Shown here: one piece after another, positions 1-64,000 of the stretch | Layout: each line of letters starts with the position of its first letter | Position numbering within the stretch: the first letter of the stretch is position 1 | Source: Acinetobacter sp. WCHA55 | GTDB taxonomy: Bacteria > Pseudomonadota > Gammaproteobacteria > Pseudomonadales > Moraxellaceae | Direction of reading: 5' to 3' | Assembly: GCF_002165305.2 (NCBI RefSeq) | Contig: NZ_CP032286.1 | Span: 744,001-808,000 of the forward strand | DNA: 64,000 bases | Notes under the pieces: model-generated | The model's database searches: none | What the model was told of the DNA's origin: nothing | The model's input: the letters and a program-made list of their open reading frames with translations, nothing else | Position numbers and translations under genes: made by a program

Positions 1-388
1 TCGACAGATACTGCTCAGGCGCAACCATCCAAATTTTCTGTAAGTGTTTCATTTCCTTGGATGGTTGTGATTCACTGCTGCATAACTTTCGAATTGCATA
101 CTGCTCAATCATGATGCGCAGCTCATACAGCTCATCATAGTATTGCAAGTTCAATGGACGGACAGTCCAGCCACTACGAAATGCAACTTCCACGTAGCCT
201 TCTTGTTGTAGTCGATACAATGCCTGTCGTGCAGGTGTACGGCTGACCTGATAGTTCATGGCGATTTCGGATTCGGTAAAACGTTCACCCGGCATCAATT
301 TAAAGTCAAAAATATCATTTTTAATTTGCTGGTAAACAAGTTCAGACAAATTGTCTGAACCTGAACCCGCACGTGTCATATTGGACAT
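1..388 (-). CDS. GntR-family transcriptional regulator (partial, C-terminus beyond window)
   Basis: About 129 N-terminal residues are visible from the ATG at 388. They contain a winged helix-turn-helix typical of the GntR family (YQQIKNDIFDFKLMPGERF, then the recognition part VSRTPARQALYRLQQEGYV), followed by the start of an FCD-type, helix-rich effector domain (YYDELYELRIMIEQYAI). The gene starts 3 bp after the urea carboxylase stop and reads the same way, so it is probably the last visible gene of the urea operon and its local regulator. The likely target is the dyad at 5852-5877 upstream of the first gene, because GntR/FCD proteins often bind sites built around TGTATACA. The effector is unknown. 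The C-terminal part lies outside the window. Confidence 0.9.
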   Translation of the reverse strand, partial: MSNMTRAGSGSDNLSELVYQQIKNDIFDFKLMPGERFTESEIAMNYQVSRTPARQALYRLQQEGYVEVAFRSGWTVRPLNLQYYDELYELRIMIEQYAIRKLCSSESQPSKEMKHLQKIWMVAPEQYLS

Positions 389-391
389 GTG

Positions 392-3300
392 TTATTCCAT
401 ATAAACTAAAGGTTCGCCGCTATGAACGGTTTGCCCAGCCCGACAAATAATGGCTTTGACAATACCGTCATCTGCTGCATATACAGGTAATTCCATTTTC
501 ATAGCTTCAATAATAGCAATGGTTTCACCTTTTTTCACAATCTGACCTTGTTCCACTAATATTTTCCAAATATTGCCAGTCATAGATGCATTGAGAGCTG
601 AATAGGCGCTATAGTCTGTTTCATCAGGTGCTTCTGTGATTAGGTGGTCTTGTTGATCAAAGCTTTCCTTCCATAGGCTGACCTCAGTACTAAAGGCCTG
701 TTGTTGCTGTGCTTTAAACGCCGTAATACTGTCCTTTTCATCTTCCAGTAGTTTTAAATAAGCGGCATAGTCAAATTCAGTGTCTTCAATTTGGATCTGT
801 GCTTGACCATTTTCAAAGTCAGCACGCCATTGATCTAGCTCTAACTCTGAAACAGGGAAGTATTTAATTTGGTCGAAGAAATTTAAGAACCATTCTTTGT
901 CGCCAAACTGTTTGTTCTTTTTAAATTTATTCCAAATGGGTAGAGTGCGTCCCACCAATTGGTAGCCTCCGGGTGAATCCATACCGTAGATACACATATA
1001 CATCCCGCCAATACCCACGGTGCCTTCGGCAGTAAATGTCCGTGCTGGATTGTATTTTGAACTTAAGAGGCGATGACGTGGGTCAATTGGCACAGCACAT
1101 GGGGCGGTAAGGTACACATCACCGAGGCCTAAAATCAAATAATTGGCATTGAAAATAATCTCTTTGACTTGTTCACGACTATCTAAACCATTAATACGCT
1201 GAATAAAATCGACATTGTTCGGTAACCACGGTGCTTTAGCGCAAACACTTTCTTGATAGCGCTCAACAGCGCCCAAAGTTGCACTGTCTTCAAATGCCAT
1301 GGGTAGATGAATAATCCGTGAAGGAATCTTGAGTTGGCTTAAATCGCCCATTTGCTGTTCGAGTTGCAGTAAGAAAGCAATCAACTCATGCTGTGGAAGA
1401 GTGAGACCATCATATTTAATTTGTAGTGAGCGCACACCAGGAGACAGCTCCAATATTCCAGTCACATTCGCTGTTCGGATCAGTTGCATCAATTGGTGGA
1501 CACGTAAACGCAGTGCCAAGTCTAAAACGTTATCACCATATTCTAATAAAATATAACTGTCACCCGCTTGGCGGTACACCGTGCGTGGAGACACATCAGT
1601 TGCATCTAGATGGGCGAGAATTGCAGATTGTGGAATATTATTGCTTGTTAGTTCAGTTGCTAGGACAGCATGAGTGAAATTTTGCACACGTTCAATTTGC
1701 TGTTGCTCTAGGGCATTGGCCTGCTCAACTGTTAGCGGATAGAAGCTGATTTTATCGTCAGCTTTAAGTTGACCGACTTTCCAAAGTTCAGCTTTAGCAA
1801 TGGTTACAGGGCAAACGAAACCGCCGAGACTTGGGCCATCTTTGGCCAAAATGACAGGGAAGTCCCCTGTAAAGTTAATCGCACCAATGGCATATTCGCA
1901 GTCATGGACATTGGATGGGTGGAGTCCTGCTTCCCCCCCATTTTCACGTGCCCACGTTGGTGTTGGTCCTGATAGACGGACACCCAGTCGATTGGAGTTA
2001 AAGTGTACAGTCCATTCGGAAGCAAAAAATTCTTCTATATATTCGGGTTTAAAAAAATCAGGTGCTCCGTGTGGTCCATATAGCACGCCAATTTTCCATT
2101 CGGTGCCATAGTTTGGAATCAGTGCAGGAGATAATGCTTGAGGGTCTTGTGTTGCTAACGGGGCATCTTGATTAGGATGGGCTGTATTAATGAGTTTGAT
2201 CATGTCACCTGCACGAAGCACCCGTCCTGCATGCCCGCCAAAGTTACCTAAAGCAAAAGTAGAGCGACTCCCCAAGTATAGGGGGACATCGAGTCCATGG
2301 CGAACTGCTAAATAGCTACGGCAACCAGACTCGACCTGTCCTAAGCTGAGAACCTGACCCGCCTGTACATGAATGGGTTGCCAAAAGGCAACAGTTTCAT
2401 CATCTAACTGGGCAGGACAAGGCGCACCTGTGAGCGCAATCACACTATCTTGATGGAACTTCAGACTTGGCCCTTGTAAGGTAAATTCGAAACCAGCCGC
2501 ACTAGCATCATTTCCTACAATTTGATTGGCCAATTGGAACGCATAGTCATCCATTGGACCTGAAGGTGGCACACCGATATCCCAGTAGCCGATACGTCCT
2601 GGAAAGTCTTGAATTGAGCTTTGCGTACCAGCCTGTAAAACTTCAATCACATTCGGCACGTAGTCAAAGTCATCCAACAGACGTGTCCAAATTTGCATTT
2701 GTGCGAAGCGTTCATCAGAGATCACGCTATGCGCATAGTCCAAGTTGGTGCTGATGCCATTTAAGCGTGTTTGGGTTAACACACTTTTTAGTTGGTCAAT
2801 GGCTTGTTCACGCGTATCCGCATGTACGATAATTTTGGCAATCATCGGGTCAAAATATTGCGAAATTTCTGTTCCTGTGGAGACCCAAGTATCGACGCGA
2901 CAGTGTTCTGGAAATGAAACCTCGGTCAGGACACCAGGGCTGGGTTGGAAGTTCTTAACAGGATCTTCTGCATAAATCCGCACTTCAATTGCCGCACCTT
3001 GCGGCTGTATATTGTTGAGCGCTGTCCAATCCAAGACATCACCTGCCGCCACTTTAAGCATGCATTCAATCAGGTCTAAGCCCGTCACCATTTCAGTAAC
3101 AGGGTGCTCTACTTGTAGACGGGTATTGACTTCAAGGAAGTAAAACTCATCTCGTGCAGCATCATAAATAAACTCAACTGTACCTGCACTGCGGTAATTG
3201 ACCGATTTGCCGAGTTCAACTGCCGCTTGGTGAAGTTTTTGGCGTGTAGCTTCGGGAAGGTGAGCCGCAGGGGTTTCCTCCACCACTTTTTGGTTACGAC

Positions 3301-3994
3301 GTTGCAGTGAGCAATCTCGTTCACCCAGTGCAACCACTTGACCTTGACCATCACCAAAGATCTGAACTTCGACATGGCGCGCGCGGTCAACAAAACGTTC
3401 TAAAAACACGCCTGAATCTTTGAAAAATTGTGCGCCTAAGCGTTTGACACTTTCATAAGCTTCAACCAATGTCTGTTCATCATCACAGCGTGTGAGGCCA
3501 ATCCCTCCGCCACCTGCGGTACTTTTTAACATGATGGGATAACCAATTTCTGTAGCTGCAGAAATTGCTTCTTCTAAGCTTTCAAGTAAGCCTGTACCTG
3601 GTGTCATGGGAACCTGAGCTGCGGCGGCAAGTTCACGTGCACGGTGTTTCAGGCCAAACTCTAAAATTTGTGTCGCTGTGGGGCCCATAAAAGCAATATT
3701 ATTTTTTTCACAAGCCTCTGCAAATTCAGCACTTTCTGATAAGAAGCCATAACCAGGGAAAATAGCTTCGGCGCCTGTTTTTTGTGCTGCTTGAATCAGC
3801 TTTTCAATACTCAAATAAGTATCTGCTGGTTTTAATCCTTCTAAGGCAATCGCAATATCTGCATCTTTGACATGTTGTGCATAACGGTCACTGTCTGAAT
3901 ATACAGCAACGCTGGTCATCCCCAGTTTTTTTAAAGTGCGAATTGCGCGTACGGCAATTTCGCCACGGTTTGCAATCAATACAGTTTTAAACAT
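392..3994 (-). CDS. uca: Urea carboxylase
   Basis: This 1,200-residue biotin enzyme carboxylates urea to allophanate at the cost of ATP, the first step of the urease-independent urea amidolyase route. An N-terminal biotin carboxylase occupies about residues 1-450 (FKTVLIANRGEIAVRAIRT; glycine loop KSTAGGGGIGL). It is followed by the two KipA/KipI-like (AHS2, AHS1) carboxyltransferase regions, with VLQAGTQSSIQDFPGR near 465 and later SPGVRSLQIKYDG. A C-terminal biotinyl domain carries EAMKMELPV, with the biotinylated lysine at residue 1166. Length is typical of bacterial urea carboxylases. AGGA lies about 9 nt before the ATG. The gene follows allophanate hydrolase by 20 bp. The two urea-carboxylase-associated proteins and the transporter often found with this enzyme are not in the visible part of the operon. 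Confidence 0.95.
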   Translation of the reverse strand: MFKTVLIANRGEIAVRAIRTLKKLGMTSVAVYSDSDRYAQHVKDADIAIALEGLKPADTYLSIEKLIQAAQKTGAEAIFPGYGFLSESAEFAEACEKNNIAFMGPTATQILEFGLKHRARELAAAAQVPMTPGTGLLESLEEAISAATEIGYPIMLKSTAGGGGIGLTRCDDEQTLVEAYESVKRLGAQFFKDSGVFLERFVDRARHVEVQIFGDGQGQVVALGERDCSLQRRNQKVVEETPAAHLPEATRQKLHQAAVELGKSVNYRSAGTVEFIYDAARDEFYFLEVNTRLQVEHPVTEMVTGLDLIECMLKVAAGDVLDWTALNNIQPQGAAIEVRIYAEDPVKNFQPSPGVLTEVSFPEHCRVDTWVSTGTEISQYFDPMIAKIIVHADTREQAIDQLKSVLTQTRLNGISTNLDYAHSVISDERFAQMQIWTRLLDDFDYVPNVIEVLQAGTQSSIQDFPGRIGYWDIGVPPSGPMDDYAFQLANQIVGNDASAAGFEFTLQGPSLKFHQDSVIALTGAPCPAQLDDETVAFWQPIHVQAGQVLSLGQVESGCRSYLAVRHGLDVPLYLGSRSTFALGNFGGHAGRVLRAGDMIKLINTAHPNQDAPLATQDPQALSPALIPNYGTEWKIGVLYGPHGAPDFFKPEYIEEFFASEWTVHFNSNRLGVRLSGPTPTWARENGGEAGLHPSNVHDCEYAIGAINFTGDFPVILAKDGPSLGGFVCPVTIAKAELWKVGQLKADDKISFYPLTVEQANALEQQQIERVQNFTHAVLATELTSNNIPQSAILAHLDATDVSPRTVYRQAGDSYILLEYGDNVLDLALRLRVHQLMQLIRTANVTGILELSPGVRSLQIKYDGLTLPQHELIAFLLQLEQQMGDLSQLKIPSRIIHLPMAFEDSATLGAVERYQESVCAKAPWLPNNVDFIQRINGLDSREQVKEIIFNANYLILGLGDVYLTAPCAVPIDPRHRLLSSKYNPARTFTAEGTVGIGGMYMCIYGMDSPGGYQLVGRTLPIWNKFKKNKQFGDKEWFLNFFDQIKYFPVSELELDQWRADFENGQAQIQIEDTEFDYAAYLKLLEDEKDSITAFKAQQQQAFSTEVSLWKESFDQQDHLITEAPDETDYSAYSALNASMTGNIWKILVEQGQIVKKGETIAIIEAMKMELPVYAADDGIVKAIICRAGQTVHSGEPLVYME

Positions 3995-4014
3995 TTTAAA
4001 ATTCCTAAATTTTA

Positions 4015-5844
4015 CTAAGCTTGTTCTACTTTTGAATTGTTACGGTGCTGGATATAGGCGCGCCAACCACCAAAATGGCTGATATTTTCAGCATCGTTCA
4101 AACCATAAGGCTCACAAATAAAACCTTTAACCCAACGACCATCGACCAGTTCGACATTACCCATGCCTAGCGGGGTTGGAATCTCAGCGACAAACTCTCC
4201 AAAACGCGCTGTTGGCACATCCCAAACCTCTACAATGATTTGTTGGCCGTGTTCTGAAACTCTTGCTAGACCTGGCTTTGGGGGAATTGTTCCGTTCAAT
4301 GCAAATAGGGCGTAGTGCTCAGCGGTCAGTGTGGTTTCAACAAGTACTGCATCACGTGTAAGCAGTTGGAAATTCAGAGGCATTCCAGTCAGGTGTGCTC
4401 CAACGACTGCAACTCGAATGTGATGTGCAGAAGGACTGTGTCGCAACGTTGGAATTGCGGAGAATCGGTCGAGTGCACCTAGTTTTAAGTTCAAATGTGC
4501 CTGCCAAATTTGTCCAAACTCAATCAGGGCTTGGTCATACCATGCAGGTGCAATTAAGCTAATTCCGAAGGGTAGGCCGTCGGCGCGGAATCCAGCAGGC
4601 AATGCGAGTGCGCTTAAGTCAGCGAGGTTGGTAAAGTTAGTATAAGTTCCAAACTGAGAATTAAAGCCAATCGGGGATTGCGCCATTTCTGCAAGAGTGT
4701 GAATAGTTGGAGAAGTTGGAACGATCAATGCATCAAATTGAGCTAAAGTGTCTTGAATTTTTCGGCTTAAGTCTTGTTTTAAATACTCTGCGTTGTAGGC
4801 ATCGACTGCACTAAAATCATAACCTTTTTGAATAATTTCACGGACTGTGGGGTCGAAAACCTCGGGTTGCTGCGCCAATAACTCAGCAACAGCCGCTGTG
4901 CGTTCTGCTACCCATGAGCCTTGATAAAGTTGGGCTGCCAATTGTTCAAATGTTGAAAAATCAATTTCAGTAATTTCAGCACCGAGAACTTTTAACTGTT
5001 CTAAAGCCAATTGAAAGGCATACTTAGCTTGGTCATCTCCAAAGAACTCAAGTTTATTGGGAATAGCAAAATGTGGTTTTCCAGAAAGTTTAGCTGGTGC
5101 TGTTTTTGGATGCTGGCGGGAGTAGCTATCTAGTGCATCGTACTGTTCGAGGGTTTGAGCAATGATGTTTGCATCGGTTACTGTTAATGCGAAAATTGAA
5201 ATACAATCCAAGCTTTTACAAGCGGGTAATAAACCACGATTTGAAAAACGGCCTTTAGTGGGTTTTAAACCGACAATGTTATTAAATGCCGCAGGGACAC
5301 GACCAGAGCCTGCGGTGTCGGTTCCCAGTGCAAAGGGGACTAAGCCTCGAGCAACCACACTTGCTGAACCAGAGCTAGAACCTCCACTGACATAGTCAGC
5401 ATTAAACGTGTTACTGACCGCACCAAAAGGAGAGCGTGTCCCGACAAGCCCTGTTGCGAACTGGTCTAAATTGGTTTTTCCCACAACAATTGCCCCTGCA
5501 TTTTTAAGCAGGCGAATGGTTTCCGCATCTTGCATAGCAACAGTTGTTAGGGCCTTGCATGCGGCTGTGGTGACGAATCCAGCAACATCGATGTTATCTT
5601 TCACTGCAAACGGAATGCCGTATAAAGGCAATTCCTTGCTGAGGTCTGCGGCTTGATCTGCTTTTTGCTTTAAGGCTTCAATTTGTTGGGAAAGTATTTC
5701 TGTGGTAGCAATTGAAATCCATGCATGATCAGGTTGTGGTAATTGCGCTACATAGTCGATTAAATCTTCAAGATGAATATCTTGGTTCAGATAAGCAGTT
5801 TGCCATTCTTGAAGTGTCCAGCCAATGCATTTGTTCTGACTCAT
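4015..5844 (-). CDS. atzF: Allophanate hydrolase
   Basis: Hydrolyses allophanate to ammonia and CO2, completing urea breakdown with the carboxylase downstream. The amidase-signature core holds the Ser-cisSer-Lys machinery: the Lys in PFAVKDNID and the serine-rich loop SGGSSSGSASVVARG followed by ALGTDTAGSGRVPAA. A C-terminal domain of about 140 residues (from roughly 470, ending in GGWRAYIQHR) is the extension that separates allophanate hydrolases from plain amidases. I place the start at the ATG at 5844 (609 residues) because GGA sits about 9 nt before it. An in-frame ATG at 5853 has no usable ribosome-binding site and lies inside the operator dyad. First gene of the operon. Confidence 0.93.
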   Translation of the reverse strand: MSQNKCIGWTLQEWQTAYLNQDIHLEDLIDYVAQLPQPDHAWISIATTEILSQQIEALKQKADQAADLSKELPLYGIPFAVKDNIDVAGFVTTAACKALTTVAMQDAETIRLLKNAGAIVVGKTNLDQFATGLVGTRSPFGAVSNTFNADYVSGGSSSGSASVVARGLVPFALGTDTAGSGRVPAAFNNIVGLKPTKGRFSNRGLLPACKSLDCISIFALTVTDANIIAQTLEQYDALDSYSRQHPKTAPAKLSGKPHFAIPNKLEFFGDDQAKYAFQLALEQLKVLGAEITEIDFSTFEQLAAQLYQGSWVAERTAAVAELLAQQPEVFDPTVREIIQKGYDFSAVDAYNAEYLKQDLSRKIQDTLAQFDALIVPTSPTIHTLAEMAQSPIGFNSQFGTYTNFTNLADLSALALPAGFRADGLPFGISLIAPAWYDQALIEFGQIWQAHLNLKLGALDRFSAIPTLRHSPSAHHIRVAVVGAHLTGMPLNFQLLTRDAVLVETTLTAEHYALFALNGTIPPKPGLARVSEHGQQIIVEVWDVPTARFGEFVAEIPTPLGMGNVELVDGRWVKGFICEPYGLNDAENISHFGGWRAYIQHRNNSKVEQA

Positions 5845-5851
5845 TTTTTGC

Positions 5852-5877
5852 ATTCCAACTTGTATACATGATGGAAT
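5852..5877. promoter_or_regulatory. Candidate GntR operator (nested 26-bp dyad)
   Basis: Perfect nested palindrome: ATTCCA (5852-5857), three bases, TGTATACA (5861-5868), three bases, TGGAAT (5872-5877). The centre TGTATACA matches the core bound by many GntR/FCD regulators. It lies just upstream of the allophanate hydrolase start and covers the likely -10 region and ribosome-binding site. A possible -35 (TTGGCA on the minus strand) is at 5900-5895. The linked GntR gene at the left edge is the obvious candidate ligand; that pairing is inferred. Confidence 0.6.
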
Positions 5878-6114
5878 ACAAATTGCAGAATCTATGCCAA
5901 TCTAATTAATTTGATTTGTCTCTTATAATAGTTTTTAAAAATCATTGGTTTAATGTTGGGAATTTAGGTTGGTTGGCTGATTTTAGTTGTTTTTAGAGCT
6001 GCACCAAAACATGCGCATGAGGGAGCTAATGGTGCTTTTTATGATCAAGTTTGGGGTGCTTGACGTTAAAAGATTTAAAAATAGAGTTTAAATCATATTC
6101 GTTTTTAATGTGAA
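5878..6114. other. Intergenic region upstream of the urea operon
   Basis: AT-rich sequence with no convincing gene. It contains the probable promoter side of the leftward urea operon (TTGGCA on the minus strand at 5900-5895). I see no other structure before the IS-like remnant starting at 6115. Confidence 0.4.
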
Positions 6115-6207
6115 GGCTTTGTTGTACAAAGCCATTCTTAAAGGCTTACGCATCTCAAAATTATATTGTGGAATAAGCCTTTAGAGGTGTGTTTGTGCAA
6201 CAAAGTC
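6115..6207. mobile_element. IS5-type remnant or MITE-like element, 93 bp
   Basis: The left end GGCTTTGTTGTACAAAGCC, and the 14 bases after it, match the left end of the intact IS at 7153 with only a few differences. The right end, read on the minus strand, is GACTTTGTTGCACAAAC, also a match to the IS terminal repeat. The interior is too short for a transposase, so this is either an internally deleted copy of a related IS5/IS903-group element or a MITE. No 9-bp target duplication is evident (left flank TAATGTGAA, right flank TATTACATC). Confidence 0.6.
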
Positions 6208-6727
6208 TATTACATCAGAGGATGGTTTATCTATGAAGAAGGAATTTATCAATTAGTTGATGCAATTAAGGATATTAAAGGAATTACGTCTATAGAGGAA
6301 AAAGAAGGTGTTCTATGGATTCTTTCTTATAAAAAATTGATTCGATTCAATGGAGATGTATGGGAAAGAATTAAACATCCACTTAACGATCCGACTGATC
6401 ATCAATTCACAAATAATGTTCAGGGTCGAGAGCATTGCCCGCGATCAGGCTATTGGTACACTACAGCAAAAAAATCGAGAAGATTTTTTAATCAAGGTGA
6501 CATTTCCCTGATTTTGAAAGTGATTGGGTGGATGTGTACTGGCAGTTTGACGGTGAAGATTAATTTGAATTTTAAACTTTTTGATCTTAGTTCCTTGATT
6601 CTTGATTTATTCGGGATACACATGGCTATTCAAACTTTACTATCCAAAAGACTTAGTTGACTATACTTGAAGCCAATATGCGCCTTTAGATCAACAAGTT
6701 AATACTATAATCAAAGAATTACCATGA
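6208..6727 (+). pseudogene. Decayed gene(s), fragments in different frames
   Basis: Three protein-like stretches appear in turn. (1) About 6210-6420: YYIRGWFIYEEGIYQLVDAI and on to an ILSYKKLIRFNGDVWERIK segment, with no intact start. (2) From about 6416, in another frame, FRVESIARDQAIGTLQQKNR then EDFLIKVTFP; removing one C near 6508-6510 restores the frame into DFESDWVDVYWQFDGED and a stop. (3) About 6600-6727: YSGYTWLFKLYYPKDLVDYT, an in-frame TGA at 6668, then SQYAPLDQQVNTIIKELP and a stop. These look like remnants of one to three small genes broken by frameshifts and a nonsense codon. I do not recognise the families. A long reading frame at 6166-6660 is a chimera of these pieces and starts inside the IS remnant, so it is not a real gene. 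Confidence 0.5.
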
Positions 6728-6741
6728 TTTGTTCCTAATAG

Positions 6742-6769
6742 AAAAAGGCTGCAAATAGCAGCCTTTTTC
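6742..6769. terminator. Rho-independent terminator (bidirectional)
   Basis: GGCTGC-AAATA-GCAGCC stem flanked by A and T runs. It follows the decayed gene region and could stop transcription from either side. Confidence 0.75.
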
Positions 6770-6883
6770 TATGACAACAGATGTGTCGCGTGAGGACCGC
6801 TGAAAGACAAATGGTGTGAGATTAAATTATTCAATAATATCAATGGAATTTTAGTTTTCATGACATTCGATCTCAACTTGTTA

Positions 6884-6936
6884 TGACAGATAAGTTAAGA
6901 TTTTCTGAGAATTTCTGACAGATAATTTAAGATTTT
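6884..6936. repeat. Imperfect direct repeat, two 21-bp copies
   Basis: TGACAGATAAGTTAAGATTT at 6884 recurs as TGACAGATAATTTAAGATTT at 6916, 32 bp apart and with one difference. The second copy overlaps the 3' end of the small DNA-binding gene fragment (stop at 6927). Its function is unknown. Confidence 0.5.
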
Positions 6937-7151
6937 TTTTGCTTACTCCGAACACCATAGCCAGCTTCTAATAATTTTTTAACATCATCTTTTTTAAAGA
7001 GTCTTATAAAGTACTTATCATTGCCGTAACGATGTGCTTGGACTAAGCCTCTAGCGGTTAAATTAGTAATGTGAGTTCTATGCATACCAAGATAATCATT
7101 TGCTTCTGAAGCTGTAAAAAAATCACTATGTATTTCTAATACCTTATCCAC
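6927..7151 (-). pseudogene. Helix-turn-helix protein fragment, 5' end cut by IS
   Basis: The readable 74 residues contain a MerR/excisionase-like DNA-binding motif (FFTASEANDYLGMHRTHITN, then GLVQAHRYGNDKYFIRLFKK). The open frame begins at a GTG only 1 bp from the IS left end and has no ribosome-binding site of its own, so the original start was probably removed by the IS insertion or an associated deletion. A truncated gene at 8192-8321 on the same strand beyond the IS may be its N-terminal part. The two halves would join one base out of frame, so a simple insertion does not explain them. It could be a residue of a mobile-element regulator; function not assigned. Confidence 0.5.
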
Positions 7152-7152
7152 C

Positions 7153-8191
7153 GGCTTTGTTGCACAAAGCTGTTCTTAAGGGCTTCTTCAGCAATATAAT
7201 TTCCAAATGAAGAAGCCTACACACAAAATCTACCGCACAACCAATTGGCCCGCATATAACCGAGCTCTCATTAATCGTGGGAATATTGCCATTTGGTTCG
7301 ATCCAAAAACACAATGGTATGCAGAACCTCAAGGCAAACAAGGTCGAAGTCAAACCTACTCCGACATAGCGATTCAATGCTGTTTGATGATCAAATCTCT
7401 ATTTAGACTTACTTTACGCATGGTCACTGGCTTTGTTCAAAGCTTAATTAAACTTTGTGGATTAGATTGGACAGCACCAGATTACAGTACGCTTTGTAGA
7501 AGACAAAAGCATATTGATATTGCAATTAGTTATCAGAAAAACAGTGATGGGCTTCATCTACTCGTAGACTCTACTGGCTTAAAGTTTTTGGGCGAAGGTG
7601 AATGGAAACGTAAAAAGCATCAGTCTGAATATCGTCGCCAATGGTGTAAACTTCATATTGGTATAGATGCTAGAACCCTGCAAATACGAGCCGTTCAGCT
7701 CACGACCAACAATGTAAGTGATTCACAGGTGCTTGGGGATTTACTCAATCAGATTCCATTGGATGAGCAGATTGACTCCGTATATACCGATGGCGCTTAT
7801 GACACCAAGCAATGCCGACAGGTCATTGCAGATCGGCAAGCACATGCAGTGATTCCACCTAGAAAAAATGCCAAGCCTTGGAAAGATAAAAAAGTTCATT
7901 CGCTAGAGCGAAATGAATTACTTCGCACTGTTAAACGTTTAGGCAGGACACTATGGAAAAAATGGTCGGGCTACCATCAGCGAAGTCTGGTTGAAACCAA
8001 GATGCACTGCATCAAATTATTAGGCGATAAACTCAGTGCTAGGAACTTTCAAAGCCAAGTCAACGAGGTACATGCTCGTATAGCCATTTTAAATAGATTT
8101 ACAGAATTAGGCCGACCTCATACCCAAGTTGTCACTTAAATTTGAGCAACTTAGGAAAGCTCTATCTTTAAGGGCTTTATGCAACAAAGCC
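7153..8191 (+). mobile_element. IS5 family (IS903 group) insertion sequence, 1,039 bp
   Basis: Complete element bounded by terminal inverted repeats that agree at 17 of 18 bases: GGCTTTGTTGCACAAAGC on the left and, read inward on the minus strand, GGCTTTGTTGCATAAAGC on the right. It holds one intact transposase gene. Length and ends fit Acinetobacter IS903-group elements such as IS17 or ISAba13; the exact name needs a database match. The flanking 9-mers (TTATCCACC and TATCAAAAC) differ, so there is no target-site duplication, which suggests a later deletion or rearrangement at one end. Confidence 0.92.
7207..8139 (+). CDS. IS5 family transposase
   Basis: A 310-residue DDE transposase that fills the IS. 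The catalytic residues can be placed at D121 (HLLVDSTGLK), D195 (SVYTDGAYDT) and E263 (RSLVETKMHCIK), with the DG..YD and Y/R-E-K spacing of the IS5 family. The N-terminal part (from MKKPTHKIYRTTNWPAYNRA) carries the residues that bind the terminal repeats in this group. The frame is uninterrupted, so the enzyme is probably active. The left inverted repeat ends about 35 bp before the ATG. Nothing inside the gene suggests programmed frameshifting. Confidence 0.95.
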   Translation: MKKPTHKIYRTTNWPAYNRALINRGNIAIWFDPKTQWYAEPQGKQGRSQTYSDIAIQCCLMIKSLFRLTLRMVTGFVQSLIKLCGLDWTAPDYSTLCRRQKHIDIAISYQKNSDGLHLLVDSTGLKFLGEGEWKRKKHQSEYRRQWCKLHIGIDARTLQIRAVQLTTNNVSDSQVLGDLLNQIPLDEQIDSVYTDGAYDTKQCRQVIADRQAHAVIPPRKNAKPWKDKKVHSLERNELLRTVKRLGRTLWKKWSGYHQRSLVETKMHCIKLLGDKLSARNFQSQVNEVHARIAILNRFTELGRPHTQVVT

Positions 8192-8321
8192 TATCAAAAC
8201 TATTTTTCCTTTCTTGATTTTTGATTGCTTCATTTAGCACTGAGTCTAGTAAGACATGTCTAGTTCTAGCTTGAGCTCTATTTGCAGCAGAGCGTGCTTC
8301 TGATCGTGTAAAAAATTTCAT
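8192..8321 (-). pseudogene. Truncated small gene, 3' end cut by IS
   Basis: From the ATG at 8321 the frame encodes 43 residues (MKFFTRSEARSAANRAQART, then RHVLLDSVLNEAIKNQERKN) and then runs into the right end of the IS, where it meets a stop after a few foreign codons. It is short and basic, with no family I recognise. It has the same orientation as the fragment at 6927-7151 and could be the other half of one interrupted gene, or a separate gene truncated by an IS-linked deletion. Confidence 0.45.
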
Positions 8322-8361
8322 ATTTAAAATTCTTGTTAAGTGTTAAATATATCTCTTGATT

Positions 8362-8393
8362 AAAAAAAAGAGCCTAAATTTTAGACTCTTTTT
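8362..8393 (-). terminator. Rho-independent terminator after nrdB
   Basis: On the minus strand an AAAAAGAGTCTAAA arm pairs with TTTAGGCTCTTTTT, ending in a T run. It lies about 110 bp past the nrdB stop. The 110 bp between (8394-8505) hold no gene. Confidence 0.7.
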
Positions 8394-8505
8394 AGATGAA
8401 TTTCAGTTGTCGCTTTCTTTGAGTATGGTTTAGCGTTTTTGAAACAATCTCAAAATATGTGTCAAAAATCTCACATCAACTGTCATTCAGCGAGGACTTT
8501 TTACC

Positions 8506-9789
8506 TTACCAGCTCAACGCACCGCCAGTCTGATAATCTGTCACACGCGTTTCGAAGAAGTTCTTCTCTTTACGCAAGTCCATCATTTCAGACATCCACT
8601 GGAACGGGTTGTTCACACCAGCAAACTGCTCAGGCAAGCCCAACTGTGCTAAACGACGGTTACAGATGAATTTTAAGTATTCTTCCATCATCGCAGCATT
8701 CATACCCAACACACCGCGTGGCATAGTGTCACGTGCATATTCGATTTCAAGCATCGTACCTTCAAGAATCATCTGGACGATTTCTTCTTGGAACTCAGCA
8801 GTCCACAAGCTTGGGTTTTCGATCTTAATTTGGTTAATCATGTCGATACCAAAGTTCAAGTGCATAGACTCATCGCGTAAGATGTATTGGAATTGCTCAG
8901 CAACACCATTCATTTTGTTACGACGGCCCATCGACAAGATTTGGCTGAAACCACAGTAGAAGAAGATACCTTCAAGAACACAGTAGAACGCGATTAAGTT
9001 GCGAAGCAAAATTTGGTCGTTTTCAGGCGTACCAGTTTTGAATGAAGGATCACTCAAAGACTGTGTATATTTTAAGCCCCAAGCTGCTTTACGCGCGACT
9101 GATGGTACTTCACGGTACATGTTGAAGACTTCACCTTCATCCATACCTAAAGATTCGATACAGTATTGGTAAGCATGTGTATGAATCGCTTCTTCAAAAG
9201 CTTGACGCAAAATGTACTGACGGCATTCAGGGTTGGTGATGTGACGGTAAATTGCCAATACCAAGTTATTTGCAACCAATGAGTCTGCTGTAGAGAAGAA
9301 ACCAAGAGAGCGCATAACAATGGTACGTTCGTCTTCAGTTAAGCCATTTTCAGACTTCCAAAGCGCGATGTCATGGTTCATGTTTACTTCTTGTGGCATC
9401 CAGTGGTTTGCACAACCGTCTAGATATTTTTGCCAAGCCCATTCGTATTTGAACGGTACAAGTTGGTTTAAGTCCGCACGACAGTTAATCATGGCTTTGT
9501 CATCAACTTGTACACGCTGAGCGCCCATCTCAAGTTCTTCAAGACCAGGTGCAACGTCCAAAGTTTCTAGGGAAGCAGATGCTCTTGCCAACGGATCGGC
9601 TGGATCTGTTGCTCGCACTGAACGGGTTCCAGCGGATTGTGGAGCTGCCACATTCTTCTGTGGTTGCTCTGCAGTAGATACCATCTGCGGATCAGCCGCT
9701 TTTTGCGGTTCGACGGGCGCAGACTTGTGTTCAGGTGCAGCCGGTTTTTGCGAATCATCTTCGAAATCGTCCCAACTTAGGATTGACAT
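8506..9789 (-). CDS. nrdB: Ribonucleoside-diphosphate reductase, beta subunit (class Ia)
   Basis: This is the radical-generating R2 subunit, which supplies the tyrosyl radical to NrdA for making deoxyribonucleotides aerobically. Diiron-ligand helices are visible in the conserved segments [17 protein letters not shown] and [14 protein letters not shown], and the C-terminus YQTGGALSW is the tail that docks on NrdA. At 427 residues it is longer than the roughly 376 of E. coli. The extra length is an N-terminal low-complexity stretch of about 55 residues rich in P, A, Q and E, after [12 protein letters not shown]. The gene lies downstream of nrdA on the same strand, separated by a small ORF and about 140 bp holding a leader hairpin. 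Confidence 0.96.
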
Positions 9790-9824
9790 ATCAATTCTCT
9801 CTACGTTGCTTTATATCTTTTATT

Positions 9825-9848
9825 GACATCCAGCAAAGCTGAGATGTC
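9825..9848 (-). other. Hairpin in the nrdB leader
   Basis: GACATC and CAGC arms pair with GCTG and GATGTC around an AAA (TTT on the minus strand) loop with one bulged base, about 40-60 nt before the nrdB ATG. No T run follows, so it is unlikely to be a terminator. It could affect mRNA stability or translation; that is inferred. Confidence 0.4.
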
Positions 9849-9926
9849 CTACTATACGCTTAATTTGTGAAAGCAAAATTAAGTTTTGCCAATCGTTACT
9901 CTAAAATGATGTCTAGAGCATGATTC

Positions 9927-10064
9927 TCATGACTTATTTTGCTTTCGCTTTTTAGCTTGATTGACTTTCACCCAAAAATAGGCGATTGGCATATAAAACA
10001 AAACCACAAAGGAAATCACCAAGGTCGCAAGACCTAACATATAGTTATGTGTCATATGGAGCAT
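9927..10064 (-). CDS. Small membrane protein between nrdA and nrdB (45 residues)
   Basis: An ATG at 10064 is preceded by AGGA at good distance (TAGGAACCCACC then ATG) and opens a 45-codon frame ending in TGA at 9927. The product has a single hydrophobic stretch (YMLGLATLVISFVVLFYMPI) followed by a strongly basic tail (VKVNQAKKRKQNKS), the layout of a one-pass inner-membrane protein with a cytoplasmic basic C-terminus. It lies on the same strand as nrdA and nrdB, in the 400-bp gap between them. Family not recognised. Coding status rests on the ribosome-binding site and the membrane-protein-like composition. Confidence 0.6.
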   Translation of the reverse strand: MLHMTHNYMLGLATLVISFVVLFYMPIAYFWVKVNQAKKRKQNKS

Positions 10065-10104
10065 GGTGGGTTCCTAGGTCGTCTTTAATTTTTTAATCTC
10101 CCTA

Positions 10105-10186
10105 AGTCCCTCTTTATGAAAGAGGGACTGTCACACCTCAATAAGTTTGGTGTAATTCCCCTCCTTTTAGGAGGGGTTAGGGGAGG
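10105..10186. repeat. REP-like palindromic repeat after nrdA
   Basis: Two hairpins: AGTCCCTCT-TTATGAA-AGAGGGACT (10105-10129) and CCCCTCC-TTTTA-GGAGGGG (10158-10176), the second followed by TTAGGGGAGG. The CTCC/GGAG palindrome next to a GGTTAGGG-type tail resembles the repeat at 36911-37022, so both may belong to one dispersed family. It may also act as transcript-end structure for nrdA. Confidence 0.55.
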
Positions 10187-10189
10187 TTA

Positions 10190-13021
10190 TTACTGACAAG
10201 CCTCACAGTCTGGATTGTCAATTGAACATGCCATTGGCACTGGAGCTGCTTGACCGAAGCCTTCATCTTCAGCAACCACTTCTGGTTTAACTTCCTGTGC
10301 AACTGCTGCAACAGGCGCTGCCGTTACAGTTGCAGGTTTTACTGCATTCAAGGCACCCGTGTTAATGGTCGATTTTTCGGCAGATGTTGCACCTAAAGCA
10401 CGGAGGTAATACGTCGTTTTTAAACCACGCAACCAAGCCATTTTATAGGTCAAGTCCAGTTTCTTACCGTTTGCACCAGAGATGTAAAGGTTTAATGATT
10501 GTGCTTGGTCAATCCATTTTTGACGACGTGATGCAGCATCCACAATCCAGCGTGGCTCAACTTCAAACGCAGTCGCGAAGATGGCTTTAAGCTCTTCAGG
10601 AATACGAGAAATCTTCTGAACTGAACCTTCAAAGTGTTTCAGATCATTTACCATCACAGAGTCCCACAGACCACGGTCTTTCAACGCACGTACTAAGTAC
10701 GGGTTGATCACAGTGAACTCACCTGACAGGTTCGATTTTACATATAAGTTTTGGAATGTAGGCTCAATCGACTGAGACACACCACAAATGTTTGAAATGG
10801 TCGCGGTCGGTGCAATTGCCATCACGTTCGAGTTACGCATACCGTCTTTTTGAACTTTGGCACGTAAAGTGTCCCAGTCCAAACGTTGAGTGCGGTCAAC
10901 TTCAAACATACGCTCAGGACGTGATTTTGCAACAAGGTCAAGTGAGTCAATTGGTAGAATCCCTTGATCCCACAGTGAACCTTTAAATGTCTCGTAAGTG
11001 CCACGCTCAAGTGCGAGATCGCTTGATGTTTGGATCGCATAGTAGCTGATCACTTCCATCGACTCATCAGCGAAGTCTACTGCGGCATCAGAACCATAAG
11101 CCAGTTGCATTTCATACAGCGCATCTTGGAAGCCCATGATACCCATACCCACTGGGCGGTGTTTCAAGTTTGAGTTTTTCGCTTGAGGAACTGCATAGTA
11201 GTTAATGTCGATTACATTATCGAGCATACGAACCGCTGTTTTTACTGTACGTGAAAGCTTTTCACGGTCTAACACACCACCTTGAACGTGTTGTACAAGG
11301 TTGATCGAACCTAAGTTACATACCGCGATTTCATCTTTGCTTGTGTTTAATGTGATTTCTGTACACAAGTTAGAAGAGTGAACTACACCAACGTGTTGTT
11401 GTGGTGAACGTAAGTTACATACGTCTTTGAATGTGATCCACGGGTGACCAGTTTCAAACAACATCGACAGCATTTTGCGCCACAAATCTTTTGCACGGAT
11501 TTTCTTGTGCAACATGTTTGTTTCTTTTGCAATTGCTTCATAGTGTGCATAACGCTCAGCGAATTCTGCACCTGTTAAGTCGTGTAGGTCTGGTGTTTCA
11601 GACGGCGTGAACAGTGTCCATTCTGCATCTTCAAAAACACGTTGCATAAATAAATCAGGAACCCAGTTTGCTGTGTTCATGTCGTGGGTACGGCGACGGT
11701 CATCACCTGTGTTTTTACGTAGCTCTAGGAATTCTTCGATGTCCAAGTGCCAAGTTTCAAGGTATGCACACACAGCACCTTTACGCTTACCACCTTGGTT
11801 AACCGCGACAGCAGTATCGTTCGCCACTTTAAGGAATGGAACAACACCTTGTGACTTACCGTTTGTACCTTTGATATACGAGTTCAAAGCACGAACAGGT
11901 GTCCAGTCGTTACCTAAACCGCCTGCCCATTTAGACAACATTGCGTTATCACGCATCGCGCCATAAATGTCATACAGGTCATCATCAATGGTGGTTAAGT
12001 AACAGCTTGATAATTGCGGACGAAGCGTACCTGAGTTAAACAGGGTAGGCGTAGATGCCATGTAATCGAAGCTAGAGAGTAAGTTATAGAATTCGATTGC
12101 ACGTTCTTCACGGTTTGCTTCGTTGAGTGAAAGACCCATCGAAACGCGCATGAAGAATAATTGTGGTAATTCGAAACGTACGCCATCTGAGTGGATGAAG
12201 TAACGGTCAAATAATGTCTGTAAACCTAAGTACGTAAATTGGTTTGAGCGTTCTGGTTGAATCGCTGCGGCCAATTTCGCAAGGTCAAAGTTAAGAAGTT
12301 CTGGTGAAAGTAGGTCTAGCTCAATACCTTTCTTCAGGAATGTTTCTAAAGCATCGCCTTCAGATGTGTCTTCAGACAAGCCAAGGAAAGTTAAACCTGT
12401 TGCGACCAATTCATCACGAAGTAGGCGAGCTGTCACGTAGGTATAGTTTGGTTCTTGTTCGATACGCGTACGTGTTGCCATCATCATCGTGGTTGCGATA
12501 TCAGACGCTTTTACACCGTTGTAAAGGTTTTTGATTGTTTCATCGATGATCGCTTGAACATTGATGCCTTCTAAACCTTCAGCCGCTTTTGTTACAGTTG
12601 CTTCAAGCTTACGCATGTCAAGTGGTTGAAGCTGACCATTGGCGTCAGTAATTTGTAAGGTCGGATGATGGTTTTCACCTGCTTGTTTACGTGCATCAGC
12701 ACGTTGATCGCGGTAGATGACATACGCACGAGCAACTTTCTGTTCACCTGTACGCATTAGCGCAAGTTCAACTTGGTCTTGGATTTCTTCGATGTGAATT
12801 GTACCGCCAGAAGGTAGGCGGCGACTGAACGTATTTAATACCATCTCGGTAAGTTGAGAGATACGATCGTGGATGCGGCTTGAGTCAGCACTTTGTTGGC
12901 CTTCAACAGCCAAAAATGCCTTACCAATGGCAACAGAGATTTTTTCTGCGTCAAAGCTGGCAACATCTCCAGTGCGTTTAATCACCTGAATTTGACCAGG
13001 GGTTGAATTCGATACGCTCAT
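10190..13021 (-). CDS. nrdA: Ribonucleoside-diphosphate reductase, alpha subunit (class Ia)
   Basis: Catalytic R1 subunit that reduces ribonucleoside diphosphates. It begins with an ATP-cone domain (QVIKRTGDVASFDAEKISVA, then repeated cone-like segments up to about residue 200), the allosteric site for dATP/ATP. The barrel follows, with active-site motifs LSSCYLTTIDDDL, NLCTEITLNTSKDEIAVCNL and MAIAPTATISNICGVSQSIEP, and the C-terminal redox cysteines are in SIDNPDCEACQ. I choose the ATG at 13021 (943 residues) because GGAG lies about 10 nt upstream; an ATG 8 codons earlier has no ribosome-binding site. The second half of a cone duplication makes it longer than the E. coli protein (761). Candidate NrdR boxes lie upstream. 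Confidence 0.96.
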   Translation of the reverse strand: MSVSNSTPGQIQVIKRTGDVASFDAEKISVAIGKAFLAVEGQQSADSSRIHDRISQLTEMVLNTFSRRLPSGGTIHIEEIQDQVELALMRTGEQKVARAYVIYRDQRADARKQAGENHHPTLQITDANGQLQPLDMRKLEATVTKAAEGLEGINVQAIIDETIKNLYNGVKASDIATTMMMATRTRIEQEPNYTYVTARLLRDELVATGLTFLGLSEDTSEGDALETFLKKGIELDLLSPELLNFDLAKLAAAIQPERSNQFTYLGLQTLFDRYFIHSDGVRFELPQLFFMRVSMGLSLNEANREERAIEFYNLLSSFDYMASTPTLFNSGTLRPQLSSCYLTTIDDDLYDIYGAMRDNAMLSKWAGGLGNDWTPVRALNSYIKGTNGKSQGVVPFLKVANDTAVAVNQGGKRKGAVCAYLETWHLDIEEFLELRKNTGDDRRRTHDMNTANWVPDLFMQRVFEDAEWTLFTPSETPDLHDLTGAEFAERYAHYEAIAKETNMLHKKIRAKDLWRKMLSMLFETGHPWITFKDVCNLRSPQQHVGVVHSSNLCTEITLNTSKDEIAVCNLGSINLVQHVQGGVLDREKLSRTVKTAVRMLDNVIDINYYAVPQAKNSNLKHRPVGMGIMGFQDALYEMQLAYGSDAAVDFADESMEVISYYAIQTSSDLALERGTYETFKGSLWDQGILPIDSLDLVAKSRPERMFEVDRTQRLDWDTLRAKVQKDGMRNSNVMAIAPTATISNICGVSQSIEPTFQNLYVKSNLSGEFTVINPYLVRALKDRGLWDSVMVNDLKHFEGSVQKISRIPEELKAIFATAFEVEPRWIVDAASRRQKWIDQAQSLNLYISGANGKKLDLTYKMAWLRGLKTTYYLRALGATSAEKSTINTGALNAVKPATVTAAPVAAVAQEVKPEVVAEDEGFGQAAPVPMACSIDNPDCEACQ

Positions 13022-13109
13022 GCTAGCATAGCTCCATTTTGTCATCTATTTTTATGTCTATGGACCGTTTGAACTGGGCAATTTTTATGCCACAGTGTTT
13101 GAGGTTTAA

Positions 13110-13157
13110 ACACAAGACCTAGTGGTTTAAAAATTAATTGAACACAAGATACGGGAA
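13110..13157. promoter_or_regulatory. Candidate pair of NrdR boxes upstream of nrdA
   Basis: ACACAAGACCTAGTGG (13110-13125) matches the NrdR box ACACWATATATWGTGT at 12 of 16 positions. A weaker copy, ACACAAGATACGGGAA, starts at 13142, exactly 32 bp further. NrdR boxes normally come in pairs about three helical turns apart, so the spacing supports the call more than the second box's sequence does. NrdR represses ribonucleotide reductase genes in most bacteria. Confidence 0.45.
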
Positions 13158-13316
13158 AATTCAGGGTAGATCAATATTGACATTTTATTAAATATTTTGA
13201 TTGATCTGGTCTCGAAAAGATCTTAAAAAGATCCCTTTTTTATGATTCTTGTATTAAGCCTTATTAGACAAGGCGATAGCATAACAAAGCTCGGTTTAAG
13301 TGCTTATAGATAACAT

Positions 13317-13325
13317 TGTGGATAA
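13317..13325 (-). promoter_or_regulatory. Perfect DnaA-box match
   Basis: TGTGGATAA, the complement of the strict DnaA box TTATCCACA, lies about 300 bp upstream of nrdA in the intergenic region shared with bfmR. DnaA is known to act on nrdAB in E. coli. A single 9-mer can occur by chance. Confidence 0.35.
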
Positions 13326-13394
13326 GTTCAAAACAGACAAATGAGAGAGTTATAAACTGTTCAAACAGTGACTTGGTATGAAAAATCGCCATTT

Positions 13395-13417
13395 TGTAAA
13401 GAAACGTTTCTTTTACA
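13395..13417. promoter_or_regulatory. TGTAAA-type inverted repeat, distal to bfmR
   Basis: A TGTAAA-GAAAC arm meets GTTTC-TTTTACA, a near-perfect dyad with one extra T. It has the same TGTAAA half-site as the 13520-13534 palindrome, and lies about 200 bp before the bfmR start. Possibly a second regulator-binding site. Confidence 0.4.
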
Positions 13418-13519
13418 TTGGTTGGATATACAGCAAACCTCAGAAAGTGCTCATTTGGAGGCTAAAAAAATGTATAACAAAATGCTACTTTGATGTATCA
13501 GTTTGGTGAACGAGATCTT

Positions 13520-13534
13520 GTTTACAATGTAAAC
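13520..13534. promoter_or_regulatory. Perfect 15-bp palindrome upstream of bfmR
   Basis: GTTTACA-A-TGTAAAC, about 80 bp upstream of the bfmR start. Such sites suit an OmpR-family dimer, and BfmR is known to regulate its own operon, so autoregulation is plausible. The ligand is inferred. Confidence 0.5.
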
Positions 13535-13616
13535 GTGTGTATATTGCAAAATATATCAGAGCGTATCCCTTGGATTTTAAAGGATACGTTAAGTCGTCAA
13601 AATAAAGGGGCACTCC

Positions 13617-14333
13617 ATGAGCCAAGAAGAAAAGTTACCAAAAATTTTAATCGTAGAAGACGATGAGCGCCTAGCTCGCTTAACTCAAGAGTACCTGATT
13701 CGTAATGGTCTTGAGGTTGGGGTAGAACCCGATGGTAACCGTGCCATTCGCCGTATTATTGCAGAACAACCCGATATGGTGGTGTTGGATGTGATGCTTC
13801 CAGGTGCAGATGGTTTAACCATTTGCCGTGAAGTTCGTCCACATTATCATCAACCGATTTTGATGTTGACTGCACGTACCGAAGATATGGATCAAGTGCT
13901 TGGTCTAGAAATGGGTGCAGATGATTATGTGGCAAAACCAGTTCAGCCACGTGTATTACTTGCACGTATTCGTGCCTTATTACGTCGTACTGACAAAGCG
14001 CCTGAGGATGAAGTTGCGCAACGTATCGAATTTGATGATTTGGTGATTGATAACGGTGGTCGCTCAGTGACTTTAAATGGTGAGTTAGTTGACTTTACCA
14101 GCGCTGAATATGACTTGCTGTGGTTATTGGCTTCAAATGCAGGTCGTATTTTATCACGTGAAGACATTTTTGAACGTTTACGCGGTATTGAATATGACGG
14201 TCAAGACCGTTCAATTGACGTGCGTATTTCACGTATTCGTCCAAAAATTGGTGATGACCCTGAAAATCCAAAACGTATTAAAACGGTACGTAGTAAAGGC
14301 TACTTATTTGTAAAAGAAACCAATGGTCTTTAA
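13617..14333 (+). CDS. bfmR: Response regulator BfmR (OmpR family)
   Basis: This 238-residue protein has an N-terminal receiver domain (KILIVEDDERLARL; phosphoacceptor D58 in VVLDVMLPGADG; conserved K in DDYVAKPVQP) and a C-terminal winged-helix DNA-binding domain (LVDFTSAEYDLLWLLASNAG to IKTVRSKGYLFVKE). Its sequence matches, as I recall it, Acinetobacter BfmR, the regulator of biofilm formation, pilus assembly, envelope stress and capsule. A GGGG ribosome-binding site precedes the ATG. bfmS follows 36 bp later. Two TGTAAA palindromes lie upstream and may mediate autoregulation. Confidence 0.95.
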   Translation: MSQEEKLPKILIVEDDERLARLTQEYLIRNGLEVGVEPDGNRAIRRIIAEQPDMVVLDVMLPGADGLTICREVRPHYHQPILMLTARTEDMDQVLGLEMGADDYVAKPVQPRVLLARIRALLRRTDKAPEDEVAQRIEFDDLVIDNGGRSVTLNGELVDFTSAEYDLLWLLASNAGRILSREDIFERLRGIEYDGQDRSIDVRISRIRPKIGDDPENPKRIKTVRSKGYLFVKETNGL

Positions 14334-14369
14334 GCCGTTTATTTGATTCGTTAAAACGGGACATTTTTA

Positions 14370-16034
14370 GTGTTCAAACACAGTATATTCTTGCGTATCT
14401 ATGCTGGGCTGGTAGTGTTAGTCGCTATTGTTGCCCTCATGGGGTATTTGCTTGTACAAATTATTAACTATCAGCGAGTGCAAGAATATCGCGAGTCTTT
14501 AACGGACGGGATTTCCTTTATTATTAGTGAAGGTGTATCCCGTCAGACCAATGCGCAGCAAAAAGCAGATTGGATTTCAGATGCTTCAGATTTGCTGGAA
14601 CTGCCGATTAATATGATCCCTGCCGATAAGGTGGATTTGAGTCGTGCGGAGTTAAAGCGGATCAGTGAGCGTAAAGCGGCTGTGCGTTATGATGCGCAAA
14701 CGCAAGTGGCGTACCTGATCATTGGTCTAAAAGATGATCCGAATCATTTACTGTATATTAAAGTAGATAAAATTGGTGAGTTGCAAATGAAAGCACTCCC
14801 GATTTTTATCCTAGATTATTTGGTGTATTACCCAGGTCAAGAAGAAGAGTACTTAGAAAAAGTACAGAAACATTTCTCTTATCCTGTGCAGATTGAAGAA
14901 GTACAAAATCTGGCTTTAGAGTCGGAGCAGATTGGGCGCTTACGTTTAGATCATAGCGTGATCTTATATCGTGATAGTGCCTCTGTACGTGGCACCACCA
15001 TTTCTATTGTGTCTCCACCTTTACCAAGTTCACCGAGCAAGGTTTTGGTATTGGGGCCTGTACCTATTTTTAACTGGATGCCGTTTCAGCTTGCAGCAGG
15101 GATTACCTTGTTGAGCCTGTTTGTGCTGAGTTTGGGGGTGTATGGCTTACTTGTACCGATGCAGCGTAAACTGCGTGAGGTTAATTACGGTTTAAACCGT
15201 ATGAAAGCGGGTGACATGACCCTACGCTTGCCTGTCGATGGCACAGATGAAATGGCCAGTCTAGCCAATAGCTATAACAGTATGTCAGACCATATTCAGC
15301 GTCTCATTGAGGCGCAGCGCGAACTGATGCGTGCGGTATCACATGAGCTTCGTACACCTGTTGCTCGGATTCGTTTTGGTATGGAAATGTTGGCTGAAGA
15401 AGACGACTATGAATACCGTCTTCAGCAAGTCGATATGATTGATAAAGACATTGAAGCTTTAAATACCTTAATTGATGAAATCATGACCTACGCTAAGTTG
15501 GAGCAGGGTACACCATCACTGGATATTGAAAGCATTGTGTTGTTTGAAGTCTTAGATCAGGTGGTGGTTGAGACGGAAGCCTTAAAAACCCAGAAAGAAA
15601 TTCATTTAAATGCTCCTCCTTTAACCTTAACGGTTGAGGCTGAGCGTCGTTATTTACACCGTGTGGTACAGAACTTGGTTGGTAATGCGGTTCGTTATGG
15701 CGACCATCAGGTGTTGGTTAGTGGTGGTATTAATGAAAGCGGTATGGCCTATGTTTGTGTTGAAGATGATGGGCCGGGCATTCCAGAGGATGAGCGAGAG
15801 CGTGTTTTTGAAGCATTCGCACGTTTGGATGATAGCAGGACTCGAGCATCGGGTGGTTATGGTTTAGGTTTGTCGATTGTGAGCCGAATTGCCTATTGGT
15901 TTGGTGGTAGCGTTAAAGTCGATCAAAGCCCTAGTCTCGGTGGTGCACGTTTTACTATGACATGGCCGGCGCATCGCTTTAGTAAGTCTAAAAAGAAGTA
16001 CAGTGTCAAAGATAGTGCAGACTCAAAAAACTAA
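14370..16034 (+). CDS. bfmS: Sensor histidine kinase BfmS
   Basis: Inner-membrane kinase partner of BfmR, 554 residues. A first membrane segment lies at about 9-33 (FLRIYAGLVVLVAIVALMGY), followed by a roughly 200-residue periplasmic sensor region and a second membrane segment at about 238-264. A HAMP linker follows, then the dimerisation box with the phosphorylated H325 (MRAVSHELRTPVARIRFG). The ATPase domain has an N box (HRVVQNLVGNAVRYGD), G1 (CVEDDGPGIPEDERERVFEA) and G2 (ASGGYGLGLSIVSRI). Length is close to the Acinetobacter baumannii protein. It ends just before a strong terminator. Confidence 0.94.
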   Translation: MFKHSIFLRIYAGLVVLVAIVALMGYLLVQIINYQRVQEYRESLTDGISFIISEGVSRQTNAQQKADWISDASDLLELPINMIPADKVDLSRAELKRISERKAAVRYDAQTQVAYLIIGLKDDPNHLLYIKVDKIGELQMKALPIFILDYLVYYPGQEEEYLEKVQKHFSYPVQIEEVQNLALESEQIGRLRLDHSVILYRDSASVRGTTISIVSPPLPSSPSKVLVLGPVPIFNWMPFQLAAGITLLSLFVLSLGVYGLLVPMQRKLREVNYGLNRMKAGDMTLRLPVDGTDEMASLANSYNSMSDHIQRLIEAQRELMRAVSHELRTPVARIRFGMEMLAEEDDYEYRLQQVDMIDKDIEALNTLIDEIMTYAKLEQGTPSLDIESIVLFEVLDQVVVETEALKTQKEIHLNAPPLTLTVEAERRYLHRVVQNLVGNAVRYGDHQVLVSGGINESGMAYVCVEDDGPGIPEDERERVFEAFARLDDSRTRASGGYGLGLSIVSRIAYWFGGSVKVDQSPSLGGARFTMTWPAHRFSKSKKKYSVKDSADSKN

Positions 16035-16040
16035 GCATTA

Positions 16041-16069
16041 AAAAAGCACCGAAATTCGGTGCTTTTTTT
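16041..16069. terminator. Rho-independent terminator of bfmRS (bidirectional)
   Basis: AAAAAGCACCGAA-TTCGGTGCTTTTT, a perfect stem with A and T runs on both sides. It can also stop the convergent gene at 16085-16441. Confidence 0.9.
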
Positions 16070-16084
16070 ATTTTTCATGCTGAC

Positions 16085-16441
16085 TTATTCTTGGATGCTG
16101 GCATCGGGAGAAATAATCTGCTTGCCTTGTTTTAGGCTTTCAAGCGCATCTGCATTAAAGTCAATCAATAATGAGTTGTTTTGCGTATCTATGCCATAAC
16201 GGCTAATGAGCTTTTGATCACCATTTATCGTTTCAATTTTATATTCATCCACAATATTCATAATGCCATCAAGGTTGGTGGTGGCTGAAGCTTTATCTTG
16301 GCGAAAAAGTTCATAAATGTCGCGTAAATCAAAGATGGCATTATTGGCATCGGGGTGTTTACGAACATAAGTTTCAACATGGCGAATAAGCAACTGGGCA
16401 AATAAAAAATAGTTAGGTTTGTGGGTGAATTCCAGACTCAT
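16085..16441 (-). CDS. Conserved-looking hypothetical protein, 118 residues
   Basis: Not recognised. The gene has a strong ribosome-binding site (AAGGAG, then CACCAC, then ATG) and normal codon use. The product is soluble, mildly acidic and without signal peptide or membrane segment. Hydrophobic and charged residues alternate in the first half (FAQLLIRHVETYVRKHPDAN, LRDIYELFRQDKASATTNLD), suggesting a small helical fold, and the second half (KIETINGDQKLISRYGIDTQ) looks beta-like. It converges on bfmS and shares its terminator. No functional inference is possible from context. Confidence 0.8.
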   Translation of the reverse strand: MSLEFTHKPNYFLFAQLLIRHVETYVRKHPDANNAIFDLRDIYELFRQDKASATTNLDGIMNIVDEYKIETINGDQKLISRYGIDTQNNSLLIDFNADALESLKQGKQIISPDASIQE

Positions 16442-16933
16442 GTGGTGCTCCTTATTCTTTGTTCTTGGTTGTCTATATCAATAGCATAAGAAAACGCCAT
16501 GTGCATTAACTGATTGGGGTGATTTGCAAAAAAATACAAAAAATATGAGTGACTTAATCTACTTTTGTATTTTTTAAAATCAGCACAATACAGTGGTTGC
16601 TGGGCTGTGTTTTTTAAACTGCTGATTGTGTGATTGTTATCGGAATGAGGCTGAAAAATGCTTTAAAGGCTTTGTTTAAATATTGAAATTTGGAAAAATA
16701 ATAGAATAGTAGTGTTTTATTAGATAAAACGATTGGTTTCGAAATAAAAGGGCTTCCATCGAAAAAATCTCAAAAAACGAAGATAAATCATCCTAAAGAC
16801 GAAGGTCTATAAGCTAGCAACTTACGTCAGCAATCGGGTACAATTGGCGGGATTAATTTTGTGTTTGGTGTATTTGAAGGCCAATACATGCATTCTTTGT
16901 TAATAAATTAGGCCTGCCAGGAGTTATCCCCGC
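16442..16933. other. Promoter-containing gap before the nuo operon
   Basis: About 490 bp without a gene. It must hold the promoter for the 16085-16441 gene (minus) and for nuoA (plus). A TACAAT -10-like hexamer is at 16839-16844 but its -35 is poor, so the nuo promoter is not firmly placed. Confidence 0.4.
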
Positions 16934-17482
16934 ATGAGTGCCATTACTCCATACGAATGGGCAATTATTGCCTTCGTGATCGGCGTTACATTTCTTTGCG
17001 TCTTTATGCTCACTGTCCCATTACTCCTTGGGGGTAAGTCATGGGGCCGTGCAAAGCAAGAGCAATTTGAATCAGGTGTGGTTGGTGCTGGTGGCGCACG
17101 TATCCGCCTGTCAGCAAAGTTCTATTTGGTTGCAATCTTCTTCGTCGTATTCGACTTAGAGGCGCTTTACCTTTACGCATGGGCTACATCGGTTCGTGAA
17201 GTGGGTTGGGTGGGTTTCACCACTGCAGCAGTATTTATTTTAGTTTTACTCGTTGGTTTGGTTTATGAGTTGTCTACAGGTGCGCTTAATTGGTCACCTT
17301 CTGACAAACGTAAAGCAGCAGGGATTAAACCTAAAGTTGGTTCTCCAAATATGAATCTTGCAGAAATTACTCGCTTTAATTCAATTGAAGAGTTGGTTAT
17401 GGACCCTACAGGTCAAATCCCAGCTCAATCATCTGGTCGTGTGAAAGATAAGTCACCGGCTAAATCGTCTGATAAGGAGTAA
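16934..17482 (+). CDS. nuoA: NADH-quinone oxidoreductase subunit A
   Basis: First membrane subunit of respiratory complex I, which couples NADH oxidation to quinone reduction and proton pumping. Three transmembrane segments are visible (AIIAFVIGVTFLCVFMLTVP; ARIRLSAKFYLVAIFFVVFD; TAAVFILVLLVGLVYELSTG), and the conserved loop FESGVVGAGGARIRLS and FDLEALYLYAW identify NuoA. At 182 residues it has a polar C-terminal extension of some 40-50 residues (to GRVKDKSPAKSSDKE) not found in the 147-residue E. coli protein. It starts the operon; nuoB begins 6 bp after the stop. Confidence 0.96.
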   Translation: MSAITPYEWAIIAFVIGVTFLCVFMLTVPLLLGGKSWGRAKQEQFESGVVGAGGARIRLSAKFYLVAIFFVVFDLEALYLYAWATSVREVGWVGFTTAAVFILVLLVGLVYELSTGALNWSPSDKRKAAGIKPKVGSPNMNLAEITRFNSIEELVMDPTGQIPAQSSGRVKDKSPAKSSDKE

Positions 17483-17488
17483 CTCGGG

Positions 17489-18166
17489 ATGAAATATACA
17501 TTAACCCGTGCGAATCCGGATGCTGATCAATATCCACTTCAAGAGCGTCAAATCGTAACGGATCCGCTTGAAGAAGAAGTGAATAAAAATGTGTTCATGA
17601 CTCGTTTAGAGGACGTAGCACATACAGCAGTGAACTGGGGTCGTAAGAACTCAGTTTGGCCGTTTAACTTTGGTACATCTTGCTGCTACGTAGAGTATGC
17701 AACGACTTTAACAGGCGTGCATGACTTGTCGCGTTTCGGTGCCGAAGTAATCCGTGCTTCACCTCGTCAGGCTGACTTGATGATTGTTGCAGGTACATGT
17801 TTCGTCAAAATGGCTCCAGTTATTCAACGTTTGTATGAACAAATGTTGGAACCGAAGTGGGTTATTTCAATGGGCGCATGTGCAAACTCTGGCGGTATGT
17901 ACGATATTTATTCAGTTGTGCAAGGTGTGGATAAAATCATCCCAGTCGATGTTTATATTCCAGGTTGCCCACCCCGTCCAGAAGCATTAATCCAAGCATT
18001 AATGTTGTTACAAGACCAAATTCAACTAGAGCGCCGTCCACTTTCTGCCGTGATTGGTGATGATCTTAAGCCAGTGTATAAGCCAAAGATGATGCCAGAA
18101 CGTGACCGTAAGAATGCTGAACGTATTGCAGTGAAAAACTTACGCTCTATGGATGAAATTAAATAA
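17489..18166 (+). CDS. nuoB: NADH-quinone oxidoreductase subunit B
   Basis: Peripheral-arm subunit carrying the terminal [4Fe-4S] cluster N2, which hands electrons to quinone. Cluster-ligand motifs are clear: adjacent cysteines in [13 protein letters not shown], then [14 protein letters not shown], and [14 protein letters not shown]. The [11 protein letters not shown] segment near the quinone site is also present. Length 225 residues, as expected. It lies 6 bp after nuoA and 86 bp before nuoCD, the longest gap inside the operon. Confidence 0.97.
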
Positions 18167-18252
18167 TTTAAACGATAAATTTTGATGCACCCGGCTTGGG
18201 TGTAATTGTTGTTTAGGTTGAATGAATTTGTATTAAATAGGAAGCCAAGCCA

Positions 18253-20040
18253 ATGGCTGAAACTGAAAACGCTATGCCAGAATCTCCGCAAGTTGATTCA
18301 CGCCCAGCATTTGCAATTGTAGAAGAGCTCAAAACCAAATTTGGTGAGAACTTCTATGTGCAAACGACTTTTGAAGACTTTCCAACAGTCTGGGTTGAGC
18401 GCGCGCGCGTACAAGAAGTTTTAATGTTCTTGCGTACAGTGTCACGTCCATACGTGATGCTGTTTGACTTGTCTGCGGTAGATGAACGTTTACGTACACA
18501 CCGCGACGGTTTGCCTGCGTCTGACTTTACTGTGTTCTATCACTTATTATCGCTTGAGCGTAATAGTGATATTCGTATCAAAGTTGCATTGAATGAAAAT
18601 GATGTAAATCTTCCAACTGCAACCAATATTTGGCCAAATGCCAACTGGTACGAGCGTGAAGCTTACGATATGTTTGGCATTAACTTCGAAGGGCATCCAA
18701 TGCTCCGTCGTATTTTGTTGCCAACCTATTGGGAAGGTCACCCACTTCGTAAAGAGTACTCTGCACGTGCTACGGAATATACACCGTATATGCAGAACCA
18801 AGCGAAGCAGGATTACGAACAGGAACACCTTCGTTTCGTGCCTGAAGATTGGGGTATGAAGCGCGGTAATGACGACGAAGACTTCATGTTCTTAAACTTA
18901 GGTCCGAACCACCCATCTGCGCACGGTGCTTTCCGTGTAATCTTGCAGTTGGATGGTGAAGAAGTGAAAGACTGTGTGCCTGATATCGGTTATCACCACC
19001 GTGGTGTGGAAAAGATGGCTGAACGTCAAACTTGGCATTCATTCATTCCGTATACTGACCGTGTGGACTACTTGGGCGGTTGTGCGCAAAACATGCCTTA
19101 TGTGATGGGTGTGGAGCAAATGGCGGGTATTACTGTACCTGACCGTGCGCAATGTATCCGTGTCATGATGTCTGAATTGTTCCGTATCAATAACCACTTG
19201 TTGTATATCGGTACTGCGATTCAAGATGCCGGCGGTATGACCCCTGTATTCTACATGTTCGCTGACCGTCAAAAAATCTATGACGCGATTGAAGCGATCA
19301 CGGGTTACCGTATGCACCCAGCATGGTTCCGTATTGGTGGTACAGCGCATGACTTGCCAAACAACTGGCAGCATCTGATTCGTGAAATCCTAGATTGGAT
19401 GCCGAAGCGTATGAACGAATACTACACAGCAGCGCTTAAAAACTCTGTATTTGTAGGTCGTACGCGTAACGTCGCTCAATATGACGCGAAATCTGCGTTG
19501 GCTTGGGGTGTGACTGGTACTGGTCTACGTGCAACAGGTATTGACTTCGACGTTCGTAAATATCGTCCATACAGTGGCTATGAAAACTACGACTTCGATG
19601 TCCCACTTGAGTACGAAGGCGATGCGTATGCGCGGGTTCTTGTTCACTTCCGTGAAATTGAAGAATCACTCAAAATCGTGAAGCAATGTTTAGACAACAT
19701 GCCTTCCGGTGCATACAAAGCAGATCACCCATTGGCTGTTCCACCACCTAAAGACAAGACTTTACAAGACATTGAAACCTTGATTACGCACTTCTTAAGT
19801 GTATCTTGGGGTCCTGTGATGCCTGCTGGTGAAGCATCTGTGATGGCTGAAGTGGTGAAAGGTGCATCGAACTACTACTTGACTTCTGACAAGTCAACGA
19901 TGAGTTATCGTACCCGTATTCGTACACCAACCTTCACGCATTTACAGCAAATGCCTTCTGTGATTAATGGCAGTCTAGTATCTGACTTGATCATTTATTT
20001 AGCGACAATTGACGTCGTAATGGCAGACGTGGATCGCTAA
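18253..20040 (+). CDS. nuoC: NADH-quinone oxidoreductase fused subunit C/D
   Basis: Fused NuoC-NuoD (595 residues), as in E. coli and other gammaproteobacteria. The N-terminal part is NuoC (about 1-190; signature [19 protein letters not shown] and LRKEYSAR). The C-terminal part is NuoD, the 49-kDa-like subunit forming the quinone chamber ([32 protein letters not shown], ending in [22 protein letters not shown]). Fusion keeps the two peripheral-arm subunits in fixed ratio. AGGAAG precedes the ATG. It lies between nuoB and nuoE. Confidence 0.97.
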
Positions 20041-20053
20041 GGGGTAACGCATT

Positions 20054-20563
20054 ATGATGATTTTGACTGATAAAAAGCCACGTGTGAATGTTGAAGGGAT
20101 TTTGACTACGGAAGAAATTCACGATATCGAACATCACATTGATCACTATCCGTACCCGCGTGCAGCCTGTCTTGATGCGCTGAAGTGTGTACAACGCCGT
20201 AATGGTTGGGTAGATGATGCACAAATGAATGCCATTGCGCAAATGTTAAGCATGAGCGTCGCTGACCTTGAAGGTGTAGCAACATTCTATAACCGTATCT
20301 ACCGTCAACCTGTAGGTCGTCATGTAATTTTGCTTTGTGACTCGATTGCGTGCTTCTTGATGGGTGCGGAAACTTTGGCAGAAGCATTCCAGCGTGAATT
20401 AGGTATTCAGTTTGGTCAAACGACTGCAGATGGTCGTTTTACTTTGCTGCCAATTTGCTGCCTAGGTAACTGTGACAAAGGTCCTACATTAATGATTGAT
20501 GAAGACACTCACGGTCTGGTTGAAGTGACCTCAGTGAAACAGTTATTGGAGAAGTATGTATGA
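20054..20563 (+). CDS. nuoE: NADH-quinone oxidoreductase subunit E
   Basis: The 24-kDa-type subunit holding the [2Fe-2S] cluster N1a of the NADH dehydrogenase module. Ligand cysteines lie in [17 protein letters not shown] and in [18 protein letters not shown]. The helical N-terminus ([20 protein letters not shown]) and [15 protein letters not shown] are typical. There are two adjacent ATG codons at 20054 and 20057 and either could serve. The last four bases overlap the start of nuoF (ATGA), so the two are translationally coupled. Confidence 0.96.
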
Positions 20564-21891
20564 ATACCGAACCAAAACCAATTTATGGCGACGGTAACCC
20601 AGAAACTCATCCATTAACTTGGCGTTTGAGTAAACAAGAGTTTGTACGTAGTGCAGATGACTACGAAGCGCTTGAAGGTTATGCAGGCTTTAAAAAAGCA
20701 ATCACTATGCCACCGAAAGACGTGCTTGAAGTCATTAAGGCTGCAACCGTTAAAGGTCGTGGTGGTGCAGGTTTCCCAGCAGGGATCAAATGGTCACTGA
20801 TGGCACCAAATGACAACTCAGGTCCACGTTACCTGATTTGTAATGCCGATGAAATGGAACCAGGTACTTTCAAAGACCGTTTGTTGATGGAAAAACTTCC
20901 TCATCAATTGATCGAAGGTATGTTGATTGCGGGTTATACCCTTGAAGCAACACATGGTTATATCTTCATCCGTGGTGAATACATCGAAGCTGCTCAATAC
21001 TTAAATGAAGCATTAGAGCAAATCCGTGCGAAAGGTTACTTGGGTGAAAACATCCTCGGCACTGGCTGGAACTTCGAAATGCACGTACATACCGGTGCAG
21101 GCCGTTATATCTGTGGTGAAGAAACCGCATTGATTAACTCGCTTGAAGGTCGCCGTGCAAACCCACGTACCAAACCACCATTCCCGCAAGTTGCAGGTGC
21201 TTGGGGTCGTCCTACGATTGTGAACAACGTAGAGACTTACAACAACTTACCAGCAATCATGTTGCGTGGTCCTGAATGGTACATCAACCTTTCTGCGGGT
21301 AAATCGAAAGATCCAGGCACCAAGATTTATGGTGCATCAGGTAAGGTGAAATTCCCTGGTTTATGGGAATTGCCATTCGGTACAACTGCACGTGAAGTAA
21401 TTGAAGAGCATGCTGGTGGTATGCGTGATGGCCTTAAGCTAAAAGCTTGGTTACCAGGCGGTGCATCGACAGACTTCTTGGCTGCTGAACACATTGATCT
21501 TCCTATGGATGCGGAAAGCATCATGAAGGCAGGTTCACGTTTAGGTACGTGTTTGTTGATGGTGGTTGATGAAACCCAATGTATGGTTTCTGCTACACGT
21601 AACTTAGAAGAATTCTTTGCGCGTGAGTCATGTGGTTTCTGTACGCCTTGTCGTGATGGTTTACCTTGGGCAGTTAAAGCTCTGAAAGCATTAGAAGATG
21701 GCACAGGTAAGAAAGAAGATATCGATCACTTACAAGAGTTAACGCGTAAGTTATGGATTGGTAAAACTTTCTGTGCACATGCTCCTGGTGCAATGGAACC
21801 GTTAATGGGCGCACTTAAATATTTCCGTAGCGAGTTTGAAGCCAAGGTAGTAGATGCTGCCGCTCGAACTAGCAACGTAGAACAAGCTTAA
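20560..21891 (+). CDS. nuoF: NADH-quinone oxidoreductase subunit F
   Basis: NADH- and FMN-binding subunit, the entry point for electrons. The glycine-rich nucleotide site [13 protein letters not shown] is near residue 68, followed by FMN-site residues in [14 protein letters not shown] and [20 protein letters not shown]. The C-terminal [4Fe-4S] (N3) ligands are in [12 protein letters not shown] plus a later cysteine in [10 protein letters not shown]. 443 residues, standard length. Overlaps nuoE and precedes nuoG by 11 bp. Confidence 0.97.
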
Positions 21892-21902
21892 GGAATTCGA
21901 CT

Positions 21903-24581
21903 ATGGCTACAATTCATGTCGATGGAAAATCGTATGAAGTCAACGGCTCAGAAAACTTGCTACAAGCATGTTTAAGTCTTGGCATCGACATCCCATATTT
22001 TTGTTGGCATCCATCCTTAGGTTCTGTCGGTTCGTGCCGTCAATGTGCTGTGACTCAATACGCGAATCCAGAAGATACGCGTGGTCGTTTGGTCATGTCA
22101 TGTATGACGCCTGCGTCTGACAATACCTATATCTCGATTGAAGACAAAGAAGCGAAAGATTTCCGTGCGTCTATTGTTGAATTCTTGATGACGAATCACC
22201 CACACGACTGTCCAGTCTGTGAAGAAGGTGGTCACTGTCATTTACAGGATATGACTGTAATGACGCAACACGACCGTCGTCGTTACCGTTTCACGAAGCG
22301 TACGCATTACAACCAAGAATTAGGTTCGTTTATTGCACACGAGATGAACCGTTGTATCGCTTGCTACCGTTGTGTTCGTTACTACAAAGACTACGCGGGC
22401 GGTACAGACTTTGGTGTTTATGCCAATGCATCGCGTGTTTACTTTGGTCGTCCAGAATCAGGTACTTTAGAATCTGAATTCTCTGGTAACTTGACTGAAG
22501 TTTGTCCAACAGGTGTATTCACGGATAAAACTCACTCAGAACGCTACAACCGTAAATGGGACATGCAGTATGCGCCAAGCGTATGCCAAGGCTGTTCTTC
22601 AGGCTGTAATATCTCTCCAGGTGAGCGTTATGGTGAACTTCGTCGTGTAGAAAACCGTTTCAACGGTGAAGTAAACCAATACTTCTTGTGTGACAAAGGC
22701 CGTTTCGGTACAGGTTATGTGAACCGTGCAGACCGTCCACGTCAACCACAATTCCGTGATGGTGCTGATACAACAGTCGTCTCTGTAGATCAAGCATTAG
22801 ACACTGTGATTGCAAATATCCAAGGCAAAAAAGTATTGGGTATCGGCTCTCCACGTGCATCACTTGAATCAAACTACGCGCTTCGCGAGCTAGTGGGTCA
22901 AGAAAACTATTCAACGGGTATGTCTCAAAAAGAGCAAAACTTGGTTGAATTAGCTGCTTCAATCATGCAAACCGAAGGTGTTTACAACCCAGGTATGCGT
23001 GAAATCGAAAGCTATGATGCAGTGCTGATTTTGGGTGAAGATTTAACTCAAACTGCACCACGTATGGCATTGTCTGTTCGCCAAGCAGCGAAAAACAAAG
23101 CCAAAGAAATGGCAGCAGAACGTCGTACTCAAGATTGGTTGGCTGAGCCTGTGCAACGTATTGCACAAGATGCAAAATCACCTATTTTCATCTTGGCTGC
23201 AACGCAAACCCGTTTATCAGATGTGGCTGCTGGTGAAGTTGTTGCTTCTCCAAACGATATCGCGCGTTTAGGTTTTGCGGTTGCTGCTGCAGTGAAGGGT
23301 GAAGTGCTTTCTGGTTTGGCTGAAGATGCGAAAGCATTTGCTCAAACGATTGCGGACACTTTAAAAGCTGCGAAAAAGCCATTAATCATTTCGGGCACAA
23401 GTTTACAAGATCCTGCAATCATGGAAGCGGCAGCACAAGTTGCTCAAAACCTTGGTAATGCTGGCTTGACCTTGACGGTTCCTGAAGTGAACTCTATGGG
23501 CTTAGCAATCTTCGGTGGACAAAGCTTAGAACAAGCGTTTGCGCAAGATTATGACACGGTTGTGATTGTTGAAAATGATCTATTCCGTCGTTTGCCAGCA
23601 GTACAAGTTGAAGCAGCACTTTCTGGTAAAGACGTGATTGTTTTAGATCACTCTGAAACTGAAACTGTCAAGAAAGCGGATATCGTACTTTCTGCTGCGT
23701 CATTTGCTGAAGGTGACGGTACGGTTGTCTCTCAAGAAGGCCGTGCACAACGTTTCTACCAAGTGTATGACCCGAGCTACTACAAGCCTGAACTGGCGAT
23801 CAAAGAATCTTGGCGCTGGTTACATGCCATTGAAACAGGCGTGAAGGGCAAAGCGATTTCTTGGACCTTGCTTGACGATGTCATCGAGTCAGTTGCGAAA
23901 AATGTACCTGCACTTGCTGCAATTCAAGATGTGGCTCCAGATGCGGGCTTCCGTGTCCACGGTTTGAAAGTTGCGCGTGAACCGCGTCGTTACTCTGGTC
24001 GTACCTCTATGCGTGCGCCATTGAACGTGCATGAACCAAAACAACCGACAGATATCGACTCTGCATTAACTTTCTCTATGGAAGGTTATGTCGGGAACCA
24101 AACGCCATCTCCACTGGTACCATTTGCATGGTCAGCAGGTTGGAACTCACCGCAAGCTTGGAATAAATTCCAAGATAACGTGGGTGGTCACTTAAAAGGT
24201 GGTGATTCGGGTGTGCGTTTATTCGATCGTTTAGCGAAGCGTCCAGCACGTACTTTCGTTGCTCCAGCGGTTGTGGTTGCAAACCCTGAAAGCTTCCGTT
24301 TAGTGCCAATGCATCACATTTTTGCTTCTGGTGAATTTACTGTGAAAACACCTGCGATGGAATCGCGTATTCCTGAAGCAGTCTTTGCAGTGGGTGAGCA
24401 AGATGCAACACGTTTGAATGTTCAAGATGGTCAAAAAATCACTGTGAAAGCAGGTGAGACTTCGATCGTACTTCCAGTTCAAGTGATTGATTATTTACCT
24501 ACAGGTTATATTGGTTATCCAGTTGGTCTTGCACCTACGGTTTCACTTGCTGAGCCTGTATCAGTCGCGGTAGGAGCGTAA
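21903..24581 (+). CDS. nuoG: NADH-quinone oxidoreductase subunit G
   Basis: Largest peripheral subunit (892 residues), which carries several Fe-S clusters in an electron wire. The N-terminal [2Fe-2S] domain shows [17 protein letters not shown]. The HxxxCxxCxxxxxC motif lies in [14 protein letters not shown] and the next cluster in [14 protein letters not shown]. The extra cluster N7 of some bacterial NuoG proteins is suggested by [16 protein letters not shown]. The rest is a molybdopterin-oxidoreductase-like fold without a cofactor. It lies 11 bp after nuoF and 3 bp before nuoH. Confidence 0.96.
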
Positions 24582-24584
24582 TTC

Positions 24585-25592
24585 ATGCAACAAGAATTAA
24601 TCCGTCAAACGCCGCTTTGGGCTGAGAACTGGCCAATTGCCTACTCAGTCATTCAAGCGATTGTGATTTTACTCGTTGTAGTACTCATCGCTGCGTTGAT
24701 GTCTTTTATTGAGCGTCGTTTACTGGGCTTATGGCAAGACCGTTATGGTCCGAACCGTGTAGGTCCTGGGGGGATGTTCCAGATCGTTGCTGACATGCTG
24801 AAAATCATGTTCAAAGAAGACTGGACACCAAAGTTTGCTGACAAATTGACTTTCCGTTTAGCTCCTGCTGTTGCCATGGCAACAGCGGTGTTGTCGTTCA
24901 TGGTTATTCCTGTATCGCCATACTTAGGTGTTGCAGACATGAGCATCGGTCTATTGTTCTTTATGGCAATGGCCGGTATTGCAGTCTATGCCGTATTGTT
25001 TGGTGGTTGGTCATCAAACAACAAATATGCATTGCTTGGTGGTCTACGTTCTGCAGCTCAAACCATTTCGTATGAAGTGTTCTTGGGTATTTCATTGATG
25101 GGTGTGGTTGCAATTGCAGGCTCATTCAACATGCGTGAAATTGTAGAAGCACAAAAAGATGTATGGTTTGTCATTCCACAGTTCTTAGGTTTCTTAATCT
25201 TCGTGGTTGCAGGTGTTGCGGTTACTCACCGTCACCCATTTGACCAACCAGAAGCAGAACAAGAATTGGCGGAAGGTTACCACGTCGAGTACGGCGGTAT
25301 GAAATGGGGGATGTTCTTCGTTGCAGAATATGTCAACGTGGTTCTGATCTCTGCATTGATCGTAACGCTATTCTTCGGTGGTTGGTTAGCGCCATTTAAC
25401 ATCGATATTCCGTTCATTCCACCAGTATTCTGGTTCATTATCAAAACAGCATTTTTTGTGATGATGTTTGTCTTGGCTCGTGGTTCACTTATGCGTCCAC
25501 GTTATGACCAAGTGATGAACTTTGGTTGGAAGATTTGCTTACCATTAGCGTTAGTTAACTTATTAGTTACTGGCGCAGTGATTCTGTGGTAA
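24585..25592 (+). CDS. nuoH: NADH-quinone oxidoreductase subunit H
   Basis: Membrane subunit at the junction with the peripheral arm, forming much of the quinone tunnel. About eight transmembrane segments can be followed. Family signatures are [20 protein letters not shown] early, [13 protein letters not shown] in the middle, and [20 protein letters not shown] with its conserved glutamates. 335 residues, as usual. It starts 3 bp after the nuoG stop. Confidence 0.97.
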
Positions 25593-25608
25593 GGGCAGGG
25601 AGAATAAA

Positions 25609-26151
25609 ATGTATAAAATTCTAGCTGGGTTCGGGTCAATCGTACGTTCACTGTGGATGGTTTTCTCACACGTGACACGTAAACGTGACACCATTCTTTA
25701 CCCAGAAGTGCCAGCCGAACAAATTGTTCCACCACGTTTCCGTGGTCGTATCGTGTTAACACGTGACCCAGATGGTGAAGAACGTTGTGTTGCGTGTAAC
25801 TTATGTGCAGTTGCATGTCCTGTTGGTTGTATTTCACTACAAAAAGCAGAAAAAGAAGATGGTCGTTGGTATCCGGAGTTTTTCCGTATCAACTTCTCAC
25901 GTTGTATTTTCTGCGGTATGTGTGAAGAAGCATGTCCGACGACTGCAATTCAAATGACTCCAGATTTCGAGTTGGGTGAATACGTTCGTCAAGACTTGGT
26001 ATACGAGAAAGAAAACTTACTCATTTCAGGTCCTGGTAAATATCCAGACTACAACTTCTACCGTGTAACAGGTATGGCTGTAACTGGAAAAGACAAAGGT
26101 CAAGCGCAGCGTGAAAGCGCACCAGTTGATGTACGGAGCTTATTACCATGA
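25609..26151 (+). CDS. nuoI: NADH-quinone oxidoreductase subunit I
   Basis: Ferredoxin-like subunit with two [4Fe-4S] clusters (N6a, N6b). Both four-cysteine motifs are visible: [15 protein letters not shown] and [15 protein letters not shown]. They pass electrons from NuoG to NuoB. The N-terminal amphipathic stretch ([20 protein letters not shown]) anchors it to the membrane face. 180 residues. The stop overlaps the nuoJ ATG (ATGA), indicating coupling. Confidence 0.97.
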
Positions 26152-26669
26152 TGTGGCCATTTTATTTGATGGCACTTGTGGCCATCGTTTCTACGATTCG
26201 TGTTGTGACCAACGCGAATCCTGTACACGCTTTATTGAGCTTGATCGTGTCACTTCTTGCAGTTGCAGGCATGTTTATGATCGTGGGTGCGCCATTTGCT
26301 GGCGCGCTTGAGATCATCGTCTATGCAGGCGCGATCATGGTGTTATTCGTATTCGTAGTGATGATGTTAAACCTTGGTCAACACACCGTTGAACAAGAGC
26401 GTAAATGGTTAACATCGTCTGCTTGGGCATATCCAGCACTCATGAGCTTCTTAATGGGCTTGGTGTTGGTGTGGATGCTCGGCTCTGACTACACAGCGGC
26501 TGGCCCTGTTATGGGTACTGAAGTTGTGGGTCCAAAAGTCGTTGGCCAAGCACTCTTTACTCACTATTTATTATTGGTTGAAGTTGCTGCCATGTTATTG
26601 CTTGCTGCGTTGGTTGCAGCATTCCATCTTGGCAAACGTGAACCAGGTGCAGAAGAGGACAAACAATAA
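26148..26669 (+). CDS. nuoJ: NADH-quinone oxidoreductase subunit J
   Basis: Membrane subunit with five predicted segments. The second and third ([40 protein letters not shown]) include the conserved glutamate and the YAGAIMVLF motif typical of NuoJ. 173 residues. Overlaps nuoI by 4 bp and shares its last base with the nuoK ATG, so nuoI-J-K are tightly packed. Confidence 0.96.
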
Positions 26670-26977
26670 TGGGCAACATCCCTTTAGAACATGGTTTGAT
26701 TGTTGCAACCATTCTTTTTGCACTGGGTTTTTACGGTGTGATGGTGCGACGCAATCTATTATTTATGTTAATGAGCCTTGAAATCATGATGAACGCAGCT
26801 GCGCTTGCGTTTGTTCTGGCTGGTAGTGCATGGGTACAACCAGACGGACAAATCATGTTTATTTTGATCTTAACGCTTGCTGCGGCAGAGGCTTGTATTG
26901 GTCTTGCGATCGTCCTTCAGTTCTACCATCGCTTCCATCACTTGGATGTGGATGCTGCTAGTGAGATGCGCGGATGA
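26669..26977 (+). CDS. nuoK: NADH-quinone oxidoreductase subunit K
   Basis: Small (102 residues) three-helix membrane subunit related to MrpC. Conserved acidic residues of the proton path lie within membrane segments ([20 protein letters not shown] and [20 protein letters not shown]). Overlaps nuoL by 4 bp. Confidence 0.96.
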
Positions 26978-28863
26978 GTTTTTTATATTTAACAGTATTA
27001 TTCCCGCTCATTGGTTTTGTCCTTTTAGCGGCAGGTCGCAACAAGCTTCCTGAAAATGTTGCTGCCATTATTGGTGTGGGGGCAGTTGGCCTTTCTGCAT
27101 TGGTTGCTTTGATCGCTGGTCTAGACTTTGTTAATAACGGCAAAGTGACTTATGTTCAACATCTGTGGACATGGTTCCATGTCGGTAATCTAAGCCCAGG
27201 CATTAGCTTACATCTTGACGGTTTATCACTGCTCATGATGGGTATGGTGACGGGTGTCGGTTTCCTGATTCACATCTTTGCGTCATGGTACATGCGTGGT
27301 GAAGAAGACTTTGCACGTTTCTTCTCTTATTTCAACCTGTTCGTTGCTAGCATGTTGCTGCTCGTATTGGGCGATAACTTGGCGTTGCTCTTCTTAGGTT
27401 GGGAAGGCGTAGGTCTTTGCTCGTACTTGCTGATTGGTTACTACTACCAAAACCCTGCAAACGGTTTTGCGGCAATTAAAGCATTTACCGTAACACGTAT
27501 CGGTGATGTGTTCTTACTGATCGCTTTGTTCTTAATTTACCAACAGTTCGGTACATTAAACATTGCGGAAGTGGTTGCAGCTGCACCAACAGTGATGACA
27601 CAAAGTTCATCTTTAACCATTTGGACAGCATTGATGTTGTTCTTGGGTGCGGCAGGTAAATCTGCACAGATCCCATTACAAACATGGTTGGCCGATGCAA
27701 TGGCAGGTCCTACACCTGTATCTGCATTGATCCACGCTGCAACGATGGTAACCGCAGGTGTTTACCTGTGTTGCCGTATGTACACCGTGTTTGAAATGGC
27801 ACCTGAAGTGATGATGTTTATCTCAATCACAGGTGCGGTAACCTTGTTAGTGGCTGGTTTTGCTGCATTGGTTCAAACAGACATCAAACGTATTTTGGCT
27901 TACTCAACCATGAGTCAGCTCGGTTATATGTTTATGGCTGTTGGGGCGGAAGCTTACCAAGCAGGCCTGTTCCACATGCTAACTCACGCATTCTTCAAGG
28001 CATTATTGTTCTTGTCTTCAGGTGCAGTGATTTTGGCTTACCACCACGAACAAAACATCTTCAAGATGGGCGGTTTGTTCTACAAGAACAAATTCCTATT
28101 TGCTTGTTTCGCCATTGGTGGCGGTGCATTGGCCGCGATTCCATACATCACCGTGGGCTTCTTCTCTAAAGACGCGATCTTGGGTGCAGTTTGGGTACAA
28201 GGCGAATCAATCGCAGTGTATAACTCATTATACTGGGCGGGTGTAGCAGGTGCATTCTTAACCTCGATTTACACATTCCGTCTGATTTGGGTTGTGTTCT
28301 TTGGTAAAGAAAATACCCCATATCATGCGATTAAAGGCATCACCTACTGGGGACCTTTGGGTATTCTTGCAGTACTTTCAACCTTCATTGGTGCGGTACT
28401 TAAAGCACCTGTAGAAAGCATTTTAAATGCAGCAAAAATCCCAGCATTTGTAATCCCAGAAGCATTAGAACATGGCATGCACAGCGCTGAATGGACTGCT
28501 GTTGGTATTGCACTTGTTGGTTTAGCGATTGGTGTGGTGTTATTTGCATTTGCTTATAGTGCTGTGAAAAGCTTTGCTAAAACGTCATTGGGTGCAGGTC
28601 TTGCAAACATTTGCCGTAATGCGCTAGGTTTCGATGCGCTCTATGACATCGTTTTTGTGAAACCATATTTGCTTATTGCGAAGATTTTAGGTCGTGATCC
28701 AATTGATCGCTTGTGGTTAGTCTTGCCTGCTATTGTGAAAGGTGGACATAGTTTCACAAGTTCACGTCAAACAGGTTCATTGCGTGATTACGCATCAAGC
28801 ATGGCATTAGGTATCTTTGTATTGCTAATGGTCTTGATCGTAACTCAGATCGTGGGGAAATAA
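26974..28863 (+). CDS. nuoL: NADH-quinone oxidoreductase subunit L
   Basis: Antiporter-like distal proton-pumping subunit, 629 residues with roughly 16 transmembrane segments and the long C-terminal lateral helix. The proton-antiporter domain is recognised by [18 protein letters not shown], the lysine and histidine segment [20 protein letters not shown], and [18 protein letters not shown]. It follows nuoK with overlap and nuoM starts one base after its stop codon. Confidence 0.96.
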
Positions 28864-28864
28864 G

Positions 28865-30478
28865 ATGGAAATCACAAACAACTGGATTCTACCCGCGCTG
28901 ATCTTAGTTCCGTTCATTGCTGGTTTTATTTGTTGGTTAGTCGACAAACTCGACGACAAACTGCCGCGTTATATTGCGCTGATTGGTATGCTCATTACTT
29001 TGGGCTTGACCGTTGCGCTGTGGCAAACAGGTACATTTAACTACGAACTTGGCGCAAAAGTGCCATCGTGGTCTGCTGAATTCATGTTGCCATGGATTCA
29101 AACTTTAGGCATTAACATCCACTTAGCCGTGGATGGCCTATCTCTATTAATGGTGGGCTTAACGGCACTTTTAGGTGTGTTGGCTGTCGGCTGTTCTTGG
29201 GGTGAAATTCAAAAGAATGTTGGTTTCTTCCACTTAAACCTTTTATGGTCTTTGGGTGGTGTGATCGGTGTCTTCTTAGCGATTGACATGTTCTTGTTCT
29301 TCTTCTTCTGGGAGATGATGCTTGTACCTATCTACTTCTTGATCGCGCTTTGGGGTCATAAAGGGGCAGAAGGTAAATCACGTGTTTACGCTGCAACCAA
29401 ATTCTTTATCTATACGCAAGTCGCTGGTCTTATTATGTTGATCGGTATCCTAGGCCTCGTGGTTTATGGTTACATGATGACAGGTATGATCGGTTTTGAT
29501 TACAACTACTTATTAGCTGTAGCCAACACTTTAGACAAAGAGTTACCTACTGTTGCTTATGCATTCATGCTGTGTTTATTCGTCGGTTTTGCGGTAAAAC
29601 TTCCAGTTTTCCCATTACACGGCTGGTTACCAGATGCGCATGCACAAGCACCTACAGCGGGTTCGGTTGACCTTGCAGGTATCTTGATTAAGACGGCTGC
29701 ATACGGTCTACTTCGTTTTGTGATTCCATTCTTCCCAGCGGCTTCTGCACAGTTTGCAGACATCGCGATCATTTTCGGTTTAATCGGTATCTTCTACGGT
29801 GCTTGGTGTGCTTTCCAGCAAACCGATATGAAACGTTTACTTGCGTACACGTCGATTTCACACATGGGTTTTGTTTTACTTGCGATTTACGCAGGTAACA
29901 TTTTAACCTTCCAAGGTTTGATGATCATGATGTTGGCACATGGCTTGTCATCTGCTGCATTGTTCATTATGTGTGGTCAAGTGTACGAGCGTGTGCATAC
30001 ACGCGATATGCGTTTGATGGGCGGTATGCGTGGTCAGTTCCCATATCTTGCATTCTTCCTCATGTTCTTCGTGGCGGCGCTTGTGGGTATTCCGGGTCTA
30101 GGTAACTTCATTGGTGAGTTCCTGATCTTGATGGGTTCTTATGCAAAATTCCCGGTGTTTACTATTCTTGCAGCTGTAAGCTTAGTATTTGCAGGTCTTT
30201 ATGGCTTGATTCTGATCCACAAAGCATTGTTTGGTACACCGAACGAAGAACAACAACAGCACTACAACAACCCATTGAAAGACTTAAATGCGCGTGAAGT
30301 AGTGATCTTGTTAATCTGTGCTTTCGGTCTGTTATGGCTGGGTCTATATCCACAAAGCTTCCTTGATATTTCAAATTCAAGCATGGCGTGGTTAGCGAAC
30401 AGCTACATTCCTGTACAAGAAGTCGTTGACGTTGCAAGTCAAGCAACTGTTCAACTCGAAAATGTGGAGATGCAATAA
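28865..30478 (+). CDS. nuoM: NADH-quinone oxidoreductase subunit M
   Basis: Second antiporter-like proton-pumping subunit (537 residues, about 14 membrane segments). Signatures are FFWEMMLVPIYFLIALWG with the key glutamate, the proton-path segment LHGWLPDAHAQAPTAGSV, and RLLAYTSISHMGFVLLAI. A short C-terminal polar tail follows. nuoN begins 3 bp after the stop. Confidence 0.96.
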   Translation: MEITNNWILPALILVPFIAGFICWLVDKLDDKLPRYIALIGMLITLGLTVALWQTGTFNYELGAKVPSWSAEFMLPWIQTLGINIHLAVDGLSLLMVGLTALLGVLAVGCSWGEIQKNVGFFHLNLLWSLGGVIGVFLAIDMFLFFFFWEMMLVPIYFLIALWGHKGAEGKSRVYAATKFFIYTQVAGLIMLIGILGLVVYGYMMTGMIGFDYNYLLAVANTLDKELPTVAYAFMLCLFVGFAVKLPVFPLHGWLPDAHAQAPTAGSVDLAGILIKTAAYGLLRFVIPFFPAASAQFADIAIIFGLIGIFYGAWCAFQQTDMKRLLAYTSISHMGFVLLAIYAGNILTFQGLMIMMLAHGLSSAALFIMCGQVYERVHTRDMRLMGGMRGQFPYLAFFLMFFVAALVGIPGLGNFIGEFLILMGSYAKFPVFTILAAVSLVFAGLYGLILIHKALFGTPNEEQQQHYNNPLKDLNAREVVILLICAFGLLWLGLYPQSFLDISNSSMAWLANSYIPVQEVVDVASQATVQLENVEMQ

Positions 30479-30481
30479 GTC

Positions 30482-31978
30482 ATGAACTTCACAATGTCAT
30501 TTTCTGAGCTTATGCCTTTAGCTCCTGTGATGATCGTTGCTTTAACAACGATCGTCGTGATGATTCTTACTGCAATTAAGCGTAACCATAACTTAATTGC
30601 AACAGCATCAGTTGTGGGCTTAAACCTTGCAGCAGCTTATGTGCTTTTCACAATGTTTGGTGGTGCTTTTAAACCAGCAAACGTGATGGGTATGTTCATG
30701 GTGGATGCGTTCACCTTGTTATACCAAGTGATCATTTTGATTGCGGCACTGGCATGCTGTACTTTGTCGCATGCGTATATCGAGACTTATAAAGATAACC
30801 GTGAAGAACTGTATATCTTAATGTTGTCATCAGTGACTGGTGCAATGTTAATGGTCGCAAGCTCTCACTATGCATCGTTCTTCATTAGCCTTGAGTTGAT
30901 GTCGATTCCTGTATATGGATTATTGGCGTATACACACCAACGCTCTAAATCTTTAGAAGCGGGGGTGAAGTACTTGGTGCTTTCAGCAACCGCTTCAGCA
31001 ATGTTGCTAATGGGTATGGCTTACATTTACGCGTACACAGGTTCAATGTCATTCTATGACAATGTTCAAGCGTTAATGCAAAACATCCAACAGCCAATGG
31101 TACTTTTAGGTTTAGGTTTCATCGTATTTGCTGTGGCATTTAAACTGTCTTTAGCGCCATTTCACAAATGGACACCAGACGTTTATGCAGGTGCACCAAC
31201 ACCGATTGCAACTTTCCTTGCAACGGCTGCAAAAGTCGCAACAATTGGTCTGTTTGTACGTTACATCCTAACCTCAGGTGCGATCCTTGTTGACTCTATT
31301 ATCACGATCTTAACTGTGATTGCAGTGTTATCAATTTTGGTGGGTAACTTCCTTGCAGTGAAGCAAGTGAATTTGAAACGTATCTTGGCATACTCTTCAA
31401 TTGCACACTTTGGTTACTTGTTGATTGGTTTAATCAGCATGACCTATGCAAGCCTTGGTAACGTATCAGTCTATGTGATCACTTATGTGTTAACTACGAT
31501 TGGTGCGTTCGGTGCGGTTGCATTGATGTCTAGCCCATACAACAACGTAGATGAAGCAGAAAGCCTAGCGGACTACCGTGGTCTATTCTGGCGTCGTCCA
31601 GTGTTGACCGCGGTGTTAACGGTGATGATGCTGTCGCTTGCAGGTATTCCATTGACAGCGGGCTTTATTGGTAAGTTCCTTGTAGTCATGGCTGCAGTAA
31701 CGACTCAACATTGGTTCCTTGCTGCAATGATCATCGTTGGTTCTGGTATTGGTCTGTACTACTACCTTCGTGTGATGGTTGTTATGTATATGACACCACC
31801 AGATGCGCCACGTGTAGATGCTGTGGATCATTGGGGGCAAAAAGTCGGTGGTATTATGGTGCTTTTAGCTGCGGCAGCAGTGCTTGTGATTGGTATCTAT
31901 CCAGATCCAATTATCAAGTTAGCACTTCAGTCAGAGATTCTATCTCCAATCCACTTTATGCTTTCTCAACAGCACTAA
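30482..31978 (+). CDS. nuoN: NADH-quinone oxidoreductase subunit N
   Basis: Third antiporter-like subunit and last gene of the operon (498 residues). Family signatures are FISLELMSIPVYGLLAYTHQ, FHKWTPDVYAGAPTPIATFL and RILAYSSIAHFGYLLIGL, all in the positions expected for the proton channel. A strong terminator follows within 30 bp, closing the complete nuoA-N operon. Confidence 0.96.
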   Translation: MNFTMSFSELMPLAPVMIVALTTIVVMILTAIKRNHNLIATASVVGLNLAAAYVLFTMFGGAFKPANVMGMFMVDAFTLLYQVIILIAALACCTLSHAYIETYKDNREELYILMLSSVTGAMLMVASSHYASFFISLELMSIPVYGLLAYTHQRSKSLEAGVKYLVLSATASAMLLMGMAYIYAYTGSMSFYDNVQALMQNIQQPMVLLGLGFIVFAVAFKLSLAPFHKWTPDVYAGAPTPIATFLATAAKVATIGLFVRYILTSGAILVDSIITILTVIAVLSILVGNFLAVKQVNLKRILAYSSIAHFGYLLIGLISMTYASLGNVSVYVITYVLTTIGAFGAVALMSSPYNNVDEAESLADYRGLFWRRPVLTAVLTVMMLSLAGIPLTAGFIGKFLVVMAAVTTQHWFLAAMIIVGSGIGLYYYLRVMVVMYMTPPDAPRVDAVDHWGQKVGGIMVLLAAAAVLVIGIYPDPIIKLALQSEILSPIHFMLSQQH

Positions 31979-32002
31979 TTTTTAAAAACGGTTTGTTTTA
32001 AC

Positions 32003-32034
32003 AAAAAAGCCTCCATCAATTGGGGGCTTTTTTT
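32003..32034 (+). terminator. Rho-independent terminator of the nuo operon
   Basis: AAAAAAGCCTCC arm, ATCAAT loop, TGGGGGCTTTTTTT arm and T run, 25 bp past nuoN. Confidence 0.9.
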
Positions 32035-32059
32035 GTTTTTATCGCACGATAAAAAGCTT

Positions 32060-32065
32060 TATAAT
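32060..32065 (+). promoter_or_regulatory. -10 element before upp
   Basis: Perfect TATAAT about 37 bp before the GTG start of upp. The -35 region is T-rich and weak (overlapping the T run of the nuo terminator), so only the -10 is assigned. Confidence 0.5.
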
Positions 32066-32101
32066 GTAAGGAATTTTATTTTACCTTTTAGGTGCTCTCC
32101 C

Positions 32102-32737
32102 GTGGCTATCCATGAAATTCGTCATCCGCTGATTCGTCATAAGCTTGGTCTTCTTCGTCGTGCTGATATCAGCACGAAAAACTTCCGTGAGCTGGCTCAA
32201 GAAGTGACCATGCTTTTGACCTATGAAGCAACCAAAGATTTACCTGTTTGCGACCATGAAATTGATGGTTGGAATGGTAAAGTAACGGTGGACCGTATTG
32301 TGGGTAAAAAAATTACAGTTGTGCCTATTTTACGTGCGGGTATCGGCATGTTAGATGGTTTCTTAAACCTGATTCCAAGTGCCAAAGTGTCTGTACTGGG
32401 TTTGGAACGTGATGAAGAAACGCTTGAAGCACGTACTTATTACAAAAAATTAGTGCCAGATGTACAAAACCGTTTAGCGATGATCATCGACCCAATGCTT
32501 GCAACGGGTTCTTCATTGGTTGCTGCGATTGATGTATTGAAAGCAAGTGGCTGTAAAGACATTCGTGTGATGGTGTTGGTTGCAGCGCCTGAAGGCATTA
32601 AGCGTGTTTTGGATGCGCACCCAGATGTTACTATTTTCACAGCTTCAATTGACCAAGGCCTAAATGCCAATGGCTATATCGTGCCGGGTTTGGGCGATGC
32701 GGGCGACAAAATCTTTGGTTCAGTTCAAAAAGATTAA
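32102..32737 (+). CDS. upp: Uracil phosphoribosyltransferase
   Basis: Salvages uracil to UMP with PRPP. The 211-residue protein shows the PRPP-binding loop [20 protein letters not shown] and family motifs [27 protein letters not shown] and [17 protein letters not shown] place the start at the GTG at 32102 (then [15 protein letters not shown]), with AGG about 10 nt before it, because this matches the family N-terminus. The frame extends further upstream only through the promoter and terminator region. Single-gene unit between two terminators. Confidence 0.95.
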
Positions 32738-32751
32738 GATTTAGCCCCAGT

Positions 32752-32779
32752 AAAAAGAGGCTTTTATAGCCTCTTTTTT
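32752..32779 (+). terminator. Rho-independent terminator of upp
   Basis: AAAAAGAGGC-TTTTATA-GCCTCTTTTTT stem and T run shortly after the stop. Confidence 0.88.
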
Positions 32780-32818
32780 ATATACTAAAACAAAGCGTGT
32801 ACATATTAGGATCTGTTT

Positions 32819-33112
32819 ATGAAGGCCGAGCAATATCAAGGAAAAGTGAAGCAATATAACGCTGACAAAGGTTTTGGCTTTATTTCCTCACCTGAAGGCG
32901 ACGTATTTTTCCATATTTCGGATTTTCCTGCAGACTCAGGTGAACCGAAACGCAACGAACGCGTGAAGTTTAATGTGGTTGAAAATGGCGATCGTTATAA
33001 AGCCATTAAAATTGAGCGAGTTGAAGACAATTCTGCCAAAGCCAAGAAATCGAAAGTCTCAAGTCATAATAAATCGATTACCACAGATTTATTGTCTAAT
33101 TTTAGACGCTAA
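32819..33112 (+). CDS. Cold-shock-domain protein, 97 residues
   Basis: A CspA-type nucleic-acid-binding domain fills residues 1-65, with RNP1 KGFGFISSPEG and RNP2 VFFHISDF both present. A short basic tail follows (KAKKSKVSSHNKSITTDLLS), unlike the 67-70-residue single-domain Csp proteins. It probably binds single-stranded RNA or DNA. It is followed by a longer paralogue with the same N-terminal domain, from which it is separated by two tandem terminator hairpins, so the two are transcribed separately. Confidence 0.9.
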   Translation: MKAEQYQGKVKQYNADKGFGFISSPEGDVFFHISDFPADSGEPKRNERVKFNVVENGDRYKAIKIERVEDNSAKAKKSKVSSHNKSITTDLLSNFRR

Positions 33113-33139
33113 TTCAGCGTTGATTCAGATTTTAATTGT

Positions 33140-33192
33140 GCAAAGATTAATCTTTGCTTTTTGAACTAAAGAGGCTGTTTTGCCTCTTTTTT
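33140..33192 (+). terminator. Two tandem terminator hairpins
   Basis: GCAAAGA-TTAA-TCTTTGC followed by TTTTTG (33140-33162), then AAAGAGGC-TGTTTT-GCCTCTTTTTT (33168-33192). Both lie between the two cold-shock-domain genes. Confidence 0.85.
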
Positions 33193-33233
33193 ATTGATTA
33201 CAATACGAAAAATACTGTTGAATAGAGCAGATT

Positions 33234-33965
33234 ATGTTTCTGAAAGGAAAAATCAAAAGCTTTAGTACCTCCCGTGGTTTTGGTTTCATTGAGGTGGAAG
33301 GGGATATTGATGATGTGTTTTTTCATATCAAAGATTTGCCACAGAACAACATTGAACCCAAGATTGGTGAAGCGCTTCAGTTTATGATTGTAGAAGACCA
33401 AGGCAAATTTAAGGCTGGAAATATCCAGAGGCTCGGTCTGTCCTCAGAAAGCAAAAAAACAGTATCCTCAAATAAGAAAAAAGTGCGTAGCCAAGCCTCG
33501 CCACGTTACCAAGAGGCAGGGCATAAAACTACCCTCATCACCGTGATTGGCATCATTATCGTCGCGGTATTGGGCTTTTTAACCTATGGGAAATATCAAA
33601 GTTATAGTGCAGAAAAGCAGCGTAAAGCTGAGCAGTTGATGCTCGAGCAACAACAGATTGTAGAAGAACAACGTAAAGCTTTAGGTCAGTTACCTGATCA
33701 GGTGCTTACAGAGCAAGGTAAACAAAACTTAGATGCTGAACTACATCAAACCAATCAACCTCGCTCAGAACGTGTGACACAGAGCATTGATAAACAAAAT
33801 GGTCGTTTACCTGTCAGCACAGGAAAGTTCAAATGCGATGGACGAACCCATTGCTCCCAAATGCGTTCCTATGAAGAAGCACTTTACTTCTTAAGGAACT
33901 GTCCAAATACCAAAATGGATGGGAACAATGATGGTGAGCCGTGTGAGCGCCAATTTGGGAAATAA
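33234..33965 (+). CDS. Cold-shock domain, membrane segment and Excalibur domain fusion
   Basis: This 243-residue protein has three parts. Residues 1-66 are a cold-shock domain (RNP1 RGFGFIEVEG, RNP2 DVFFHIKDL). Residues about 100-119 form one membrane segment (TLITVIGIIIVAVLGFLTYG), followed by a charged helix likely to coil (AEKQRKAEQLMLEQQQIVEE). Residues about 199-238 are an Excalibur calcium-binding domain (FKCDGRTHCSQM then DGNNDGEPCE, an EF-hand-like DxNxDGxxCE). The expected topology puts the nucleic-acid-binding part in the cytoplasm and the Excalibur part in the periplasm. Related two-part proteins are known in gammaproteobacteria, but the job is unknown. Confidence 0.9.
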   Translation: MFLKGKIKSFSTSRGFGFIEVEGDIDDVFFHIKDLPQNNIEPKIGEALQFMIVEDQGKFKAGNIQRLGLSSESKKTVSSNKKKVRSQASPRYQEAGHKTTLITVIGIIIVAVLGFLTYGKYQSYSAEKQRKAEQLMLEQQQIVEEQRKALGQLPDQVLTEQGKQNLDAELHQTNQPRSERVTQSIDKQNGRLPVSTGKFKCDGRTHCSQMRSYEEALYFLRNCPNTKMDGNNDGEPCERQFGK

Positions 33966-33990
33966 AAAAAGCACCCGAGGGTGCTTTTTG
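33964..33990. terminator. Bidirectional terminator
   Basis: AAAAAAAGCACCC-GA-GGGTGCTTTTT between convergent genes. It serves the cold-shock fusion (plus) and the LysR gene (minus). Confidence 0.9.
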
Positions 33991-33995
33991 CTGAG

Positions 33996-34874
33996 TTATT
34001 TTTCGCAAAACTTCATAAAAGCTTTCAGTCCTGGGCCTTGGTACTTCTGACGGTGTACCAACATGAACAGTGGACGGGTGAGAGACCAAAACGGTGTATC
34101 AAGCACCACCAACTGGCCTTTTTCGCGCAAAGGTTCAGTTGCCAGTTTTGAAATGCATGACATCCCTAAACCACCCGCCACGATTTTTAAAATCGCTTCA
34201 TTATGACCCAAGGTCAGACGTATATTGGCATCAGGCAAGTCTTTTAAAATAGCATTATCAAATACTTCACGGGTACCTGAACCTTCTTCACGCAAGATCC
34301 ACTCGACGGATTTAAAGTCTTCAGGCGTTAGTGTGCGATTTAATTGCGCTAAAGGGTGATCTGGTGCACAGCAGACGGCCAATTCATCGTCACGCCAGTG
34401 AATACACTGGAGCTGTGGTAAGTGACAAGAGCCTTCAATCAAGGCCAAATCTAGTTGGAATTGATTCACTGCTTCAATCATTTGGCGGGTGTTACCAACT
34501 TGTAGCTGTAAATGGGCTTGAGGTTGAATTTGTAAAAAGTCAGCCATCAGGTCAGGCATGAGGTAGTCACTGATGGTCAGGGTTGCACCTAAACGTAAAT
34601 CAATGCTTTGTAACTCACCTTTAGCAGCTTGCTCGAAAGCATCACAGCGACCCAAAATTTCTAAAGCTTGTGGCAGCAGGAAACGCCCCAGATCATTGAG
34701 TTGAAGACGCTTACCTAGACGGTCAAATAAAGGTGCCCCCAAACCGTCTTCTAGATCTGCTAAAGCCATACTCGCAGCACTCTGGGTGAGTCGAACCGCA
34801 TCACTGGCTTTGGTTACTGTGCCTTCTTGAGCAACTGCTACAAAAACCGCCAACTGGCGTAAAGTCATGCGCAT
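33996..34874 (-). CDS. LysR-family regulator, FinR-like
   Basis: A 292-residue LysR-type regulator with an N-terminal helix-turn-helix (LRQLAVFVAVAQEGTVTKAS, SAASMALADLEDGLGAPLFD) and a C-terminal effector-binding domain. It is divergent from a ferredoxin-NADP reductase gene with 85 bp between. In pseudomonads this same arrangement is finR and fpr, where FinR switches on the reductase under redox stress. The equivalence is inferred from gene order and general similarity. A dyad between the genes (34885-34905) is a plausible binding site. Confidence 0.85.
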   Translation of the reverse strand: MRMTLRQLAVFVAVAQEGTVTKASDAVRLTQSAASMALADLEDGLGAPLFDRLGKRLQLNDLGRFLLPQALEILGRCDAFEQAAKGELQSIDLRLGATLTISDYLMPDLMADFLQIQPQAHLQLQVGNTRQMIEAVNQFQLDLALIEGSCHLPQLQCIHWRDDELAVCCAPDHPLAQLNRTLTPEDFKSVEWILREEGSGTREVFDNAILKDLPDANIRLTLGHNEAILKIVAGGLGMSCISKLATEPLREKGQLVVLDTPFWSLTRPLFMLVHRQKYQGPGLKAFMKFCEK

Positions 34875-34884
34875 GAATATAGCC

Positions 34885-34905
34885 TTAACATTTAAAAAAT
34901 ATTAA
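34885..34905. promoter_or_regulatory. Candidate LysR-type operator between the regulator and fpr
   Basis: TTAACATTT-AAA-AAATATTAA, a 21-bp dyad with one mismatch between the arms, in the 85-bp gap between the divergent genes. LysR proteins bind such T-N11-A dyads. Position suits control of both promoters. Confidence 0.45.
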
Positions 34906-34959
34906 CAAATTATGTGGTCATGCTAACATGAGCAACGTCTTTGATGCCACGCTGAAATC

Positions 34960-35721
34960 ATGTCAATTGAAAAATTTAGCCTAGAAAAGGTTTTATCCGT
35001 ACACCGTTGGACCAATACACTTTTTAGCTTCACCATGACGCGACCTGCACATTTTAAGTTTACCGCAGGACAGTTTGCCCGTATTGGTATCAAAGTGGGG
35101 GATGAATTGGTGGTTCGTGCGTATTCAGTGGTCTCATCACCCTTTGATGAAACTTTAGAGTTTTTTTCGATTGTGGTGCCAGAAGGTGCATTCACTTCAA
35201 ATTTACAACACTTAAATGTTGATGATGACATCTACCTTGAAAAGATCCCGTACGGCTTTTTGACTTTGGCGCGTTATCAGTTACCGTTACCAAAAGACTT
35301 ATGGTTACTCGGCACAGGGACAGGGCTTGCGCCTTTTATTTCGATGTTACAAGACTTTGAGACGTGGTCGAAGTACGAAAGTATTACACTGGTCTATAGC
35401 GTACGTACAGCTTCTGAACTGGCCTATGCAACACGTATTCAAGAAATTGCAGAGACCTTTGGCGAGGGCCATACAGGCTTTAAATTTGTGCCGATTATTA
35501 CCCGCGATCCGCATGCGTCACTACATGATCGCTTACCTGTACTGATTGGAAATGGTGAGCTTGAAAAAGCAGTCGGTTTGAGTCTGAACCCTGAAACCAG
35601 TCATGTGATGCTGTGCGGTAACCCGCAAATGGTCGAAGACACCAAAGAAGCCCTGAAAGCACGTGGCCTGACCATGAACCGTCGTGGTGAAGGAAATATT
35701 GCGGTTGAAAACTATTGGTAA
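34960..35721 (+). CDS. fpr: Ferredoxin--NADP+ reductase
   Basis: A 253-residue flavoenzyme moving electrons between NADPH and ferredoxin or flavodoxin, important for Fe-S cluster upkeep and oxidative stress. The FAD-binding motif RAYSVVSSP is near residue 50, with the NADP-binding loop LLGTGTGLAPFISML and the pyrimidine-site segment LCGNPQMVEDTKEAL. The C-terminus NIAVENYW is typical of the bacterial subclass I/II Fpr family. It is divergent from the LysR gene and followed by a strong terminator. Confidence 0.95.
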   Translation: MSIEKFSLEKVLSVHRWTNTLFSFTMTRPAHFKFTAGQFARIGIKVGDELVVRAYSVVSSPFDETLEFFSIVVPEGAFTSNLQHLNVDDDIYLEKIPYGFLTLARYQLPLPKDLWLLGTGTGLAPFISMLQDFETWSKYESITLVYSVRTASELAYATRIQEIAETFGEGHTGFKFVPIITRDPHASLHDRLPVLIGNGELEKAVGLSLNPETSHVMLCGNPQMVEDTKEALKARGLTMNRRGEGNIAVENYW

Positions 35722-35737
35722 AGCTATTTCGCTAAAT

Positions 35738-35767
35738 AAAAGGCTCATCGAATGATGGGCTTTTTTT
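35738..35767 (+). terminator. Rho-independent terminator of fpr
   Basis: AAAAGGCTCATC-GAAT-GATGGGCTTTTTTT, about 20 bp after the stop. Confidence 0.88.
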
Positions 35768-35876
35768 ATTTAAAATTGAAATCACTCAGGTTTTAAACTT
35801 GGCTTAAAAAGAGAGATCACTGCTTGTACGCTCAGATCGCGCTATAATTTCTCTTTTGTAGTGGGTTGGATGGGTT

Positions 35877-36899
35877 ATGTCTTCAGCGTTAAAAACGACG
35901 GCTCAACCAGAGGTGAGGCTTAGTCCACAGCAGAAAAAATTAAATCGCTTAATTAACCAGATTGAACAACAAAAACAAGAACTGGCAGCATGGCAAAATG
36001 CGCAAGCCGACATTCAAAATTATACGCGCAGTAAGCTTTTGCCCATTTATAGCGAGTTACACACGGTTTTATTTGAACAGCTTAATACTCTGTGGAATCA
36101 CTTAGCCAGTGATGCCTTTAGCAAAGCTGATTTGGCGCAGATCGACACCAAAATAGCCGTTTTAGCCAAGATGCTAAAAAAATCACAGATGCTAACTTTC
36201 GAGCAAAAAGAACAAGTAGAGAAAATTGATGCTTTCTATATGCAGTATGCAGAGCATGTACGCGCGAAAAAAACCAAAGCAAACTCAATACAAAATCATG
36301 ATCTCGCTGAAACGGTAGAACAAAACGTAGATGTAGACTGGGAAAATGATGAATATGATTCTGCTCAATACGAAGCAGAGCGAGAACGTGCCAAGCAGTT
36401 AAAACAACAAGAAAAACGTGAGCAAGCAGCCAAACTGGCAGCGCAGTCACTGAAAACTGTATATTTAAAAATTACTGCGATGATTCACCCTGACCGCGAA
36501 CCTGATGACGTAAAGAAGTTAGAAAAAACTGAACTTTTGCAGCAGGTCAATGAATCTTATGCAGAGCAGGATTTATTTTATTTACTCAAATTCCAGTTAC
36601 AGCTAGAGACTAATAAAGGATTAAGCACAAAGGCTTTGAGTTCGGAACAAGTCAAGTTTTATCAGTTGTCTTTGGAAGCGCAGAGTCAGAACTTGCAAAG
36701 TCAGTTAGAGGAGATCTTTGCGTCTTTTCACTTGAGCAATCATATCAACACCAAGCAACTCAAAATGAGTGATGTGTATAAGGTGATTGACAAGGATGCT
36801 ACTGAGTTAAAACAGCAGTTGAAGTGGGAAAAGGAACGTTTAAAGCATATGAAAAAGATGAGTGGGGTAGAGATGTTGTTGGGGGGTGGGATGTTGTAA
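35877..36899 (+). CDS. J-domain-like (DnaJ-related) protein
   Basis: A 340-residue, strongly helical and charged protein. The only clear motif is a J-domain-like segment with the essential HPD tripeptide at 204-206 (YLKITAMIHPDREPD), then LLQQVNESYAEQDLFYLLK, which matches helix III of J domains. Upstream lies a long coiled-coil-like stretch with many Q, K and E residues. The sequence between helix II and the HPD is shorter and the J domain sits in the middle of the protein, unlike DnaJ, so it is probably a specialised DnaK partner. Repeats follow directly after the stop. Confidence 0.75.
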   Translation: MSSALKTTAQPEVRLSPQQKKLNRLINQIEQQKQELAAWQNAQADIQNYTRSKLLPIYSELHTVLFEQLNTLWNHLASDAFSKADLAQIDTKIAVLAKMLKKSQMLTFEQKEQVEKIDAFYMQYAEHVRAKKTKANSIQNHDLAETVEQNVDVDWENDEYDSAQYEAERERAKQLKQQEKREQAAKLAAQSLKTVYLKITAMIHPDREPDDVKKLEKTELLQQVNESYAEQDLFYLLKFQLQLETNKGLSTKALSSEQVKFYQLSLEAQSQNLQSQLEEIFASFHLSNHINTKQLKMSDVYKVIDKDATELKQQLKWEKERLKHMKKMSGVEMLLGGGML

Positions 36900-36910
36900 G
36901 CCTTTGAAAG

Positions 36911-37022
36911 CACCTCTCCCTAACCCTCTCCTGAAAGGAGAGGGAACTCCATTGTGAAATTCACATAGGCATGAAATCAAATGATTGCTCCCTCTCCCTC
37001 AGGGAGAGGGCTGGGGTGAGGG
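36911..37022. repeat. REP/BIME-like inverted pair of palindromes
   Basis: Two opposed units: CCCTCTCCT-GAA-AGGAGAGGG (36924-36944) with CACCTCTCCCTAA on its left, and CCCTCTCCCT-C-AGGGAGAGGG (36990-37010) with CTGGGGTGAGGG on its right. The outer parts are inverted copies of one another. About 45 bp separate the hairpins. Similar CTCCC palindromes are found after nrdA at 10158-10186, so this is likely a dispersed intergenic repeat family. It also lies just beyond the end of the Septu-like pair. Confidence 0.75.
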
Positions 37023-37024
37023 TT

Positions 37025-37690
37025 TTAATTTAAAATTTCTGATAAAAATGGATCATTTCTGACATATGTTTTCCAAAAGGCTGAAAATTCATAGCTAGGT
37101 TTTAGCATATTTGAAATTAACTCAATAATTTCATCCTTTCTATTTTCAGTCATTCCATAGAAATCTTTTTTTAATTCAAATCGTAAGATTTGTAATTTAG
37201 CATGATGCTCCATGATTTTATCAACTAGGTATTCATGGCTAATTTGCTGTGGACCATTATTGGAATTGTTATAACATTTCTCTAATAATGAAATTGTTTT
37301 ATTGGTCAGTTCATATAATGGGTTTGTGACAGGCAAAGCATTAGTTATCTGAACTCTTCCACTCGGAGTACTTGGAGCCTCAAGAGCAATTGATGTATCT
37401 ACATTGTGTTGGTCATTACAACAATCTAATAACTCTTTATCTCTATGCCCTTTTATTCCATTGCAATGTGAACAAGAATAATAAAGATTTTCCCATTCAA
37501 TTAATAGTTCTTCACTTTTACCCTCATGAGGTACAAAATGTTCAACATTAACATTACCAAAATAGGCTTGCTCGCACAGATAACATTTTGAAAAAAAATC
37601 TTTTCTTAGTTGTTTCACCACTAATGGATGAGCATAATTTTTGCCTGTCCAATCTTCAGGTTTATCTGATCTTAATACTTTAAACATCAA
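37025..37690 (-). CDS. ptuB: HNH endonuclease, PtuB-like (Septu-like defence)
   Basis: A 221-residue nuclease with an HNH fold: zinc or structural cysteines CYLCEQAYFGNVNVEHFVPH (C36, C39; catalytic H51), then EWENLYYSCSHCNGIKGHRD (N68, C73, C76, N77). This spacing matches the TIGR02646-type HNH proteins found in Septu and some retrons. It overlaps the upstream ATPase gene by 11 bp, so the two are made together. In Septu, the ATPase and HNH protein form a complex that degrades nucleic acid on phage infection. Assignment to that system is by architecture and context; no reverse transcriptase is nearby. Confidence 0.75.
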   Translation of the reverse strand: MMFKVLRSDKPEDWTGKNYAHPLVVKQLRKDFFSKCYLCEQAYFGNVNVEHFVPHEGKSEELLIEWENLYYSCSHCNGIKGHRDKELLDCCNDQHNVDTSIALEAPSTPSGRVQITNALPVTNPLYELTNKTISLLEKCYNNSNNGPQQISHEYLVDKIMEHHAKLQILRFELKKDFYGMTENRKDEIIELISNMLKPSYEFSAFWKTYVRNDPFLSEILN

Positions 37691-39137
37691 GATCTCCCAG
37701 TTCTTGATTATCTAACAAATGATTTAATGCTTTGAAGTAAAAAGATTTAGACTCAAAATCAAGCTGTTTTGCAAAAGGAGTAATATTTCTTAAAATATTC
37801 CTAAGTTTTTCATAATTATTTGGTTCATTGTTTATAATTTTAGCTATTTCTTCAATTTCTGATTTTAGCTGTTCAGATTGTATTTCTACATGGAATAATC
37901 CTTTGATAACAGATTCATAAGAATAACGGCTTAAATCATCTCTAATTAGTTCATTAGTAGTTAGATCAAAAACAACTGTCTTCGTATTTTGTGAAGTTAT
38001 TACGAAAGGTGAATGTGTACTCACAATAAATTGAATTTTAGGAAAAGCTTTAATTAAGAATGGAAGTACTTTCTTTTGTAGAGAAATATGTAAATGAACA
38101 TCAATTTCATCAATAAGGGCTATACCTGCTAAATCTTCAGGTGCTAAGTTTTGCATTTGTGCGCGCATTAATAAATTAGCATAAATGTTAAAAATTGCTT
38201 TAAATCCAGAAGATAAATCATCCAAAGAGAACAACCTTGAATCTTGCTTAATTAGAACTCGATTGCCATTTGCAGTGAAAATTAGTTCAGTTGTAGTATT
38301 TTCTAAAATCCATTTTAAATCAGATTCCACTTTTATAAACCATTTTTCAATTTCATTGATTTTCTTTATCTTTGGACTTTTATTTTTTCTATGCTTAAGT
38401 AGTGATAAAAGCTCTAATTTTTGAAGCAATAAATAAGCTTCAAGGGCGCCCTCAATATTTGTAAATGATCCAGAGTCTAAAAATTCATCATAAGTTTTAA
38501 ATTGATCAAGAGAAAAGTCTTTTCGTTCAACACGAGAAGAATCAAAAAAATAAATAGAATCTTTATTTAAGTTATATAAAATAACTTCTACTGTTTTTTT
38601 ATTTGCAATATATAAATCAATCATTTTTGTTAGATTTTTGATGTAGTTTTCAATGTGTTCTGATGCGTAATAATAGAATTCTTTTTGGTTCTGATTTTTG
38701 TTTTTTGAGTCAATATTTACAATTAATTTATTATTTGATGGGTGTTTTATATTTTTTGAACTTTTTTCAAGAAAAGTGATTTTGTTTTTATTAAATATGT
38801 TGAATTTATGGTTTAACTGTCTCTTGAAATTTATTAATTCTTTTGAGAAAGTATCTTCTAAATGATATAAATCATTTTTTAAAATAAACTTTAGATGTCC
38901 ATTTTCATGCTCTGTAAATTCTAATGAAGGATGGAAATTTATAATGCCGAAATTAATTTCTGAAATTATTTTATTCCTTAAGTCTTTATTATTATAATGA
39001 ATATTTCCTTTTAAATTATTTGCTAAATCATTAAGAAACCTAGTTTTACCAGCTCCATTATTTCCTGTAATAATTAGGTTTTTACCTTCTAAAAGAAGGA
39101 CTTGTGCATTAAATATAATAGTAAGAATTGAAGACAT
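37680..39137 (-). CDS. ptuA: AAA/ABC-type ATPase, PtuA-like (Septu-like defence)
   Basis: A 485-residue SMC/OLD-like ATPase. Walker A GNNGAGKT is at 25-32 with a long, variable middle part (helical, rich in K, N, I). A signature-like LSSGFKAIFNIY is at 308-319, Walker B IALIDEID at 339-346 and the switch histidine in IVSTHSPFVITS at 371-382. It precedes an HNH nuclease with an 11-bp overlap, the order of PtuA and PtuB in Septu. The two genes are much more AT-rich than the flanks and sit between the valS terminator and a REP repeat, signs of acquisition. The ATG lies about 10 nt past the terminator and has no evident ribosome-binding site. Confidence 0.75.
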   Translation of the reverse strand: MSSILTIIFNAQVLLLEGKNLIITGNNGAGKTRFLNDLANNLKGNIHYNNKDLRNKIISEINFGIINFHPSLEFTEHENGHLKFILKNDLYHLEDTFSKELINFKRQLNHKFNIFNKNKITFLEKSSKNIKHPSNNKLIVNIDSKNKNQNQKEFYYYASEHIENYIKNLTKMIDLYIANKKTVEVILYNLNKDSIYFFDSSRVERKDFSLDQFKTYDEFLDSGSFTNIEGALEAYLLLQKLELLSLLKHRKNKSPKIKKINEIEKWFIKVESDLKWILENTTTELIFTANGNRVLIKQDSRLFSLDDLSSGFKAIFNIYANLLMRAQMQNLAPEDLAGIALIDEIDVHLHISLQKKVLPFLIKAFPKIQFIVSTHSPFVITSQNTKTVVFDLTTNELIRDDLSRYSYESVIKGLFHVEIQSEQLKSEIEEIAKIINNEPNNYEKLRNILRNITPFAKQLDFESKSFYFKALNHLLDNQELGDLDV

Positions 39138-39147
39138 TATTAAAAAT

Positions 39148-39171
39148 AAAGGGCTGAATAATCAGCCCTTT
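39148..39171 (-). terminator. Rho-independent terminator of valS
   Basis: AAAGGGCTGA-ATAA-TCAGCCCTTT, with a T run on the minus strand. It lies directly upstream of the ptuA-like ATG, so read-through or a promoter inside this short gap must supply the defence genes. Confidence 0.85.
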
Positions 39172-39202
39172 ATACTACGAAATTGGTTGAACTAACAACA
39201 CT

Positions 39203-42097
39203 TTAAAGCGCTGCAATCTGCTCCATATTCGCTTTAATCTTCACTAACTGATCAGCAAACTCAGCCAATTTCACTTTTTCACCTTCAACCACAGCCGCAG
39301 GTGCTTTCGCTACAAAACCTTCATTGCCCAGTTTAGTCGCAATTTGGTCATGCTGCTTTTGAACCTTGTCTAAGTCTTTCTGTAAGCGCCCCAATTCTGC
39401 TTTAGGGTCAATTAAACCTTTCATTGGAACGAATACAGAGGCATGGCCTACAACAGAAGAAGAAGACAATGGCGGTTGCTCACCATCAGCTAAGAACGTG
39501 ATGCTTTCCACTTTTGCCAAGGCTTTAAATAACGCCTCAATACGTGTGATCTGCGCTTTTTCAGCATCAGTCGTGTTTTGTAGAAGCACTGGTAATAAGC
39601 GAGCATTACCTAGACCCATCTCACCACGAATGTTACGTACCGCACCAATCAAACCTTGAAGCCATTGCATATCTGCTTCAGCCTGTTCGTTTACACGTTC
39701 AGGGTTGGCAACAGGGTATTTCGCCAACATAATAGTTTCGCCAGAAATACCGAGTTTCGGTGCAAGCGTCTGCCAAATTTCTTCAGTCAAATACGGCATG
39801 ATTGGGTGTGCCAGACGTAAAGATGCTTCCATCACCGCAAGAAGTACACGACGAACTTCAGCTTTACGCTCAACCGATACGTTTTCATCGTTCAGAACAG
39901 GTTTAGTCAGTTCGACGTACCAGTCACAGTATTCATTCCAAATGAACTCGTAAATCGCTTGTGCAGCCAAGTCTAAACGGTAAGTTGCGAAAGCTTGTTG
40001 TACCGCAGCTTCGGCTTTTTGCAAACGGCTTACGATCCATTGTTCAGGCAATTCCCAAAGGTCTTGACGAACTTCAGTACCAATCACTTGCTCTTCACAG
40101 TTCATCATTACGAAACGGGTTGCGTTCCAGATTTTGTTGGCAAAGTTACGGTAACCTTCAACACGTTTCATATCGAACTTAATGTCACGACCCGTGTTTG
40201 CAAGTGCACAGAACGTGAAACGAACTGCGTCAGTACCGTAAGCTTGAATACCTTCTGGGAATTCTTTACGGGTTGATTTTTCAATCTTCGCCGCTTGTTT
40301 CGGGTTCATTAGACCCGTAGTACGTTTTTGTACTAAAGTCTCAAGGTCTACACCGTCAATCAAGTCAAGAGGGTCAAGTACGTTACCCTTAGACTTCGAC
40401 ATTTTTTGACCCTCACCATCACGGACTAAACCGTGTACATACACCGTTTTAAACGGTACTTGTGGTGTACCATCTTCATTTTTCATGAAGTGCATCGTAA
40501 ACATAATCATACGAGCAACCCAGAAGAAGATGATGTCAAAACCAGTCACCAATACATCTGTTGGGTGGAAAGTATTGAGGAAATAGTTTTCCGCATCTTT
40601 CTTGGCATCGCCAGTCCAGCCTAAAGTTGAGAACGTCCACAGCGCAGAAGAGAACCACGTATCCAATACGTCTTCATCTTGGCTAAGCGCAACATCAGCA
40701 GGGATGTTGTTTTTGGCACGGACTTCCGCTTCGTCACGACCGACATAGATATTACCTTCAGCATCGTACCAAGCGGGGATACGGTGACCCCACCAAAGTT
40801 GACGAGAGATACACCAGTCTTGGATGTTGTTCATCCACGCCATGTACATATTGCTGTACTGCTCAGGAACAAACTTGATACGACCGTCTTGAACCGCTTC
40901 AATGGCAGGTTGAGCCAATGGTGCAATTTTCACATACCATTGATCGGTCAATAACGGCTCAACAATCACGCCTGAACGGTCACCGCGAGGTGGTTTCAAT
41001 GTGTACGGTTGGATTTGATCTAACCAACCTTCAGCTTCGGCTTGTTCAACCAGTTTTTTGCGTGCTTCAAAACGCTCTAAACCAACGTATTCTGCAGGTG
41101 CAGCGATGGTTTTAGAAATTTGCTCGCCCGCTTTGGCGATGTATTCAAACTCAGCCAACACTTCCGCATTTTTGTTGAAGATATTGATGATTGGTAATTC
41201 ACAACGCTTACCGACTTCATAGTCGTTAAAGTCATGAGCAGGCGTTATTTTCACACAGCCTGTACCGAATTCTTTGTCGACATATTCATCTTTAACGATA
41301 GGAACAGCACGACCTGTGATCGGTAGAATGATGTTTTGACCGACAAGATGCGTATAGCGTTCATCATCGAGCGCCACTGCAACTGCTGTATCGCCCAGTA
41401 ATGTTTCAGGACGTGTGGTTGCAACTACAATGTGGTCTTTACCATCGTGTGTACGCAGTGATTTATCTTCAAAGAAGTATTTGAAGTGCCACAATGAACC
41501 TGCTTCTTCTTTATCTGACTCAACTTCTAAGTCAGAAAGCGCCGTTTGAAGTTTTGGATCCCAGTTCACCAAACGTTTGCCACGGTAAATCAAACCGTCT
41601 TCGTGCAGTTTAACGAACACTTCTTTTACGGCATTCGACAAACCTTCATCCATGGTGAAGCGTTCACGCGACCAGTCGACTGAAGAACCTAAGCGACGAA
41701 TCTGACGGGTGATGGTGTCGCCTGATTGCTCTTTCCATTCCCAGATTTTTTCGATGAATTTTTCACGGCCGAGGTCATGACGGCTTACACCTTGAGCGCC
41801 CAACTGACGTTCAACCACCATTTGCGTTGCAATACCCGCATGGTCTGTACCCGGCTGCCATAAGGTATTTTTACCTGACATGCGGTTGTAGCGAGTTAAC
41901 GCATCCATAATGGCATTGTTAAAACCATGACCCATGTGCAAGCTACCGGTGACGTTTGGTGGCGGAATCATGATACAAAATGACTCACCTTTTTCAGAGG
42001 GTTTGAAATAACCACGCTCTTCCCAAGTTTGGTACCATTTTTTCTCGATCTCGGTCGGATCGTAAGTTGTAGCAATATTTTGCGCTGAATCAGTCAT
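39203..42097 (-). CDS. valS: Valine--tRNA ligase
   Basis: A 964-residue class I aminoacyl-tRNA synthetase that charges tRNA-Val. The HIGH-type motif is in [18 protein letters not shown] near the N-terminus and the KMSKS motif in [17 protein letters not shown]. The large editing domain lies between them ([19 protein letters not shown]). The C-terminus is the coiled-coil arm typical of ValRS ([20 protein letters not shown]). The ATG at 42097 starts [20 protein letters not shown]. Single-gene unit with its own terminator. Confidence 0.97.
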
Positions 42098-42280
42098 AGT
42101 TCAAACAGTTCAAAAGTAGATAAAAAATTGCATCTATTGTAGCAAAGAAATCGTAAATGGGGGCATGTAAAGCAAATGCGTTGATCTAGCAATTGCGACA
42201 TGAAGCAGAGCGCTTTATGATGTGCTTACACCTAGAGTGCGCATTGTTCGCAGTAAAAATCAAAAAAAGGGGGGATCACG

Positions 42281-42955
42281 ATGACTTATCAAATATCATT
42301 AAAATTAAAACCTGAAACTCACCAACGTTTTGCCCACATTCATCAACAGCTTAATGCCGGTGAAAGCCAAAGTCTTGCCAAACCTTTGGGCGAAGTTTTA
42401 GCGGATATTTCATGTGAAGTGATTGATCAAGTCTTTGGCGATCTTGCACGATTGTCTACCTCTGGTGATGGGGAGTCTGAGAAAATTATTCAGCACATTG
42501 TGGATACGATGCGTAAGTACATGCCGTGGTCCGTGTCTTTTTTTTCAAATGACCGTTTAATTCCAATGGTGAGTTATCTAGAGAAAATGATGTATGACAG
42601 CGAAAATACTCACTTTTTAAGCTATCCGATTGAAAAAACCTTAGTCAATGAACTTTTGGGTTGTGTGGAACAGATGGAGAAAGGCAATAACAGCTATGTT
42701 GCTCCAGCTTTGAAGGTGTTTACTCAAATTGTGGATCAGGGGGTGACCAGTTTGGTGCGTGAACCCAAAAAAATGCTTAAATTTAATCTGGTGGTCGATA
42801 AAACACTGAATGGGGTGATTAACTTGACGACCCAGTTGGGCTATAAACGTTTTGATAAGTTAGGGCGTATCTATGATGCGCAGATGATGAGTCAATATTT
42901 TGATCATTTCCTAACTTTTTTAAATGATCAACCTACAAATAAAACTTCGGTATGA
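42281..42955 (+). CDS. Hypothetical protein, 224 residues
   Basis: Not recognised. A strong GGGGGG ribosome-binding site precedes the ATG. The product is soluble, without signal peptide or membrane segment, and mostly helical (DEVIDQVFGDLA-like helices such as LGEVLADISCEVIDQVFGDL). The sequence PETHQRFAHIHQQLNAGESQ opens the protein. It is followed 12 bp later by a short-chain dehydrogenase gene in the same direction, so they form an operon, but that does not reveal the role. Confidence 0.8.
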   Translation: MTYQISLKLKPETHQRFAHIHQQLNAGESQSLAKPLGEVLADISCEVIDQVFGDLARLSTSGDGESEKIIQHIVDTMRKYMPWSVSFFSNDRLIPMVSYLEKMMYDSENTHFLSYPIEKTLVNELLGCVEQMEKGNNSYVAPALKVFTQIVDQGVTSLVREPKKMLKFNLVVDKTLNGVINLTTQLGYKRFDKLGRIYDAQMMSQYFDHFLTFLNDQPTNKTSV

Positions 42956-42967
42956 GGCAATAAGGAC

Positions 42968-43774
42968 ATGGCACAGTTAGATAATTTAGATGCAAAAGTG
43001 GTGTGGATTACAGGGGCATCTTCAGGGTTAGGTGAAGCACTCGCTAAAGAGTGTGCTTTACAAGGGGCAGAGGTTGTACTCACGGCAAGACGTTTTGACG
43101 AACTCGAAAAAGTTCGTGTCGGACTGCTCAATCCAGATCAACATATTTCCATTTGTGCCGACATTACCGATGAGACGCAGGTGCGTCATGCCTATGAGCA
43201 AGTGCTCCAGAAAAAAGGTCGAATTGATTGGTTGATTAATAATGCGGGTTTAAGCCAACGTGCCTTGATTACTGACACCAGCATGCAGACTGAACGTGCC
43301 ATTATGGAAGTAGATTATTTCTCACAGGTGTTTTTAACCAAAACCGTTCTACCGACATTTTTAGCGCAAAAATCAGGTCGTATTGCCTTTGTTTCGAGTG
43401 TTGCAGGGCTATTGGGGACGCAGTACCGTGCCACCTATTCAGCAGCCAAGGCTGCCATTCATATGTGGGCAAATAGCCTTCGTGCCGAAGTGGCCAATGA
43501 GGGCGTGGATGTATCGGTGATTTTCCCGGGCTTTGTTAAAACCAATGTGTCGTTTAATGCTTTAAATGGTGAGGGTAAACCGCAGGGTCATCAAGACGAA
43601 GCAATTGAAAATGGCTTAGAACCGGATATTTTTGCGCAAACGGTGGTGAGTGCATTGCTTAAAGGTGAAGAATACATCGTAGTTGGCGGTCGTAAAGAGA
43701 AAATGGGGGTTCTGGTGTCTCGTTTATCGCCTAAAACATTGTATAAAATGATTCGTAAGATGAAAGTGAAGTAA
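42968..43774 (+). CDS. Short-chain dehydrogenase/reductase
   Basis: A 268-residue classical SDR oxidoreductase. The NAD(P)-binding motif is VVWITGASSGLGEALAKECA, the structural NNAG is in DWLINNAGLSQRAL, and the catalytic Ser-Tyr-Lys is in FVSSVAGLLGTQYRATYSAAKAAIHMW (written here as motif parts: S in VSSV, Y and K in YSAAK). An arginine after the first strand (LTARRFDE) suggests NADP preference. The substrate is not predictable. AAGGA precedes the ATG, 12 bp after the upstream gene. Confidence 0.93.
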   Translation: MAQLDNLDAKVVWITGASSGLGEALAKECALQGAEVVLTARRFDELEKVRVGLLNPDQHISICADITDETQVRHAYEQVLQKKGRIDWLINNAGLSQRALITDTSMQTERAIMEVDYFSQVFLTKTVLPTFLAQKSGRIAFVSSVAGLLGTQYRATYSAAKAAIHMWANSLRAEVANEGVDVSVIFPGFVKTNVSFNALNGEGKPQGHQDEAIENGLEPDIFAQTVVSALLKGEEYIVVGGRKEKMGVLVSRLSPKTLYKMIRKMKVK

Positions 43775-43780
43775 ATTGAG

Positions 43781-43814
43781 AAGGCAGGAGGAACGTCACT
43801 TCTACCTGCCTTTT
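43781..43814 (+). terminator. Rho-independent terminator
   Basis: AAGGCAGG arm, 16-nt loop region, CCTGCCTT arm then TT, just after the SDR stop. Confidence 0.7.
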
Positions 43815-43871
43815 GGGGACATGGTATTCTCATAGCCAATCCCCCATGTTTTAAGAGGTGGCAGAACGGCA

Positions 43872-44909
43872 TTACTTACTGATTTTATTTAAATAATTTA
43901 AGAATAATTCCGCATTTTTCCCACGCACTTGCCAAGACATACAACGTACACCGCCCCCCATATGACAGACATTAGCAGACTGTACAGGAATCACGGTACG
44001 TTTGGTAACGCTACGAATTTGCTTTAAAGCGACAGCATCCTCTTTAATGCCAAATTGCGGGAAGTAAATCCGTTCAGGTGTTACGAGCATGTTGGTGTAT
44101 AAGCCACATGCAGAACCAAACTTTTCATCATAAATCTCACTGCCATCATAAGGAGTGATGATTTCACGAATTTTAACATTGGGAATGCCGCGTTTTAGGT
44201 CTGCTTTAAGCTGCTCGACATAGTCGGGATCTTCAGGGTAGGAGTTAATTACCAGTGTATTTTGATCCACAAAACTGACCACACCATCAGCATGTTCCAA
44301 GCCGCCTTGTTCATCGGCTTCAATGAATACAATTTTTTTGGCTCCTGTCAGTGCCATGAGTTTCTTACGCGCTTCGTTTTCGGTTAGCTTGTTATCTGCT
44401 AGAAACTTGGTGCTGAGGACGACATTGCCATAACCATCTTCCACCCAATTACCACCATCATTCAACAGTTTGGTCTGAGTAAACTGTAAGCCTGCTTTTT
44501 GACTGTAGTATTTAAACTCATCTTGCACTTCATCTGAAATAGCCTGACCTTTTTTAGCCCCACCTTGCCCAGCGGCAGTGTAGCGGAACATGACGGGTTG
44601 AGCCGGATTGACGCTGGTGAAGTCACGCATCCAAATGTCATGCATCGGTGCGATTGCTACATGCTTTTTTCCCAAAGCTTTGACATAGTCGGGGTAAAGC
44701 TGTTTGTCTGTCAGAACAATTACATTGTCTCCGTTTTTAATAATTTTTTTTGCATAATCGACGTGGAAATCGAAAATATCATCCATCATTTTTGCATAGT
44801 AAGCATCTTTACTTTGAGGGGATGCCAGTACAATTAATTCAGCTTTGGCTACAAGTGGGATCATGCTGAGTACAGCCATACTTATTTTTGGTGCTAAAGA
44901 TTTCATTAT
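43872..44909 (-). CDS. Exported agmatine deiminase/peptidyl-arginine deiminase family protein
   Basis: Member of the PAD_porph (guanidino-group hydrolase) family. Motifs along the protein are HDIWMRDFTSVNP (Met-Arg-Asp), LLNDGGNWVEDG (DGGN), GGLEHADGVVSF (catalytic His) and CHMGGGVRCMSWQVRG (catalytic Cys, family GGGxxxC). A start at 44909 (345 residues) gives a good ribosome-binding site (AGG, 10 nt) and a cleavable signal peptide (MKSLAPKISMAVLSMIPLVA, then KA), so the enzyme acts in the periplasm. An upstream ATG at 44942 lacks a ribosome-binding site. Substrate (agmatine, arginine or peptide) is uncertain. No polyamine genes are nearby. Confidence 0.88.
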   Translation of the reverse strand: MMKSLAPKISMAVLSMIPLVAKAELIVLASPQSKDAYYAKMMDDIFDFHVDYAKKIIKNGDNVIVLTDKQLYPDYVKALGKKHVAIAPMHDIWMRDFTSVNPAQPVMFRYTAAGQGGAKKGQAISDEVQDEFKYYSQKAGLQFTQTKLLNDGGNWVEDGYGNVVLSTKFLADNKLTENEARKKLMALTGAKKIVFIEADEQGGLEHADGVVSFVDQNTLVINSYPEDPDYVEQLKADLKRGIPNVKIREIITPYDGSEIYDEKFGSACGLYTNMLVTPERIYFPQFGIKEDAVALKQIRSVTKRTVIPVQSANVCHMGGGVRCMSWQVRGKNAELFLNYLNKISK

Positions 44910-44942
44910 CTGTGACCTATTTACAGTGTAGGTGAAGTCCAT

Positions 44943-45086
44943 TTTTATTTTGTTCAGTGTAGATAATTATGCTCTAGCGAGCAATCTAGCATCAAGCTGT
45001 ACGATAGAAGGTGATCGGGCATGAGCGATTTTGTGCACTCATGCTTTTTGAGTTTGGTGAGAGGAGGATTAGTTAATAGTCGCTGT
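44943..45086. other. Short intergenic gap
   Basis: About 140 bp with no recognised element between the deiminase-like gene and the YbjQ pair. Confidence 0.3.
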
Positions 45087-45524
45087 TTAAGGAATTTGAA
45101 TGGCGGTTCCATAAGCAAAGACTTCGACCATACCGCCTTGCATGCCCATTTCTGTGGTCGCCAGTCGCATACAAGCAATATGCGTTGCGCCATGCTTTTC
45201 CGCTTCAAGTTTGAGTCGGACAATGGCTTCACGACGGGCACGATCGACAACACTTTCATAACTGGTCAGCCGACCGCCCAAAAAGTTTTGTACGGTCGCG
45301 AGTACGTATTTGAAATAATCATGTGAAATCACCACATTGCTACTGATCATGTGTCCAGACTGTGCAAAATTCACTTTGCGCAGATTACCCACGGTAATGT
45401 AGGCAAGACGCTTCTCATTCTGTTCAAGCTCTGCCAAATGTTTACGTTCGTTATATCGGCCAAAGCCAAAACCGACGCTAAACAGCACCGCAAAGATCAG
45501 CAGTTGAAAAACTAAACTTTCCAT
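45087..45524 (-). CDS. YbjQ-family (UPF0145) protein with membrane anchor
   Basis: A 145-residue protein with an N-terminal membrane segment (VFQLLIFAVLFSVGFGFGRY) and a YbjQ domain (QNFLGGRLTSYESVVDRARR; HGATHIACMRLATTEM; VEVFAYGTAIQIP). The family's old 'heavy-metal-binding' label rests on weak evidence. It starts 3 bp after the stop of a second YbjQ-type gene, so both are in one transcript, and the two look like a duplicated pair, one anchored and one soluble. Confidence 0.85.
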   Translation of the reverse strand: MESLVFQLLIFAVLFSVGFGFGRYNERKHLAELEQNEKRLAYITVGNLRKVNFAQSGHMISSNVVISHDYFKYVLATVQNFLGGRLTSYESVVDRARREAIVRLKLEAEKHGATHIACMRLATTEMGMQGGMVEVFAYGTAIQIP

Positions 45525-45527
45525 CGC

Positions 45528-45884
45528 TTAGGCCTGTGTTGAAAATGGATCAGGGAGATGGTTGTTTAACGGTGTGACACGGACGGCAGTGCCATACACA
45601 AATAACTCAGATGCACCTTGGGCAATATTTGAAGTTGAAAAACGAATTCCTACGATGGCATTTGCACCTAGGCCTTGTGCTTTTGCAATCATACGATTCA
45701 TGGCTTCTTGGCGTGATTCTTCTAAAAGCTCGGTATAGGCCGTGAGTTCACCACCGACAATATTTTTTAAACCTGCCAAGAAGTCACGTCCGACATGTTT
45801 ACTCCGAACTGTACTGCCATAGACCACATCCAGTTGTTGAGAAATCGTATGTCCAGGAACAGACTCAAGGTTACTTAAAAGCAT
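45528..45884 (-). CDS. YbjQ-family (UPF0145) protein, soluble
   Basis: A 118-residue single-domain YbjQ protein (LKNIVGGELTAYTELLEESR; GLGANAIVGIRFSTSNIAQG; LFVYGTAVRV). These proteins assemble into pentamer-type structures; role in the cell is unclear. It has no membrane segment and precedes the anchored paralogue by 3 bp. Confidence 0.88.
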   Translation of the reverse strand: MLLSNLESVPGHTISQQLDVVYGSTVRSKHVGRDFLAGLKNIVGGELTAYTELLEESRQEAMNRMIAKAQGLGANAIVGIRFSTSNIAQGASELFVYGTAVRVTPLNNHLPDPFSTQA

Positions 45885-45950
45885 AATGTTTAATATTTAA
45901 ATGATTTGATTGTCTTTGAAGATAGGAAAAAGCCCAGCAAAAAGCAATAA

Positions 45951-45974
45951 AAAAGCCCACCGAAGTGAGCTTTT
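45951..45974. terminator. Rho-independent terminator after adeK
   Basis: AAAAGCCCAC-CGAA-GTGAGCTTTT, 14 bp past the adeK stop on the minus strand. One mismatched pair in the stem. Confidence 0.75.
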
Positions 45975-45987
45975 CACACTGCAAACC

Positions 45988-47445
45988 TTAGTTTGCTGTT
46001 TTGTTGTACTTCACATCTGAAGAAGAAGGTTGTTTCACCACTTGATCTGTCGTATTGGCTTTTACGCCACCACCGAGGGTTTTATACACTTCAACTTGGT
46101 TGTTCAAATTTGCTTGTTCAAGCAATAACAAACCTTGTTCTGCTGAGTACGATGTACGCTGTGCATCAAGTACAGTGAGGTAGTTATCAATACCTGCACG
46201 GAAGCGAGCAGTTGAAAGCTTATAAGTGGTGTTGGTTGCGTCTACCAGACGACGTTGTGCAGCCAAACGGTCACCAATATTTTCCCGTACTGCCAATGCA
46301 TCATTCACTTCGCGGAAAGCAGTTTGAATGGTTTTTTCATAATCTGACAATGCAATTTTTTGGTCAGTTTCTGAAATTTTCACATTGGCACGACGTGTAC
46401 CCCAGTCAAAGATTGGAATATCTAAGCTTGGGCCAAGTGACCATACGAAGGCACCTGATTTAAACAAGTCGCTTAAATCTGTCGATGCATAACCCGCTGT
46501 GCCTGTTAAGCTGATGGTTGGGTACAACTGAGCTTTTGCCGCACCAATGTTGGCACCCGCAGCAGACAATTGATATTCCGCAGCGCGGACATCAGGACGG
46601 TTATTTAACAAGTCGCTTGGCAAGCCCGCTGTCAACGCCGTACTTTGGGTAATACGCTTCACAGGTTGAGGAGACAATAAGTTTGCAGGAACAGGCTGAC
46701 CCACCAACAGGTTGAGTAAGTTCTGTGCTTGTGCAAGTTGAGTCTTGTAGTTCGCAACGTCATTACGTGCGGTTTCAACCGAAATTTGCGCTTGACGTAC
46801 AGGTACTTCACTGTCGATACCTACATCAAATCGTTTTTTGTTCAGATTGTATGATTCAAGCTGTGCTTTTAAGGTTTGGTCTGCCAGTTTTAAGTTAGCA
46901 TTGGCAAACGAATAGCTCAGCCATGCTTGCGCAACCTGACCAATCAACGAAATTTGAGTTGCATCACGCGCACTTTGAGTCGCTAAATAGCTGTCTAGAG
47001 CATTGTCTTTTAAGCTACGAACACGACCCCAAAAGTCTAACTCATACGCAGTTACGCCAAGGCCAACATTGTAAGTTGTGATTGGCTTATTCGAGCTGAG
47101 TGTATCTTGGCGAAGCACACTACCACTTGCACCAATGGTTGGCAGTTGGTTGTTCTCGCTAATCTGATACGCTTGCTGAGCACGTTGAATATTTAAAGTC
47201 GCCGTACGGAGGTCACGGTTATTGGCTAGCGCTAACTCGATGACTTGGACTAAACGCTGATCAGCAAAAAAGTCTTTATAGCCTTGTTCTGCAACAGATG
47301 GACCTGTTGTTGAACTAATATATCCTGTTGGGATATCCGCTTGAGCGACGGGTTCTGGACCACGCATGCTTTGACATGCAGTCAAAGCAAGCGCAAGTGC
47401 AGATACCGCAATGCTACGACCTGAAATAGACCATACTTTTTGCAT
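45988..47445 (-). CDS. adeK: AdeK, outer-membrane channel of the AdeIJK efflux pump
   Basis: TolC/OprM-type outer-membrane factor of 485 residues, a lipoprotein (signal ending LALALTACQS, lipidated at the Cys). Its sequence matches Acinetobacter AdeK as I recall it (RSIAVSALALALTACQSMRG; YELDFWGRVRSLKD). The two OEP repeats are visible, each with helical barrel segments such as LLNNRPDVRAAEYQLSAAGA and KTIQTAFREVNDALAVRENI. The ATG at 47445 overlaps the adeJ stop, so the genes are coupled. It exports drugs with AdeI and AdeJ. Confidence 0.95.
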   Translation of the reverse strand: MQKVWSISGRSIAVSALALALTACQSMRGPEPVAQADIPTGYISSTTGPSVAEQGYKDFFADQRLVQVIELALANNRDLRTATLNIQRAQQAYQISENNQLPTIGASGSVLRQDTLSSNKPITTYNVGLGVTAYELDFWGRVRSLKDNALDSYLATQSARDATQISLIGQVAQAWLSYSFANANLKLADQTLKAQLESYNLNKKRFDVGIDSEVPVRQAQISVETARNDVANYKTQLAQAQNLLNLLVGQPVPANLLSPQPVKRITQSTALTAGLPSDLLNNRPDVRAAEYQLSAAGANIGAAKAQLYPTISLTGTAGYASTDLSDLFKSGAFVWSLGPSLDIPIFDWGTRRANVKISETDQKIALSDYEKTIQTAFREVNDALAVRENIGDRLAAQRRLVDATNTTYKLSTARFRAGIDNYLTVLDAQRTSYSAEQGLLLLEQANLNNQVEVYKTLGGGVKANTTDQVVKQPSSSDVKYNKTAN

Positions 47446-50400
47446 CACGATGTTTGCTCCTGATTATTTTGTTTCTTAGGTTTGTATTTGAAAATACTAC
47501 GAATCCAAACAAAGAATACTGGAATGAAGAAAATACCCAACAGTGTAGAACTAATTACACCACCAAGGACACCAAAGCCTACCGAGTGTTGACTACCTGC
47601 ACCAGCACCTGTTGAAAGAGCAAGCGGAAGGACACCAAAACCGAAAGCAAGGGTGGTCATGATAATTGGGCGTAAACGCATTTTTGCAGCATGAAGGGTT
47701 GCATCAAATAAGTCTTCACCTTGTTCTTGCAATTCTTTTGCAAACTCTACGATCAAGATCGCATTTTTCGCAGAAAGACCAATCACGGCAACAATTGCAA
47801 CTTGGAAGTAGATGTTAAATGATAAGTTTGGATCGCCCTTAATGATCATGCCTAACCATGTCAGTGCAAATGCACCAAGAATACCAAGTGGTACAACCAG
47901 CAATACTGAAACAGGGATAGACCAGCTTTCATACAATGCAGCTAGACATAAGAAGACGATGAGCATCGAAAGAACAAGCAGCGGACCTGTTTGATTGCCC
48001 GAATCACGTTCTTCTAAAGATAAACCTGTCCATTCATAGTCGAAACCTTGTAAGCCCATAGATGGAAGCTTGCCAATAATTTCTTCCATCGCAAGCATCG
48101 CATCTCCCGAACTTACGCCCGGTGCTGGAGTACCTTGGATGTTTACAGAAGATACACCGTTATAACGCTCTAGACGTGGTGAACCATAAGTCCATTCGCC
48201 TGTTGCAAACGCTGAGAAAGGAACCATCGTACCACTGCTATTACGCACATACCACTTGTTCAAGTCTTCAGGCATCATACGTGTATTCGCTTCACCTTGA
48301 ACATATACCTTTTTCACACGACCACGGTCAACGAAGTCATTGATATACGTACCACCCCAAGCCATGCTCATGGTTGTATTGATATCTGCAATACTCACAC
48401 CCATTGCACCCGCTTGCGCTTGATCAATGTTGATTTGGTATTGAGGAGTATCTTCTTGACCATTAGGGCGGACGCCTGCAAGACGTTTGTCTTGTGCAGC
48501 CATACCTAAAATAGCATTACGTGCCGCAATCAATTTCTCATGACCTTGACCACTCGCATCTTTCAACTGGATGTCAAAACCAGCAGATACACCTAACTCA
48601 GGCATTGCAGGTAACTGTAATGGCATGATGTAAGATGCATCTTTAATCATATTCAATGACATGCCGCGTTGAATGATGGCACCAATTTGCGACTCAGGTG
48701 TCGTACGCTCACTCCAGTCCTTCAGTTTAATAAAGGCAAGACCTGCGTTTTGACCAACACCTGTGAACGAGAAACCAGAAACTGTAAAGATCGACTCTAC
48801 ATGCTCTTTTTCTTTATTCAGGAAGTAATCCGTCATGCTAGACACGACTTTATCTGTACGTTCAAGGCTTGCACTTGGTGGAAGTTGAACTAAAGTCATG
48901 ACCACGCCTTGGTCTTCATCTGGTAAGAATGAAGAAGGTAAGGCTTTATACAGACCAAATAAACCTGCAAGTACCAGTAGATAAACCACTCCAGAAAATA
49001 TTTTATGGTGAGTCATACGGTTGACACCACCTTGGTATTTCACTGCAACTTTTTCAAAGCTACTGTTAAACCAACGGAAGAATCGCGCAAAAATATTATT
49101 ACTTTCTGGCTTGTTTGCATCATGTTGTTTCAACAATGTTGCACACAGGGCAGGAGTGAAGGTTAATGCCACAATCAATGACAAAATCATTGCGGTAACA
49201 AGTGTAATCGAGAACTGACGGTAAATAACACCCGTTGTTCCAGCGAAGAATGCCATTGGTACGAATACCGCAGTTAACACACTCGTAATACCGACCAAAG
49301 CACCAGAAATTTGTTGCATTGATTTTTCAGTTGCAGCCACAGGGTCGAGGTGTTCTTCTTGCATGACACGTTCAACGTTTTCCACAACAACAATCGCATC
49401 ATCGACCAAAAGACCAATGGCTAAGACCATCGCAAACATGGTGAGCGTGTTGATTGAAAAACCGAAAATGTTAATGACAGCAAATGTACCCAATACAACC
49501 ACTGGAACAGCCAATGTTGGAATAACCGTCGCACGCCAGTTCTGTAAGAATAAGAACATGACAATGAACACCAACACGACAGCTTCAATTAATGTGTGTA
49601 CAACACTTTCAATCGACAGCTTAATAAATGGTGTAGTGTCATAAGCCAGTTGATCTTTTAAACCATCTGGATAGTTTTTGCGTAGTTCATTTAAACGTTC
49701 TTCAACGGCAGCAGCAGTATCTAGTGCATTCGCGCCTGTTGCTAGTTTAATTGCGACACCGCCTGCAGCTTTACCATTAAATTTAGAGTCAAATTGATAG
49801 TTATCTGAACCGAGTTCAACACGCGCAACATCACCCAAGCGAACTTGAGCACCAGAAGCCGTATTTTTTAGAAAAATATTTCTAAACTGTTCAGGGGTTT
49901 GCAACATGCTTTGAGCATTCACCGTTGCGTTTAGCACTTGACCTTGCACAGATGGTGCACCACCTAACTGACCTACCGCCACTTGCGAGTTTTGCGCATT
50001 AATCGCAGCTGCAATATCAGTTGGCGTCACTTGTAGGCTAGTCATTTTAGCTGGATCTAGCCAAATACGCATTGCATATGAACCACCAAAGACTTGAATT
50101 TCACCTACACCTGCCACACGGCTGAGCGGTTCAGAGATGTTTGAGTTTACATAGTCTTTAATGTCTGATGCCGATAAACTTCCATCTGGAGAGTAAAATG
50201 CAAGAACTTGCATAAAGCTCGCACCAGACTTGGTGACTTTTACACCTTGACGTTGTACATCTTCAGGTAAAAGCGCCGTTGCCGATTGTAGTTTGTTCTG
50301 TACTTGAACTTGAGCAATATCAGGATCGATGCCTTGTTCAAAGTTTAAGTTAATAGACGCTTGACCGTTACCCGCACTGTTAGAGGAGATATAGCGTAGA

Positions 50401-50621
50401 CCATCCAGACCATTCATCTGTTGTTCAATGATCTGAGTGACCGTGTTCTCAACAGTCTGTGCAGAAGCACCTGGATAAGTTGCAGAGATTGTCACCACAG
50501 GAGGTGCAATCGTCGGATATTGAGCAACTGGCATTTTTGTTAGCGTGAGGATACCCGCCAACATAATGACCAGTGCAATCACCCACGCAAAAATGGGGCG
50601 ATGAATAAAAAATTGAGCCAT
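47445..50621 (-). CDS. adeJ: AdeJ, RND transporter of the AdeIJK efflux pump
   Basis: Inner-membrane proton-driven drug exporter, 1,058 residues with 12 membrane segments and two large periplasmic loops. HAE1/RND signatures are AQFFIHRPIFAWVIALVIML at the start, AIGLLVDDAIVVVENVER (proton-relay Asp pair in TM4) and the second half MRLRPIIMTTLAFGFGVLPL. Next to adeI and adeK in the order I-J-K, which identifies the system as AdeIJK, an intrinsic multidrug pump of Acinetobacter with broad substrates. Its TetR-type repressor is not in this window. Confidence 0.96.
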   Translation of the reverse strand: MAQFFIHRPIFAWVIALVIMLAGILTLTKMPVAQYPTIAPPVVTISATYPGASAQTVENTVTQIIEQQMNGLDGLRYISSNSAGNGQASINLNFEQGIDPDIAQVQVQNKLQSATALLPEDVQRQGVKVTKSGASFMQVLAFYSPDGSLSASDIKDYVNSNISEPLSRVAGVGEIQVFGGSYAMRIWLDPAKMTSLQVTPTDIAAAINAQNSQVAVGQLGGAPSVQGQVLNATVNAQSMLQTPEQFRNIFLKNTASGAQVRLGDVARVELGSDNYQFDSKFNGKAAGGVAIKLATGANALDTAAAVEERLNELRKNYPDGLKDQLAYDTTPFIKLSIESVVHTLIEAVVLVFIVMFLFLQNWRATVIPTLAVPVVVLGTFAVINIFGFSINTLTMFAMVLAIGLLVDDAIVVVENVERVMQEEHLDPVAATEKSMQQISGALVGITSVLTAVFVPMAFFAGTTGVIYRQFSITLVTAMILSLIVALTFTPALCATLLKQHDANKPESNNIFARFFRWFNSSFEKVAVKYQGGVNRMTHHKIFSGVVYLLVLAGLFGLYKALPSSFLPDEDQGVVMTLVQLPPSASLERTDKVVSSMTDYFLNKEKEHVESIFTVSGFSFTGVGQNAGLAFIKLKDWSERTTPESQIGAIIQRGMSLNMIKDASYIMPLQLPAMPELGVSAGFDIQLKDASGQGHEKLIAARNAILGMAAQDKRLAGVRPNGQEDTPQYQINIDQAQAGAMGVSIADINTTMSMAWGGTYINDFVDRGRVKKVYVQGEANTRMMPEDLNKWYVRNSSGTMVPFSAFATGEWTYGSPRLERYNGVSSVNIQGTPAPGVSSGDAMLAMEEIIGKLPSMGLQGFDYEWTGLSLEERDSGNQTGPLLVLSMLIVFLCLAALYESWSIPVSVLLVVPLGILGAFALTWLGMIIKGDPNLSFNIYFQVAIVAVIGLSAKNAILIVEFAKELQEQGEDLFDATLHAAKMRLRPIIMTTLAFGFGVLPLALSTGAGAGSQHSVGFGVLGGVISSTLLGIFFIPVFFVWIRSIFKYKPKKQNNQEQTS

Positions 50622-50633
50622 TCAGTCTACCCC

Positions 50634-51875
50634 TTATGTGTTTGAAGTAGCTTTTTGTTCAGTTTTCGCACTAGCTTCTGTCTTTTTAGCATCCGTTGTT
50701 GGAGCTTGAGGTGCTGCTTGAGGTTGATACGGTTTCGCAACAACTTTCTGTTCAGCTTTAACTTTCGCTATTCCGTCAACAATAACTTTCTCGCCTGTTT
50801 TAAGGCCTGCGGTCACAATCCAGTCTTGGCCTTGAGTGCCAACGGTGGTGATTTGACGAGGTTCTACTACGCCTTTGTCATTCACAATCATTGCCATCGC
50901 TTGACCTGTTGGTGTGCGAGTCACTGCAATTTGCGGCACTAACATCGCATTCGGGATTACGCCTTGAACGATTTGCGCATTGGCAAACATACCTGGAAGC
51001 AACAAGTGATTCGGGTTCGGGAACACCGCACGAATCGTCACAGTCCCTGTATCTGGATTGACACTAGCATCAGAGAACGCTAAACGGCCTTCGATTGGAT
51101 AGTCACTACCATCTTCTAGTTTCAGCTTCACACGCGTGTTGTTACTGCTGTCTAAGCTACCTTTACTCAATTGTTGACGTAAACGAAGAAGTTCAGAACT
51201 CGATTGGTTGATATCAACATAGATCGGGTCTAAACGTTGAATTGTCACCAATGGTTCTGTTTGGTTTGCAGTCACCAAAGCACCGGCAGTAACTGTAGAG
51301 CGGTTGGTTTGACCTGAAATTGGTGAGCGGATGGTTGAGTAACCTAAGTCCACTTCAGCATTTTTAACTTGTGCACGTGCTGCTGCCACTTGTGCCTCAG
51401 CGACATTTACTTGACCTACTAAGTCGTCATAGTCCTGTTTCGCAACAGCGTTGCTTGAAACCAGTTGTTGATAACGATTGAGTTTGGTTTTCAGTGAGCT
51501 TAAATTCGCTTCTTGTTGTAATAATGCTGCTTTGGCATTATCAAATGTTGCGCGGTTGGTACGAGAATCAAGTTCATAAAGAGCCTGACCTTCACGTACA
51601 TAACTGCCTTCCGCAAACAAACGTTTTAGAATTATTCCACTCGTTTGTGGGCGAACTTCAGAAACTTCAAATGCCGTGGTTCTGCCAGATAACTCTACAG
51701 ATTGTTCTACATTTTGTGGTTGTGCAACAATGACACCGACTTCAGTAGGTGGCATTTGTTGAGAAGCGCCAGCTTGCTGCGCATCCTTTGGGTCTTTGCT
51801 ACAACCAACAAGTGCAATACTCGTTGCTAATGCGCAAGCGGTAAGGGCTGGGGCCCAAAGCTTTGCCGACATCAT
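50634..51875 (-). CDS. adeI: AdeI, periplasmic adaptor of the AdeIJK efflux pump
   Basis: Membrane-fusion protein linking AdeJ to AdeK, 413 residues. It has a lipoprotein-type signal (LATSIALVGCSKDPKDAQQA), then biotinyl-lipoyl halves around a coiled hairpin (GQALYELDSRTNRATFDNAK; QAQNVEQSVELSGRTTAFEV type start) and beta-barrel segments (GTVTIRAVFPNPNHLLLPGM). It ends in a low-complexity A/K/T/Q tail. GAGG stands before two adjacent ATG codons. First gene of the operon; PAP2 phosphatase lies upstream on the same strand but is not in it. Confidence 0.95.
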   Translation of the reverse strand: MMSAKLWAPALTACALATSIALVGCSKDPKDAQQAGASQQMPPTEVGVIVAQPQNVEQSVELSGRTTAFEVSEVRPQTSGIILKRLFAEGSYVREGQALYELDSRTNRATFDNAKAALLQQEANLSSLKTKLNRYQQLVSSNAVAKQDYDDLVGQVNVAEAQVAAARAQVKNAEVDLGYSTIRSPISGQTNRSTVTAGALVTANQTEPLVTIQRLDPIYVDINQSSSELLRLRQQLSKGSLDSSNNTRVKLKLEDGSDYPIEGRLAFSDASVNPDTGTVTIRAVFPNPNHLLLPGMFANAQIVQGVIPNAMLVPQIAVTRTPTGQAMAMIVNDKGVVEPRQITTVGTQGQDWIVTAGLKTGEKVIVDGIAKVKAEQKVVAKPYQPQAAPQAPTTDAKKTEASAKTEQKATSNT

Positions 51876-51900
51876 TGTTCCACCTCGATTAGATTCTTAT

Positions 51901-52512
51901 CTAAAAATAATTTGTATTTAATTGGGTATATCTGCCACACAAGATGTAAAGCAGTGAAATCCAGATAATACTAATGCTCCAACCTGCGAGAACGTCGGAC
52001 GGAAAATGTACTCCAAGATAGACTCTTGAAATTCCCATCATCAGCATCCATAAAAGAGCAATGAATACAACATAACGATGTGCAGGAAATGGTCGACTTA
52101 AGAAAATGGCAAGACACGCCAAAGTGGCAGCATACATACTGTGCGCACTCGGAAAGGAAGCACCATAGCTCGTCACTAGGTGAAACATTTCTGGTGGGCG
52201 TGGTCTTGAAATTAGAAATTTAAGTAGCCAAGCAGAAGCAATACTTCCAACAACGCCTAAACCAATAAAAACAACATCTCTATACTTTTTATACCATGCA
52301 CGATGGAAACACCATAGAGTGGTTAGAAATAATACAAATGGCATGCCACCAAGTGCCGATAAAAGTATTGCAAGTTTATCTATAGGTTCAGTTCTTAATG
52401 TGCTGAAATATTCGACCATCGCCAGATCTAAAGCGGTGAGTAGTTGAATGCTTAAAGCTAATACACTGATTATAAATAAAATAACACCTATAAAAAGCAA
52501 CAAGTAAGGCAT
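51901..52512 (-). CDS. PAP2-family phosphatase
   Basis: A 203-residue membrane protein of the phosphatidic-acid phosphatase type 2 family, with about five to six membrane segments. Its three active-site motifs are visible as LLKFLISRPRPPEM (KxxxxxxRP), SFPSAHSMYA (PSGH-like with A for G) and SRVYLGVHFPSDVLAG (SRxxxxxHxxxD). Likely substrates are undecaprenyl or lipid phosphates in the inner membrane; the exact one is unknown. The stop lies 25 bp upstream of adeI. Confidence 0.9.
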   Translation of the reverse strand: MPYLLLFIGVILFIISVLALSIQLLTALDLAMVEYFSTLRTEPIDKLAILLSALGGMPFVLFLTTLWCFHRAWYKKYRDVVFIGLGVVGSIASAWLLKFLISRPRPPEMFHLVTSYGASFPSAHSMYAATLACLAIFLSRPFPAHRYVVFIALLWMLMMGISRVYLGVHFPSDVLAGWSISIIWISLLYILCGRYTQLNTNYF

Positions 52513-52658
52513 GTTGGAACTCGTGTCATTTCAACCGATTTAAGCGCGGTTATTTACTGGGTTAAAGTGTACTCATTAGTACACTTTAATTCAAGTGTTG
52601 ATTAATCATGTATAAAATTTTGTTTACAGTGTAACAAGAGCTCAAAATCGGTACAAAA

Positions 52659-54713
52659 TCATTTTGTATGGTGTTTTGTATTGTTCGAACTTTCCTCAAC
52701 TTCAAGAGGTACTTTCGGTGGCCAAAAGAAGTCACTTGGTCGCGTTAGAAAATGGGTTAAAACCAATTTTGCTAAAGGTTTCCATTGTTCAAAGCGGACC
52801 CGACGTGCACGTAAAGCTACAATAATCGTGAGGGTAAAACTGACAAATAAGTTCGTCAGACCAATAGCGAGCACCCCGAGAAAAGATACAATAATCAAGC
52901 CAATCTCGGGACTGCCATTAATATTCATCAGACCTTGAATGAAGTTTGCAGAAGCAAAGGCAATATGGCGAATATCCAGGGGTAAACCCAAAATATAACC
53001 AATGGTTCCCATACTTCCTAGCATAATCCCGAATAGAAAATTACCCGCCAACGCACCTAAGTTGCGTTCTATATAACCTGCAAATTTGTCGAGTCGTTCT
53101 TGCCCCATGATTGTTTTGAGGCGAGGGTGTGCTTTTAAGCGTGGACCGACTTTGCGATAAACTGCCATATTGTCAAAATAGCCTGCCAAAAGTCCCGATA
53201 AAAACAAACAGACACCCGCAATCGCGGCGTGCGGAATGGCTAAAGAGGTAAAAGGGTTTAAGTCATGTAACACTTTCGCAGCTTTTGCATGGTTGAGTAG
53301 CGGTTCATGCATGCCAGTTGCCCATGCCCATGTAATAAAGGCGGCAACAGGGATGGCAATTGAGATATTTCCCAAAATAGCAATAAATTGCGTGCGAATA
53401 ATGTTAATAATCAGCGCTGCTAATTCAGCAATTTGTGCTGTTTTTGACCCTTTACGTTGTTGTACGGTTGCCGCGAGTGCCGCTGCCGTCATCGCTGGTT
53501 GTTTGGTTGCCACAGTAAAGTGCAACACATGAATCAGCATAAACCCCAATGAGTAGTTCATGCTGTAAACAAATGCTTGCATGAGCGGTGCCATGATCAT
53601 TCTTGCCGACAATATTTTTAGAGTCGCCATGGTTGCAATGATGACACCTGCACCTGCTGCAGACTTATACATGGCTAAAAAGCCTTGTTTGTCTGTACTT
53701 ACATAGTGTTCGCCCGTTTTACTGGCATTTTCAGTGACCTGTAAAGCAATCAATTCACTATTGGTCGTCAGTAAAGAGCGTACACTCCGTTCACTATAAA
53801 TTGCAGCGGTAATGTCGACCAAGAGCAGACTCACCGCTTCATAGTGTGCTTCGCCTTCTTCTACGATTAAATTGAGCAATAGTTCGACACGGTCTAAGCA
53901 TTGCTCAAGTAAGGAAATCAGATAGGTTAAACTGACACTGACCCCAATACGTTTGGTCGCACGGCGAATTTTTAATACTACATCGCGACACTGCTCAATC
54001 ATGACCAGTGCTTGTGAAGCGTCGGGTGGGGCAACCACACTAGAGCTTTCTGCTTCTTGATGTGCCTTTTTATACTGTTGAATGAACTCGATAATTTCGC
54101 GGTTCTGAACTAAAAAAGGCGACTCATATTCGGTCAGTTCAGGCTGCGCATTAATAAACTCTGGATATAAACCAATACCACTAATCCGATAAGACAGCAC
54201 CGTAATGGCTTTAATCACTTCACTGCGAATTTTGACTTTTTCTTTTTGATTGGCATGCCCGAGATTGAGCAGGTTCAGCAGTTGTAGCCAGTCACTGTCT
54301 CGGATGTTATCGAGCCAATATTTATCACTTCGGTTGGGGAAAAGGCGACGGACTAAATCTTGCAGTTGAGTTTCGTCATTAATCAGTGGGAGAAAGTGTG
54401 CTCCTAAACGCTGTGACAATTGGTTCCAAAACCCATCTAAAGACAAGATACCTGTGTCGGCATAAAGACTGGTTTGTTTATATTGAGAAATAAGCCGTAG
54501 TACAAAGCTTTGTAATGTCGATGCGGCATCGGGAGTGATGAGCAATGCTTGAATGAGTGCTTGAATTTTTTGATGGATTTCATCGGTTTGATATGCATCC
54601 GTTGGACGAATACGCTCCACCAACTCAATTAAAAGTTGATCATTTAAAACAGCTTGAGGTTGCTCAAGCTGTTGCTGCATTTGAGAAAACAGATCATTAA
54701 ATTTTATATGCAT
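52659..54713 (-). CDS. SpecificRecomb-family membrane protein ('site-specific recombinase')
   Basis: 684 residues. The N-terminal half is soluble and helical (QPQAVLNDQLLIELVERIRP), and the C-terminal half has several membrane segments (FIAILGNISIAIPVAAFITW; LAIPHAAIAGVCLFLSGLLA; NFLFGIMLGSMGTIGYILGL). This is the PF10136 family, often labelled site-specific recombinase after Neisseria, but no serine or tyrosine recombinase motif is visible and the layout is that of a membrane protein, so the label is doubtful. I chose the ATG at 54713 over a TTG two codons earlier. It lies 33 bp downstream of ispB. Confidence 0.8.
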   Translation of the reverse strand: MHIKFNDLFSQMQQQLEQPQAVLNDQLLIELVERIRPTDAYQTDEIHQKIQALIQALLITPDAASTLQSFVLRLISQYKQTSLYADTGILSLDGFWNQLSQRLGAHFLPLINDETQLQDLVRRLFPNRSDKYWLDNIRDSDWLQLLNLLNLGHANQKEKVKIRSEVIKAITVLSYRISGIGLYPEFINAQPELTEYESPFLVQNREIIEFIQQYKKAHQEAESSSVVAPPDASQALVMIEQCRDVVLKIRRATKRIGVSVSLTYLISLLEQCLDRVELLLNLIVEEGEAHYEAVSLLLVDITAAIYSERSVRSLLTTNSELIALQVTENASKTGEHYVSTDKQGFLAMYKSAAGAGVIIATMATLKILSARMIMAPLMQAFVYSMNYSLGFMLIHVLHFTVATKQPAMTAAALAATVQQRKGSKTAQIAELAALIINIIRTQFIAILGNISIAIPVAAFITWAWATGMHEPLLNHAKAAKVLHDLNPFTSLAIPHAAIAGVCLFLSGLLAGYFDNMAVYRKVGPRLKAHPRLKTIMGQERLDKFAGYIERNLGALAGNFLFGIMLGSMGTIGYILGLPLDIRHIAFASANFIQGLMNINGSPEIGLIIVSFLGVLAIGLTNLFVSFTLTIIVALRARRVRFEQWKPLAKLVLTHFLTRPSDFFWPPKVPLEVEESSNNTKHHTK

Positions 54714-54746
54714 AGGCAAGTTAAAAACATTTTAAAGCATCATTTG

Positions 54747-55724
54747 TTATTGAATTCGATGTAAAGCCAGTTGGGTTAAATTGACCAGTGCTTGACGATA
54801 TTGGCTCTCTGGTAAAGCCTGTAAGGCTTGAAGTGCGGCTTCGGTTTCTTCATGCGCCCGTTGTCGACAGTAATCAAGTGCGCCAGAACTGTTTACGATA
54901 GCAATAACTTGATCAAGATCTGCCGTTCCTCCTGTCGCAATACTTCTACGAACAACGTCATGTTCTTCACCCGTTGTATTTTTCAATGCTGAGATTAACG
55001 GCAAAGTCGGTTTGCCTTCCATTAAATCATCGCCAATATTTTTACCTAATGTTTCCGCATCTGAGGTGTAATCCAAAATATCATCAATGATTTGAAAGGC
55101 ATTGCCAAAGTGGCCTGCAAATAAACGCAGTGGTTCACGGTATTGCGGTGTCCCCGAAAGAATGGCAGCACCTTCAGTTGCTAGTTCAAATAAACGCGAC
55201 GTTTTACCGTGAATAATATCTAAATACGTTTGTTCTGTGGTTTCAGGCTGGTGCTGTGCTTGAAGTTGTAGTACTTCACCTTCGGCTATTTCACAAGTTC
55301 CTGTAGAAAAATCTTTGAGTAAGGTCATATCACCGAGATCGACCAACAAATCAAAAGCGCGTGAAATTAGAAAGTCACCAACCAGTACTGCGGTCTGATT
55401 GTTCCAAGTTGCATTGGCAGTTGGGCGACCACGACGTAAGCCAGATTCATCAACCACATCATCATGGACTAAGGTTGCGGTATGCAGCATTTCAATGATG
55501 GCAGCAAGTTTACGTTGACGTTCTAAATCTGCTGCGCCACAGGCTTTGGCAGCCAATAAACACATAATTGGACGCATGCGTTTACCACCTGCTTCAACCA
55601 CATGTTTACTTACCGCCATGACTAATGCCACTTTAGAGGTAATGCCTTCATTAATAAATGTGTCCATCGTGGCAAAGTCTTGAGCTACAGGGGCGAGAAT
55701 ATCTTGCTTAAAATCGATGGTCAT
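54747..55724 (-). CDS. ispB: Octaprenyl diphosphate synthase (polyprenyl synthetase)
   Basis: Makes the long isoprenoid side chain of ubiquinone from farnesyl diphosphate and isopentenyl diphosphate. 325 residues with both aspartate-rich motifs: LVHDDVVDESGLRRGRP (first, DDxxD) and FQIIDDILDYTSD (second). The lysine and arginine motif GGKRMRPIMCLLAAKA is near residue 50. Standard trans-prenyltransferase length. Divergent from rplU across a gap of about 470 bp. Confidence 0.95.
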   Translation of the reverse strand: MTIDFKQDILAPVAQDFATMDTFINEGITSKVALVMAVSKHVVEAGGKRMRPIMCLLAAKACGAADLERQRKLAAIIEMLHTATLVHDDVVDESGLRRGRPTANATWNNQTAVLVGDFLISRAFDLLVDLGDMTLLKDFSTGTCEIAEGEVLQLQAQHQPETTEQTYLDIIHGKTSRLFELATEGAAILSGTPQYREPLRLFAGHFGNAFQIIDDILDYTSDAETLGKNIGDDLMEGKPTLPLISALKNTTGEEHDVVRRSIATGGTADLDQVIAIVNSSGALDYCRQRAHEETEAALQALQALPESQYRQALVNLTQLALHRIQ

Positions 55725-56192
55725 TTGAAGAGCGGCCTCATCTATATAAAGTGATAAAAATCAGCATTACCAGTATTGTGTAAATATGGATACCTGTCTA
55801 AATAATTCATTTCAATCATAAAATAAGACTCGTTAGTGTGCGAGGCTGTATTTTACGAAAGACAGTTCCTTATTTCCCCAATGTATAAGCGTACTGTATT
55901 TGTAGGCTTATTTACATTTTTAAAATTAATTCATCCATACTATAGCGGATTGATTTTAAAAATCTATTTCATTGTAAGCAAACTCAAGCCAGAGTTGAAC
56001 TGTAATTTGTTGATTGAGTTTTTCTCGATTATTAAATAATCGTTAATTTAGTCTAATAAGTTCGGCAAATCTCTTGTTGTTTGAGTCAATATCACTTAAA
56101 ATCCTTGCCCTTGATTAACCCCAGTGGCGTTCGTATTAAGATCGATATCTTCCTTTATCGGCACGACGACACGGGCATGTTTGGAGTACATT
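55725..56192. other. AT-rich gap between ispB and rplU
   Basis: About 470 bp with no convincing gene. A 67-codon frame at 55836-56039 starts at a GTG, has no ribosome-binding site and looks random. The right end carries the rplU promoter candidate. Confidence 0.5.
56074..56102 (+). promoter_or_regulatory. Candidate promoter for rplU-rpmA
   Basis: TTGTTG (56074-56079), 17 bp, TAAAAT (56097-56102), giving a leader of about 85 nt before rplU. Confidence 0.4.
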
Positions 56193-56504
56193 ATGTACGC
56201 AGTAATCCAAAGCGGTGGTAAACAGCACCGTGTTGTAGAGGGTGAAACCCTTAAAGTTGAATTGTTGAAAGCTGAAACTGGCGCAACTATTACGTTTGAT
56301 GACGTATTAATGCTAGTAAATGGCGACAGCATTCAAATCGGTGCTCCAGTTGTTGCTGGTGCTACTGTAACTGCTGAAGTAGTTAGCCATGGTCGTCACG
56401 ACAAAATCCGTATTGTAAAAATGCGTCGTCGTAAACACTACCGTAAACAACAAGGTCACCGTCAATGGTTCACTGAGTTGAAAATTACAGCTATTTCAGG
56501 CTAA
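56193..56504 (+). CDS. rplU: 50S ribosomal protein L21
   Basis: A 103-residue ribosomal protein ([40 protein letters not shown], the basic C-terminal signature). Start taken at the ATG at 56193 because the frame upstream is leader sequence and the family begins MYAVI. TTTGGAG precedes it. It pairs with rpmA 19 bp later, the usual operon. Confidence 0.97.
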
Positions 56505-56523
56505 TCACGAGGAGTAATGAGAC

Positions 56524-56778
56524 ATGGCAACTAAAAAAGCCGGTGGTTCGACTAAGAACGGTCGTGATTCGAACCCTAAAATGCTTGGTGTTAAAATTTA
56601 CGGTGGTCAATCTGTGACTGCTGGTAACATCATCGTTCGTCAACGTGGTACAGAATTCCACGCAGGTCAAAACGTTGGTATGGGCCGTGACCATACTTTG
56701 TTTGCAACCGCTGACGGCGTAGTAAAATTCGAAGTGAAAGGTCAGTTTGGCCGTCGCTACGTAACTGTTGAAGCGTAA
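56524..56778 (+). CDS. rpmA: 50S ribosomal protein L27
   Basis: 84 residues. It has the typical N-terminus [19 protein letters not shown] near the peptidyl-transferase centre, and the [20 protein letters not shown] and [11 protein letters not shown] segments. GGAG stands before the ATG. A strong terminator follows. Confidence 0.97.
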
Positions 56779-56791
56779 GTTTTAATTGTAA

Positions 56792-56821
56792 GAAAAACCC
56801 ACATTTTGTGGGTTTTTTTTT
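56792..56821 (+). terminator. Rho-independent terminator of rplU-rpmA
   Basis: AAAAACCCACA-TTT-TGTGGGTTTTTTTTT immediately after rpmA. Confidence 0.9.
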
Positions 56822-56958
56822 GTCTATTCATCTGGTTAGCTTATTTTTCTTGTATTTTTAATTTTGAATTAAAGCACTAAATACCAATAAATGGTGATGT
56901 GTGTCACAAAAAATAGGAGTGTAATAAAGAAACAAAATTAAAAGAAAGGCAGACGGAT

Positions 56959-58869
56959 ATGAATAAAATAGATACAAATAGCTTGGGTAATCCAGGCAAC
57001 CAAGTAGCAGAAGTTCTTGGTCAAAAGTTAAAACAAGAGCAAAGTCATATCAGTGCTGCAGTCAAAAATGTAGTTCGGCAGTACACACTTGAGCCTAATC
57101 AATATGTTCGTAGTGAAAAGTTTACTGCAAAAGTATTGTTACTTAGTGCTTTGATGATGACTGCAAATAGTGTTTGGGCAACCAATGATGATAAAGAAAG
57201 ATGTGATGGGTGGGGTGCTACTTGGTATTGTCCAGGAACTCCAGGTCCTACTGGTCCTGCAGGGGCTGATGGTGATAGTGCTTATCAGGTAGCTGTGAAC
57301 AATGGTTTTATAGGTACAGAGGAGGCATGGTTAGAGAGTTTGAAAGGTGATACTGGTGCAACAGGAGCGCAAGGTGAGCAAGGTGAGCAAGGTCTCCAAG
57401 GTTTACAGGGCGAGCAAGGTATCCAAGGTGTGAAAGGCGATACTGGTGCAACAGGAGCGCAAGGTGAGCAAGGTGAGCAAGGTCTCCAAGGTTTACAGGG
57501 CGAGCAAGGTATCCAAGGTGTGAAAGGTGATACTGGTGCAACAGGAGCGCAAGGTGAGCAAGGCCTCCAAGGTTTACAGGGCGAGCAAGGTATCCAAGGT
57601 GTGAAAGGCGATACTGGTGCAACAGGAGCGCAAGGTGAGCAAGGTCTTCAAGGTTTACAGGGCGAGCAAGGTATCCAAGGTGTGAAAGGTGATACTGGTG
57701 CAACAGGAGCACAAGGTGAGCAAGGTCTCCAAGGTTTACAGGGCGAGCAAGGTATCCAAGGTGTGAAAGGTGATACTGGTGCAACAGGAGCGCAAGGTGA
57801 GCAAGGTCTCCAAGGTTTGCAGGGCGAGCAAGGTATCCAAGGTGTGAAAGGCGATACTGGTGCAACAGGAGCGCAAGGTGAGCAAGGTCTCCAAGGTTTA
57901 CAGGGCGAGCAAGGTATCCAAGGTGTGAAAGGTGATACTGGAGCACAAGGTGAGCAAGGTCTTCAAGGTTTACAGGGCGAGCAAGGTATCCAAGGTGTGA
58001 AAGGTGACACTGGAGCGCAAGGTGAGCAAGGTCTTCAAGGTTTACAAGGTGTGAAAGGTGATACTGGAGCTACAGGCGCAACAGGGGCACAAGGTGAACA
58101 AGGTATCCAAGGTGTGAAAGGTGTGAAAGGTGACACTGGAGCGCAAGGTGAACAAGGTCTTCAAGGTATCCAAGGTGTAAAAGGTGATACTGGAGCGCAA
58201 GGTGAGCAAGGTCTTCAAGGTCTTCAAGGTTTACAAGGTGTGAAAGGTGATATTGGAGCAACAGGTGCAACAGGATACAATGCTTATCAAGTTGCGCAAG
58301 TTAATGGTTTTGACGGCACCATCACCGAATGGCTCGCTAGCTTAAAAGGCGATATGGGTAACACAGGTATGACTGGTGCAACAGGTTTTAGTGCTTATGA
58401 TGTTGCAGTTAGTAATGGCTTTGAGGGTAGCATTACTCAATGGTTGGACAGTCTTAAAGGTGCAAATGGTACCAATGGGATTTCTAGAGAAGTGATGGAT
58501 GCTGCTGATACCTACATCTTGAATGAAGCAAAAACTTACGTAAACCAAGTTGGGCAACAAACCCTTAACCAAGCAAATGCTTATACTGATAGTCGTGTAA
58601 ATGCCTTGAATCAAGACATGCGAAAACTCGAAGATCGAACCTATGCCGCAGTGGCATCAAGTATTGCAATAGCATCTTTACCACAACCGACAGATGCGGG
58701 CTACAACATGTTTAGTGCCGGTGTGGGTACATGGGAAGGAGAGCAAGGGTATGCATTCGGTCTTAGTGGAGTGACTGAAAGTAACAAATATGTATACAAA
58801 GTAGCTGTAACAACCAATAGTGAAGGTGACTTCGGAGCAGGTGCAGCAATTGGTTGGCAGTGGAAATAA
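56959..58869 (+). CDS. Collagen-repeat trimeric autotransporter adhesin
   Basis: A 636-residue surface protein of four parts. The N-terminal part is an extended signal region (about 1-75; [20 protein letters not shown]). A collagen-like stalk follows (about 86-440) with Gly every third residue ([13 protein letters not shown], then [24 protein letters not shown] units). Three degenerate head repeats are scattered through it ([60 protein letters not shown]). A C-terminal YadA-type anchor ends the protein ([20 protein letters not shown] to GAAIGWQWK). The anchor forms a trimeric outer-membrane barrel. Likely an adhesin. The stalk repeats are near-identical in DNA. Confidence 0.93.
57346..58275 (+). 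repeat. Collagen-coding tandem repeat tract
   Basis: Twelve near-identical units in one frame: two of 90 bp, five of 81 bp, then shorter units of 72, 54, 72, 54 and 63 bp, and a final [10 protein letters not shown]. Every unit ends in a VK then starts GDTG. Differences are mostly synonymous (gatact or gacact, ctc or ctt), which suggests recent expansion by recombination or slippage. Copy number is likely to vary between strains. Confidence 0.9.
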
Positions 58870-58892
58870 CAGTGAACTATCTTAACTTAAGC

Positions 58893-58924
58893 GAAAAAGC
58901 CTCTAGTGATTTAGGGGCTTTTTC
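58893..58924 (+). terminator. Rho-independent terminator
   Basis: GAAAAAGCCTCT arm with a 7-8-nt loop and an AGGGGCTTTTTC arm, about 25 bp past the adhesin stop. Confidence 0.75.
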
Positions 58925-59088
58925 ATATCTTAACTCAAACTGAGTTCTTCATCATGATGGATATTTCACAACATTAAGCTCCAATAAATATACAAATCTT
59001 CTTATATTCTCAATTATTAGCCATAAAATTTGATTTAAGATAGCTCATCTAACAAATTGCGACTGCGCAAATTATAAAAGGTGAGATT

Positions 59089-59787
59089 ATGAAAATGCTT
59101 CGTAAGACTTTATGTGCAATGACAGTGGGTGTCGTAACACTTGGACCTGTTATGAGCAGTACAGTATTTGCAGCTCCGGTTGCAGCTTCGGAGCAACAAG
59201 CGACGACGAGTTTAGTGAAACAGTTAAGTGGTATTCAAAGTATCAGTTCTAACTTTGAGCAAACCACCAAAGTCACAAATTCATCTAAAGCGCCGAAGAA
59301 ACAAGGTTTATCTGCTCAGCATATGAATCAGACCTTTAAAGGGGTGATGAAAGTTGAGCGTCCAGGGAAATTCTATTGGGAAACTACAAGCCCTGCGAAA
59401 CAAACCATTGTGACTTCGGGCAAAACGGTTTGGATTTATGATCCAGACTTACAGCAAGCTGTTCGTCAGACTTTAGATGAACAGGTGGCGAATACACCTG
59501 CACTCTTATTGTCAGGGAATACGGAACAGATTCGTAAGTCATACCGTATTACGCAACCAAATCAGAGCAAAACCTACTATACCTTGTACCCAAAAAGCGA
59601 TGATGGTGCGTTTCAAAGTTTAACGATCAGTTTTGGTGCGAAAAATGCGCCAACGCTAATGATCTTAGAAGATTCTTTGGGACAAACCACCTATGTGCGT
59701 TTTAATAACACCAAGGTAAATACCAATATTCCAGCTTCGACCTTTAATTTTACTCCGCCTAAAGGTACAGACATTATTGACCAGTAA
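59089..59787 (+). CDS. lolA: Outer-membrane lipoprotein carrier protein LolA
   Basis: Periplasmic chaperone that carries lipoproteins from LolCDE to LolB. 232 residues with a cleavable signal (CAMTVGVVTLGPVMSSTVFA), then LolA features: QLSGIQSISSNFEQTT, MKVERPGKFYWETTSPAKQT and WIYDPDLQQAVRQTLDEQ, the hydrophobic-cavity residues of the family. A strong AAGGTGAG stands before the ATG. Terminator 15 bp later. Confidence 0.92.
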   Translation: MKMLRKTLCAMTVGVVTLGPVMSSTVFAAPVAASEQQATTSLVKQLSGIQSISSNFEQTTKVTNSSKAPKKQGLSAQHMNQTFKGVMKVERPGKFYWETTSPAKQTIVTSGKTVWIYDPDLQQAVRQTLDEQVANTPALLLSGNTEQIRKSYRITQPNQSKTYYTLYPKSDDGAFQSLTISFGAKNAPTLMILEDSLGQTTYVRFNNTKVNTNIPASTFNFTPPKGTDIIDQ

Positions 59788-59802
59788 AATGAATCTGTTG
59801 TT

Positions 59803-59828
59803 TAAAACCACCTTCGGGTGGTTTTTTA
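59803..59828 (+). terminator. Rho-independent terminator of lolA
   Basis: AAAACCACC-TTCG-GGTGGTTTTTT, a tight UUCG-type loop. Confidence 0.9.
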
Positions 59829-59918
59829 TTGGGTCACTTTTGGTTACATAACGTGGTGGGAAGTTATGGCTGTGCTTTGTATAGTCTGAGCTATTGAATA
59901 CGTAACTGCGGGTAAATC

Positions 59919-60731
59919 ATGATATTACTTCATAACAATAAAATTGGATCTGTTTTCGCAATGATGTTGTGTGTTGGATTGCTCAGCGCATGCCAGCCAC
60001 AAAATGACAGTAATGTTGAAAAAAAGGATGAGACAGCTAAACCAGCTCAAGTCACACAGACCTTGCCACTGATTGAGGCGAAAGTTAGACCCTTACAATT
60101 GGCGCGTTCTATTGCGTGTGATGAGGAAGGGTGTACTAAATATCAGTTGTATAGTTTGGAAACCAATGTGCCATGGATCAATCAATATTTTGATGAGCGG
60201 ATGAAAAAAGCCAATCCTGTGGCGTTTGAAAGTTCGAAGCAGGCAAAGTTGCAGATTGATGAAAACATGCTCAGTGAAACTTTATCTGATGTTCGTTATG
60301 TAGCGCAACGTGGTAAATATGCTGATTTTGTTTTGATGTATTATCACTACCCTGCGCGTGCCGCACATGGCATGTATCATAACGAATATATCACCTTGGA
60401 TTTGGCAACGAAAAAACGTGTTGCACTGAGTGACATCGTGGTAGACAAGACGGAGTCTCAGTTATTAGATGCATTGTATAGTGCCAATAGTATGTGGCTG
60501 TCCGATCATAATATTTCACGTGAGCAATTAAAGCTGACAGACAATTATTATATGAGTGCTAAGGGTATTGTCTTTGTTTATCCCTTATATGAATTAGCCT
60601 CTTATGCAGAAGGGATGTCTGAATTGGTTTTACCGTATCAACAAGCCAGCGGCTTAATTAAGTCGGAATATTTACCAAGTTTTGTCGATTATGCCGCTGA
60701 GCGAGAAAAAGCGGGTAAAGAAAAGCCATGA
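59919..60731 (+). CDS. DUF3298/RsiV-like lipoprotein
   Basis: 270 residues with a lipoprotein signal (FAMMLCVGLLSACQPQNDSN; lipidated Cys about residue 25), then a soluble domain. It shows RsiV/DUF3298 features: the acidic beta segments AAHGMYHNEYITLDLATKKR and VALSDIVVDKTESQLLDALY, followed by IVFVYPLYELASYAEGMSEL. Such proteins sit at the outer or inner membrane and resemble the lysozyme-sensing RsiV, but their role is unknown. Between lolA and serS on the same strand. Confidence 0.82.
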   Translation: MILLHNNKIGSVFAMMLCVGLLSACQPQNDSNVEKKDETAKPAQVTQTLPLIEAKVRPLQLARSIACDEEGCTKYQLYSLETNVPWINQYFDERMKKANPVAFESSKQAKLQIDENMLSETLSDVRYVAQRGKYADFVLMYYHYPARAAHGMYHNEYITLDLATKKRVALSDIVVDKTESQLLDALYSANSMWLSDHNISREQLKLTDNYYMSAKGIVFVYPLYELASYAEGMSELVLPYQQASGLIKSEYLPSFVDYAAEREKAGKEKP

Positions 60732-60786
60732 AAATTGCTGTAATAAGCCACAGCTAGTGATCGCGTGACTGTATTTTTCGGCCTGA

Positions 60787-62103
<1,317 letters not shown>

Positions 62104-62179
62104 TAAAGTCGATGTACTGCAAAGTTTTGTGCACAATAATTGCTTTAAGACAGTCAGATAAAACTCATTGAGGTCGTGT

Positions 62180-63556
62180 GTGGATATTTTTCCAATCTCT
62201 TTAAAGTTGCAGCAGCAACCTTGTCTGATTGTCGGTGGTGGGCATATTGCTTACCGTAAGGCAGTGTTGTTACATAAAGCAGGGGCGGTGATTCATATCA
62301 TTGCTCCTGATATTGATGCAAATTTATTGCAACTGGTTGAAGAAAGCCAAGGGCAATATATCCAAGCGCTATATCCTGCGCAGATTCAACTCAATGACTA
62401 TCGTTTAGTGATTGCTGCAACAGATGATTATGCGGTGAATACTCAAGTCTTTGAGGACTGTGAAGCGCTAAAAATACTGGTCAACAGTGTTGATGATCCA
62501 CCGCATTGTCGTTTTATGGTTCCAGCCATTGTCGATCGTTCCCCTTTGGTGATTTCAGTTGCCAGCAATGGGACATCTCCTGTTTTATCTCGCCAAATTC
62601 GTACCCAGCTTGAAACCAGTATTCCACATGGGATGGGCAAGTTGGCTGAGTTTTCAGGAAAATGGCGTGCTGCGGTGAAAGCGAAAATTTCCAGTCCTGA
62701 TGAGCGCCGTGTTTTTTGGGAAGACTTATATGCAAGTCCGCTGAAAGAACAGGTTTTTCATGACAACCTTGCTGAAGCAGATCGTTTAATCGAACAAGCG
62801 TTGTCAGAGTGGAAAACACCAAAAGGTGAGGTGTATTTGGTCGGTGCAGGTCCTGGTGATCCTGAGCTACTGACCCTCAAGGCTTTGCGTTTGATGCAAC
62901 AAGCTGATGTAGTGATTTATGATCGTTTGGTTTCCCCTGCGATTATGGAACTTTGCCGCCGTGATGCAACCAAGATTTATGTGGGTAAAGCGCGATCTAA
63001 CCATGCTGTGCCACAAGAAGGTATCAATGCCTTGTTGGTGGAATATGCTTCGAAAGGTCAGCGTGTTTGTCGTTTAAAAGGTGGTGATCCATTTATTTTT
63101 GGGCGTGGTGGCGAAGAAATTCAAGAACTTTTTGCCTCGGGTGTACCATTTCAAGTGGTTCCAGGGATTACCGCAGCTTCAGGCTGTTCCGCTTATGCAG
63201 GCATTCCACTTACCCATCGTGATTATGCACAAAGCGTACGTTTCCTTACGGGGCACTTAAAAGAGGGTTCACCTGAATTACCGTGGGATGAGTTGGTTTA
63301 TCAAAATCAAACACTTGTATTGTACATGGGCTTGGTTGGTTTAGAAAAAATTTGTGAAAAACTGATTGCGCATGGTCAACGCCCAGACATGCCAGTTGCG
63401 TTGATCTCGAAAGGAACAACGCCTGAGCAAAAAGTCGTAGTAGGTACTTTGGCCGATATTGCATCTAAAGTTGAAGAGCATCATATTCAAGCACCTACAT
63501 TGACCATCATTGGCGATGTAGTGAGTTTGCGTGAACAATTACAATGGCAAGATTAA
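62180..63556 (+). CDS. cysG: Siroheme synthase (multifunctional CysG)
   Basis: Makes siroheme for sulfite reduction from uroporphyrinogen III. The N-terminal half (about 1-215) is the dehydrogenase/ferrochelatase with the NAD-binding motif QQQPCLIVGGGHIAYRKAVL. The C-terminal half is the SAM-dependent methyltransferase (GEVYLVGAGPGDPELLTLKA; CRLKGGDPFIFGRGGEEIQE; PGITAASGCSAYAGIPLTHR). 458 residues, the length of E. coli CysG. I use the GTG at 62180, with GAGG 8 nt upstream, rather than a TTG 4 codons earlier. Confidence 0.93.
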   Translation: MDIFPISLKLQQQPCLIVGGGHIAYRKAVLLHKAGAVIHIIAPDIDANLLQLVEESQGQYIQALYPAQIQLNDYRLVIAATDDYAVNTQVFEDCEALKILVNSVDDPPHCRFMVPAIVDRSPLVISVASNGTSPVLSRQIRTQLETSIPHGMGKLAEFSGKWRAAVKAKISSPDERRVFWEDLYASPLKEQVFHDNLAEADRLIEQALSEWKTPKGEVYLVGAGPGDPELLTLKALRLMQQADVVIYDRLVSPAIMELCRRDATKIYVGKARSNHAVPQEGINALLVEYASKGQRVCRLKGGDPFIFGRGGEEIQELFASGVPFQVVPGITAASGCSAYAGIPLTHRDYAQSVRFLTGHLKEGSPELPWDELVYQNQTLVLYMGLVGLEKICEKLIAHGQRPDMPVALISKGTTPEQKVVVGTLADIASKVEEHHIQAPTLTIIGDVVSLREQLQWQD

Positions 63557-63588
63557 CTTTTGCCAAATTGAAAAAGTAGAGAAAAGCT

Positions 63589-64000
63589 GTGATCCATGTT
63601 GTTTTATACGAGCCCGAAATTCCTGCAAACACAGGCAATATCATTCGTTTATGTGCCAATACTGGAGCGCAGCTACATTTGGTTAAGCCTCTCGGCTTTG
63701 AGCTGGATGATAAAAAACTAAAACGCGCAGGTTTGGACTACCATGAGTGGGCACGCATGCAAATTTGGGAAACATTCGATGAGTGTTTAGCAGATTTAGC
63801 AAAAAAAGGGGTTGATATCAACGCGATTTATCCTTTAACCACTAAAGGAACGGAAACACCACATACTTCGGATTTGAATCGACCCGTGGCTTTACTCATG
63901 GGGCCTGAGACGCGTGGTTTGCCTGAACAGGTTCGTATGTTATTTCCAAAAGAGCATTGGATTCGTCTACCTATGGCTGAAAACTCGCGCAGTTTGAACT
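63589..64000 (+). CDS. trmL: tRNA (cytidine(34)-2'-O)-methyltransferase (partial)
   Basis: About 137 N-terminal residues from a GTG at 63589 (33 bp after cysG), with GAGA before it; the gene continues beyond the window. It is a SPOUT-class knotted methyltransferase. The N-terminus is IHVVLYEPEIPANTGNIIRL, with CANTGAQLHLVKPLGFELDD. The SAM-binding knot shows ALLMGPETRGLPEQ and the substrate-site RLPMAENSRSLN. It methylates the wobble ribose of tRNA-Leu isoacceptors. Confidence 0.9.
   Translation, partial: MIHVVLYEPEIPANTGNIIRLCANTGAQLHLVKPLGFELDDKKLKRAGLDYHEWARMQIWETFDECLADLAKKGVDINAIYPLTTKGTETPHTSDLNRPVALLMGPETRGLPEQVRMLFPKEHWIRLPMAENSRSLN

Follow-up and report, generated by a model that had tools for sequence, protein, structure and literature searches.

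The window analysed here, 64,000 nt of Acinetobacter sp. WCHA55, holds two overlapping genes in an AT-rich gap beside valS, which raises the question of what this pair is and how it came to occupy this position. The reading that we prefer, at a probability of roughly 85%, makes the pair a retron-free PtuAB, or type I Septu system, in a defence-exchange locus between valS and a gene for an HPD-motif protein, where it would act as an infection-licensed nuclease built from shuffled modules. On the right side, valS (39203–42097, minus strand) has a match in 173 of 175 genomes. On the left side, the HPD-motif gene (35877–36899, plus strand) has a match at E ≤ 1e-10 in 145 of the 175 genomes of the genus. 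An earlier note on this DNA described defence cargo between core genes, which agrees with these flanks and with the PADLOC-type Septu between them. The same note called the left neighbour a J-domain protein; the HPD motif is present in the sequence, but no DnaJ model is among the Pfam hits at E ≤ 1, and the name is thus a motif reading. The insert is bounded, as had been noted, by the rho-independent terminator of valS, a hairpin (39173–39146, minus strand; −18.5 kcal/mol, z −5.8) located directly upstream of ptuA, with 0.9 such sites expected by chance in the stretch. The other proposed boundary, a REP repeat, fared less well. Two imperfect palindromes lie between the left neighbour and ptuB (36900–37027), and a search of the genome with all of this segment finds, besides itself, a single partial match (30 nt, 93%), with the palindrome core found at one other place with 1 mismatch; an abundant repeat is therefore not supported in this genome.

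The two genes are adjacent on the minus strand in the list of open reading frames (ORFs). The ptuA gene (37680–39137) encodes an SMC/OLD-like ABC ATPase of 485 residues, as indicated by its ORF, PADLOC, Pfam and motifs. The ptuB gene (37025–37690) encodes an HNH-type nuclease of 221 residues when read from a TTG codon, as indicated by the PADLOC PtuB1 model and invariant residues. The ORFs 39137–37680 and 37690–37025 overlap by 11 bp in the order PtuA then PtuB, exactly as the earlier note had it. An in-frame ATG at 37687 with GGGAG before it (ATGTTTAA) would give 220 residues and an overlap of 8 bp. This ATG is more likely to be the start than the TTG; among the 40 best relatives, PtuB has 220 residues in 23 and 221 in 11. 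The marked AT-richness is evident from a GC content of 25.2% in ptuA and 30.3% in ptuB versus 42.6% in the whole window (valS, 45.1%; left neighbour, 39.8%). ORFs of at least 60 residues in the gap comprise the two Septu ORFs and one antisense ORF of 79 residues, and no integrase gene is among the listed ORFs of the gap. PtuA carries a Walker A motif (GNNGAGKT, residues 25–32), a signature motif (LSSG, 308–311), a Walker B motif (LIDEID), which was read from the alignment since the pattern search was too strict and missed it, and an H-switch (STHSP). In PtuB, C36, C39, H51, N68, C73, C76 and N77, which include two CxxC pairs, are invariant across 58 sequences.

Both PADLOC Septu models match strongly, PtuA1 (PDLC00268) at 9.1e-107 and PtuB1 (PDLC00331) at 3.1e-71, and PtuA also matches Pfam AAA_21 at 2.5e-13. 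Of the two options that had been left for the pair, a divergent Septu or an unnamed pair, these matches retain the former, as a Septu subfamily listed in PADLOC, and remove the latter. PtuB stays below the cut-offs of Pfam HNH and of NCBIfam TIGR02646. A PtuA profile finds 12 distinct solved sequences at E ≤ 1e-5, named PtuA, retron ATPase or AAA family ATPase, including PtuA 8ee4 (1.8e-20) and those of the retrons Ec83 and Ec78. The best profile stretches on the solved chains stop at residues 380–383, near the H-switch. A single-sequence search, however, aligns chains 22bu and 22et through residue 475, which gives the PtuA tail at least some resemblance to solved PtuAs. The PtuB profile gives eight solved matches at E ≤ 0.01, five of which are PtuB or retron/TIGR02646 HNH chains (1e-4 to 2.4e-4) and a sixth of which is 9n69 (0.0016). 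It matches retron I-A PtuB chains across the HNH core at about 1e-4; a search of the solved structures with the single PtuB sequence returned no retron I-A PtuB chain.

The pair is a natural mosaic, in which the front of PtuA has been exchanged separately from its tail and PtuB. The front, a putative sensor/ATPase module (residues 1–330; 38148–39137, minus strand), follows its own tree and falls into types S1–S11. It is joined through a conserved block (residues 331–415; 37893–38147) that holds Walker B, the H-switch and LSRYSYESVIKGLFHV to a C-terminal tail (residues 416–485 plus stop; 37680–37892), which is largely co-inherited with PtuB. The middle region of the ATPase, noted earlier as unlike that of the classical PtuA, belongs to the exchangeable front. 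Among 11 loci of the genus, the front and the tail plus PtuB form independent groups. In maximum-likelihood analyses of these loci, each of the two parts rejects the tree of the other, the front with a delta lnL of 335 (AU 1e-59) and the tail+PtuB with one of 817 (AU 1e-40). The joint tail+PtuB tree is rejected neither by the tail data (P 0.148) nor by the PtuB data (P 0.32). The agreement of tail and PtuB is good rather than perfect, since the tree of the 70-residue tail alone fails the AU test on PtuB data (5e-6), though not the SH test (0.19), and the PtuB tree marginally fails the AU test on tail data (0.046). Over the 55 pairs of these loci, identities correlate at 0.11 for front and tail, 0.01 for front and PtuB, and 0.67 for tail and PtuB. 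The two halves of the front correlate at 0.45, and those of the left-neighbour protein, taken as a control at 115 loci, at 0.85.

A larger set of 190 PtuAs of at least 395 residues (23 shorter ones were dropped), typed by single linkage at 45% for fronts and 55% for tails, contains 34 front-by-tail combinations, and 9 of the 11 front types pair with two or more tail types. Of 17,578 pairs, 457 have a common front (≥80%) with an unlike tail (≤40%), 79 have a common tail (≥90%) with an unlike front (≤35%), and 300 have both parts at ≥80%. The window's PtuA itself is 93% identical to P0003 in the front and 37% in the tail, and 99% identical to P0044 in the tail and 25% in the front, with one difference across the 85 residues 401–485. 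Collecting the hit lists by similarity to two queries can weaken the apparent front–tail correlation; this bias touches the 11 genus loci less, although they are few, and the existence of the combinations is independent of it. Change points lie at residues 404–426 in front-sharing pairs (5–95%; 415 pairs) and at a median of 342 in tail-sharing pairs (≥85% and ≤35%; 198 pairs), as a joint inside the conserved block would predict; they derive from 17,000 of 17,955 pairs, which are not independent events. The block (331–415) is 62–92% identical in all 55 pairs of the genus loci, and residues 331–412 are 57–93% identical (minimum to 95th percentile) in the 190 PtuAs. Pooled over the 55 pairs, four-fold sites are alike at 43% in residues 331–412, a value between those of the front (35%) and the tail (48%), so the block appears to be conserved by selection. 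Recent homogenisation of the block is not supported by these sites.

Of the 175 Acinetobacter genomes scanned, 15 encode a PtuA relative (E below 1e-30), and a second query, the PtuA of G086, recovers 14 of the same 15 genomes and no others at E ≤ 1e-20. Species with the family carry ptuAB between valS and the left-neighbour gene in 14 of 15 cases (in G126 and G154 the locus is broken up by contig ends). The exception is G076, in which the pair is located beside genes that read as transposases, with neither valS nor the left neighbour within 12 kb. The PtuA of A. indicus CIP 110367 is 75% identical to that of the window. Matches to PtuA are found in 42 plasmid and 8 phage records, none over 80% of the protein, and carriage by a plasmid or phage finds no close copy among these records to support it. 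The pair behaves as the occupant of a fixed exchange locus, because 14 of 15 species share the site and neither an integrase nor a close plasmid or phage copy was found; the acquired insert proposed earlier is refined in this sense. Outside Acinetobacter, 3 of 299 genomes, all from other Moraxellaceae, encode 39–41% relatives of the C-terminal half of PtuA with an adjoining PtuB relative, and their 3.7-kb loci contain no match to valS or the left neighbour.

Comparison of the valS gap across species, one genome each, reveals that the cargo changes between species, and the gap is a genus-wide defence hotspot in Acinetobacter. The sample comprises 116 loci, the window and 115 valS–neighbour gaps from other species; genomes in which the neighbour is missing, far away or on another contig, or in which valS was outside the matches listed, were left out. 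The gap is 1–3 kb long in 83 loci, shorter in 16 and longer in 17 (median 2131 bp), with a GC content of 25–39% (median 31.7%). Its 251 ORFs of about 80 residues or more form 95 clusters, and PADLOC was run on 40 cluster representatives, each standing for all members of its cluster, and the window's two proteins, with 53 clusters outside the scan. On this basis, 54 loci have a cargo cluster whose representative matches PADLOC at 1e-5, in 17 kinds or combinations, some of the matches being weak or to candidate families. The window's Septu family accounts for 12 loci, a second Septu family for 2, and a 5´-nucleotidase type (PDC-S08) for 10. The others include mad2-like cargo (5 loci, one with a retron), retron III (4), OLD, DpdB-like and PifA-like cargo (3 each), DUF4297-HerA, Stk2-like kinase and ThsA-like cargo (2 each), and a CBASS cyclase (1). 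PADLOC-negative cargo alone, insertion sequences included, is found at 29 loci, at least one cluster outside the scan at 24, and no cargo, or none besides a DUF559 gene, at 9. In a small control, one of seven flanking window genes (a cold-shock domain) matches PADLOC. The six species nearest by the left neighbour (86–88% amino acid identity) carry five other cargo sets and none has the window's pair; the left-neighbour identities of L099 and L127 were not used, since a second, related gene was matched there. Cargo can be 94–95% identical where the neighbour gene is 51–61% identical (pairs in clusters c5, c7 and c12, the last a split ORF), which indicates that cassettes move between species. 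At L195 and L196 (G044 and G141) the gap is occupied by genes for a LysR regulator and an MFS transporter, which are not defence genes.

The valS terminator region may double as the promoter of the cargo, a proposal that we regard as somewhat doubtful and for which the support comes from the comparison of loci. The candidate (39169–39198, minus strand) consists of TTGTTA (39198–39193), an 18-nt spacer and TATAAA (39174–39169), and overlaps the hairpin, TATAAA doubling as hairpin stem. Where cargo on the valS strand starts no more than 25 nt from the hairpin, the latter begins at least 27 nt past the valS stop codon in 45 of 46 loci, and in the other loci this offset is found in 23 of 67 (4 of 17 with distant cargo and 19 of 50 with cargo on the opposite strand). 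Counted by cargo cluster, the proportions are 18/19 versus 11/38 (P 2e-6); the 27-nt cut was picked after the data had been seen, and L185 (no hairpin) and two loci without cargo are left out of the count. The extra length fits a TTGTTA-N17/18-TATAAA element directly before or within the hairpin. RNA that starts in the hairpin loop would lack the 5´ arm, and the cargo RNA would thus escape the terminator that stops valS RNA; the predicted folding energy of the leader is 0 kcal/mol when shortened and −18.5 kcal/mol in full. The promoter score of the single site is 5.2 (z 0.7 against shuffles), which is not significant, and a scan for consensus promoters does not list the site because its last −10 base is A. 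Some cargoes on the opposite strand carry the same promoter-like sequence.

In the likely mode of action, PtuA, as an ATP-binding SMC-like ATPase, would restrain the HNH nuclease PtuB and license it upon infection; PtuB would then cut nucleic acid, for which family members differ in targeting tRNA or DNA, and the infection would abort. The anti-phage activity of the pair and its substrate are predictions in this scheme. The front (1–330) would set what is sensed, and the tail (416–485) may be a dock that matches its own PtuB, a role suggested by their co-inheritance. Since the Walker B/H-switch block is conserved, recombination within it may yield working chimeras, by which the locus would shuffle sensors and effectors. 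For whole cassettes, the probable route of exchange is homologous recombination through the flanking core genes. A bolder proposal, to which we give slightly less than an even chance, is a combinatorial immune receptor in which at least nine PtuA fronts are combined with several tail+PtuB packages through one joint at one locus, under a promoter in the terminator region. The packages possibly act on different substrates such as tRNA or DNA. Natural chimeras that share a tail but carry different front alleles, or that share a front but not a tail, would allow trigger and substrate to be told apart with no need for design, and they bear on what the Septu family senses and how PtuA selects PtuB.

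Three other explanations have to be weighed against this reading. The pair might be the effector of a retron I-A whose reverse transcriptase and msDNA have been lost or are borrowed in trans, which would be consistent with the retron I-A PtuAs among the nearest solved relatives and with TIGR02646 ('retron system HNH'), which tops the NCBIfam list for PtuB even though under its cut-off. PtuA nevertheless matches ATPase_I-A of PADLOC at only 4e-23, against 9e-107 for PtuA1, and reaches 77 of the 500 bits needed for the NCBIfam retron PtuA model. RVT_1 has no match anywhere in the genome (a control search gave matches in 3 of 14 genomes), as the earlier note would lead one to expect, and positions 32000–43000 contain no retron RNA at E ≤ 1 in Rfam, whose curated families may not cover every retron. 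The 12 gaps with the window's family likewise contain no further ORF of about 80 residues or more except transposases and one DUF559 gene. Retron membership is ruled out on these grounds, within the curated families of Rfam, and the explanation, scarcely credible by now, is already largely refuted. From the PADLOC scores, the motifs, and the lack of RVT_1 and of a nearby retron RNA, the pair is, in its testable features, a Septu type I system.

The conflict between trees might instead be an artefact of saturated alignments or of chimeric metagenome assemblies. Fronts of unlike type are mostly 23–44% identical, four-fold sites are near saturation (35–48% alike), and many public matches lie on short metagenome contigs. 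Against this, the 11 sequences in the AU tests each come from one species genome, and G137 and G173 are 80–98% identical in most 60-column DNA windows from the start of ptuA to approximately residue 395–415 and mostly about 37–58% over the tail and ptuB. The near-identity of the window's PtuA and P0044 from residue 401 onward, with unlike fronts, points the same way, and an artefact is therefore very improbable. The remaining explanation, that the pair is a degraded or silent remnant that no longer works, draws on relatives at the same locus that are broken by insertion sequences, in ptuA in G055 and G173 and in ptuB in G039 (L116, L117 and L099, respectively). In the window, both frames are open with all catalytic motifs present, and the exchanged parts have been kept intact, as the front shared with P0003 and the tail shared with P0044 demonstrate; a remnant is unlikely.

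The valS hotspot itself may already be known: a 2025 survey by Yi et al. (Commun Biol 8:39), by its title, reportedly concerns Acinetobacter defence hotspots and may include the valS locus. References to it occur in reference lists and one citing passage (PMC12421847, PMC12629846, PMC13141903). Among the matches listed, no title or abstract opening mentions a valS hotspot or module exchange in Septu. The gene pair is ordinary in that its Septu subfamily is already in PADLOC; the mosaic build and the tie to one exchange locus are unusual as far as could be checked. Compared with Septu type I (PtuA 8ee4, EcB88), the pair shares an ABC/SMC-like ATPase, an overlapping HNH gene, Walker and HNH motifs, PADLOC PtuA1/PtuB1 matches and the lack of a reverse transcriptase, and differs in its mosaic build, in its single locus in 14 of 15 species, and in front and tail sequences far from those of solved PtuAs. 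It shares a homologous ATPase head and HNH core with the PtuABs of retron I-A (Ec78/Eco7 and Ec83/Eco4); unlike them, it has neither reverse transcriptase (genome-wide, RVT_1) nor msDNA (Rfam families), and its PtuA has 485 residues versus mostly 542–552 in the solved retron chains. EcB88 is described as cleaving the variable loop of tRNA-Tyr and as depending on Walker A/B and on two HNH-motif residues, H and N (PMC13096335), and the PtuAB of retron-Eco7 as depleting tRNA-Tyr (PMC11555353, which also cites nicked-DNA targeting by the ATCC25922 Septu). A table in PMC12948488 gives a 6:2 PtuA–PtuB complex, and PMC11980606 describes PtuA as a horseshoe-shaped trimer of dimers. Defence cargo is also reported to change between fixed core genes in the P. 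aeruginosa cDHS (PMC10250203) and in E. coli hotspots (PMC10121019). The valS gap differs from these in its flanks, in holding mostly one compact cassette of 1–3 kb (83 of 116 loci), and in the exchange of parts inside one system.

The hotspot also carries cargo that does not match PADLOC, which makes the valS gap a compact source of candidate new defence systems. Candidate unnamed systems include a 696-residue protein, a 941-residue HD-CE+HATPase protein, a protein whose HEPN match falls short of the cut-off, an HHH protein, and a further two that have no Pfam match; the loci are L131:1198–3288, L165:1265–4090, L121:376–1500, L197:1211–2413, L136:348–1643 and L089:364–1476. A small DUF559 gene (Vsr/MTES-like nuclease fold) is present in 51 of the 116 gaps, mostly adjoining the left-neighbour gene (for example, L121:1589–1960), and looks like a resident of the locus; it is absent from the window's gap. 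The 3´ ends of valS at L087–L201 exhibit differing terminator hairpins across species (AAAGGGCTGA.., AATCCCCTC.., ACCCAGAATCTG..), which seemingly change with the cargo. Elsewhere in the window, at 32819–33965, the starts of two adjoining ORFs read as cold-shock domains; in the second (33234–33965), a PADLOC CSD_V match precedes a hydrophobic stretch and a C-terminal extension.
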